The notes below the pieces were generated by a model. It made no database searches. It was given only the letters and a program-made list of their open reading frames with translations, and was not told the origin of the DNA. Position numbers and translations under genes: made by a program. Below, in pieces: positions 1 to 38,751 of a stretch of 38,751 nucleotides of DNA; positions within the stretch are counted from its first letter, which is position 1; every line of letters starts with the position of its first letter. Location: NCBI GenBank assembly GCA_944358255.1, contig CALVQQ010000005.1, positions 1 to 38,751 of the forward strand. Reading direction: 5' to 3'. The stretch comes from an uncultured Bacilli bacterium. GTDB lineage: Bacteria; Bacillota_I; Bacilli_A; RF39; UBA660.

Positions 1-180
1 GGTGTATTAAAAGTAGAAAAAGCAGGAATTGAATACATTGTAAACATTAAAGAAAAAAATTACGTAAAAAATGTATTTGATTACGTAAAAAAACAAAATA
101 ATATAGAAAAATTTATTGTAGAAGAACCTACACTAAATGAAATATTTATAGAAAAAGTAGGTGAATCATATGAAAAATAA
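1..180 (+). CDS. ABC transporter ATP-binding protein, C-terminal end (partial)
   Basis: Only the last 59 codons are present; the reading frame is open from base 1 to the TAA at 178-180. The tail has the pattern seen at the end of NatA/CcmA-type ATPases: a small C-terminal domain closing with a P-T-L-N-E-I-F-I-E-K-V-G-like motif. The Walker motifs lie outside the window. The stop overlaps the start of the following ABC-2 permease, so the two most likely form one exporter: ATPase in the cytoplasm, permease in the membrane. The substrate is unknown. The assignment rests on the tail motif plus the neighbour. Confidence 0.75.
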   Translation, partial: GVLKVEKAGIEYIVNIKEKNYVKNVFDYVKKQNNIEKFIVEEPTLNEIFIEKVGESYEK

Positions 181-1492
181 ATTAATGTTTTTAATAGGCG
201 AAGGGATTAAAAGAAAAGTTAACACAAAAACTTTTAAAATAGTAAACATAATTCTTATCTTAGCAATACCTATACTAATAAATATAGATACCATAATTAA
301 ATTTTTTGGCGGCGACTTTGACACTGCGACAGAAGTATACATAAATGACGAAACAAACAATTTATATGACACATTCATAACTACTTTTGAACAAACAGAA
401 AGTTTTACAATTTCACAAACAGATATAGAATTTAAAAAATTAGAAGAAAGTAAAGAAGACTTAGAAAACGATATAAAAGAAGATGAAAGCAAAAACATAA
501 TTCTTACCATAAAAAGTGACAAAGAAAACATATTAATAGCAGAATTGACTACTTACGATGAAATAGATTCAGGTTTAGAACAAAGAATACTAAACACTTT
601 AAATACAATAAGAATGAATATAGCAATTCAACAAAGCAATATTAGTGCAGAAGAATTAGCAAACATATATAAAAGCGTAGAAATATCAAAAGTAATGTTA
701 AATACTGAATATGATGAAGCAGCAGAAAACATAAAAACATTTAGTTATACATTAATCCCAATTTTTATAATTCCATTTTTCTTAATAGTTATATTTGTAA
801 TACAAATGATAGGTGCAGAGATTAATGAAGAAAAAACTTCAAAAAGTATGGAAATAATTATCTCTAGCGTATCACCAAAGACACATTTTATATCAAAAAT
901 GGTAACAGTAAATTTATTTGTATTATTACAAAGCATACTAATGTTAATCTATGGAGCAATAGGTTTAATAATACGTTCTAAAATAAATGGAACAGGAATA
1001 ATTGAAAGTTTTGGAATAAACTTAAATCAAGTTGGGGAGATGATAAGCACTTCGAGCTTACTACAAGAAGTAATTTTGGCTCTACCTCTAATAATTATAT
1101 TACTTGTACTAAGCATAATTGCTTATTCATTACTTGCAGGAATATTGGCGTCAATGACGACAAGCATAGAAGACTATCAACAATTACAAACGCCAATGAT
1201 GATATTGATTATGGTTGGATATTATTTAGCACTTATGGCATCTGGATTTGAAAACGCAACATTTATCACTGTATTCTCAATAGTACCTTTTATATCTGCT
1301 TTATTAGCGCCAGTGTTATTAATAATGGGACAAATAGGAATAACAGAAATAATAGTATCTATAGTACTATTAGTAATTGTTATAGGATTATTCTTTAAAT
1401 ACGGTATAAGAGTTTACAAAGTTGGAATACTAAATTATTCTACAAGTAAATTATGGACAAAACTTTTTAAAGCAATGAGGCAAAAAGAGTAA
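170..1492 (+). CDS. ABC-2 type transporter permease, NatB-like
   Basis: Membrane subunit of an ABC exporter, about 440 residues. One transmembrane helix lies near residues 20-40. A hydrophilic extracytoplasmic region of roughly 150 residues follows, and then about five helices in the C-terminal half; this is the usual NatB/YhaP-like topology. A conserved-looking stretch (E-I-N-E-E-K-T-S-K-S-M-E-I-I) sits between helices 2 and 3, typical of ABC-2 permeases. I chose the ATG at 170 because an AGGTG sequence lies 8 bases before it; an in-frame GTG at 161 is possible. It overlaps the upstream ATPase by 11 bases and the next gene by one base (TAATG), so all three are probably translated together. 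In Bacillus NatAB exports sodium; whether that holds here cannot be told. Confidence 0.82.
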   Translation: MKNKLMFLIGEGIKRKVNTKTFKIVNIILILAIPILINIDTIIKFFGGDFDTATEVYINDETNNLYDTFITTFEQTESFTISQTDIEFKKLEESKEDLENDIKEDESKNIILTIKSDKENILIAELTTYDEIDSGLEQRILNTLNTIRMNIAIQQSNISAEELANIYKSVEISKVMLNTEYDEAAENIKTFSYTLIPIFIIPFFLIVIFVIQMIGAEINEEKTSKSMEIIISSVSPKTHFISKMVTVNLFVLLQSILMLIYGAIGLIIRSKINGTGIIESFGINLNQVGEMISTSSLLQEVILALPLIIILLVLSIIAYSLLAGILASMTTSIEDYQQLQTPMMILIMVGYYLALMASGFENATFITVFSIVPFISALLAPVLLIMGQIGITEIIVSIVLLVIVIGLFFKYGIRVYKVGILNYSTSKLWTKLFKAMRQKE

Positions 1493-1986
1493 TGACTAAC
1501 GAAGATCAAATTTTATTTGAATCTAAATTTACTTCTGAAAATATGTCTGACACTGATTTTGATAAATGCTTAGCGGCTATTTTGGCAACAAAAGAAATTA
1601 GTAATAGTGCTTATAGTGTTCAAGGAAAAAGTAAATTAGAAATTGTTACATTATCTTTTGTAAAAAATCAGAACAATGATTTTGAATTTAACGGAGCCTT
1701 ATCATTAACTAGTGAAACTAATTCAATATTAGAAAACAGATCAGTAAGTGGTATAATAACATTTAAAGGAAAGAAAACATATATAATAATGCAAATTCAT
1801 AGATATTCTAAGTGCGAACATGAAGACTATGAAGTAGGAGAAATACAAGAAAAGCTAAAAACGCGTACTAAAAGAACTACTTTTTATCAATATATAAAAG
1901 AATCATTTAATGATAGAATTGATTTAATTACTTCAGAACAATTATTAGAGTATAAAGAAAATTATATAAAAGGTTTAAAGCTATAA
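1492..1986 (+). CDS. hypothetical protein (164 aa)
   Basis: I do not recognise this protein. It is soluble, acidic and lysine-rich, with no signal peptide or membrane segment. A central region with alternating hydrophobic residues (about residues 45-105) looks beta-rich, and the last 40 residues look helical. Its ATG shares one base with the stop of the ABC permease, so it probably belongs to that operon and is translationally coupled. The stop codon lies in the 3' arm of a hairpin that ends just before tRNA-Leu. It could be a cytoplasmic accessory to the exporter, but nothing in the sequence proves that. Confidence 0.7.
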   Translation: MTNEDQILFESKFTSENMSDTDFDKCLAAILATKEISNSAYSVQGKSKLEIVTLSFVKNQNNDFEFNGALSLTSETNSILENRSVSGIITFKGKKTYIIMQIHRYSKCEHEDYEVGEIQEKLKTRTKRTTFYQYIKESFNDRIDLITSEQLLEYKENYIKGLKL

Positions 1987-1992
1987 ACCTTT
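1969..1992 (+). other. hairpin spanning the stop codon, next to tRNA-Leu
   Basis: Nine-base perfect inverted repeat: AAAGGTTTA at 1969-1977 and TAAACCTTT at 1984-1992, with a six-base loop. The 3' arm contains the TAA of the upstream gene and ends two bases before the first base of tRNA-Leu. No U-tract follows, so it is not an obvious terminator. It could protect the upstream mRNA 3' end after tRNA processing. Confidence 0.5.
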
Positions 1993-1994
1993 AT

Positions 1995-2078
1995 GTGGGT
2001 ATGGCGGAATGGTAGACGCGCATGCTTGAGGGGCGTGTGATGAAAATCGTGAGAGTTCAAGTCTCTTTACCCACACCA
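1995..2078 (+). tRNA. tRNA-Leu (anticodon GAG)
   Basis: An 84-base class II tRNA. Acceptor stem GTGGGTA pairs with TACCCAC, and CCA is encoded at 2076-2078. The D stem is GCG/CGC. The anticodon stem CATGC/GCGTG encloses loop TTGAGGG, with anticodon GAG at 2028-2030. A long variable arm and a TTCAAGT T-loop follow. It reads CUU and CUC. No separate promoter is evident, so it may be read through from the gene before it. Confidence 0.95.
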
Positions 2079-2141
2079 ATTAGAAATGAAGCAACTTCAA
2101 AACTTGGAAAAAATATAAAAATGATGTAAAGGAGATATAAA

Positions 2142-2459
2142 GTGCAAAAATATGATAAATTAGTAAGAGACAAAATACCGTTAATTATCACAAAAAATGG
2201 AGAAAAACCAATTATAAAGATATTGAATGATAAAGACTTTAAACACGAATTAGAAAAAAAGTTATACGAAGAATATCAAGAAGTAATAAACTCTGAAGGT
2301 ACAGAACGACTTGAAGAACTTGCTGATATGCTAGAAGTTATTAAATATTTAGCCAAAATTGAAAAATCAGATTTAAATGAAATTTTGAAAATTGCAGAAA
2401 AGAAAAATGAAAAAAAAGGATCATTTAATAATAAAATATTTTTAGAAGAAGTTGATTAA
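2142..2459 (+). CDS. MazG-like nucleotide pyrophosphohydrolase (phosphoribosyl-ATP pyrophosphohydrolase-like)
   Basis: A 105-residue all-alpha protein opening with Y-D-K-L-V-R-D-K-I-P, the hallmark of the small MazG-superfamily group annotated as phosphoribosyl-ATP pyrophosphohydrolase-like (COG4997). The metal-binding acidic residues are visible: an E-E-Y-x-E segment near residue 45 and an E-x-x-D pattern (E-L-A-D-M-L-E-V) near residue 62. Family members hydrolyse NTPs to NMP and pyrophosphate. No his genes are nearby, so a housecleaning role is more likely than histidine synthesis. It starts at GTG, with AAAGGAG nine bases upstream. A GNAT gene follows 26 bases downstream and may be cotranscribed. 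Confidence 0.8.
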   Translation: MQKYDKLVRDKIPLIITKNGEKPIIKILNDKDFKHELEKKLYEEYQEVINSEGTERLEELADMLEVIKYLAKIEKSDLNEILKIAEKKNEKKGSFNNKIFLEEVD

Positions 2460-2485
2460 ATCTAGAAACATTAAAGGAGTTTAAA

Positions 2486-2932
2486 ATGATAGAAAGAATA
2501 ATGGAAGATGAAGAAAAAGCAAATTGCTGCGATGAATTATTAACAAAATTGATACAGGATGAAAGAAAATATGATGAAAACATTGATGCGAATTTTGTAG
2601 TAAAAAATTATTTTAAAAATATTATTAAAAATAAAGAAAACATACTACTAGGATATATTAATAAAAAAAGAGTTATTGGTTATATTTTTGCTAAACAAAT
2701 TCAAAAAGATGGAGGAAAAGAATATTTAATTGATGGATTATATGTAGACGAAAAATATCGTAAAAATGGAATTGCAAAAAAACTAATAACAGAAATATTA
2801 AATCTATTATCAAAAGAAAATATTAAATATGTGAATATAAATGTAGTTTACGATAACAAAATAGCAAGATTATTATACAAAAAGTTTGGATTTAAAAATT
2901 TTAAAATTGAAATGAGGAAAAAATTATTATAA
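2486..2932 (+). CDS. GNAT family N-acetyltransferase
   Basis: A 148-residue single-domain GNAT protein. The acetyl-CoA binding region is near residues 88-101: V-D-E-K-Y-R-K-N-G-I-A-K-K-L, a Q/R-x-x-G-x-A/G motif with lysine and asparagine variants. The C-terminal beta-bulge and helix motif A-R-L-L-Y-K-K-F-G-F is clear at about residues 130-140. AAAGGAG precedes the ATG. The acceptor (amine, protein N-terminus or small molecule) cannot be judged. A tRNA-Thr gene with its own likely promoter follows. Confidence 0.85.
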   Translation: MIERIMEDEEKANCCDELLTKLIQDERKYDENIDANFVVKNYFKNIIKNKENILLGYINKKRVIGYIFAKQIQKDGGKEYLIDGLYVDEKYRKNGIAKKLITEILNLLSKENIKYVNINVVYDNKIARLLYKKFGFKNFKIEMRKKLL

Positions 2933-2947
2933 TATATTAAAAATAGT

Positions 2948-2953
2948 TATAAT
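2948..2953 (+). promoter_or_regulatory. candidate -10 box for tRNA-Thr
   Basis: TATAAT lies 8 bases before the mature 5' end of tRNA-Thr, just after the stop of the GNAT gene. I see no good -35 box. It would give a transcript starting essentially at the tRNA and continuing into the SDR gene. Confidence 0.4.
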
Positions 2954-2961
2954 TATTTTTT

Positions 2962-3037
2962 GCCGGAATAGCTCAACTGGTAGAGCAACTGAATCGTAAT
3001 CAGTAGGTTGCGGGTTCAAGTCCTGTTTCCGGCACCA
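2962..3037 (+). tRNA. tRNA-Thr (anticodon CGT)
   Basis: A 76-base tRNA with encoded CCA. Acceptor stem GCCGGAA/TTCCGGC. Anticodon stem ACTGA/TCAGT with loop ATCGTAA; anticodon CGT at 2995-2997, reading ACG. The T-arm has the canonical GTTCAAGTC. The SDR gene starts 24 bases downstream with no terminator between, so the two are probably cotranscribed. Confidence 0.96.
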
Positions 3038-3060
3038 TAATTTAAATAAAAGGAGAAAAT

Positions 3061-3864
3061 ATGAAAACAGTAGTTATAACTGGCAGTGCCAGAGGATTAG
3101 GTTACGAAATGGCTAAAGTATTTAAACAAAACAATTTTAATGTAATAATAAGTGACTTAAATTTAGAAAACCTAAAAAAAGCAAAAGAAAACCTAGATAG
3201 TTTAATTCAAACGGGAAACGTAGAATTATGTGTATGTGATGTTACAAATACAAGTGATATAAAAGCATTGATAGATTTTGCAAAAGAAAAATTTAATGAA
3301 ATAGATATATGGATAAATAATGCAGGAGTAAACCAACCAGAAAAAGCAATCTGGGATCTTACTGAAGACGAGATAAACACAGTAATAAATGTTGATTTAA
3401 AAGGAACAATAATGGCTTCAAACTTAATAATGCAAGAAATGATTAAAAACAAAAAAGGAGCAATTTACAACATCGAAGGATATGGAAGCAACGACGCAAT
3501 GATGTTAGGCCTATCAATATATGGAACAAGTAAACGAGCAATAACATATTTTACTGAAGCGCTAGCTAAAGAAAGTGAAGAAAGAAAAACCGGAGTTATA
3601 GTTGGAAAACTTAGTCCAGGTATAATGATAACTGATTTTATAACTAATGCATTAGGAAATAAACAAAAAATCAATCTGTCAGAAAAAACCAAAAAAGTAT
3701 ACAACATTTTGGGTGATTATCCAGATGTTGTAGCAAATTATTTAGTAAAAGAAATGATAACAAATACTAAAAATAATGCTAAAATAGAATGGCTAACAAA
3801 TAAAAAAGCAGCGTGGAGATTTATGACAGCTGCATTTAATAAAAGAGACTTTTTTAAAGACTAA
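3061..3864 (+). CDS. short-chain dehydrogenase/reductase (SDR), NYC1/NOL-like active site
   Basis: A 267-residue classical-type SDR with a Rossmann fold. The T-G-S-A-R-G-L-G nucleotide motif is at residues 7-14, N-N-A-G near 87 and the catalytic Y-G-T-S-K near residue 154. The segment before the tyrosine reads N-I-E-G-Y-G-S rather than N-I-S-S, resembling the N-M-D-G-x-G-S of the NYC1/NOL (chlorophyll b reductase-like) SDR subgroup. The following S-P-G-x-x-x-T-D also fits. An NAD(P)-dependent reductase is certain in outline; the substrate is unknown, and chlorophyll is not implied. AAAGGAG precedes the ATG. The stop lies in a terminator stem shared with the convergent gerB-type gene. Confidence 0.87.
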   Translation: MKTVVITGSARGLGYEMAKVFKQNNFNVIISDLNLENLKKAKENLDSLIQTGNVELCVCDVTNTSDIKALIDFAKEKFNEIDIWINNAGVNQPEKAIWDLTEDEINTVINVDLKGTIMASNLIMQEMIKNKKGAIYNIEGYGSNDAMMLGLSIYGTSKRAITYFTEALAKESEERKTGVIVGKLSPGIMITDFITNALGNKQKINLSEKTKKVYNILGDYPDVVANYLVKEMITNTKNNAKIEWLTNKKAAWRFMTAAFNKRDFFKD

Positions 3865-3887
3865 CAAAAACGTTAGTTTTTATTTTT
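3860..3887 (+). terminator. rho-independent terminator shared by convergent genes
   Basis: Stem ACTAAC (3860-3865) and GTTAGT (3872-3877) with a six-base loop, followed on the plus strand by TTTTTATTTTT. The stop of the SDR gene (3862-3864) and that of the convergent germination permease (3873-3875) both lie inside the hairpin. The T-run is good only for plus-strand transcription. Confidence 0.75.
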
Positions 3888-4967
3888 AAATTTACAAATA
3901 AACAGAACAAACAAATAACTAAGTAACAAAATCAAGAGCATATAAAAAGGGTATTTCATTATAGAAATCTTATCCAAATAATAAGACAAATTAGCAATAG
4001 GAAAAACAATCAACAGAATTAAAATAACCAAAGCTATACCCAAAATATTTCCAGAACGACTACTGTTTATACCATAGAATTCTTTAATTGAAAATTTAGC
4101 ATAAATCACGCACATACAAATTGCAAGAGTTATATAAATATACCATAAAATTGATGAAACATTTTCTACCGAATCAATAAAATTGGACAAATTAATAATT
4201 TTAAGTGCAGTAAATGCAGGGTAAGTATACAAATTAATAAGATCAATATGCAAACTCATTTGAATAGTAAAAAATATAAGAAAACCCATTACATTAGAGT
4301 AAACAAAAGAAATCATCATCTTTTTATTAAATGATTTATTATTAGAAATATTATCTTTAGGGATAATAGTAAGCAAAAATATTGGACTAACCGTTAGGAC
4401 TGCATAATGAATAGCTGAATTTAAAATACTGCCTAAACTATCAGTAAAAAAAGGTTTAAAATTATTGACATCATAATGAGGCAATAATCCAATAAAATTA
4501 AAAATAATAATAACCAAACCAGCCATAAAACATAAAGTATTAAACCTACACAACACGGTAAAATTATTAACCGAAATATAAAATATTGGAAGAGAAATTA
4601 AAAGAACAACTAAAATTATAGGCGTTTCATACAAATACTCATTAGTAGCAAAAGAAGAATTACGCCACAAAAGCATAGAAGCTAACATAATAACTATAAC
4701 AATTTGCAAATGAGTTACAAAAAACGAAAAAGGCTTAGAAAAATTATTTTTAACTTTACCCACAAAAGACAAATTACTATTAACATTAAATAACAAAAGT
4801 AGCATAACAAAAAAGAACAAACTTATAACAAATCCAATTATAACACTAATAAATGTACTAGTTTTAGATATTTTAAACATATATGGTATTAAAAGACCCA
4901 AAAACAAGCATTTATTTAATGCACTAATCATAAGTGAAAAACTAGTACTATTAAGCTGTTTATTCAT
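3873..4967 (-). CDS. spore germination receptor permease subunit (GerAB/GerKB family)
   Basis: The 364-residue integral membrane B subunit of a GerA-type germinant receptor, with about ten hydrophobic helices along its length and very few charges, matching the APC-superfamily fold of GerAB. B subunits sit in the spore inner membrane and take part in germinant recognition. The start is supported by an AGGGGAGA Shine-Dalgarno inside the end of the C-subunit gene, with an 8-base overlap (ATGAATAA). It is the last gene of an A-C-B operon, the order of B. subtilis gerK rather than gerA. The germinant (amino acid or sugar) cannot be inferred. Confidence 0.9.
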   Translation of the reverse strand: MNKQLNSTSFSLMISALNKCLFLGLLIPYMFKISKTSTFISVIIGFVISLFFFVMLLLLFNVNSNLSFVGKVKNNFSKPFSFFVTHLQIVIVIMLASMLLWRNSSFATNEYLYETPIILVVLLISLPIFYISVNNFTVLCRFNTLCFMAGLVIIIFNFIGLLPHYDVNNFKPFFTDSLGSILNSAIHYAVLTVSPIFLLTIIPKDNISNNKSFNKKMMISFVYSNVMGFLIFFTIQMSLHIDLINLYTYPAFTALKIINLSNFIDSVENVSSILWYIYITLAICMCVIYAKFSIKEFYGINSSRSGNILGIALVILILLIVFPIANLSYYLDKISIMKYPFYMLLILLLSYLFVLFICKFKNKN

Positions 4968-6111
4968 TTATATCTCCCCTTAAATTTCCCTGTTTAGTTA
5001 AATCAACACTAATCTTATTAACAATATTAAAGTCGACAAGAGAAATATTAACATCCTTTATTTTTTTATACTCATCAGGATAATTATTATATATAAATTT
5101 TCCAATTTCCAAAAAATCAAGTTTAAGCTCTTTTGATTTATTAAAAGCATTATCAATCATGTCATAAAAACTATTTTTAATTACATTTTCAAGTTTAACT
5201 AAAGTTTGATCATCATCCAAATCCCAACTACAATTATATTCATTAACAGAACCTTTTAAATTACCATTTAAATAAATATTATTATTTTCAAATTTAGAAA
5301 AACCAAATTTAGAATTTAAAACCATAATTGAAAAATTCCCACCATTGCAATCAAAGGTCAAAGAATTATCATTAATATTATTTTCAATAGTATTTAAAAC
5401 TATACTTTCATCCAAATTTAATTTATAAACAGTTTCATTATTAAAAACAACCGGATTATCTATATACAAAGTTGAAGCATTATCAGTATCTTTTAACACA
5501 TCATTGTTATCTTCCATATCACTTGACTCTTTTAATTCAACATTAGTTAACATAATATTATTATAATCAGTCAAATAATCGACAAAAAAGCTTGAAAGTT
5601 CTATAGGATAAGCATTACCAAATTTACTATTATTAACTTCAATAAGACTAGAAATATAAGAAGCATTAATTTCATTATTAGGAGTAATAACACTAAGGAC
5701 ATCTTTAGGATTAGATTTTAAAGAGGTTACAACAGGAACATTTAAACTAACTTCCAAATCATTCATCAAAAAATTAACTAAACTTCCTAAATTATCTAAG
5801 ATAGCAGACTCATCAATAACTATTATCTTTAACTGAGTAAGTGTTATTTCCTTTGAAAGTTCTTTACTAATTTTATTTATAGCTTCAAATATTGTTTTAC
5901 CTTCTTCAGTATAAACTGAAAAAGAAGCATTATTACTTGAAGACTTAGCATCGAAAGCACTTGTATTGACAACTTGTAAAGTTAAAGTATACTTATTTTC
6001 ATTGTAAGAAACTCCTAGACCACTACAAATGGCAAGATCATTTAGTTCCCTATGATTATAACAGCCAGACAATAAAAACAAACAGCCTAATAAAACAAAT
6101 AATTTTTTCAT
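4960..6111 (-). CDS. Ger(x)C family spore germination lipoprotein (GerAC/GerKC-like)
   Basis: The C subunit of the germinant receptor, 383 residues. An N-terminal lipoprotein signal has lipobox L-S-G-C with Cys17 as the lipidated residue, followed by the family signature N-H-R-E-L-N-D-L-A and G-L-G-V-S-Y. The rest is hydrophilic and asparagine/serine-rich, as expected for the protein exposed on the outer face of the spore inner membrane. It begins two bases after the A-subunit stop, with AGAAAGGG as ribosome binding site inside that gene, so translation is coupled. Confidence 0.94.
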   Translation of the reverse strand: MKKLFVLLGCLFLLSGCYNHRELNDLAICSGLGVSYNENKYTLTLQVVNTSAFDAKSSSNNASFSVYTEEGKTIFEAINKISKELSKEITLTQLKIIVIDESAILDNLGSLVNFLMNDLEVSLNVPVVTSLKSNPKDVLSVITPNNEINASYISSLIEVNNSKFGNAYPIELSSFFVDYLTDYNNIMLTNVELKESSDMEDNNDVLKDTDNASTLYIDNPVVFNNETVYKLNLDESIVLNTIENNINDNSLTFDCNGGNFSIMVLNSKFGFSKFENNNIYLNGNLKGSVNEYNCSWDLDDDQTLVKLENVIKNSFYDMIDNAFNKSKELKLDFLEIGKFIYNNYPDEYKKIKDVNISLVDFNIVNKISVDLTKQGNLRGDINE

Positions 6112-6113
6112 AA

Positions 6114-7547
6114 TTAACCCTTTCTAACGTGATTATTTGATAAATAAGATTTTCTGAATTTTAAATGTCTTAAATTTCTTCTGATAACAGCATTTCCTTG
6201 TGCTTGCAAATCAAATGGAGCAAATGGAGATAAATAAGATTTGCCATAACTTTCAATTGTGCACAAATTAATTAAAAGAAGAGTACAACCAACACAAAAA
6301 CCAACTATACCAAAAACCAACACAAATATTAAAAGCATATATCTCCAAAATCTAATAGGAGTTTGCATTTCCTGAAATACAGATAAAAGACTAGTAATAG
6401 ATGAAATAGCAACAACTATTACAACTATTGGTGAAATTAAACCTGCGTTAACTGCTGCATCGCCTAAAACTAATGCACCTAAAATTGATAAACTTGTGCT
6501 ACTTGAAGATGGCGTTCTAGCATCACCTTCATATATTATTTCAAATACAAATAGAAGAATGCATAGTTCAACAATAGTAGGAAAAGGAATATTATTTCTT
6601 TGTGCAGCAAAATTAATTATAAGACTAGTAGGAAGAATTTCCTGGTCATAAGTCAGTAAAGAAAGAAATAAAGCTGGCAAAATAATTGAAGTAAAAAAAC
6701 TTAAAATTCTAATAATTCTAACAAAAGTTGCAAAAAAAGGTTTTCTATAATAATCTTCATTATTTTGAAAAAAATTAATAAAGAAAGTGGGTAATAATAA
6801 GACTTCAGGTGAATTTTCCATCATAACAATAATTTTTCCATCTAAAAGATTTTTAGAAGTATCATCTGGTTTTTCACTTACAATCATTGTAGGAAAAAAA
6901 GTATAATTTTGATTTCTAATTAACTCTTTTATATAATTTATATCAAAAACACCATCAATATCTATATCCTCTATATCTTTAATTATTTTATTAGCAACAT
7001 TTATATCGCAAATATTACCCATATAAATCACTGCAACTTTACTTTTAGATTCTCTACCTACAGTTAATTCTTCAATAATTAAATCTTTAGATTTGACACG
7101 TTTTCTAATAAGACCTAAATTAGTGTTATAATTTTCATTAAAGCTATCTTTAGGCCCACGAGTAACAGGCTCACTTGTAGGGGGATTAACACCTCTATCA
7201 ATACTTGCTCTTGTTTCAAATGCTAAAAATGTTTTATCGTAAATAATAACAGTAAACCCACTAAATAAAAAATAGAGCAAATTGTCAAAGTCTTTTATAG
7301 TTTTTTTATTAATACCAGGAACAAATTGTTGTAAATCTTTATTTATATTAATATTTTTCTTTGCGCTATTTCTTTTATTACCAAAAAATTTTAATATAAA
7401 ATCATTAATTCTATCTGTACTACATACAGTTTCAATTGCTACTACATAAACAGTGCTAAAAAAGCCATAACTTAATTCTTTTATCATTAAATCTGGCATT
7501 GTTTTCTTTAATTTATATAACTTTCTCAACACATCTTTACTGTTCAT
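6114..7547 (-). CDS. spore germination receptor A subunit (GerAA/GerKA family)
   Basis: First gene of the ger operon, 477 residues from the chosen start. The N-terminal soluble domain ends with the family signature E-T-R-A-S-x-D-R-G-V-N-P-P-T-S-E-P-V and then R-G-P-K-D-S-F-N-E-N, with T-N-L-G-L-I-R-K-R following. The C-terminal half has five to six membrane helices. The frame stays open upstream to 7640, but that would overlap the divergent methyltransferase gene and its promoter and adds a non-homologous hydrophobic stretch, so I took the ATG at 7547. No convincing Shine-Dalgarno precedes it, so the exact start is uncertain. Expression is expected in the forespore under sigma-G, but I could not see a clear sigma-G promoter. 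Confidence 0.9.
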   Translation of the reverse strand: MNSKDVLRKLYKLKKTMPDLMIKELSYGFFSTVYVVAIETVCSTDRINDFILKFFGNKRNSAKKNININKDLQQFVPGINKKTIKDFDNLLYFLFSGFTVIIYDKTFLAFETRASIDRGVNPPTSEPVTRGPKDSFNENYNTNLGLIRKRVKSKDLIIEELTVGRESKSKVAVIYMGNICDINVANKIIKDIEDIDIDGVFDINYIKELIRNQNYTFFPTMIVSEKPDDTSKNLLDGKIIVMMENSPEVLLLPTFFINFFQNNEDYYRKPFFATFVRIIRILSFFTSIILPALFLSLLTYDQEILPTSLIINFAAQRNNIPFPTIVELCILLFVFEIIYEGDARTPSSSSTSLSILGALVLGDAAVNAGLISPIVVIVVAISSITSLLSVFQEMQTPIRFWRYMLLIFVLVFGIVGFCVGCTLLLINLCTIESYGKSYLSPFAPFDLQAQGNAVIRRNLRHLKFRKSYLSNNHVRKG

Positions 7548-7582
7548 ATTATTAAGTTTTACAAAAAAAATGTTTATATACG

Positions 7583-7591
7583 TGATATAAT
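7583..7591 (+). promoter_or_regulatory. extended -10 promoter of the rRNA methyltransferase gene
   Basis: TGATATAAT, an extended -10 (TGnTATAAT), with no good -35 at 17 bases. Its end is only 16 bases before the ATG at 7608, so the predicted transcript starts at or next to the AGGAGA Shine-Dalgarno. Confidence 0.65.
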
Positions 7592-7607
7592 AACTACAGG
7601 AGAAAAT

Positions 7608-8693
7608 ATGATAGTTAAAATAGAAAATATAAATCACCAAGGTTTAGGAATTACAAGAGTAAATGGCAAAGTAACATTTGTTGAAAATGCGTTGCCTGGT
7701 GAAGTAATAGATATAATACTTACAAATGAGAAAAAAAATTATAACTTAGCAAAGATTCAAAAAATAATTCAAAAAAGCTCTTATAGAATAGATCCAATAT
7801 GCCCATATTTTAATGAATGTGGCGGTTGTGACTTTGGCCATGTGAACTATGAAACTGAACTTAAATATAAAAAAGAAAAAGTAGAAAATATCTTAAAAAA
7901 ATACGCACACATAGATGTAAACATAGAAATAACACCTTCTGATAAAGTATACAACTATAGAAATAAAATAACATTACATAAACAAAATGAAAAGATAGGT
8001 TTAGTAAAAAAGAATAGTAGTGAAGTAATAGAAATTAAAGAATGCAAATTAGTCGATGAAAAGATAAATGAAATATTACGTAACAATCCAAAAGAAGGAA
8101 TTATTAGGACTAATGGAAAAGAGATAATCTCAAATGAAAATGAAAATATAACAATAAACATAGATAAATATAAATTCAAAGTCAATTTAAATTCATTTTT
8201 TCAAATAAATCCATATACTTATGAAAAAATGTTTAATCACATAAAAAAACTTATCAGTTCAAATGATGTATTACTTGATTTATATTCCGGAGTTGGCGTG
8301 TTTTCGATTTTACTAAGTGAAAATTGCAAAAAAATATATGGAATAGAAATAAATGAAAACTCCTATAAAAATACTTTAGAAAATAAAAAAATAAACAATT
8401 TAGAAAATATCACTTTTATGTTAGGAAAAGTAGAAGATAACTTACCAAAAATTAATGAAAAAATTGATACAATAATTGTAGATCCACCTAGAAGTGGTCT
8501 AAGTAAAACAACAATAAAACAAATTATTAGTATAAATCCTAAAAAAATCATATATGTATCTTGTAATCCAATGACATTAGCAAGAGATTTAAATTTATTA
8601 AATAATAGTTACAAATTAGAATGCATCAAAGTTTTTGACATGTTTCCTAGAACCAATCATGTTGAATGCGTATGCGAACTAAAAAGTTGTTAA
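7608..8693 (+). CDS. rlmCD: 23S rRNA (uracil-C5)-methyltransferase, RlmD/RlmCD (TrmA/RumA) family
   Basis: S-adenosylmethionine-dependent enzyme that methylates C5 of uracils in 23S rRNA. An N-terminal TRAM-like RNA-binding domain covers residues 1-55. An iron-sulfur cysteine cluster follows, with C65, C71 and C74 (C-x5-C-G-G-C) and a later cysteine near residue 146. The Rossmann-type methyltransferase domain has D-L-Y-S-G-V-G near 224, D-P-P-R-S-G near 291, and the catalytic cysteine in S-C-N-P at about 318. At 361 residues it is shorter than the roughly 450-460 of Bacillus RlmCD; most of the loss lies in the middle domain. AGGAGA is 5 bases before the ATG. The gene is monocistronic and divergent from the ger operon. 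Which uracil is modified is inferred from the family only. Confidence 0.88.
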   Translation: MIVKIENINHQGLGITRVNGKVTFVENALPGEVIDIILTNEKKNYNLAKIQKIIQKSSYRIDPICPYFNECGGCDFGHVNYETELKYKKEKVENILKKYAHIDVNIEITPSDKVYNYRNKITLHKQNEKIGLVKKNSSEVIEIKECKLVDEKINEILRNNPKEGIIRTNGKEIISNENENITINIDKYKFKVNLNSFFQINPYTYEKMFNHIKKLISSNDVLLDLYSGVGVFSILLSENCKKIYGIEINENSYKNTLENKKINNLENITFMLGKVEDNLPKINEKIDTIIVDPPRSGLSKTTIKQIISINPKKIIYVSCNPMTLARDLNLLNNSYKLECIKVFDMFPRTNHVECVCELKSC

Positions 8694-8791
8694 TCATTAT
8701 AAAATATAATAATTTAGCAGATTTATTTATATATATTAAATTAATAATATTATTTAACTAAACAAATAATTAATGAAAGTAGTTGATATTT

Positions 8792-9331
8792 ATGGAATAT
8801 AGAAAAGCAATAATTAGTGACATTAACTGCATAGCACAACTTGTTACGGATTTGATTGGATCTTGTAACATTAAATCTAAAAAATCAATATTAGAAACTA
8901 ACATTGAAGATATAACTAAAGATATAAATAATTATTATATATGTATTATTGATGGTAAAATTGTAGGAACTTGCGGAATAAGCAATGTTATAAAATCCGA
9001 TAAATATAATTTGAATTTAAAGAATATCAGAGAAATTTTATATTTAGCTGTAGATAAAAAATATCAAGGTAGAGGTATCGGAACAAACTTATTAAAATTG
9101 TGCAGTTGTAATAATAAATATGACATCCTTTATGAGGCATGGGGTGACAATGGAAAATATGTAAATTCTAAATTTATTTTAAAAAAATGTGGATATGAAT
9201 TAATTAAAAATTTAGGAAATAACTATTATAGAAAAAATAATTATTGCCCTAAATGTGTAAATAGAGATAAAAATTGTAATAAATGTATTGCTCAAATTTG
9301 GATTAAACATAAATATACAAACCTCTGCTAA
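8792..9331 (+). CDS. GNAT N-acetyltransferase with C-terminal four-cysteine motif
   Basis: A 179-residue GNAT protein: N-terminal substrate half, central strand I-L-Y-L-A-V-D, and the acetyl-CoA loop Q-G-R-G-I-G at 92-97. The C-terminus is unusual: residues 152-165 form C-X2-C-X6-C-X2-C, a potential zinc or iron-sulfur site, followed by a short basic tail ending in Cys. Other cysteines (13, 25, 51, 61, 104, 106, 133) make the whole protein cysteine-rich. I chose the ATG at 8792 because GNAT homology begins there; a TTG at 8783 is an alternative. The ribosome binding site is weak (GAAAG). Function beyond acetyl transfer is unknown. Confidence 0.78.
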   Translation: MEYRKAIISDINCIAQLVTDLIGSCNIKSKKSILETNIEDITKDINNYYICIIDGKIVGTCGISNVIKSDKYNLNLKNIREILYLAVDKKYQGRGIGTNLLKLCSCNNKYDILYEAWGDNGKYVNSKFILKKCGYELIKNLGNNYYRKNNYCPKCVNRDKNCNKCIAQIWIKHKYTNLC

Positions 9332-9473
9332 ATTACTACGTTTTGTTTGAAAATGTTATTTTATACAAACATACAAAAAACAAATTGAAGTGTATGTAAA
9401 CTAAACAAAGTCACTTCATTATATAAAGATTAATTGAAAATCATAGCAATAAAAAGTAATTGTGCAAAAAATA

Positions 9474-9482
9474 TGATATAAT
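9474..9482 (+). promoter_or_regulatory. extended -10 promoter of the HD-domain gene
   Basis: TGATATAAT, identical to the box before the gene at 7608. No clear -35 box. It would give a leader of about 30 nt before the ATG at 9519. The rest of the 187-base gap holds a weak inverted repeat (TGAAGTG/CACTTCA near 9388-9420) with no strong T-tract. Confidence 0.6.
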
Positions 9483-9518
9483 ACAAATAAGAAATTTATT
9501 ATACGTACAGGTGGTAAA

Positions 9519-10544
9519 ATGAACTATATAGAGAAAGCCAACAACGAATTGAAAGAATATTTTAAAACATTAGAACCAAATTTTCCGGAGTGGTTAAATG
9601 AGTATATTGAGACAAAAGAACTTTTATCTCAAAAATATATAAGTATAACATGTGGGACAATATATTCTGATTTATTCGAAAGCAAATTTTTCTTTTCAAG
9701 TTTAGATCACTCAATAGCAGTTGCATTAATAGTGTGGCATTTTACTCATGACAAAAAACAAACTATAGCAGGGCTCTTCCACGACATAGCAACGCCGGCA
9801 TTCAAACACTGCGTAGATTTTTTAGATGGAGATTATATGAATCAAGAATCAACAGAAGACTTAACATCCGACATTATTAAAAATTCTAGTGACATTATGA
9901 AACTCTTAAAAAGAGATGAGATAAAACTTTCTGAAATAGATAATTATCACTTATATCCAATTGCTGACAATGATACACCAAAATTATCAGCAGATAGATT
10001 AGAATATTCGCTATCAAATGCATTATTTACTTATAGATTATTAGAGAAAAGTGTAATAGAAGAAATTTATAATGACATTGAAATTCAAAAAAATGAAAAC
10101 AATGAAATTGAATTAGGATTTAAAACAAAAAGAATAGCGAGAGAATTTGTTAAAGTAACTAGCAAATTATCAATAATATATAGAGAAGACAGGACAAGAT
10201 ATTCAATGCAATTTATTGCAGACATATTAAAAAAACTTAATGAAGAAAACAAAATATCTAAAAAAGATTTATATGAACTCAAAGAAAGTGAAATAATAAA
10301 CATAATTGAAAAATCCAAATACAAAAAAATATTTAATATTTGGAAAACTGCCAAAAAAGTAAAAACATCAAAAGAAGAACCCAAAAATGTATATTATGTT
10401 AATCACCCAGCAAAAATTAGATATATTGATCCATTATTAAATGGAAATAGAATTTCAAAAAAATGTAAAATTGCAAAAAAAATGATAGATAAAAATCTAT
10501 CATATGATATGAATAAATATGTTTATTTAGATTTAGAAATGTAA
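9519..10544 (+). CDS. HD-domain phosphohydrolase family protein
   Basis: A 341-residue soluble protein with an HD-type metal-binding domain in the first half. D-H-S-I-A-V-A lies near residue 67, followed by the H-D pair in G-L-F-H-D-I-A-T-P-A near 88, and a downstream S-A-D-R-L-E-Y with the distal aspartate near 159. This layout resembles deoxynucleotide triphosphohydrolase-like and YfbR-like HD proteins, so a nucleotide or phosphoester substrate is likely. The C-terminal third is helical and lysine-rich and not assigned. AGGTGG precedes the ATG. The next, frameshifted gene starts 12 bases after the stop, so the two probably form an operon. Confidence 0.75.
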   Translation: MNYIEKANNELKEYFKTLEPNFPEWLNEYIETKELLSQKYISITCGTIYSDLFESKFFFSSLDHSIAVALIVWHFTHDKKQTIAGLFHDIATPAFKHCVDFLDGDYMNQESTEDLTSDIIKNSSDIMKLLKRDEIKLSEIDNYHLYPIADNDTPKLSADRLEYSLSNALFTYRLLEKSVIEEIYNDIEIQKNENNEIELGFKTKRIAREFVKVTSKLSIIYREDRTRYSMQFIADILKKLNEENKISKKDLYELKESEIINIIEKSKYKKIFNIWKTAKKVKTSKEEPKNVYYVNHPAKIRYIDPLLNGNRISKKCKIAKKMIDKNLSYDMNKYVYLDLEM

Positions 10545-10556
10545 AAGGTGTAATGT

Positions 10557-11464
10557 ATGATAAAAGAAGAAAAATACCAAAAAATTGAAAATTTTTTTAA
10601 AAAAGACTTAGAAATAAAGCAAATATTAAATACAATAATACCTACAGAGGCAGATTTTTACGATGAAGAATCTAAAATAAGATATACAGATAAATTAATT
10701 AAAGAAATCAATAAAATTGCCTTTTTAATACAACAAATTATTAACGATTTTAATATTCCAGACCATATAAAAGAAACATTTGCAACTAAAATTAAACAAA
10801 TAGAACAAAACATAAACGGAAGCGAATTTTATAATACTTTAAATCAAGGATTATTAAAAACATTACAATATATTAAAAGTAATATTAGCGACTTAAGACC
10901 CGAATTTGTAGATTCAGTTAGAAAAGGATTTAAAGGATATTATTTATTTTATGGTGAAAATGTTGAAACACCTATAACGATTATGAATTTTTACACTATA
11001 TACATAGCTACATAATAAACAATGAAAAATTTTATGAATACGTACCTGAAATTAAGAGTAAAAAAGAAAATGAAACAGATGAATGGGAGGGAGTATTTTT
11101 AAGAGGGAAAACAGACGAACCTGGAGAAAAATTATTTGATGAAATTTTAAAAAATAATATAAATAGTGATAGAATAGACATATTAAGTTTGACAGACAAA
11201 ATATTATTAATGGCGCGCGACTTAGGCCATGCGACAGTATTAGAAATTGATACTACAGATAAAGAAAAAATATTTGTAAGATATTTTATACCTAAAAACA
11301 ATAATACAAATATGACAGCAAATTTAAAAGGAATAAACGTAAATAAGTCCGAATTTGCAGTTGGAGATTTTTTAACAAATAAAGAAAATTTTTCAAATGA
11401 TATAATAACTCTTATAAAGGGAATTGCAACAGATCTAGATATGGAAAAAAATAATAATTACTAG
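10557..11464 (+). pseudogene. unknown protein interrupted by a -1 frameshift (two open segments)
   Basis: The first segment (10557-11015) is open in one frame and then stops; a second frame is open from about 10991 to the TAA at 11464 and continues smoothly. The switch falls at a run of five T at 10988-10992. One extra T, or a -1 slip on the Phe codon, joins them into a single protein of about 302 residues. Neither part shows a domain I recognise. The whole looks soluble and alpha-helical at first, then mixed. AAAGGTG precedes the ATG, and the gene follows the HD gene closely. It may be a sequencing error, a recent mutation, or translational frameshifting; the intact reading beyond the break argues against old decay. 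Confidence 0.7.
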
Positions 11465-11493
11465 TAAACCAAAGCATTAAAAGGAGAGTAAAA

Positions 11494-12186
11494 ATGAAAA
11501 AAACATTAAAAATAATTTTATTAATAGCATTATTTATAGTAATAATAATAAGTTCACTAGTTATATGGGATTTAATTCAAGAAAACAAATTAAATGAGGA
11601 ACTAGAATACATAAGTGAACTAACTAATGCAGAAAAAATTGATGTCGAAGAAATCTATAAAGTATTAAATCGAACAATTACAAAAGGAGATTACGAAGAA
11701 GTAGAAAAATCCTTTAAAAACTATTTAAAAGATAATTTTGATAACACACTTAAAATTGCAGATATATTAAATGATGAAAATTTGATAAATATTTTAACAG
11801 TTGAAAATTATTTGAATGATGGTAAAGATTTTATAAAGTCAAAGCAATATATAGAAGATACAAAAAACAACCTCACAGAATACAAAAATGTATACTTAGA
11901 ATTTTTTACTGAAGAAAAAGCAATGTCGTATATAAATGACAAAAATTTAGACAAATACTATATTGAATTATATAGAGAAGAATATGTAGGAGATATAGAA
12001 TATGATAATGGAACAGAAGAAGTAGAAAAATCTTTAAATGAAATATTAGATATGCTAAATATTTATGAAGAAGTTATTAACATGTTATCAAATAACCAAA
12101 ATGCGTGGGAAATAGTTGGAAAAAATATAGTTTTTGATGATACTGAATTATCAAATAAATATGATGAACTAATCAATAAATTGTAA
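11494..12186 (+). CDS. hypothetical membrane-anchored protein (230 aa)
   Basis: A single hydrophobic helix at residues 5-26 after a short basic start (M-K-K-T-L-K) acts as signal anchor; no lipobox cysteine follows. The remaining 200 residues are very acidic, rich in E, N and Y, and predicted mainly helical, so they should lie outside the membrane. I recognise no family. AAGGAG stands 8 bases before the ATG. It is 29 bases after the frameshifted gene and may share its transcript. The gene after it has its own promoter. Confidence 0.7.
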   Translation: MKKTLKIILLIALFIVIIISSLVIWDLIQENKLNEELEYISELTNAEKIDVEEIYKVLNRTITKGDYEEVEKSFKNYLKDNFDNTLKIADILNDENLINILTVENYLNDGKDFIKSKQYIEDTKNNLTEYKNVYLEFFTEEKAMSYINDKNLDKYYIELYREEYVGDIEYDNGTEEVEKSLNEILDMLNIYEEVINMLSNNQNAWEIVGKNIVFDDTELSNKYDELINKL

Positions 12187-12199
12187 AAAATATTTTAGA

Positions 12200-12232
12200 G
12201 TAACTTACCTGTAACTTTAATAATAATATAAT
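12200..12232 (+). promoter_or_regulatory. promoter with tandem direct repeat, likely target of the downstream response regulator
   Basis: GTAACTT at 12200-12206 is repeated at 12211-12217, an 11-base period. A TATAAT -10 box lies at 12227-12232, so the repeats cover the -35 position, where the sequence is otherwise poor (TTACCT). OmpR/PhoB-type regulators bind tandem repeats 10-11 bases apart at such positions. The neighbouring OmpR-type regulator is the obvious candidate; this is inference. Confidence 0.55.
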
Positions 12233-12255
12233 TATTAATGAAAAGGAGAAAAGTT

Positions 12256-12927
12256 ATGGAAATATTAAAAGTTGAAAATTTAACAAAAATATATGGAAAA
12301 GATACAACAAAAGTTATTGCGTTAGATGATGTTTCATTTTCTATCGAAAAGGGAGAATTTGTTGCAATTGTCGGTGCAAGTGGAAGTGGTAAATCAACAT
12401 TGTTACATATTATAGGTGGGGTTGATAGACCAACTTCAGGGAAAGTATATATTGATGGAAAAGATATTTTTAAATTAGATGATGATAAATTAGCGATTTT
12501 CAGAAGAAGGCAAGTGGGTTTAATATATCAATTCTATAATTTGATTCCAATATTAAATGTTGAAGAAAATATTGCATTACCATTATCATTAGATAATAGA
12601 GAAATAGACAAAGAAGAATTAAATGAAATGCTAAAATTATTAGGTTTACAAAACAGAAAAAAACATTTGCCTAATGAATTATCAGGTGGACAACAACAAA
12701 GAACTAGCATAGGTAGAGCTTTAATAACTAAACCAACAATAATATTAGCAGATGAACCAACAGGAAACTTGGATTCTAAATCGAGCGATGAAATTGTAAC
12801 ACTACTAAAAAAATCAAATAAAGATTTAAAACAAACAATTATTATGATTACACATAACATGGAAATTGCAAAATATGCTGACAGAATAATAAAAATAGAA
12901 GACGGTAAAATTGTTGAGGAGGTTTAA
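12256..12927 (+). CDS. ABC transporter ATP-binding protein, MacB/LolD/BceA type
   Basis: A 223-residue ATPase. Walker A G-A-S-G-S-G-K-S-T at 40-48; signature L-S-G-G-Q-Q-Q-R; Walker B I-I-L-A-D-E-P-T-G-N-L-D, the form typical of the lipoprotein/antimicrobial-peptide exporter group; H-loop in I-T-H-N. The ATG at 12256 is preferred to an in-frame ATG at 12238 because AAAAGGAG lies between them and fits as the ribosome binding site. The permease begins two bases after the stop. Together with the two-component genes downstream this resembles Bce-type peptide-sensing and detoxification modules. Confidence 0.93.
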   Translation: MEILKVENLTKIYGKDTTKVIALDDVSFSIEKGEFVAIVGASGSGKSTLLHIIGGVDRPTSGKVYIDGKDIFKLDDDKLAIFRRRQVGLIYQFYNLIPILNVEENIALPLSLDNREIDKEELNEMLKLLGLQNRKKHLPNELSGGQQQRTSIGRALITKPTIILADEPTGNLDSKSSDEIVTLLKKSNKDLKQTIIMITHNMEIAKYADRIIKIEDGKIVEEV

Positions 12928-12928
12928 A

Positions 12929-15598
12929 ATGTCCTTGCTTAACAAGTTAACAATAAAAAATTTGAAATTAAATAAAAAAAGAACAATTGTTACTATAATT
13001 GGAATAATTTTGTCAGTTGCTTTAATTACTGCAGTTTCGACAATATATGCAAGTGGAGTAAAATCGTTAATAAATTTTGAAATACACGAAAAAGGTAATT
13101 TTCATGTAGCCTTTTATAACGTTCCAAACGAAGAAATACAAACGTTTAAAAACAATCGAGCAATTGAAGAGATAAATATAACAAAAAACATTGGGTATGC
13201 CAACATTGATTCAAAAAACGAATATAAACCTTACGCGTACATAAAAGCATTTACACAAAAATCATTAGAAAATTTATCAATAAAATTAGTTGAAGGTAGA
13301 TTGCCAGAAAACGAAAACGAAATACTAATTCCGACCCATTTAAAAACTAATGGAAGAATTGATTACCAGATTGGAGACACAATAACTTTAGAGGTTGGTA
13401 AAAGAGTAGATAATGGAGGTCACGAATTAACACAAAATAATCCATACAATCCAGTTAATATGACAGAAACAACGGTAGATATGGAAACCGGCAAAGAAGA
13501 AACCAACTACATAGAAAAAAGTGAAGAAAAAATCATTGATACAACCACAAAAACATACAAAATAGTTGGAATAATAGAAAGGCCAGCATCAAACATAGAA
13601 GATTACATCGCACCAGGATATACACTAATAACATATACCGATGAAAAAAACTTTGAAGGAAACGTCGACTTATACATACTTTATAACGACAAATCATTAA
13701 AAAACATATATAAAATAACAGCAGGTATATTAGAAATCGATGAAGATCTATTCGAAAAAGCATATACAGGAGTATCAAATGCAACCTACGAAGAATTTGA
13801 AAAAATAAACGAAGAATTAAGTAAATCAAAGTATGAAATAAACGTTAATGATTATTTAATAAGTTTAGAAACAAATCCAATAAGTGGAAGCGGAGTTGGA
13901 GGACTAGGAATAGTAGCTGGAATTGTAATAACAATCATAATTACTACATCAGTATTTTGCATAAAAAATAGTTTTGACATATCAATAACGGAGAAAATCA
14001 AACAATATGGTATGTTAAAAAGCATAGGAGCCACAAAAAAACAGATTAAGAAAAATGTTTTTTATGAAGCAACAATTTTGGGAATGATTAGTATTCCGCT
14101 AGGTATATTATCAGGTTTTGTAGCATCATACATACTAATTATAATAAGCAATTATTATTTAAAAGATATGTTAAGCGATGGCTTAAAACTTATATTTTCG
14201 TTTTCTTATATTGCAATTATCATAGCAATTTTGTTAGGAATAATTACAATATACTTATCAGCATTTAGAAGTGCAAGTAAAGCATCTAAAACATCTCCAA
14301 TAGATTCAATAAGAAATAGTTCAAATATTAAAATAAATAAAAAAAGTTTAAAATGTCCAAAAATTATAAACAAATTATTTGGAATAGGAGGAGAAATATC
14401 ATATAAAAATTTAAAAAGAAATAAGAAAAAATATAGAACTACAACCATTTCAATAGTAGTTTCTGTAACTGTATTTATTGCATTATTTAGTTTTATGAGA
14501 ATCGCTTTTGATATGGTAGAAAACGAACTTAATATTAGTGAGTATAATGTGTATTTATCTAATAGTGGTAATGGAAATAATCTAGATAAGTTTATTGAAA
14601 CTACAAAATTCGACAACATTGAAAATTATACAATACTTAGACAAGCTACTATAAAATCCATTGAAAACTATTATAGTTCTGAATATATTAATTGGTTAAA
14701 ATTAGAGCTAGACCCAGATATAGATAATTATATTAATATAATTGCAATTGGTGATGATCAATATAAAAAATATATAGATTCATTAGGATTAAAATATGAA
14801 GATGTAAAGGATAAGTTAATATTATCTGATTACGCTAATATAAGCAAATACGATAATGAAAAGAACAAATTTGTAAATAAATATATGAGAATTAATTATT
14901 TAAAAAAAGGAGATGTAATAAAAGGCTTTGTTGATAATGATGTTTCAATTAATTTAGAAATTGCTTTTGTTGCAGAAGAAAAACCATTTGGTTTAAAAAA
15001 TAGAGAAAGTTCACAATTTGTTATCAGTGATGAATTATTTGATAAATTATTTACTTCCGAAGATTTAGAGATATTTTATAATTCAAATAATGCTAATAAG
15101 TTACAAGATGAAATTGATGAGTATTTAAAAACTGAAGATTATTATCTAAATAATTTAGAAGAAAATGTTAGAATTATGAACAACTTATTCACACTGATTG
15201 GGATATTTTTATACGGATTTATAATAGTTATATCATTAATAGGAATAACAAATATATTTAACACAATAACAACAAATATGGAATTAAGACGACAAGAATT
15301 TGCAATGCTAAAATCAGTCGGAATGACAAAAAAAGAATTCAATAAAATGATAAGACTAGAAAGTTTGTTTATTGGAATAAAATCATTAATAATAGGAATA
15401 ACTTTAGGAACTATATTATCGTATACTATTCATTATTTCTTAGCAGAGGACAGTGGAATGCCATATGATTTACCGTTATTAGGAATATTAATATCTATAT
15501 TAATAGTATTTATATTAATATTTGTTATAATGAAATACTCTATAAATAAAATAAATAAACAAAACACAATTGAAACTATCCGTAATGAAAACATTTAA
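12929..15598 (+). CDS. ABC transporter permease with two FtsX domains
   Basis: An 889-residue membrane protein partnering the ATPase. The first helix lies near residues 20-42, followed by a large extracytoplasmic region of about 270 residues. A three-helix FtsX block is at about 310-460 with the coupling motif K-Q-Y-G-M-L-K-S-I-G-A-T. A second half follows: helix near 520, another external domain, and a C-terminal FtsX block with R-Q-E-F-A-M-L-K-S-V-G-M. The duplicated layout fits MacB-like and Vex/YknZ-type mechanotransducing permeases. Start at ATG 12929 with GAGGAGG nine bases upstream. The substrate is probably a peptide or lipid, judging from the linked sensor system only. Confidence 0.9.
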   Translation: MSLLNKLTIKNLKLNKKRTIVTIIGIILSVALITAVSTIYASGVKSLINFEIHEKGNFHVAFYNVPNEEIQTFKNNRAIEEINITKNIGYANIDSKNEYKPYAYIKAFTQKSLENLSIKLVEGRLPENENEILIPTHLKTNGRIDYQIGDTITLEVGKRVDNGGHELTQNNPYNPVNMTETTVDMETGKEETNYIEKSEEKIIDTTTKTYKIVGIIERPASNIEDYIAPGYTLITYTDEKNFEGNVDLYILYNDKSLKNIYKITAGILEIDEDLFEKAYTGVSNATYEEFEKINEELSKSKYEINVNDYLISLETNPISGSGVGGLGIVAGIVITIIITTSVFCIKNSFDISITEKIKQYGMLKSIGATKKQIKKNVFYEATILGMISIPLGILSGFVASYILIIISNYYLKDMLSDGLKLIFSFSYIAIIIAILLGIITIYLSAFRSASKASKTSPIDSIRNSSNIKINKKSLKCPKIINKLFGIGGEISYKNLKRNKKKYRTTTISIVVSVTVFIALFSFMRIAFDMVENELNISEYNVYLSNSGNGNNLDKFIETTKFDNIENYTILRQATIKSIENYYSSEYINWLKLELDPDIDNYINIIAIGDDQYKKYIDSLGLKYEDVKDKLILSDYANISKYDNEKNKFVNKYMRINYLKKGDVIKGFVDNDVSINLEIAFVAEEKPFGLKNRESSQFVISDELFDKLFTSEDLEIFYNSNNANKLQDEIDEYLKTEDYYLNNLEENVRIMNNLFTLIGIFLYGFIIVISLIGITNIFNTITTNMELRRQEFAMLKSVGMTKKEFNKMIRLESLFIGIKSLIIGITLGTILSYTIHYFLAEDSGMPYDLPLLGILISILIVFILIFVIMKYSINKINKQNTIETIRNENI

Positions 15599-15616
15599 AA
15601 GGGCAAAAGCCCTTTT
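15597..15616 (+). terminator. rho-independent terminator after the ABC permease
   Basis: Perfect eight-base stem AAAAGGGC/GCCCTTTT with loop AAAA. The first arm overlaps the TAA of the permease. The T-tract is short (four T, within the stem), so read-through to the two-component genes is possible. Confidence 0.7.
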
Positions 15617-15621
15617 AAAAA

Positions 15622-15630
15622 TGGTATAAT
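15622..15630 (+). promoter_or_regulatory. extended -10 promoter of the two-component genes
   Basis: TGGTATAAT, matching TGnTATAAT, lies right after the terminator; the -35 position falls inside the hairpin and is poor. The ATG of the response regulator is 23 bases further on, giving a very short leader. Confidence 0.55.
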
Positions 15631-15652
15631 ATAAATGAAGGGAGTTTATATT

Positions 15653-16309
15653 ATGAATATTTTATTAATTGAAGATAATTTATCTATAATAAAAGGTTTA
15701 TCATATTATTTTGAAAGTAACAACTACAATTTGATATATAAAACTAATATCAGTGATGCGTTAAAATACATAAATGAAAATAAAAAAATTAATTTAATAA
15801 TTCTTGATATAATGCTACCAGATGGAAATGGTGTGGAACTATATAAAAAAGAAATATTAAATTTAGGTATACCAACAATTTTTCTAACAGCAAAAGACGA
15901 TGAAGATGAAATTGTAAAATGTCTAAATTTGGGTGCAGAAGATTTCATGACTAAACCTTTTAGTACTAAAGAATTATTAGCTAGAGTAAATAAAATAATA
16001 AATCGCTTTCAAAAACAAAATAAAATACAAATTAAAGATATCATATTTGATTTAGATAAAATGATATTATATAAAAATAATAAACCAGTAAGTTTAAGTC
16101 CGTTGGAATTAAAAATAATTAATTTATTATTTTCTAATTTAAATAAGGTTATAAGCAGAGACATATTATTAGATAAAATTTGGGAATGGACAGGAAACGA
16201 TGTTGATGACCATACTATAACAGTATATTTTAAAAGAATAAGAGAAAAAATAGGAACTGATATTATTATTACAATCAAAGGTATAGGATATAGAATAGAT
16301 GAAAAATAA
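15653..16309 (+). CDS. OmpR-family response regulator
   Basis: A 218-residue transcription factor. Receiver domain with acidic pair E7-D8, phospho-acceptor D52 (L-I-I-L-D-I-M-L-P), T/S near 80 and K near 102. C-terminal winged-helix DNA-binding domain at about 125-218 with L-S-P-L-E-L-K-I-I and a D-D-H-T-I-T-V-Y recognition helix. AAGGGAG precedes the ATG at 15653; an in-frame upstream ATG at 15635 overlaps that site and is rejected. It overlaps the sensor kinase by 11 bases. It probably controls the adjacent ABC transporter through the repeats at 12200-12217. Confidence 0.94.
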   Translation: MNILLIEDNLSIIKGLSYYFESNNYNLIYKTNISDALKYINENKKINLIILDIMLPDGNGVELYKKEILNLGIPTIFLTAKDDEDEIVKCLNLGAEDFMTKPFSTKELLARVNKIINRFQKQNKIQIKDIIFDLDKMILYKNNKPVSLSPLELKIINLLFSNLNKVISRDILLDKIWEWTGNDVDDHTITVYFKRIREKIGTDIIITIKGIGYRIDEK

Positions 16310-17507
16310 AATAGAATTAAAAAAATATATAAAATTAACTATTTTAATATCAATAATGTTTTTGATAATAACTCCAATTATAAATACATATGAATACAAA
16401 AAATATAACCAAAACTTTAACAATAAAATTGAAGAAATAATATACATATTAAAAACAAAATATCCACTATTATCAGAAAACGAAATCATAACAATTTTAA
16501 ATCAAGAAAGCAAAGAAACATTCACATTTAAAAAATATGGATTAAATACTGATAAAGAAGCGATTTTAATTGATAACTATAAAACATATAATAAATTTTT
16601 ACTAATAAATACTGCCATAACAATAACATTTCTCATTATAATAACGACAGTATTCTTCATATATAATAGAAAAAAAGAAAAAAATATAAATGAAATCATA
16701 GAATATATAAAACAAATAAATAAAAGAAACTATGAACTTAAAATAGATTCTATTTCTGAAGATGAATTATCTATATTAAAAAATGAAATATATAAAACAA
16801 CCATAATGTTAAAAGAAATAGCAGAAAATTCAAAAAATGATAAACAAAATTTAAAAAAATGTTTAGAAGATATATCGCACCAAATAAGAACACCATTAAC
16901 TAGTATTATAATAATGCTTGATAATATTATAGAAGATCAAAAAATGGATGAAAAAACGAAAAATAACTTTATACGAGAAATAAAGCGTAATATTTTAAAT
17001 ATAAACTTTTTAGTAGAAAATTTGTTGAAATTATCTAAATTTGATTCTAACACAATTGAATACAAAAAAGAAAATACAATTTTAGCAAACATAATACAAA
17101 ATTCCATAAAGAATGTATCAACATTATGTGATTTAAAAAATATAAAAATAATAGTGAAAGGAGAAGAAAATACAAAAATATTATGCGACTTTAAATGGCA
17201 AGTAGAAGCAATAACAAATATATTAAAAAATTGCATAGAATATTCTGAAGAAAATCAAAAAATATATATTGAATATAGTCAAAATAACGTATATACTAAA
17301 GTTACAATTAAAGATTTTGGAGAAGGAATTTCAGCTAAAGATTTACCAAACATATTTGATAGATTTTATAAAGGCAAAAATTCGAGCATGAATAGCATAG
17401 GAATTGGGTTGGCATTATCAAAATCAATATTAGAAGAAGATAATGGTAATATAAATGTGACCTCATCAAATAAAAGTACAGTTTTTACAATAAAATATTA
17501 TAAATAA
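16299..17507 (+). CDS. sensor histidine kinase
   Basis: A 402-residue membrane kinase. Two helices (about 10-30 and 98-121) bracket a short external sensor segment of roughly 65 residues; a HAMP-like linker follows. The HisKA motif E-D-I-S-H-Q-I-R-T-P-L has H194 as phosphorylation site. The ATPase domain has an N-box (N-I-L-K-N-C-I-E-Y), D-F-G-E-G-I, F-D-R-F-Y-K-G and G-I-G-L-A. The sensor loop is small, so the signal may come from the membrane or from the ABC permease, as in Bce systems. The start overlaps the regulator gene. Confidence 0.94.
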   Translation: MKNKIELKKYIKLTILISIMFLIITPIINTYEYKKYNQNFNNKIEEIIYILKTKYPLLSENEIITILNQESKETFTFKKYGLNTDKEAILIDNYKTYNKFLLINTAITITFLIIITTVFFIYNRKKEKNINEIIEYIKQINKRNYELKIDSISEDELSILKNEIYKTTIMLKEIAENSKNDKQNLKKCLEDISHQIRTPLTSIIIMLDNIIEDQKMDEKTKNNFIREIKRNILNINFLVENLLKLSKFDSNTIEYKKENTILANIIQNSIKNVSTLCDLKNIKIIVKGEENTKILCDFKWQVEAITNILKNCIEYSEENQKIYIEYSQNNVYTKVTIKDFGEGISAKDLPNIFDRFYKGKNSSMNSIGIGLALSKSILEEDNGNINVTSSNKSTVFTIKYYK

Positions 17508-17517
17508 AGGAGAAAAA

Positions 17518-18153
17518 ATGTTAGAAAATATTTTTGTATTAACACACAGTTCTATAAAAATTAAGAATAGCAAAACTATTTATTTTGATCCATTTAAAAT
17601 AGATAAAAACTATAATGATGCAGATTACATATTCATAACACACAGTCATTACGATCATTATTCAGAAGAAGACATAAAAAAAGTTAGAAAAAAAGAAACA
17701 AAAATTATTATAACATCAGATTTAAAAGAAAAAGTAAAAGAACTTGGTTTTGAAAATTCAAATATAATCATTGTCACTCCAAACGAAAAATACATAATTG
17801 ACACATTGAAGATAGAGACCATACCAGCATATAACAATGAAAAACAATTTCACCCAAAATCTAATAACTGGGTAGGATACATAATAGAAATTAATGGCGA
17901 AAAGTATTACATAGCTGGAGATACAGACATTACAGAAGAAAACAAGAGTATAAATTGTGACGTGGCATTTTTACCAATTGGTGGAACATTTACAATGAAT
18001 TATGAAGAAGCAGCCAAACTTACTAACATAATAAAACCAAAAATAGTAATACCAATACACTATGGTAGCATAGTAGGGAATAGAGAAGATGCAGAAAAGT
18101 TTATAAAGTTAATTAATAAAGATATTAGATGTGAAATAAAATTAAAATGGTAA
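17518..18153 (+). CDS. MBL-fold metal-dependent hydrolase
   Basis: A 211-residue metallo-beta-lactamase-fold protein. T-H-S-H-Y-D-H at 41-47 is the H-x-H-x-D-H metal motif. A central A-G-D-T-D supplies the bridging aspartate, and I-P-I-H-Y-G near the C-terminus gives the last histidine. Similar proteins are annotated as UlaG/YtkL-like hydrolases of unknown substrate. AAAGGAG precedes the ATG, 10 bases after the kinase stop, so it may be read from the two-component transcript. Confidence 0.85.
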   Translation: MLENIFVLTHSSIKIKNSKTIYFDPFKIDKNYNDADYIFITHSHYDHYSEEDIKKVRKKETKIIITSDLKEKVKELGFENSNIIIVTPNEKYIIDTLKIETIPAYNNEKQFHPKSNNWVGYIIEINGEKYYIAGDTDITEENKSINCDVAFLPIGGTFTMNYEEAAKLTNIIKPKIVIPIHYGSIVGNREDAEKFIKLINKDIRCEIKLKW

Positions 18154-18163
18154 GGAAATAATT

Positions 18164-18811
18164 ATGAAAAATAGCAAAGTTGAAAAATATTGCCTATTAT
18201 TTACAATATTCATATTTGGAAGTTTTATTGGATTTATTTTAGAGAATTTCTATGTAATCATAATAAAAAATGGATATTTATTAAGAAGGAGTTTAATATA
18301 TGAACCACTTATACCAATCTATGGGATAGGTGCTTTAACAATGTATTTTCTATTAAAAATTAAGCAAAAAGAAAATAAATATTTAATACTTAAAATATTT
18401 ATAATAGGTTTTATAGCTGGAAGTACAGTAGAATATATTTGCTCATACATGCAGCAAAATATATTTGGAACCATATCGTGGGATTACTCAAAAAAAATGT
18501 TTAATTTAAATGGCAGAATTAATTTGTTTCATTCTATTCTATGGGGATTATTGGGAATACTATTTTACTATTTAATCTTGCCAATGATTGAACAAATTAA
18601 CATAAAAAGCAAAAAAGTCAAAGTACTTTTAGTAATAATATCTTGCATTTTTGTAATTGATTGCACAATTTCAGCGTTAGCCTGTTACCGACAAAAAGAA
18701 AGAAGAGAAAACTCAATTGCAAGTAATAAAATAGAAGTCTTATTAGATAAACATTATCCAGACGAATTTTTAAATAAAGTATACAATCATGCCAGAATTC
18801 CTAAAAATTAA
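18164..18811 (+). CDS. CmpB-like putative ABC transporter permease (ABC_trans_CmpB family)
   Basis: A 215-residue membrane protein with about five or six helices. Family hallmarks are visible: an N-terminal helix ending in G-F-I-L-E-N-F-Y; the loop R-R-S-L-I-Y-E-P-L-I-P-I-Y-G-I-G-A; a helix ending in E-Y-I-C-S-Y; then W-D-Y-S and a N-G-R-I-N-L segment before the next helix. The family name implies transport but the function is not established. AAGGA precedes the ATG, 10 bases after the MBL gene. A new promoter follows, so this closes the transcript. Confidence 0.82.
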   Translation: MKNSKVEKYCLLFTIFIFGSFIGFILENFYVIIIKNGYLLRRSLIYEPLIPIYGIGALTMYFLLKIKQKENKYLILKIFIIGFIAGSTVEYICSYMQQNIFGTISWDYSKKMFNLNGRINLFHSILWGLLGILFYYLILPMIEQINIKSKKVKVLLVIISCIFVIDCTISALACYRQKERRENSIASNKIEVLLDKHYPDEFLNKVYNHARIPKN

Positions 18812-18850
18812 TGAAAAAATTGTGATAAATATTTACTAGAAAATTTAAAA

Positions 18851-18859
18851 TGATACAAT
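18851..18859 (+). promoter_or_regulatory. extended -10 promoter of the second ABC operon
   Basis: TGATACAAT, a TGnTAnAAT box with a weak -35 (TTTACT) around 18832. It lies 32 bases before the ATG at 18892; AAAGGAGG is the ribosome binding site. Confidence 0.5.
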
Positions 18860-18891
18860 ATAGTTAAGAATAACGCCTAAAAGGAGGACCT

Positions 18892-19593
18892 ATGTCATAC
18901 ATAAAAGTTGAAAATTTAACAAAAGAATATACAATGGGAGAAATAAAATTACTTGCAGTAGATGACGTATCATTTGAAATAAGCGAAGGAGAACTTACAG
19001 TAATTTTAGGCCCAAGTGGTGCTGGGAAAACAACGATTTTAAACATACTTGGTGGAATGGACACTCCAACGAGTGGCAGCATCATAATTGATGGAAAAGA
19101 CATATCAAAATACAACAACAAAGAGCTAACGTATTATAGAAGAAACGATATAGGATTTGTTTTTCAATTCTACAATTTAGTACAAAATTTAACAGCACTT
19201 GAAAATGTAGAATTAGCAAGCCAAATATGTAAAGATACAATTCCAGCAAAAGAGGTTTTAGAAAAAGTTGGCCTTGCAAAAAGAATGAACAACTTTCCTA
19301 GTCAACTATCCGGAGGAGAACAACAACGTGTCGCAATTGCAAGAGCAATCGCTAAAAAGCCAAAACTATTACTATGTGATGAACCAACAGGAGCATTAGA
19401 TTCTATAACTGGAAAAAAAGTATTAGAAGTTTTACAAGACATAGGCAAAAAATACAACATAACTGTAGTAATTATTACACATAACCAAATAATATCTCAA
19501 ATGGCAAATAAAGTCATAAAAATGAAGAATGGAAAAATAAGCGATTTAATCATCAACAAAAAGCCAAAAGATATTAAGGAGATTGATTGGTAA
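18892..19593 (+). CDS. ABC transporter ATP-binding protein, MacB/LolD type
   Basis: A 233-residue ATPase. Walker [10 protein letters not shown] at 40-48; Q-loop in F-V-F-Q-F-Y-N-L; signature [10 protein letters not shown]; Walker [13 protein letters not shown]; switch histidine in I-T-H-N. It is a paralogue of the ATPase at 12256 with a C-terminal lysine-rich extension of about 15 residues. Strong AAAGGAGG site. The stop overlaps the permease start (TAATG), so the two make one exporter. No sensor genes are attached here. Confidence 0.93.
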
Positions 19594-22547
19594 TGGGGTT
19601 ACTATTTAAAAACAGCATAAAAAAAATATTTAAATCTTTTGGAAGATTTATATCTATTTCAGTGATAATCATGCTTGGAACCGGATTTTTCCTTGGGTTA
19701 AAAGAGTCAACACCAGGGATGTTTTATACTGCGGATAAATACTACGATGATAGCAAATTAATGGACTATAAAATAACTAGTACATATGGCTTGACTGATG
19801 AAGATATAGAATCATTAAAAAATTTAGAAAATGTTAAAGAAGTAATAGCAACATACTCATTAGATACAATGGCAAATGGTAGTTCTATAAGATTACATGC
19901 CATAGAAAATGAAGTTAACAAAGTAAAATTAATAGATGGACGTATGCCAGAAAACAACAATGAATGCGTTGCTGACAGCAACAAATATCAAGTAGGCGAC
20001 ATACTAGCCTTTGACGAACCAAGTGAATACCTAAACATCAATGGATGTGAAGTAGTTGGAACAATAAATTCAGCATTATATATATTCAGTAGTTATGGAA
20101 TATCAAATAGTGGAGATGGAAAACTAGAATCATTTGCATTTATACCAAGAGAAGCATTTAATTATGAATACTACACAGAAAGTTATATAATTGCAAAAGG
20201 AACAGAAGAAACAAATTCATATGAAAACGAATATAACGAAAAAGCAAATGAATTATATGAAGAATTAATCTTATTAAAGCCCATACGAGAATCAATAAGA
20301 TACGAAGAGATAATGAAAGAAGCTTACGATGAAATAACAAAAATACAAAATGAACTAAATGAAGAGATAGCAAAAAATCAAAACAAATTAAATGAAGCAA
20401 AACAAGAACTCGATGAAGGACAACAAATATTAAACAAAACAAAAGAAGAAACATTAAACACAATAAACAAAAACTATAACGATCTTATCAACAACAAAGA
20501 GACTATAGTAAATGAATTAAAAAACAATAACATTGAAGTAAACGAACTTGGAACGACAATAAACATTTTAAATCAAACAATAACAACGCTTAAAGAACAA
20601 CTCAATTTAATAGGGCCAGAAACAGAAGAATATAAAAATTTAGAATTACAAATAAATGCATTAGAAACACAATATAATAGTTTAATAGAAATAAACACAA
20701 ACTTAACAAAAATTGAAAAAGGAATAAAAGAAATCGAACAGGAAAAATACAATTTTGAAATCAAAATTCAAGAAGAACAAGACAAATTAGATGAAGGCTA
20801 TGAAGAATATTATAGTGGAGTTAACGAATTAGAAAATGCAAAAAAAGACGCAGAAGAACAAATTAACAAAGCAAAACAAGAACTAGAAGAAATTGAAAAA
20901 CCAGTTTGGTATTTATTAGACCGAAACGATAACACTGGATACCAAAATTACAAAGACGATGCAGAAAAAGTAGAAGCAATTTCTAAAATATTACCAGTTT
21001 TCTTCATTATAATTGCCTTACTTATGTGTTTAAATACACTTAGTAGATTAATAGAAGAAGAAAGAACAGAAATAGGAATACTACAATCAAACGGATTTAG
21101 TAAAACAAGAATTATTTCAAGCTACCTATACTATGTACTCACATCGTCAATAATAGGAATATTAGTCGGAATATTCCTAGGTTATCAAGTTATATCAAAA
21201 TTAATATATGGTGTTTTTACAGCAAATTACTATTTACCAGAATATATAGTAGTTGTAAATCCAATTACACTATGTACAATAATTATTTTTACTTTATTCT
21301 TAATGATAATGGTAACTGTTATAGCGTGCAGCAAAGAACTAAAATGCAAACCAGCAGATTTACTAAGACCAAAAGCGCCAAAATCAGGAAAGAAAATATT
21401 TGTAGAAAGAGTAAATTTCATATGGAATAAATTTAGCTTTATGAGTAAAATAACTACTAGAAATTTATTTAGATACAAAAAAAGAATAATAATGACAATT
21501 TTAGGTGTATCAGGATGCACTGCATTACTATTAACAGGATTTGGACTAAACGACAGCATAAATATAATTTCAAAAATACAATATCAAGACATAATAAAAT
21601 ATGACAAAATGATAACATTAAAAGACGAAGTAGAAACAATAGATGAAAAAATAGAAAATCTATTTAATCAAAACAACATATCAAACTATTTATTAATTAA
21701 CCAAAATACATACACATATAAACATGATGGAAAAGAAGAAACTGTATATTTAATCGTGCCAAATAATGTAAACGAACTAAATAATTACATATCATTAAAA
21801 AGCACAGAAACAGAAGAAGAAGTAACTTTATCAGATGATGGAGTAACAATAACTAGTCAAATGGCAGACCAATTAAATGTTGATGTTGGAGAAAACATAA
21901 GTATAAGAAATAGTGACAATGAACTAATAATAATGCGAGTTGATAACATCATTTATAACTATGTTTCGCACTATATATACATAAGCCCAAATTACTACGA
22001 AAAAATATTTAACATTGAACCAAAATACAACAACATTTTAATAAACGGAAATATAACAAGCGATATCGAGTTAGAAGATTACAATATGTATCTAATTACA
22101 AAGACTAGTGAAATAGAAGACACATTTGATGATTTAATAAAAAATATCAACAAACTAATCGTATTAGTTATAGTATGTGCATCATTATTAGCATTTGCAG
22201 TATTATATAACCTAACAATAATTAATGTAACAGAAAGAAAAAGAGAAATTGCAACATTTAAAGTTTTAGGTTTTAACAGTAAAGAAATATTTATATTTAT
22301 ATATAGAGAAACATTTGTACTAACAATATTTGGCTCACTATTAGGTTTAATATTAGGCGTATTTTTGCATAGATTCGTAATTTACACAGCACAGACAGGA
22401 AGTGTACTTTTCCTATATAATATAGAATGGTACAGTTACGTAATATCTGTAATAATAACAGTAATATTATCTTTAATAGTACAATTAATAATAAATAAAA
22501 CTATAAAGAAAATAGACATGATAGATTCATTAAAATATGTAGAGTAA
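19593..22547 (+). CDS. FtsX-like ABC transporter permease with long periplasm-side coiled coil
   Basis: A 984-residue permease. The first helix is at about 15-35. A folded external region follows, and then a striking 200-residue coiled-coil segment (about 245-445), rich in E, K, N and Q with heptad spacing. Next come three helices of the first FtsX block (about 470-600), a linker with P-A-D-L-L-R-P-K-A-P, a helix near 640, a second external domain and a final FtsX block. FtsX/MacB-type exporters of Bacillota often carry such coiled-coil stalks. I take the ATG at 19593, sharing one base with the ATPase stop; a TTG at 19587 is possible. The substrate is unknown. Confidence 0.88.
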   Translation: MGLLFKNSIKKIFKSFGRFISISVIIMLGTGFFLGLKESTPGMFYTADKYYDDSKLMDYKITSTYGLTDEDIESLKNLENVKEVIATYSLDTMANGSSIRLHAIENEVNKVKLIDGRMPENNNECVADSNKYQVGDILAFDEPSEYLNINGCEVVGTINSALYIFSSYGISNSGDGKLESFAFIPREAFNYEYYTESYIIAKGTEETNSYENEYNEKANELYEELILLKPIRESIRYEEIMKEAYDEITKIQNELNEEIAKNQNKLNEAKQELDEGQQILNKTKEETLNTINKNYNDLINNKETIVNELKNNNIEVNELGTTINILNQTITTLKEQLNLIGPETEEYKNLELQINALETQYNSLIEINTNLTKIEKGIKEIEQEKYNFEIKIQEEQDKLDEGYEEYYSGVNELENAKKDAEEQINKAKQELEEIEKPVWYLLDRNDNTGYQNYKDDAEKVEAISKILPVFFIIIALLMCLNTLSRLIEEERTEIGILQSNGFSKTRIISSYLYYVLTSSIIGILVGIFLGYQVISKLIYGVFTANYYLPEYIVVVNPITLCTIIIFTLFLMIMVTVIACSKELKCKPADLLRPKAPKSGKKIFVERVNFIWNKFSFMSKITTRNLFRYKKRIIMTILGVSGCTALLLTGFGLNDSINIISKIQYQDIIKYDKMITLKDEVETIDEKIENLFNQNNISNYLLINQNTYTYKHDGKEETVYLIVPNNVNELNNYISLKSTETEEEVTLSDDGVTITSQMADQLNVDVGENISIRNSDNELIIMRVDNIIYNYVSHYIYISPNYYEKIFNIEPKYNNILINGNITSDIELEDYNMYLITKTSEIEDTFDDLIKNINKLIVLVIVCASLLAFAVLYNLTIINVTERKREIATFKVLGFNSKEIFIFIYRETFVLTIFGSLLGLILGVFLHRFVIYTAQTGSVLFLYNIEWYSYVISVIITVILSLIVQLIINKTIKKIDMIDSLKYVE

Positions 22548-22549
22548 AA

Positions 22550-22858
22550 ATGAACAAAGAAATTTATAAACTATTATTAACAATACCTAAAGGTAAAGTA
22601 ACCACTTATAAAGAAATAGCTATTAAACTAGGAAATAAAAACCTATGTAGACATGTAGGAAATGTACTACACAAAAATCCTAACGAAAGCAAATATCCAT
22701 GTTATAAAGTAGTAAGTAGCAATGGAAAACTTAGTAACAATTATGCCTTTGGAGGAATAGAAAAGCAAAAAGAAAAACTAGAAAAAGAAAACATTAAAGT
22801 AACAAATGGCAAAGTAGATTTAAATAAATACATATATAAATTTAATAGTAATAACTAA
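22550..22858 (+). CDS. MGMT-family DNA alkyltransferase-like protein
   Basis: A 102-residue protein equal to the C-terminal DNA-binding domain of O6-alkylguanine-DNA alkyltransferase. G-K-V-T-T-Y-K-E-I-A opens the helix-turn-helix, C-R-H-V-G-N-V-L carries the arginine-finger position, and Y-P-C-Y-K-V-V is the active-site motif. The acceptor cysteine is kept, unlike ATL proteins where it is Trp or Ala, but the usual P-C-H-R reads P-C-Y-K. Small stand-alone members like this are common and their activity varies. It starts two bases after the permease stop without a good ribosome binding site, suggesting translational coupling. Confidence 0.85.
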   Translation: MNKEIYKLLLTIPKGKVTTYKEIAIKLGNKNLCRHVGNVLHKNPNESKYPCYKVVSSNGKLSNNYAFGGIEKQKEKLEKENIKVTNGKVDLNKYIYKFNSNN

Positions 22859-22886
22859 AACAATTAAAATATTTTAATCAAACACA

Positions 22887-22915
22887 TTGACAAATAAATG
22901 TACGCGTTATAGAAT
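22887..22915 (+). promoter_or_regulatory. sigma-A promoter of the HAD-MBL-priA unit
   Basis: TTGACA (22887-22892), 17-base spacer, TAGAAT (22910-22915). It is among the best matches to consensus in the window. A 16-base perfect AT-only palindrome lies just upstream at 22863-22878. Confidence 0.75.
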
Positions 22916-22933
22916 TGAAATAAGGAGGCAAAA

Positions 22934-23416
22934 ATGAAAGAACTTTATATTGATTTTGATGGCGTAATTTTAGACACTATACCTCATTTATATCAAGCCG
23001 CAGACGAAGCAGGAAGAGAAAGAAGTGATTCAAAATTTTACGAAACGTTTGATTTTAAAAAAATATTAAAAGATGAGAATATATTAAATGATAGCATAAA
23101 TTGCATACAAAAAATAATAGACAGTGAAAAATTTAGTGTTGCAGTATTGACACATATACATTCATTACAGGAAGGAATAGATAAAGTTGAATATATTAGA
23201 AAATATTTTAAAGACATTACAATAATACTAGTTCCAAAGAAAATTTCAAAAACAAAAATGATTCATACCGAAGGAGCAATATTAATAGATGATTATGCCC
23301 ATAATTTGAGGGAATGGGAAAGTGAAGGCGGAATCAGCGTTAGATTTTCTCAAAAAAGAAATGGAAAGGGTTTTTTAGTAGTTGATAAATTAGATCAAAT
23401 AATAGACATGTTTTAA
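22934..23416 (+). CDS. HAD-superfamily phosphatase, 5'(3')-deoxyribonucleotidase-like
   Basis: A 160-residue HAD protein. Motif I is D-F-D-G-V-I at 7-12 (nucleophile D7, general acid D9). A motif II-like threonine occurs in V-L-T-H, a lysine in K-K-I-S-K-T-K, and the motif IV acids in I-L-I-D-D-Y-A-H-N. The small size and the D-D-Y-x-x-N form fit the 5'-nucleotidase (NT5C-like) group. AAGGAGG is 7 bases upstream of the ATG. The next gene follows after 8 bases, so an operon with the MBL gene and priA is likely. Confidence 0.78.
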   Translation: MKELYIDFDGVILDTIPHLYQAADEAGRERSDSKFYETFDFKKILKDENILNDSINCIQKIIDSEKFSVAVLTHIHSLQEGIDKVEYIRKYFKDITIILVPKKISKTKMIHTEGAILIDDYAHNLREWESEGGISVRFSQKRNGKGFLVVDKLDQIIDMF

Positions 23417-23424
23417 GGAGTAAA

Positions 23425-23958
23425 ATGAAAGTAGAAACAATAGTAGTAGGACCATTAGACACAAATTGTTATATAATAGAAAAACAAAATGATTGTTTAA
23501 TAATAGACCCAGGTGATGAATTTGAAAAAATAAACAAATACATAACCTATTCCAAATTAAATGTAAAAGGTATATTAATAACACATTATCATTTTGATCA
23601 CATTCAAGCATTATATAAATGCGTGAATACTTTTGAGTGTCCCATTATTGACTACAAAAACAAACAAAAAATTCTGGACTTTAACTATGAGATAATAGAA
23701 ACAAAGGGGCATCATTTCAGTTCAGTTACATTTTATTTTAAGCAACTCAATTCAATGTTTGTTGGAGATTTAATATTTAAAGGTAGCATTGGAAGAACAG
23801 ACTTAGAAGGGGCCAATGAAGAAGAAATGATAAATAGCCTTAAAAAAATAATAAAATTTGATGAAAATATAAAAATATATCCAGGTCATGGACCAAGTAC
23901 ATATCTAAACGAAGAAAAAAAGACAAATCCATATTTAAAAGTGGAGAATTACTTATGA
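23425..23958 (+). CDS. MBL-fold hydrolase, glyoxalase II-like (YqgX-type)
   Basis: A 177-residue metallo-hydrolase. T-H-Y-H-F-D-H at 53-59 supplies the two-metal motif; G-H-H-F-S-S-V gives another histidine; F-V-G-D-L-I-F carries the bridging aspartate; and Y-P-G-H-G-P the last histidine. It is close to the short glyoxalase II-like proteins of Bacillota (YqgX), shorter than the usual 205-210 residues. AAGGAG precedes the ATG. The stop overlaps the priA start by four bases (ATGA). Confidence 0.85.
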   Translation: MKVETIVVGPLDTNCYIIEKQNDCLIIDPGDEFEKINKYITYSKLNVKGILITHYHFDHIQALYKCVNTFECPIIDYKNKQKILDFNYEIIETKGHHFSSVTFYFKQLNSMFVGDLIFKGSIGRTDLEGANEEEMINSLKKIIKFDENIKIYPGHGPSTYLNEEKKTNPYLKVENYL

Positions 23959-26126
23959 TTGCAAGTGTATTAGTAGAATATAACATTAAACAACTTGACA
24001 AAGTATTTGACTACAAAATACCTGAAAACCTCAAAGTAAAAAAAGGGATGAAAGTACGAGTACCATTTGGAAAACAAAATATAGAAGGGTTTGTTCTTAA
24101 CATACACACAAACGAAGATAAAAATATTGAATACAAAGAAATTATAAAAATAGAAAACGAAGAATTTATAATTAATGAAGAATTATTAACACTAGGAAAA
24201 TGGATGAGCGAGCAAACAATCTCATCACTAATCAGTTGTTACCAAGCAATGTTTCCCAAAGCATTAAAAGCAGATCATAAAGCAAACATAAACAAAAAAT
24301 ATGAAAAGTATATTAAATTAGTCAGCAGGGAGAAAACTGAAGAATACATAAAAAACAAAAAAATTAATGAATCACAATTAAAGATTATCAACAAATTAAA
24401 AGAAAATAACGAACTCTTAAAAAGTGAAATAAATAGTCCAAGCCTAAAAACACTAATTAAAAACGAAATAGTATGCGAAACAAAAAAAGAAGTAAACAGA
24501 AAAATTTTAATAAGTGAAGAAGCACCGCAAAAAATAGAATTAACACAAGAACAAAAAGACGCATATAATGAGATAAAAAATAGTAAAAACAAAACAATAC
24601 TCTTGCACGGAGTAACTGGAAGCGGTAAAACAGAAATATATATAAAATTAATAAAAGACTGTTTAAATAGTGGACAAACAGCAATTTTTCTTGTACCAGA
24701 AATAAGTCTAACACCACAAATAATATCAAGACTAAGTAGCGAATTTTCAAATGACGTTGCAATACTACACTCAAGACTTAGCGAGGGTGAAAAATATGAT
24801 GAATACAGAAAAATATTAAAATGCGAAGTAAAACTAGTAGTCGGTGCCAGAAGCGCAATATTTGCGCCTTTAAAAAACATAGGATTAATTATAATAGACG
24901 AATGCAGCAGTGCTTCATACAAACAAGAAAACAATCCCAAATATAACACAATAGATGTAGCAATAGAAAGAGCAAAAAACAACAAAGCTTTTGTAGTAAT
25001 GGGAAGTGCAACACCGTTACTAGAACAATACGCTAGAGGAGTAAAAGGTGTTTATAAATTAGTAGAGATGCCAACTAGAATAAACAAACAACTACCAAAT
25101 ATAAAAATAATTGACATGTCAAAAGAAATTAAAAAAAGAAATACAATTTTAAGCAGCGAATTAAAACAAAAAATAAATGACAGATTAGAAAAAAAAGAAC
25201 AAGTAATATTATTATTAAATAGGCGAGGATATTCAACATACATCAGCTGCGCGGCGTGCGGTTATGTTTACAAATGCCCACATTGTGATATAAGTCTAAT
25301 ATACCATAAAACTACAAACAATTTAAGATGTCACTACTGTGGATATAGCATAAAAATGAATGATAAATGCCCTAAATGTGGAGAAGAAAGCTTATTAACG
25401 TTAGGAATGGGAACAGAAAAATTAGAAAAATACATACAAGAAGAGTTTCCAACATCAAAAGTATTAAGAATGGACATTGACACCACAACGAAAAAAGGAA
25501 GTCATCAAAAACTAATAGAAAGTTTTAAAAATAGAGAATACGACATATTAGTAGGAACACAAATGATATCCAAAGGTTTAAACTTTCCGCATGTAACACT
25601 AGTAGGCATAATAAATGCAGACAACAGTTTAAACATCCCAGACTTTAGAAGCCATGAAAAAACATTTGAAATTCTCACACAAACAAGTGGAAGAAGTGGC
25701 AGAAACGAACTTCTAGGAGAAGTAATAATACAAACATTTAACCCAGACAACTACGTTTTTACATGCCTAAAAAAACACAACTATATAGATTTTTATAACC
25801 ATGAAATGTTAATAAGAAAAACACTTAAATATCCACCATACTATTATTTAATTCAAATAAAAATAAGTAGTTTAAAATACGAAACTGCAAAAAAAGAAAG
25901 CATGACAATTAAAGACTATTTAAAAAATAACCTTAGTGAACAATTCATCATACTAGGACCTTCAACAGCAAACATTTTCAAATTAAATAACAAATACTAT
26001 TTCAGTATAATAATAAAATACAAAAAAGAAGAAAACATACTTGAAGTTTTAAAAAATCTTACTAATAACTATCTTAAAACTAACACTAATTTAGACATAA
26101 ACATAAATCCATTATCAACAATATAA
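23955..26126 (+). CDS. priA: primosomal protein N' (replication restart helicase PriA)
   Basis: A 723-residue superfamily 2 helicase that reloads the replisome at stalled forks. The N-terminal DNA-binding domain begins with V-L-V-E-Y and K-V-F-D-Y. Walker A G-V-T-G-S-G-K-T is near residue 220. Motif II reads D-E-C-S at 315-318 instead of the usual D-E-E-H, although the following S-Y-K-Q-E-N-N-P-K-Y is conserved. The eight-cysteine zinc region is at about 428-470. Motifs V and VI appear in G-T-Q-M-I-S-K-G and Q-T-S-G-R-S-G-R. Length is normal. In many Bacillota priA is followed by def and fmt; here fmt follows directly with its own promoter. Confidence 0.95.
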   Translation: MIASVLVEYNIKQLDKVFDYKIPENLKVKKGMKVRVPFGKQNIEGFVLNIHTNEDKNIEYKEIIKIENEEFIINEELLTLGKWMSEQTISSLISCYQAMFPKALKADHKANINKKYEKYIKLVSREKTEEYIKNKKINESQLKIINKLKENNELLKSEINSPSLKTLIKNEIVCETKKEVNRKILISEEAPQKIELTQEQKDAYNEIKNSKNKTILLHGVTGSGKTEIYIKLIKDCLNSGQTAIFLVPEISLTPQIISRLSSEFSNDVAILHSRLSEGEKYDEYRKILKCEVKLVVGARSAIFAPLKNIGLIIIDECSSASYKQENNPKYNTIDVAIERAKNNKAFVVMGSATPLLEQYARGVKGVYKLVEMPTRINKQLPNIKIIDMSKEIKKRNTILSSELKQKINDRLEKKEQVILLLNRRGYSTYISCAACGYVYKCPHCDISLIYHKTTNNLRCHYCGYSIKMNDKCPKCGEESLLTLGMGTEKLEKYIQEEFPTSKVLRMDIDTTTKKGSHQKLIESFKNREYDILVGTQMISKGLNFPHVTLVGIINADNSLNIPDFRSHEKTFEILTQTSGRSGRNELLGEVIIQTFNPDNYVFTCLKKHNYIDFYNHEMLIRKTLKYPPYYYLIQIKISSLKYETAKKESMTIKDYLKNNLSEQFIILGPSTANIFKLNNKYYFSIIIKYKKEENILEVLKNLTNNYLKTNTNLDININPLSTI

Positions 26127-26155
26127 TTAACACTTACAATATAAAATGTTATAAT
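26127..26155 (+). promoter_or_regulatory. promoter of fmt
   Basis: TTAACA (26127-26132), 17-base spacer, TATAAT (26150-26155) with the extended TG at 26147-26148. The -35 box begins at the last base of the priA stop codon region. The ATG is only 16 bases past the -10 box, so the leader should be about 8-9 nt and start at the GGTGAT ribosome binding site. Confidence 0.7.
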
Positions 26156-26170
26156 AAAAACGGTGATCAA

Positions 26171-27103
26171 ATGAAAAACAAAAAAGTAATATTTATGGGA
26201 ACTCCTGAATTTGCAGTACCAATTTTACAAATGCTAATAGAAAATACAGAAGTGATACTAGTCGTAACCCAACCTGATAAAGAAGTAGGAAGAAAAAAAG
26301 AAAAAAAATTTTCTCCTATAAAAGAACTAGCAATTAAAAATAACATTGAAACATTTCAACCAATAAAAATAAAAGAAGATTACAAATACATCTTAGAAAA
26401 AAATCCAGACATCATAATCACTTGCGCGTATGGACAAATAATACCAAATGAATTAATCGAAACACCAAAATATGGGGCAATAAATGTACACGCCTCACTA
26501 TTACCCAAACTAAGAGGTGGAGCGCCTATTCACCATGCAATTATAGACGGATACAAAAAAACAGGCATAACAATAATGTACATGAGTTCTAAAATGGATG
26601 CAGGAGACATAATATCACAAAAAGAAATTACTATTAATGATAAAGACAATGTTGGAACTCTTCACGACAAACTATCCAAAATTGGGACAGAATTACTAAA
26701 AGAAACATTACCATTAATATTTGAACAAAAAAATGAAAGAATTAAACAAAACGAAGAAGAAGTAACATTCGGATACAACATAACAAGAGAAGAGGAAAAA
26801 ATAGATTTTAATAAAACTGCAGAACAAGTTTATAACCAAATAAGAGGATTAAATCCATTCCCATTAGCATACGCAATATTAAATGAAGAAGAAACAAAAA
26901 TAATAGAAGCAAACATAAACGAAAAAACAATAGGTAAAGTCGGAAAAATCACCGAAATCACAAAAAATAGCATAATAGTAAAATGCAAAGACAAAAGCAT
27001 AGAAATCACAAAAATAAAGCCTTTTGGGAAAAGAATAATGGAAGTAAAAGATTACCTAAATGGAATAAAAAAAGAAGCATTAATAAATAAGGAGTTTAGA
27101 TAA
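26171..27103 (+). CDS. fmt: methionyl-tRNA formyltransferase
   Basis: A 310-residue enzyme that formylates initiator Met-tRNA using 10-formyl-tetrahydrofolate. N-terminal Rossmann-like domain opening I-F-M-G-T-P-E-F-A-V. The catalytic region has H-A-S-L-L-P-K-L-R-G-G-A-P-I at about 106-119 and the following D-A-G-D-I-I. The C-terminal tRNA-binding barrel starts after R-G-L-N-P-F-P. Length is standard. The ribosome binding site is GGTGAT, 3-4 bases before the ATG. The membrane protein gene starts two bases after the stop. Confidence 0.96.
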   Translation: MKNKKVIFMGTPEFAVPILQMLIENTEVILVVTQPDKEVGRKKEKKFSPIKELAIKNNIETFQPIKIKEDYKYILEKNPDIIITCAYGQIIPNELIETPKYGAINVHASLLPKLRGGAPIHHAIIDGYKKTGITIMYMSSKMDAGDIISQKEITINDKDNVGTLHDKLSKIGTELLKETLPLIFEQKNERIKQNEEEVTFGYNITREEEKIDFNKTAEQVYNQIRGLNPFPLAYAILNEEETKIIEANINEKTIGKVGKITEITKNSIIVKCKDKSIEITKIKPFGKRIMEVKDYLNGIKKEALINKEFR

Positions 27104-27104
27104 A

Positions 27105-27896
27105 ATGATTGATAAATTAAAAGACTATTTCAAGAAAACAAAAAACATGAATGAAACAGAAAAAAAAGACTATGAATATAAGATAAACCTAATAAAACTC
27201 GGTGGTTGCATACTATTTATCTTATTAATAATAATATACGTAAATGTTACGCCCAAAAACAACAATAATAATAAAGAACAAAACAACATAAACAATGTTC
27301 CAGAAGATACAATAATAAGTGAATTAAACAATATTAAAGACAACTATAAACAGAAAGTAACAATATCAAAAGATTTAGAAGAAATAATTGTTGAGCGAGA
27401 AGTCATGGGAGAAAGTGAAGCAGGAAGACAAATAATTGAAGATGAAGAAATAGATTATATATTTTATGGAAATGAATATTACATAATACCTGAGGAAATA
27501 CCTGTAAAAAAAGATGATAATTTTGACCCATTTTTAGGAAATGACACTACATTTATAGAAGTAGCAAACATTATAGACCTAATTAATTCTAGCAAAGAAA
27601 GCGTTGATTTAACAGAAGAAAATTACAAAATAAAAAGGTATAAAATTTCATTAAGTGACTTAATAGTAATTTATAACAATGCCAACAATGCTGAGATAGC
27701 CTTAAAAGAAAACAAAGATATCAACTTAAATATAAATTATAATGAGAATATAGAATCAATTGAAATAGACCTAACAGAACTATTCAATCTTATACATGAA
27801 GAAAATTACAAACAAGTTATTTACAAAATAGAATATAGTGATATTGAAAAAATAGAATTAGATGGAATCGATGAACTTATAAAAACAGCAGAGTAA
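27105..27896 (+). CDS. hypothetical membrane-anchored protein (263 aa)
   Basis: One transmembrane helix at about residues 30-48 after a basic cytoplasmic N-terminus; a low-complexity asparagine stretch follows and then an acidic external domain of about 190 residues. I recognise no family. The ribosome binding site (GGAG) lies in the end of fmt and the gap is one base, so it is translationally coupled to fmt. Its position gives no functional clue. Confidence 0.72.
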   Translation: MIDKLKDYFKKTKNMNETEKKDYEYKINLIKLGGCILFILLIIIYVNVTPKNNNNNKEQNNINNVPEDTIISELNNIKDNYKQKVTISKDLEEIIVEREVMGESEAGRQIIEDEEIDYIFYGNEYYIIPEEIPVKKDDNFDPFLGNDTTFIEVANIIDLINSSKESVDLTEENYKIKRYKISLSDLIVIYNNANNAEIALKENKDINLNINYNENIESIEIDLTELFNLIHEENYKQVIYKIEYSDIEKIELDGIDELIKTAE

Positions 27897-27984
27897 AAAT
27901 AAACACTAGTTTTGTCAGAAATAATGCAAAAAATAAAATTATACGTTATATTATCATTGGTGATCTAAAATAAATAATATTAAC

Positions 27985-28062
27985 ATGATTTATAACGAAA
28001 TTCAAAACAGCATAAAAGAGGCAATAATAAAACTAGAAAGCAGCAAAATAAACATAAAATAA
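27985..28062 (+). CDS. possible small protein (25 codons) or small RNA upstream of gpsB
   Basis: An ATG-initiated 25-codon frame encoding an amphipathic, mostly helical peptide. A GGTGATC sequence, like the fmt ribosome binding site, lies at 27959-27965. This is too far from the ATG but well placed for an in-frame ATA at 27970, which would give 30 codons. The stop falls in the loop of the terminator at 28037-28073. It could equally be a small RNA or the remnant of a gene. No convincing -35/-10 pair was found; TATATT at 27948 is the best -10. Confidence 0.3.
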   Translation: MIYNEIQNSIKEAIIKLESSKINIK

Positions 28063-28073
28063 TGCTGCTTTTT
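28037..28073 (+). terminator. rho-independent terminator upstream of gpsB
   Basis: Nine-base stem AAAGCAGCA (28037-28045) and TGCTGCTTT (28063-28071), 17-base loop, then TT. It separates the preceding transcript from the gpsB promoter, whose -35 begins four bases later. Confidence 0.7.
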
Positions 28074-28076
28074 AAT

Positions 28077-28105
28077 TTGACAAACTATGTAATATTTTGT
28101 AAAAT
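28077..28105 (+). promoter_or_regulatory. sigma-A promoter of gpsB (and probably rnpB)
   Basis: TTGACA (28077-28082), 17-base spacer, TAAAAT (28100-28105). Starts a transcript of gpsB with rnpB immediately behind it. Confidence 0.7.
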
Positions 28106-28130
28106 TAAAATGAGAAAAGGGGCATTAAGT

Positions 28131-28445
28131 ATGTTAGAAGAAAAAATATATTTAACGGCAAAAGATATCCTTGAAAAAGAATTTAAAATTGATACGAGAG
28201 GATATAGACCTCAAGAAGTAGACAAATTTTTAGACATAATAATAAGTGATTACACAGAATATAACAAAATAATAAAAAGATTAGAGACAGAATTAAGAAC
28301 CATTATGACTGAAAATGAAAGACTAAAAAAAGAGGTTAGAGAACTACGTTCACAAATCGAAATGGCAAGTAACGCTAAAGGTGTTACAAATGTAGACATA
28401 TTGAAAAGATTAAGTGAATTAGAAAAAATAGTTTACGGAGAATAA
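28131..28445 (+). CDS. gpsB: cell-division regulator GpsB (DivIVA-like)
   Basis: A 104-residue cytoplasmic coiled-coil protein that coordinates peptidoglycan synthases between division and elongation. The N-terminal membrane-binding domain has the DivIVA/GpsB signature F-K-I-D-T-R-G-Y-R-P-Q-E-V-D-K-F-L-D; a heptad coiled coil follows at about 40-75; a short C-terminal helix (I-L-K-R-L-S-E-L-E-K) mediates trimerisation. I take ATG 28131, with AAAAGGGG nine bases upstream; the frame is open further up, but that part is unlike the family. The gpsB-rnpB adjacency is the same as in B. subtilis, which strengthens the call. Confidence 0.93.
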   Translation: MLEEKIYLTAKDILEKEFKIDTRGYRPQEVDKFLDIIISDYTEYNKIIKRLETELRTIMTENERLKKEVRELRSQIEMASNAKGVTNVDILKRLSELEKIVYGE

Positions 28446-28781
28446 AATAACTTAGGCAAACGCTGCATATAATTTATGTAGAGGAAAGTCCATACTCGCA
28501 CAGACCTGAAATGGCTGTAGTGTTCGTGCTAAAGAAAAAAATAACTTTAGGTAGCTTAAAGCTAACGGCTCTGAAATAATCAAGAACTGATTAGAGTAAG
28601 TATAAAAGTGTCATAGAGACGAGCTATTTAGGAATAAATAGAGTGGAACGTGATAAACCCCGCGAGCGAGAAACCCAAAACATGGTAGGGGAATTTTTAC
28701 GAAGGAAACAAACGGAGTAAAGAAGTAGAAATACTAGATAAATGTTTGCCACCTATATGGTACAGAATATGGCTTATTAAG
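28446..28781 (+). ncRNA. rnpB: RNase P RNA, class B (rnpB)
   Basis: Catalytic RNA of RNase P, which matures tRNA 5' ends. The conserved P4 strand GAGGAAAGTCC is at 28479-28489 and its partner region ACAGAATATGGCTTA near 28762. Other conserved blocks include GTAGTGTTCGTGCTA, GAGTGGAACGTG, AAACCCCGCGAGCGAGAAAC and TGGTAGGGGAA. AATAA near the 5' end and TTATT near the 3' end pair as part of P1. The total is about 335 bases, shorter than the roughly 400 of Bacillus. The 5' end touches the gpsB stop. I saw no separate promoter or strong terminator. The ends are estimates to within several bases. Confidence 0.93.
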
Positions 28782-28810
28782 ATATTTTATTATAAAGGAG
28801 ATAATATACT

Positions 28811-29308
28811 TTGAAAGAATTAGGAATAAAATTCAAGGAAAAAAGAGAAGAAATTGGTCTTAAATTAGATGAAGTATCAAAAGATTTAGATATAACAATA
28901 CCACAACTTGAAAATTTAGAAGAAGGCAACATAAATGCATTTAAAGATATATTTTTTTTAAAAGACTTAATCAAAAAATATACAATATATCTAAATTTAG
29001 ACGAAGAAGAAGCACTTGAATATTTTAATGATTTTGTATTTGACTACACTTCAAAAATCCCAGTAGAAGAAATTGAAGCAAAAGTCAAAGAGATAAACAG
29101 ACAAGAAGAAATAGAAACAAGAAAAAAAATAAGTTCACCATACACAGCAAAGAAAGTAATGAGAGCAAAATTAAAACCACTTTATTTATACATAATAATC
29201 ACAGTAATATTAGTAACAATAACGTTACTAATAATGAATTCAATAATAAATACAAAAAAAGAACTAAGTCACAAAAATTATGAAGCAGTCAAAGGAGAAT
29301 TACTATGA
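28811..29308 (+). CDS. RodZ-like helix-turn-helix membrane protein (YmfM-type)
   Basis: A 165-residue protein with an N-terminal HTH of the RodZ/Xre type (G-I-K-F-K-E-K-R-E-E-I-G-L-K-L-D-E-V-S-K-D-L at about 5-26, then I-P-Q-L-E-N-L-E-E-G). A charged linker follows, with one transmembrane helix at about 123-145 and a tail of only about 20 residues. Bacillus YmfM/RodZ carries a longer external domain, so this is a short form. RodZ links MreB to cell-wall elongation. It starts at TTG, with AAAGGAG ten bases upstream. It overlaps pgsA by four bases (ATGA), the neighbour it also has in Bacillus. Confidence 0.82.
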   Translation: MKELGIKFKEKREEIGLKLDEVSKDLDITIPQLENLEEGNINAFKDIFFLKDLIKKYTIYLNLDEEEALEYFNDFVFDYTSKIPVEEIEAKVKEINRQEEIETRKKISSPYTAKKVMRAKLKPLYLYIIITVILVTITLLIMNSIINTKKELSHKNYEAVKGELL

Positions 29309-29898
29309 ATTTGCCAAATAAAATAACAGTAACTAGATTAATATTATCATTAATAATTTTAATAATACTAATAGTGCCCTTAAACGATTTTGGAATTAAT
29401 TTTCCAAAAGTATTAGTCGGCGGGAAAGTATTAGTGGATTTTAAATACATTATATCTGGAATTTTATTTATAATAGCATCATGCACAGATTTTATTGATG
29501 GATATATTGCAAGAAAATATAATTTAGTAACAGATTTTGGAAAAGTTATGGATGCAATAGCCGATAAAGTTTTAGTGAATGGTGTATTAATAATTTTAAG
29601 CGCTACCGGATTTATAAGTGTAATAGTTCCAGTTATAATAATATCAAGAGACACAATTGTAGACTCGATAAAAATGGTCGTTGGTAATAAATCTGGTGCT
29701 GTAGGTGCTAGTGTAACAGGTAAAATAAAAACAATATTTATGATGATAGGAGTTTCATTAATGTTATTTTATAATTTGCCATTTGAATTATGGAATTTAA
29801 GAATAGCTGATTTACTTATTTTAACTGCAACAGTACTATCAGTAGTAAGTGGAATAGAATATTATGTTAAAAACAAAAAATTTCTTTTTGAAAAATAA
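29305..29898 (+). CDS. pgsA: CDP-diacylglycerol--glycerol-3-phosphate 3-phosphatidyltransferase
   Basis: A 197-residue membrane enzyme that makes phosphatidylglycerophosphate, the first committed step to phosphatidylglycerol and cardiolipin. The full CDP-alcohol phosphotransferase motif D-G-x2-A-R-x8-G-x3-D-x3-D is at about residues 62-86. N-terminal P-N-K-I-T-V-T-R-L is typical of PgsA. Four to five further helices. It follows the rodZ-like gene with a four-base overlap and ends at a terminator before recA. Bacillus has cinA between pgsA and recA; it is absent here. Confidence 0.95.
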   Translation: MNLPNKITVTRLILSLIILIILIVPLNDFGINFPKVLVGGKVLVDFKYIISGILFIIASCTDFIDGYIARKYNLVTDFGKVMDAIADKVLVNGVLIILSATGFISVIVPVIIISRDTIVDSIKMVVGNKSGAVGASVTGKIKTIFMMIGVSLMLFYNLPFELWNLRIADLLILTATVLSVVSGIEYYVKNKKFLFEK

Positions 29899-29912
29899 AA
29901 TATACAAATAAT

Positions 29913-29940
29913 AAGCCTTATAACTAAGGTTTTTTAATTT
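29913..29940 (+). terminator. rho-independent terminator after pgsA
   Basis: Stem AAGCCTTA/TAAGGTTT (one G-T pair) with loop TAAC, followed by a T-rich run. Ends the rodZ-pgsA transcript before the recA promoter. Confidence 0.75.
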
Positions 29941-29974
29941 TTAAAACAATAATTTTACAGAAAATCAAAAATAT

Positions 29975-29988
29975 AAAACAAATGTTTG
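29975..29988 (+). promoter_or_regulatory. candidate LexA (SOS) box of recA
   Basis: The 14 bases match the Bacillus LexA/DinR consensus CGAACRNRYGTTYG at 12 positions; only the first two (C, G) differ, being A, A. The core is the dyad AAAC-N4-GTTT. It lies 9 bases before the -35 box of recA, a normal place for a repressor site. lexA itself is not in the window. Confidence 0.6.
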
Positions 29989-29997
29989 CAAAAAGTG

Positions 29998-30026
29998 TTG
30001 ACAAGACAAAAATAAATCGATACAAT
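29998..30026 (+). promoter_or_regulatory. sigma-A promoter of recA
   Basis: TTGACA (29998-30003), 17-base spacer, TACAAT (30021-30026). AAGGAGGA precedes the GTG start at 30052. Confidence 0.8.
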
Positions 30027-30051
30027 TATAATGTAAGAAGGAGGATAACTT

Positions 30052-31077
30052 GTGAACAAGAACACGAACGATAAAGATAAAGCCTTAGCACAAGTATTGT
30101 TAGATATAGAAAAACAATTTGGAAAAGGTGCAATAATGAAATTAGGAGAAGGGGGATTAAAAAATATTGATGTTGTATCATCAGGTAGTTTAAAGTTAGA
30201 TTTAGCTTTAGGCGTAGGAGGATATCCTAAAGGAAGAATAGTAGAAATATATGGACCAGAATCAAGCGGTAAAACAACGTTTGCTTTACACGCAATAGCA
30301 GAAGTTCAAAAAACTGGTGGAAAAGCTGCATTTATCGATGCAGAACATGCATTAGATCCGGTGTACGCGAAAAAATTAGGAGTAAATATTAACGATTTAT
30401 TGTTGAGTCAACCAGATACAGGAGAACAAGCTTTAGAAATATGTGAAGCACTAGTAAAAAGTGAAGCAATATCTATAATAGTTATAGATTCAGTTGCTGC
30501 ATTAGTACCACAAGCAGAAATTGAAGGAGAAATGGGAGATTCACATGTCGGGTTGCAAGCTAGGCTAATGTCTCAAGCTTTAAGAAAATTATCAGGCGCA
30601 ATCAACAAAACAAATACCATATGCATATTTATAAATCAATTAAGAGAAAAAGTAGGAGTTATGTTTGGAAATCCAGAAACAACACCAGGCGGTAGAGCAT
30701 TAAAATTTTATAGTTCAATAAGATTAGATGTTAGAAGAGCAGAGCAAATTAAAGTTGGATCTGATATACTAGGAAATAGAACAGTAATTAAAGTCGTAAA
30801 GAATAAAGTTGCACCACCATTTAAAACAGCAGAAGTAGAAATTATGTATGGTGAAGGTGTAAGTCGTGAAGGAGAAATCGTTGATATTGCGAGCGACATT
30901 GATTTAATAGAAAAAAGTGGAGCATGGTATTCATATAATGGCGAAAAAATAGGCCAAGGAAAGGAAAATGTTAAAGCCCTACTAAAAGGTAATCCCAAGT
31001 TAAAAGAGGAATTAGAACAAAAAATTAGAGAACATTTTGAAATAAAAAAGGATAACGACGCTGATACAACTGAATGA
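30052..31077 (+). CDS. recA: recombinase RecA
   Basis: A 341-residue strand-exchange protein for recombinational repair and SOS activation. Walker A G-P-E-S-S-G-K-T at 67-74; Walker [11 protein letters not shown]; loop L1 [14 protein letters not shown]; loop L2 region [23 protein letters not shown]. Only a short acidic tail remains (about 10 residues). It starts at GTG, with a strong ribosome binding site; the stop is TGA, which shows that TGA is a real stop here. Confidence 0.98.
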
Positions 31078-31083
31078 AAAAAA

Positions 31084-31112
31084 TTGACAAAGTTTAAATT
31101 AAACATTACAAT
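31084..31112 (+). promoter_or_regulatory. sigma-A promoter of rny
   Basis: TTGACA (31084-31089), 17-base spacer, TACAAT (31107-31112): the same boxes and spacing as the recA promoter. It begins six bases after the recA stop. Confidence 0.8.
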
Positions 31113-31114
31113 AG

Positions 31115-31147
31115 AATTAGAAGAATTAATAGAATCTTCTAATTTTT
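31115..31147 (+). terminator. hairpin with T-tract in the rny leader (attenuator-like)
   Basis: Perfect ten-base stem AATTAGAAGA (31115-31124) and TCTTCTAATT (31135-31144) with a ten-base loop, then TTT. It lies downstream of the rny promoter and before the rny ribosome binding site. Thus it can end recA read-through but must also be crossed by rny transcription. Confidence 0.65.
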
Positions 31148-31166
31148 AATAGTAATGGAGGAAAAA

Positions 31167-32720
31167 ATGGAAAATATTTTATACTCCATTTTGCTAACAA
31201 TAGTTGGATTATCTTTTGGTATAATTATAATGTTAATTATAAATAAACTAAAACTTGTAAAATCACAAAAAGACGCTGATAAATTAATTGAAACTGCAAA
31301 AAAGGAAGCAGAAAAAATAAAGAGGGATAATGTTCTTGATATAAAAGAAGAAACATATAAACTTAAACAAGAGGCAGAGAACGAAATTAAAGAAAAGAAA
31401 AAAGAAATTACAGAATTAAATGAACTAATACAAAGTAGAGAAAAAAGTCTTAATAAAAGAGACGAAATGATACAAGAACGTGAAAAAACTTTAGATCAAA
31501 AAGATAAAGATTTATTAGTAAGACAAAAAGAAATTCAAGAAAAAGACGCAAAAATGGAGTCAATATTAAAAGAACAAGTAGAACTACTTGAAAAAATATC
31601 AGGATACAGTAAAGAAAAAGCAAAAGAATTAATTATGAAACGTGTTGAAGAAGACATGTCAAAAGAAATTACAGTTTTCATAAAAGAAAAAGAAAATGAA
31701 GCAAAATTAGAAGCTGACAGAAAAGCAAAAGAATATCTAGTAAGCAGTATGCAAAGATACGCTAATGACGTTACAAATGAGCAAACAGTTTCAACAATTG
31801 AATTACCTTCAGATGAAATGAAGGGTAGAATTATCGGAAGAGAAGGAAGGAACATAAGAACCATAGAAGCAATTACCGGAGTTGACTTAATCATTGATGA
31901 CACACCTGAAGTAATTGTACTATCAAGCTTCGATCCTTTACGAAGAGAAATTGCTAAAACAACATTAGAAGCATTAATAAAAGATGGAAGAATTCATCCG
32001 GCAAGGATTGAAGAATTATATGACAAAGTTTGTGAGGACTACAAAACTATCATAAAAGAAAAAGGTGAAGAAGCATTATTTGAATTAAACTTAACTAAAA
32101 TTGCACCAGAAATAGTTGAACTATTAGGTAAATTGCATTTTAGAACAAGTTACGGACAAAATGCCTTAAAACATTCTATAGAAGTTGGACATCTAGCAGG
32201 AATACTAGCAAGTGAATTGGGAGAAAACGTAGCTTTAGCGAAGCGTGCCGGATTGCTACATGATTTAGGAAAAGCTATAGATTTTGAGGTTGAAGGAAGT
32301 CATGTTGAATTAGGCGCAGAAATTGCCAAAAAATATGGCGAAGATGCTACTGTAATTAATGCTATTGAGTCACATCATGATGACAAGCCAAAACTAAGTG
32401 TTATAGCAGAATTAGTGCAAATAGCTGATGCTTTATCCGCAGCAAGACCAGGAGCAAGAAATGACAGTTTAGAAAACTATATCAAGAGGTTAGAAGAACT
32501 AGAAGAAATAGGTAATGAGTTTCCTGGTGTTGAAAAAACATACGCTATGCAAGCTGGTAGGGAATTGCGTGTAATAGTTAAACCAGATGAAATAGATGAT
32601 TTAACAAGTTACAAAATGGCAAGAGACATAAAAGACAAAATAGAAGAAAAATTGCAATATCCTGGAACCATTAAAGTGGTAGTTATTAGAGAAACGAGAG
32701 CTGAAGAAGTAGCAAAATAA
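31167..32720 (+). CDS. rny: ribonuclease Y
   Basis: A 517-residue membrane-tethered endoribonuclease that initiates mRNA decay. N-terminal helix at about 3-25; a charged coiled coil to about 200; KH domain with [12 protein letters not shown] near 220; HD domain with H-S-I-E-V-G-H-L-A and H-D-L-G-K-A at about 363-368. Length is as in Bacillus (520). The ATG at 31167 is chosen because GGAGG at 31157-31161 precedes it; an in-frame ATG at 31155 overlaps that site. The gene sits after recA as in Bacillus. Confidence 0.97.
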
Positions 32721-32769
32721 TAAATATATTTAAACACTATGCATATAATTCATTAGGGGGAAGTTTAAA

Positions 32770-32955
32770 TTGAAATCGCTATATATAAATATAAATGTAA
32801 ACGATTATGAGTTGATAGTTCATATAATTAGTAATCAATACGGATTTATTCCAGAAATTATATCGGTTAATGGTGATACTGCAACCATTAAAATACCTCT
32901 GCAAAGTGATAAAAAAAACACATTGAAATTTTATTTAAAACCAAAACAAGTATAA
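32770..32955 (+). CDS. hypothetical small protein (61 aa)
   Basis: I do not recognise it. Sixty-one residues with a pattern of alternating strands (Y-I-N-I-N-V-N-D-Y and T-A-T-I-K-I-P-L) and a basic C-terminus; no membrane segment. It starts at TTG, with a strong AGGGGGA ribosome binding site nine bases upstream. A CATATAAT sequence at 32742-32749 resembles a sigma-E -10 box, with a poor -35. It ends before a bidirectional terminator. In Bacillus the genes after rny are ymdB and spoVS; this is neither. Confidence 0.6.
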   Translation: MKSLYININVNDYELIVHIISNQYGFIPEIISVNGDTATIKIPLQSDKKNTLKFYLKPKQV

Positions 32956-32971
32956 AAATTTATAAGAATAG

Positions 32972-32998
32972 AAAAGCACTTTTAAAAAGTGCTTTTTT
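32972..32998. terminator. bidirectional terminator between the 61-aa gene and RNase J gene
   Basis: Eleven-base stem AAAAGCACTTT/AAAGTGCTTTT with a three-base loop; TTTTTT follows on the plus strand, and TTTTC on the minus strand. It can end both convergent transcripts. Confidence 0.85.
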
Positions 32999-33056
32999 GA
33001 ATAAAAAATTTAATATATATTAATAAATGTATTTTAATACTATTTAGACAATAATA

Positions 33057-34730
33057 CTAATTAGTTTTTTTAGTTTCTAAAATCATTGGCATAATTATTG
33101 GACGTCTACCTGTTAATTCAATTATATATGAATTAATTTCAAGAATAATTCTATTTTTCAAATCAACATAATTAAAGGTATCCTTATTTAGTTCATTCAG
33201 TGCTATTTGTTTAACTTTTTTTTGAATATCACTAATTAAATTTTGATTTTCATTTACCACTACAAATCCCCTAGTAGTAACATTCGGATCAAGTGATAAT
33301 TGCCTTAATTCATTATCTATATTTAATATAATTATAAGAACACCATCAGTTGACATAATTTTTCTATCTTTAATTATAGAAGCCCCAATATTACCAATTC
33401 TTTTCCCATCTACATAAATATCATTAATAGGTATTGAATCTTTTAAATAAACCTTATCTTTACTCAAAGCAATTCTATCCCCATTTTTTAACACAAAAGT
33501 ATTTTTCTTATCAACAGAACATAATGCCCCAATTTCCGCATGCTTTTTTAACATTCTATATTCTCCATGAATAGGAATAAAGTATTCAGGTTTAATTAAT
33601 CTAATAATCAATTTCAATTCATCCTGTTTGCCATGACCACTAGTATGTATATCTGCCTCACTAGAATTAGTATAAACTTTTGCACCTTTCAAATATAATT
33701 TGTTTATAACCCTATTAATACTTAACGCATTACCAGGTATTGGACTAGACGAAAAAATAATAGTATCATCCGGCAACAGCCTAACATTATTATCAATACC
33801 ATTTGCAATTCTAGATAAAGCAGCCAAAGGCTCACCTTGACTACCAGTACACAAAATACAAACTTCACTAGGATTCATCCTATTTGCCTCATCACTAGTC
33901 ACAAAAATATTATCATCAGCAATAAATCCACATGATTTAGCAATTTCTATACTATTTACCATGCTTCTACCAAAAACCGCAATTTTACGATTATTATCCT
34001 TACAAGTCTGAATAATATGAGCAACCCTGTAAATATTACTTGCAAAAGTAGCCAAAATAATTCTACCAGTACTTCTAGCAAATAAATCACCTAAAGCCTC
34101 ATCAACAGCTGATTCACTCAATGAAAATCCTGGAACCAAAGCATTAGTACTATCACTTAGCAACAATCTAACACCCTTTTCGCCCAAAGCAGCCATTTTC
34201 TGTAAATTTGCCATTGGACCAATAGGAGTCAAATCAAATTTAAAATCACCGGTAGTAACAATTATCCCATTTGGTGTATGAATTGCCAAACCATAAGAAT
34301 CCGGAATAGAATGTGTTGTTCTAAAAAATTCAACTTTAAAATGTTTGAATTTAGCGATAACATCTTCATTTATCAATTTAATATTATTATATTTAATATT
34401 TCTATCTTCCAACTTATGTTTTATTAAAGCTGCTGCTACATTTGAAGCATAAATAACTGGAATATCTACATCATTTAATAAAAATGGAATTCCACCAATG
34501 TGATCTTCATGTCCATGAGTTATAAACAATGCTTTAATTTTACTTTTATTATTCATTAAATATGTATAATCAGCCAAAACATAATCAATGCCTAGTAATT
34601 CATCTTTTGGGAACATTACACCAGCATCAATAACAATAATTTCATCATCATGTTCAATAACATACATATTTTTTCCGACTTCACCAAGTCCACCTAACGC
34701 AAAAAAAAGCGTTTCAACATCTTTATTCAT
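33057..34730 (-). CDS. rnjA: ribonuclease J
   Basis: A 557-residue beta-CASP metallo-beta-lactamase nuclease with 5'-to-3' exonuclease and endonuclease activity on RNA. G-G-L-G-E-V-G-K-N-M at the start; metal motif H-G-H-E-D-H at 72-77; H-S-I-P-D-S; T-G-D-F-K-F-D; beta-CASP S-T-N-A and A-T-F-A-S-N; late S-G-H-G and P-I-H-G-E-Y-R. The C-terminal domain is present. It is the only copy in the window, so J1 and J2 cannot be told apart; I give rnjA by overall similarity. AAAGGAG precedes the ATG. It is convergent with the rny unit and divergent from ftsY. Confidence 0.94.
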   Translation of the reverse strand: MNKDVETLFFALGGLGEVGKNMYVIEHDDEIIVIDAGVMFPKDELLGIDYVLADYTYLMNNKSKIKALFITHGHEDHIGGIPFLLNDVDIPVIYASNVAAALIKHKLEDRNIKYNNIKLINEDVIAKFKHFKVEFFRTTHSIPDSYGLAIHTPNGIIVTTGDFKFDLTPIGPMANLQKMAALGEKGVRLLLSDSTNALVPGFSLSESAVDEALGDLFARSTGRIILATFASNIYRVAHIIQTCKDNNRKIAVFGRSMVNSIEIAKSCGFIADDNIFVTSDEANRMNPSEVCILCTGSQGEPLAALSRIANGIDNNVRLLPDDTIIFSSSPIPGNALSINRVINKLYLKGAKVYTNSSEADIHTSGHGKQDELKLIIRLIKPEYFIPIHGEYRMLKKHAEIGALCSVDKKNTFVLKNGDRIALSKDKVYLKDSIPINDIYVDGKRIGNIGASIIKDRKIMSTDGVLIIILNIDNELRQLSLDPNVTTRGFVVVNENQNLISDIQKKVKQIALNELNKDTFNYVDLKNRIILEINSYIIELTGRRPIIMPMILETKKTN

Positions 34731-34789
34731 TTAAAATTCTCCTTTTTCTCAAATAACTAATTTTCAAAACGAAAAATAAAGTAATTATA

Positions 34790-34818
34790 ATTATACTATA
34801 ATTGTCTTTAAAAGTCCA
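34790..34818 (-). promoter_or_regulatory. promoter of the RNase J gene
   Basis: On the minus strand: TGGACT (34818-34813), 17-base spacer, TATAAT (34795-34790). A second TATAAT follows directly at 34789-34784 and would pair with TTTAAA at the same spacing. Confidence 0.55.
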
Positions 34819-34848
34819 GCGGAGAGAGTACATTTTTAATTAAGAAAG

Positions 34849-34877
34849 TTGTAAAATTTGACATCGCCTGATATAAT
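34849..34877 (+). promoter_or_regulatory. promoter of ftsY
   Basis: TTGTAA (34849-34854), 17-base spacer, TATAAT (34872-34877) with an extended TG. The ATG at 34895 is 18 bases on, so the predicted leader is about 11 nt, beginning at the GGTGA ribosome binding site. Confidence 0.7.
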
Positions 34878-34894
34878 AATCATGGTGAACAAAC

Positions 34895-35866
34895 ATGAAT
34901 TTTTTTAAAAATATAAAAAAAATATTTGATACAAATTCAGATAAAGAAATAAAAAAATATGAAGATGGACTAGCAAAAACAAGAGATGATTTTGTAAATA
35001 GATTAAATTTTTTGGGAATAAAATATACTAAAATTGATGATGCCTTATTTGAAGAATTAGAAGAAATATTAATAATGTCTGATATAGGAGTTATGACAGC
35101 AATAAACCTAACAGAAAAACTAAAAAAAAGAGTTAAAGAAGAAAAAATAGAAAATTTTGAATACTTAAAAGAAATAATTGTAGATGAGCTACTATTAATA
35201 TATGTAAATGGAGAGATATTATCAAGCAAAATTAATTTTAATGAAAGTGGAAAAACGGTTGTACTATTTGTGGGTGTAAACGGAGTTGGAAAAACAACAA
35301 GCATAGCAAAATTGGCAAAAAAAATGAAAGATAGCGAAAAAACAGTTATGTTAATAGCAGCCGATACTTTCAGAGCTGGAGCCGTAGAACAACTAAAAAG
35401 TTGGGCGGAAAAAATAAAAGTTGATTTTTACGGAAAAGAAAATTCTGATCCAGCAAGTGTAGTATACGATGGGTTAAATAAAGCAAAAGAAAAAAATATT
35501 GATGTCGTATTAATAGACACTGCAGGAAGACTACACAACAAAGTAAATTTAATGAAGGAATTAGAAAAAATAAACAAAGTTATTTCAGGAATAATACCTG
35601 ATGCGCCCAACGAAACATTATTAGTAATAGATGCCACGACAGGTCAAAATGCAGTTGAGCAAGCCAAAAGTTTTAAAGAAATTGTCAATTTAACTGGAAT
35701 AATATTAACAAAATTAGATGGAACAGCAAAAGGTGGAATAGTCTTAGCAGTTAAAGAAGAAACTGGAATACCAGTAAAATTTATAGGTTTAGGGGAAAAA
35801 GAAGACGACATGATCCCGTTTGATATAGAAAAATATATTTATGGATTATTTAAGGAATGGAAATAA
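34895..35866 (+). CDS. ftsY: signal recognition particle receptor FtsY
   Basis: A 323-residue SRP-family GTPase that docks ribosome-SRP complexes at the membrane. The NG domain is complete: G-V-N-G-V-G-K-T-T near 127, A-A-D-T-F-R-A-G-A, D-T-A-G-R-L, T-K-L-D-G-T-A-K-G-G and G-L-G-E. The long acidic A domain of E. coli FtsY is absent, as usual in Bacillota. GGTGA lies six bases before the ATG. ylxM starts on the last base of its stop. Confidence 0.97.
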   Translation: MNFFKNIKKIFDTNSDKEIKKYEDGLAKTRDDFVNRLNFLGIKYTKIDDALFEELEEILIMSDIGVMTAINLTEKLKKRVKEEKIENFEYLKEIIVDELLLIYVNGEILSSKINFNESGKTVVLFVGVNGVGKTTSIAKLAKKMKDSEKTVMLIAADTFRAGAVEQLKSWAEKIKVDFYGKENSDPASVVYDGLNKAKEKNIDVVLIDTAGRLHNKVNLMKELEKINKVISGIIPDAPNETLLVIDATTGQNAVEQAKSFKEIVNLTGIILTKLDGTAKGGIVLAVKEETGIPVKFIGLGEKEDDMIPFDIEKYIYGLFKEWK

Positions 35867-36156
35867 TGAAAGAAAGAGAATATTTAATAGAATTATATAT
35901 GTTATATGGTAACTTATTAACTGATAAGCAGAAAACTATTTTTAAAAAATACTTTTATGAAGACCTTTCATTATCAGAAATATCTGAAAATATCAATATT
36001 AGCAAGAGTTGTATAGGCAAAACAATACAAATTATAGAAAATAAATTATATAATTATGAAAAAAAAGTAAAAATGCATAAAAAAACAAGAGACATATGTA
36101 AATTAGTAGATAACCGTAAATTAAATGAAAAAATTAAAAAAATAATAAGTGGATAA
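35866..36156 (+). CDS. ylxM: YlxM/p13-like HTH protein of the SRP operon
   Basis: A 96-residue protein of the UPF0122 family, with a sigma-factor-like helix-turn-helix: L-T-D-K-Q-K-T-I-F-K-K-Y-F-Y-E-D-L-S-L near 22-40 and E-I-S-E-N-I-N-I-S-K-S-C-I near 42-54. YlxM is known to be encoded with ftsY and ffh and to modulate SRP. I take ATG 35866, one base overlap with the ftsY stop and AAGGA ten bases upstream. The end of the gene forms one arm of a terminator that also ends the convergent minus-strand gene, so ffh is not cotranscribed here. Confidence 0.9.
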   Translation: MKEREYLIELYMLYGNLLTDKQKTIFKKYFYEDLSLSEISENINISKSCIGKTIQIIENKLYNYEKKVKMHKKTRDICKLVDNRKLNEKIKKIISG

Positions 36157-36175
36157 CTATTGTCCACTTATTTTT
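36144..36175. terminator. bidirectional terminator coding the ends of two convergent genes
   Basis: Ten-base perfect stem AATAAGTGGA (36144-36153) and TCCACTTATT (36163-36172), nine-base loop, T-tract TTTTT on the plus strand and a run of T on the minus strand. The two arms encode I-S-G at the C-termini of ylxM (plus) and of the unknown gene (minus), and both stop codons lie in the loop. Confidence 0.85.
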
Positions 36176-36816
36176 GAAACTAACTTATGTGTCAATTGTT
36201 CTTCTTCTAATAAACTTGCGTAAGCTTCTTGACTTAAAAAAGATTGCAACTCCTCGACAGAAAACTCGCCTGATTGAATAAGTCCAAAAAACGTGCTTAT
36301 ATTTACATCATCAAAATAATGTGCTGAAGCATTTTCATAATCCCCTTTTAATAACAATTCATAAGTAAATAAGTCCTTACTCAAAGATAAAATATTGTCA
36401 AAATGTTGTAATTTATAACTTGCCTTATACCTATCAGAAAGAAATAAAAAATAATATAAAATTCTTGATTTAGCATCATCAGTAACTAATTTTAATTGAG
36501 AACTCATTAAATCATGCTTGCAATAAACATCTAACATATGATTTTTATAACGTGGGACAGGATTTAAAGGTCTTAATATTGACTCTTTAGGTTTAGAAAA
36601 AAGGCCACCCACTGTATTAATTTTTGAAATTGGTACTACAAAATCACTTGTATCCCAAGTTGGATAATCCCTACTAGTAATTTCATAGAATAGTGGTTGA
36701 TTGTTTGGATTACTAACATAATCCTTTTTTAAGTCTTCTAGTGACTTCAAGTTTGGCTTTAATTCGTAACTTTTAAGAACCCCATCTCTCATGCAATATA
36801 ACTTTCGTTCACTCAT
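36157..36816 (-). CDS. hypothetical protein (219 aa) inserted antisense in the SRP gene cluster
   Basis: I do not recognise it. A soluble protein without signal or membrane segment. The first third contains W-D-T-S-D-F-V-V-P and a proline-rich L-R-P-L-N-P-V-P-R-Y-K; the rest is helical and rich in L, S and D. Its amino-acid composition (more D, S, P and Q, fewer N and K) differs from its neighbours. The ATG at 36816 has AAGGAG upstream at a long spacing of 11-12 bases. It stands between ylxM and ffh on the opposite strand, adjoining ylxM at the stop, where the canonical cluster has no gene. Confidence 0.72.
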   Translation of the reverse strand: MSERKLYCMRDGVLKSYELKPNLKSLEDLKKDYVSNPNNQPLFYEITSRDYPTWDTSDFVVPISKINTVGGLFSKPKESILRPLNPVPRYKNHMLDVYCKHDLMSSQLKLVTDDAKSRILYYFLFLSDRYKASYKLQHFDNILSLSKDLFTYELLLKGDYENASAHYFDDVNISTFFGLIQSGEFSVEELQSFLSQEAYASLLEEEQLTHKLVSKISGQ

Positions 36817-36897
36817 TTAATCAAATCTCCTTAACAAAATTTATGTCAATTATAATAACATAAATTTATAAAAAAATCCACATATTTGTATAAAAAA

Positions 36898-36926
36898 TTT
36901 ATAAATTATCAATAGCGTGATATAAT
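36898..36926 (+). promoter_or_regulatory. promoter of ffh
   Basis: TTTATA (36898-36903), 17-base spacer, TATAAT (36921-36926) with extended TG at 36918-36919. The predicted leader is about 14 nt with AAAGGTGAT as ribosome binding site. Confidence 0.7.
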
Positions 36927-36946
36927 GATTTTGAAAGGTGATATAG

Positions 36947-38254
36947 ATGTTTGAATCATTTGGAGAAAGAATAGATAATGTAATAAGTAAAATAAAGGGT
37001 ACAGGAAAAATTACTGAAGAAAACATTGGAGAAATTACAAGAGAAATCAGAATTGCGTTATTAGAAGCTGATGTAAACTATAAAATAGTTAGTGAATTCA
37101 TAAGCAACGTAAAAGAAAAAGCATTAGGCGAAGAAGTCAGAAAAAGTTTAAAACCAAGTGAACTATTTATAAAAATATTAAGAGACGAATTAATAGATTT
37201 ATTAGGAAAAGAAGAAGTGCCACTAGTAATAGACAAAAATCCTACTATAGTATTAATGGCCGGATTACAAGGAAGTGGTAAAACTACAACAGTAGGAAAA
37301 TTAGGAAATTTAGTAAGAAAAAAATACGGAAAAAAACCATTATTTGTAGCATGCGATGTATATAGGCCTGCTGCAATAGACCAATTAAAAACACTAGGAA
37401 AAAGTTTAAATATACCAGTTTATGAAGAAGGAAATAATAGCCCAGTAGAAATTGCTAAAAATAGCATACAATACGCAAAAGAAAATAATTATGATTACAT
37501 ACTAATAGACACAGCTGGTCGCCTGCATGTAGACGAAAACTTAATGGAAGAATTAGTAAATATAAAAAACGAAATAAACCCAGATGAAATCTTATTGATA
37601 ATTGATGCTATGATGGGGCAAGATGCCATAAATGTAATTACTGGATTTAACGAAAAATTACCATTAACTGGCTGCATTTTAACCAAAATGGATGGTGACA
37701 CAAAAGGTGGTGTTGCTTTATCATTAAGACATCTTACAAATGTTCCAATAAAACTCATTGGAGATTCAGAAAAATTAGATGGACTAAGCGAATTTGTTCC
37801 AACGAGAATGGCCGATAGAATTTTAGGGATGGGGGACATTGTATCCATAGCAGAAAAAGCAAGTGAGATAATTGACGAAGAAGAGGCACTTAACACGGCA
37901 AAAAAATTAAAAAAAGGTAATTTTGACTTAGAAGACTTTTTAACAAATATGAAACAAATAAAAAAATTAGGCCCACTTGAGAATATAATAAAAATGTTGC
38001 CTGGAGCAAGAAAAATGGGATTAAATAACATAAACATTGATCCAAAACAACTAGCTAGAGTTGAAGCAATTATTTTATCAATGACGCCAGAAGAAAGACG
38101 AAAGCCTGAAATTTTAAAAGCAAGCAGAAAACAAAGAATAGCCAAAGGAAGCGGAACAAGTGTTGAAGAAGTAAACAGACTACTTAAACAATTTGAACAA
38201 ATGAAAATAATGATGAAACAATTTAGCAATAACAATTTTAAAATGCCATTTTAA
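36947..38254 (+). CDS. ffh: signal recognition particle protein Ffh (SRP54)
   Basis: A 435-residue GTPase binding signal peptides and 4.5S RNA. N domain 1-90; G domain with G-L-Q-G-S-G-K-T-T near 105, D-V-Y-R-P-A-A, D-T-A-G-R-L, T-K-M-D-G-D and G-D-S-E-K. The C-terminal M domain has L-E-D-F-L, I-K-K-L-G-P-L, L-P-G and the RNA-binding S-M-T-P-E-E-R-R-K-P and R-I-A-K-G-S-G. Length is slightly below Bacillus (446). It is transcribed from its own promoter because the unknown gene separates it from ftsY-ylxM. No 4.5S RNA gene was seen. Confidence 0.97.
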   Translation: MFESFGERIDNVISKIKGTGKITEENIGEITREIRIALLEADVNYKIVSEFISNVKEKALGEEVRKSLKPSELFIKILRDELIDLLGKEEVPLVIDKNPTIVLMAGLQGSGKTTTVGKLGNLVRKKYGKKPLFVACDVYRPAAIDQLKTLGKSLNIPVYEEGNNSPVEIAKNSIQYAKENNYDYILIDTAGRLHVDENLMEELVNIKNEINPDEILLIIDAMMGQDAINVITGFNEKLPLTGCILTKMDGDTKGGVALSLRHLTNVPIKLIGDSEKLDGLSEFVPTRMADRILGMGDIVSIAEKASEIIDEEEALNTAKKLKKGNFDLEDFLTNMKQIKKLGPLENIIKMLPGARKMGLNNINIDPKQLARVEAIILSMTPEERRKPEILKASRKQRIAKGSGTSVEEVNRLLKQFEQMKIMMKQFSNNNFKMPF

Positions 38255-38268
38255 TATAAATAATACAA

Positions 38269-38295
38269 ACAAAATAATACTTTTCACATAAACTA
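38269..38295 (+). promoter_or_regulatory. sigma-K-like promoter of the CotD-like gene
   Basis: CATAAACTA (38287-38295) matches the sigma-K -10 consensus CATAnnnTA, and an AC at 38269-38270 lies 16 bases before it, as the sigma-K -35 requires. This fits late mother-cell expression of a coat gene. The -10 overlaps an inverted repeat CTTTTCAC/GTGAAAAG. Confidence 0.55.
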
Positions 38296-38317
38296 TAAGT
38301 GAAAAGGAGTGAGTTAA

Positions 38318-38653
38318 GTGTTTAATTCAAATTATGGTATGTATAGTGGATACGAAGTAGAAAAAGAGAAAGAAACAAAAACAGAATATAAAAATGTGAC
38401 TAGCACAGACATGTATTCATCATCTGCTTTTTCTTCAGAATCAATTCCTGGCGTAATGTGTCCACCAATTTATGAATGTCCGCAAGAAAGGCAAATTCAT
38501 AGACAAATAATACATGAAGTACCACATGTATGTCCTATAAATACAAGAATAATTAATCATCATATTTATAGACATACTTATAGTCCTTGTTATACTTGTT
38601 GCGAAGAAAATGAAATATGCAACGTAAATGAAGGATGTTGTGGCAACTTTTAA
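38318..38653 (+). CDS. CotD-family spore coat protein
   Basis: A 111-residue protein, tyrosine-, serine- and cysteine-rich. The core has the CotD pattern: C-P-P-I-Y-E-C-P, H-R-Q-I-I-H-E-V-P-H-V-C-P-I-N-T-R and N-H-H-I-Y-R-H-T-Y. The C-terminus has nearly adjacent cysteines (Y-T-C-C-E-E-N-E-I-C and G-C-C-G-N-F), likely disulphide or cross-linking sites in the coat. The charged, repetitive N-terminus (E-K-E-K-E-T-K) is not part of the family core. GTG start with AAAAGGAG nine bases upstream. A terminator overlaps the stop, so it is monocistronic. Confidence 0.85.
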   Translation: MFNSNYGMYSGYEVEKEKETKTEYKNVTSTDMYSSSAFSSESIPGVMCPPIYECPQERQIHRQIIHEVPHVCPINTRIINHHIYRHTYSPCYTCCEENEICNVNEGCCGNF

Positions 38654-38673
38654 AGGCTTTTAAGCCTTTTTTT
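38652..38673 (+). terminator. rho-independent terminator after the CotD-like gene
   Basis: Stem AAAGGCTT (38652-38659) and AAGCCTTT (38662-38669) with a tiny loop, then TTTT. It overlaps the TAA. Confidence 0.85.
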
Positions 38674-38688
38674 ATGATTATCTAAGTT

Positions 38689-38717
38689 TTGTCAAATTTT
38701 AAATTTTATGATATTAT
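38689..38717 (+). promoter_or_regulatory. promoter of an unseen downstream unit
   Basis: TTGTCA (38689-38694), 17-base spacer, TATTAT (38712-38717) with extended TG. No start codon with a ribosome binding site follows in the remaining 34 bases. Confidence 0.55.
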
Positions 38718-38751
38718 AAACACGACAAAAAGAACTGAGTTTCCTCAATTT

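Follow-up and report, generated by a model that had tools for sequence, protein, structure and literature searches.

A recently broken or mis-assembled accessory gene, not a programmed frameshift, in the genome of an uncultured Bacilli bacterium

The gene at positions 10557 to 11464 of the window (the whole stretch of DNA that was analysed, 38,751 nucleotides) is an ordinary gene that has recently been broken, or mis-assembled, and it is not a site of programmed ribosome slippage. The probable explanation is that a single base was recently lost just upstream of a run of five T (T5) and that this loss inactivated an ordinary accessory gene in the lineage of the window. The window differs by one base from three relatives, the relatives carry the gene as a single frame, and the residues at the junction are conserved. 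We infer that the cell truly lacks this base and that the resulting product has no function. The broken gene is located on contig 5 of an assembly of 878,055 bases in 52 contigs that is 95.45% complete, and the G+C content of the window is 26%.

The broken gene lies on the forward strand and consists of two open frames. Frame A, the 5' part, extends from 10557 to 11015 (152 codons, with the ATG at 10557 and the stop codon at 11013-11015). Frame B, the 3' part, extends from 10967 to 11464 in the -1 frame (165 codons counted from the frame edge, with the stop codon at 11462-11464), and the two frames overlap by about 47 bases. By homology, frame A corresponds approximately to residues 1-142 of the intact relatives, and the homology of frame B to the relatives starts at about 10985. 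None of 20,000 first-order Markov sequences built from 11013-11464 kept frame B open, so frame B is not explained by chance, and the earlier observation that the frame stays open for more than 150 codons past the break is upheld. A second control identified wrong-frame runs of at least 149 codons inside frames of at least 200 codons in 45 of 21,716 cases, a count that takes in runs into neighbouring genes and on the other strand; the Markov control was relied on for this reason.

The gene was found in three of five genomes of the same genus (G002, G003, and G004), and in each of them it is a single frame that measures 302-303 codons when counted from the first ATG. No match to the broken gene was found in the other two (G001 and G005). 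Both halves match this one continuous gene, which bears out the preliminary description of a gene of about 302 residues that is split by a -1 frame change and is otherwise intact. The indel is private to the genome of the window, with intact orthologues in G002, G003, and G004, and the collections searched yielded no other genome of the species.

The missing base had been placed within T5, and the comparison with the relatives does not agree with this placement. The single alignment gap against G002, G003, and G004 is one base long and lies a few bases 5' of T5; in blastn it falls at 10984, with G003 and with G002 alike. The frame-break site is therefore given as 10980-10987 on the forward strand, where the window is one base shorter than the three relatives in both the DNA alignment and blastn. 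T5 itself (10988-10992, forward strand) is the earlier proposed slip site and not the break point. It is the sole run of at least five T within 10967-11015, it also has five T in the two closest relatives, G002 and G003, and the relatives read it in the register equal to frame B of the window. Since the run is unchanged in length and is read in frame B by the relatives, the lesion does not lie in T5. The T count in homologues, which had been proposed as a check, is thus five in G002 and G003 as in the window, and given this shared count, six T in the reads are not what an error would be expected to show. All 30 aligned homologues pass the junction in frame, where the 30 rows had been selected as single frames (29 of the 36 family matches described below, and G004). 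The junction motif is conserved among them, with Asn in 30/30, Glu in 28/30, and the two His in 29/30 and 30/30.

The ratios of nonsynonymous to synonymous divergence (dN/dS) are low in both halves of the gene. Against G003 the two halves have values of 0.21 and 0.12, the corresponding values against G002 are 0.24 and 0.11, and the range across the three relatives is 0.11-0.32. This range indicates that the intact gene is under purifying selection, and since it is low in both halves, any loss must be recent. An intact gene combined with an assembly error would show equally low values in both halves, which counts against the reading as a mutation. The gene is dispensable, because it is unmatched in two of the five relatives of the same genus and is matched in only 36 of the 386 genomes in the family sample. 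Under the reading of a recent mutation, one base would have been lost just 5' of T5 in an accessory gene of 302-303 codons. Translation from 10557 would then enter out-of-frame codons for about ten residues and stop at 11013-11015. The predicted product would be 152 residues long and would lack the C-terminal part, which carries nine of the ten invariant residues of the family.

An assembly or sequencing error, in which the cell carries an intact gene and the consensus lacks one of its bases, is a possible although less probable explanation. Both the conservation of frame B and the purifying selection on it agree with this explanation, and mixed strains in the mosaic stretch described below could have misled the assembler. 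The nearest-relative records (L008 and L009) are metagenome assemblies of uncultured Bacilli, and the coverage labels of these related contigs are only 6.7 and 5.5. It has been reported, in part of the published account of GeneTack, that BLASTp-validated frame transitions that are singletons are expected to stem from sequencing errors and not from indel mutations (PMC3711429). Another report attributes many apparent pseudogenes to assembly artefacts and calls for high coverage (PMC11017572). The gap, however, lies outside any long homopolymer, G003 shows decay by substitution in an accessory gene nearby, and the broken gene is the only case of its kind in a census of frame breaks.

The census sampled 20 stretches of the window's own genome (396,745 bases) together with the window, and these were compared with 20 stretches of G003 together with its contig 3. 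Frames of at least 150 codons that aligned over at least 90% of their length with at least 80% identity were considered, and a frame was counted as intact when one counterpart frame covered at least 85% of it. Only one of 162 G003 frames had a counterpart in the window's own genome that was not a single frame, and that counterpart is the broken gene. In the reverse direction, one of 165 frames was broken in G003, which is the accessory acetyltransferase that carries a stop by substitution. With one of 162 broken, the assembly is not generally riddled with indels; a generally error-ridden assembly is rejected on the counts in the two directions. A first census had flagged 12 of 146 frames in one direction and 11 of 141 in the other. 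Ten of the 12 and ten of the 11 flags start at query positions 10-62 of stop-to-stop frames and were taken for untranslated leaders. The flag that remained beside the broken gene was the pair L117/L103 at position 367-368, which was flagged in both directions. On the window's own contig, our reading of the blastn list identified the broken gene as the sole uncompensated frame-breaking gap inside a gene. The other gaps on the contig are paired, are multiples of three, are intergenic, or lie at the ends of genes.

The stretch around the broken gene is diverged from G003. The synonymous divergence (dS) against G003 is 0.37 and 0.24 for the two halves of the gene and about 0.02 for the TrmA, HD, and FtsX genes. 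The divergence peaks lie at 10600-11300 of the window (82-95% identity) and at about 18200-18500 (83%), and the contig near the broken gene is otherwise mostly 97-100% identical to G003. Positions 10800-10900 are nearer to G002. From the aligned sequences, these peaks look as if recombination had made the stretch a mosaic.

A GNAT acetyltransferase gene, two genes upstream of the broken gene at 8783-9331, is intact in the window. Its counterpart on contig 3 of G003 (L069) has 99.3% DNA identity and carries a premature stop by substitution. With the acetyltransferase broken in G003 and the present gene broken in the window, both genomes show gene decay in this stretch. Both broken genes sit within three adjacent genes that have no match in G001. 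Two breaks among three genes absent from G001 suggest the decay of dispensable genes, and this is a post hoc observation. When positions 9495-11476 of the window were compared with contig 11 of G001 (reversed, about 6350-6430), no match was found to the HD-like gene or to the broken gene. About 80 bases in G001 separate the matching promoter-like leader from the ribosome site of the next gene. The downstream gene in the window (11494-12186, forward strand, 230 codons, with a hydrophobic N-terminus) keeps its match in G001. The preliminary description had listed a recent mutation, an error, and programmed frameshifting as options. The first two are retained, with mutation favoured by the census and by the decay of the neighbouring gene, and the third is not.

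The one-base loss could also be a real allele of an accessory gene that is switched off in part of the population, with a rare slip on the nearby U_UUU producing traces of a near-full-length protein that carries two changed residues. Such a leaky rescue by chance is very unlikely.

It is still less probable that the two frames are two genuine separate genes with frame B translated on its own. Low dN/dS is kept in both halves, as this arrangement would also have it, but the first ATG, GTG, or TTG in frame B is the TTG at 11189 and its first ATG is at 11210. Since frame B has no such start before 11189, it is not an obvious separate gene, and a start at either position would drop the Asn-Glu/His-His motif. 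No two-gene arrangement at the junction was found among the aligned relatives. The two-gene reading is thus rejected, since frame B lacks an early start and no aligned relative is arranged in this way.

Programmed -1 frameshifting on U_UUU at 10988-10991, which would yield a short protein and a full-length protein, is the least probable explanation of all. The tetramer is in the right register and tRNA-Phe could re-pair after a -1 slip; in part of the study of PMC4066793, U_UUU is one of the six most shift-prone tetramers given a strong pseudoknot, and frameshifting on U_UU.U is clearly higher with one. Tetramers of the Z_ZZ.N type without a stimulator, on the other hand, gave a mean of 0.147% in Escherichia coli against 0.112% for controls without the motif, as given in the same part of that study (PMC4066793).

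No stimulator was seen around the junction. Folding without pseudoknots identified no fold that was better than shuffled sequences at 10994-11093 (z +1.52, with 192 of the 200 shuffled versions equally or more stable), at 10970-11060 (z +0.46, 133 of 200), or at 10940-11040 (z +0.76, 153 of 200). No element similar to a Shine-Dalgarno (SD) sequence was seen by eye in 10951-10990. No frame change at the junction was found among the aligned relatives, and in the split copies of two other genomes of the family (G071 and G226) the breaks lie at different family positions. The relatives read T5 in the other frame, and a slip there would place Met-Asn where the family has Asn-Glu. The broken gene resembles the dnaX and IS3/IS911 transposase types in having two overlapping frames in a -1 relation with U_UUU in the overlap. 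It differs from them in having no conserved shift and no stimulator that was seen, and in that the break is not at U_UUU but a few bases 5' of it. The programmed slip at T5 proposed earlier is rejected on the single frame of the relatives, the lack of a seen stimulator, and the weak motif; the aligned intact relatives need no shift and the base is missing elsewhere.

The broken gene, as a recent mutation or an error, was also compared with reported frame breaks. It resembles the GeneTack singletons in being a frame change that is validated by homologues, is private to one genome, and has no recoding signal found; it differs in nothing of substance, and its family is unnamed in the libraries searched (PMC3711429). 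It resembles the compensated indels of Buchnera and Blochmannia in occurring in a small (878 kb), AT-rich genome with the indel near a T run. Those cases, as part of their report describes them, involve long poly(A) runs and transcript slippage, whereas the run here is only five T (PMC5009743).

The intact gene adjacent upstream (9519-10544, forward strand, 341 codons) is similar to HD-domain genes, and its Pfam HD score of 16.9 bits is below the curated cut-off of 22 bits. Its dN/dS is 0.10-0.28 across the three relatives. It matches 135 of 372 family genomes and belongs to a widespread, patchy family of its own. Some relatives of the HD-like protein in other genera are 77-82% identical, and this identity across genera suggests that the HD-like gene may have been transferred laterally. 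No HD neighbour was detected outside the genus with the HD profile at the family loci L033-L062 (flanks of up to 1500 bases). The 13 genomes outside the genus that were found by eye to have both genes carry them on different contigs (11 genomes) or at least 5 kb apart (G061 and G249). The neighbours of the family copies elsewhere presumably encode Ffh, TyrS, ParB, Fpg, and AddA. An operon with an HD phosphohydrolase had been proposed; the adjacency was found in this genus only and not in most genomes, and the HD match is below the cut-off. With the adjacency found only in the genus, the operon gives no functional clue.

The protein had been described as matching no known family, and this holds for Pfam, NCBIfam, PADLOC, and PHROGs, none of which gave a family name for the broken gene; the queries for PADLOC and for one of the Pfam and NCBIfam searches were the two window halves only. 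Among 27 members of the family, five Pfam models matched at E 0.01, each in a single member, and none matched in more than one. No family match was found in PHROGs or among plasmids, and none of 264 pattern stretches in viral contigs was confirmed as a member. The PDB sequence matches (36 sequences at E up to 1) are confined to the helical N-terminal part. They are syntaxin and other helical chains besides designed coiled coils, for which the best E is 1.2e-7. Confidence in the predicted structure is low, with a mean pLDDT of 55 and residues 124-240 below 50. The conserved motifs of the family are N-E-x-x-H-x-x-H and M-x-R-D-x-G-H-A.

The family sample was searched with profile A1, which was built from G002, G003, and G004. 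The 36 matches consist of 29 aligned one-frame copies, the copies in G138 and G243 (one frame each, 289 and 303 codons), the split copies in the window's own genome, G071, and G226, and the copies in G091 and G099 that are cut by contig ends. With a profile of 27 members, 25 of 288 genomes in the order sample matched, and in the class sample seven of 395 matched, all inside the family. Five of 392 genomes in the phylum sample matched, and those outside the family matched weakly (G435, E 2.3e-4; G712, E 9.8e-4). A copy in G807 from the order-level search, with one stop inside the match, is one frame of 292 codons. The split copy in G071 (L077 1287-2253, contig 64) has a frame change in the opposite direction at about family position 185-210, and that in G226 (L135 640-1505, contig 28) breaks near family position 44-51 and is also a -1 change. 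With a separate site in each of the three genomes, the breaks look like independent accidents, although those in G071 and G226 may themselves be errors. The split copy in G226 leaves the balance between mutation and error unchanged. A frame of 2432 codons on contig 4 of G833 (L081 3429-10724) contains a full internal copy of the family. No Pfam match above the cut-off was found for this frame, which looks like a large multi-part secreted protein in its layout.

In an annotation the gene needs a label as frame-broken, or a check against the reads, and should not be listed as a recoding candidate; the break has little significance beyond that. The by-product of this work is an unnamed family of proteins of about 300 residues that is patchy in one family of uncultured Bacilli and is broken at three sites in three genomes. 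The 2432-codon frame of G833 could be a better route to the function of this family.
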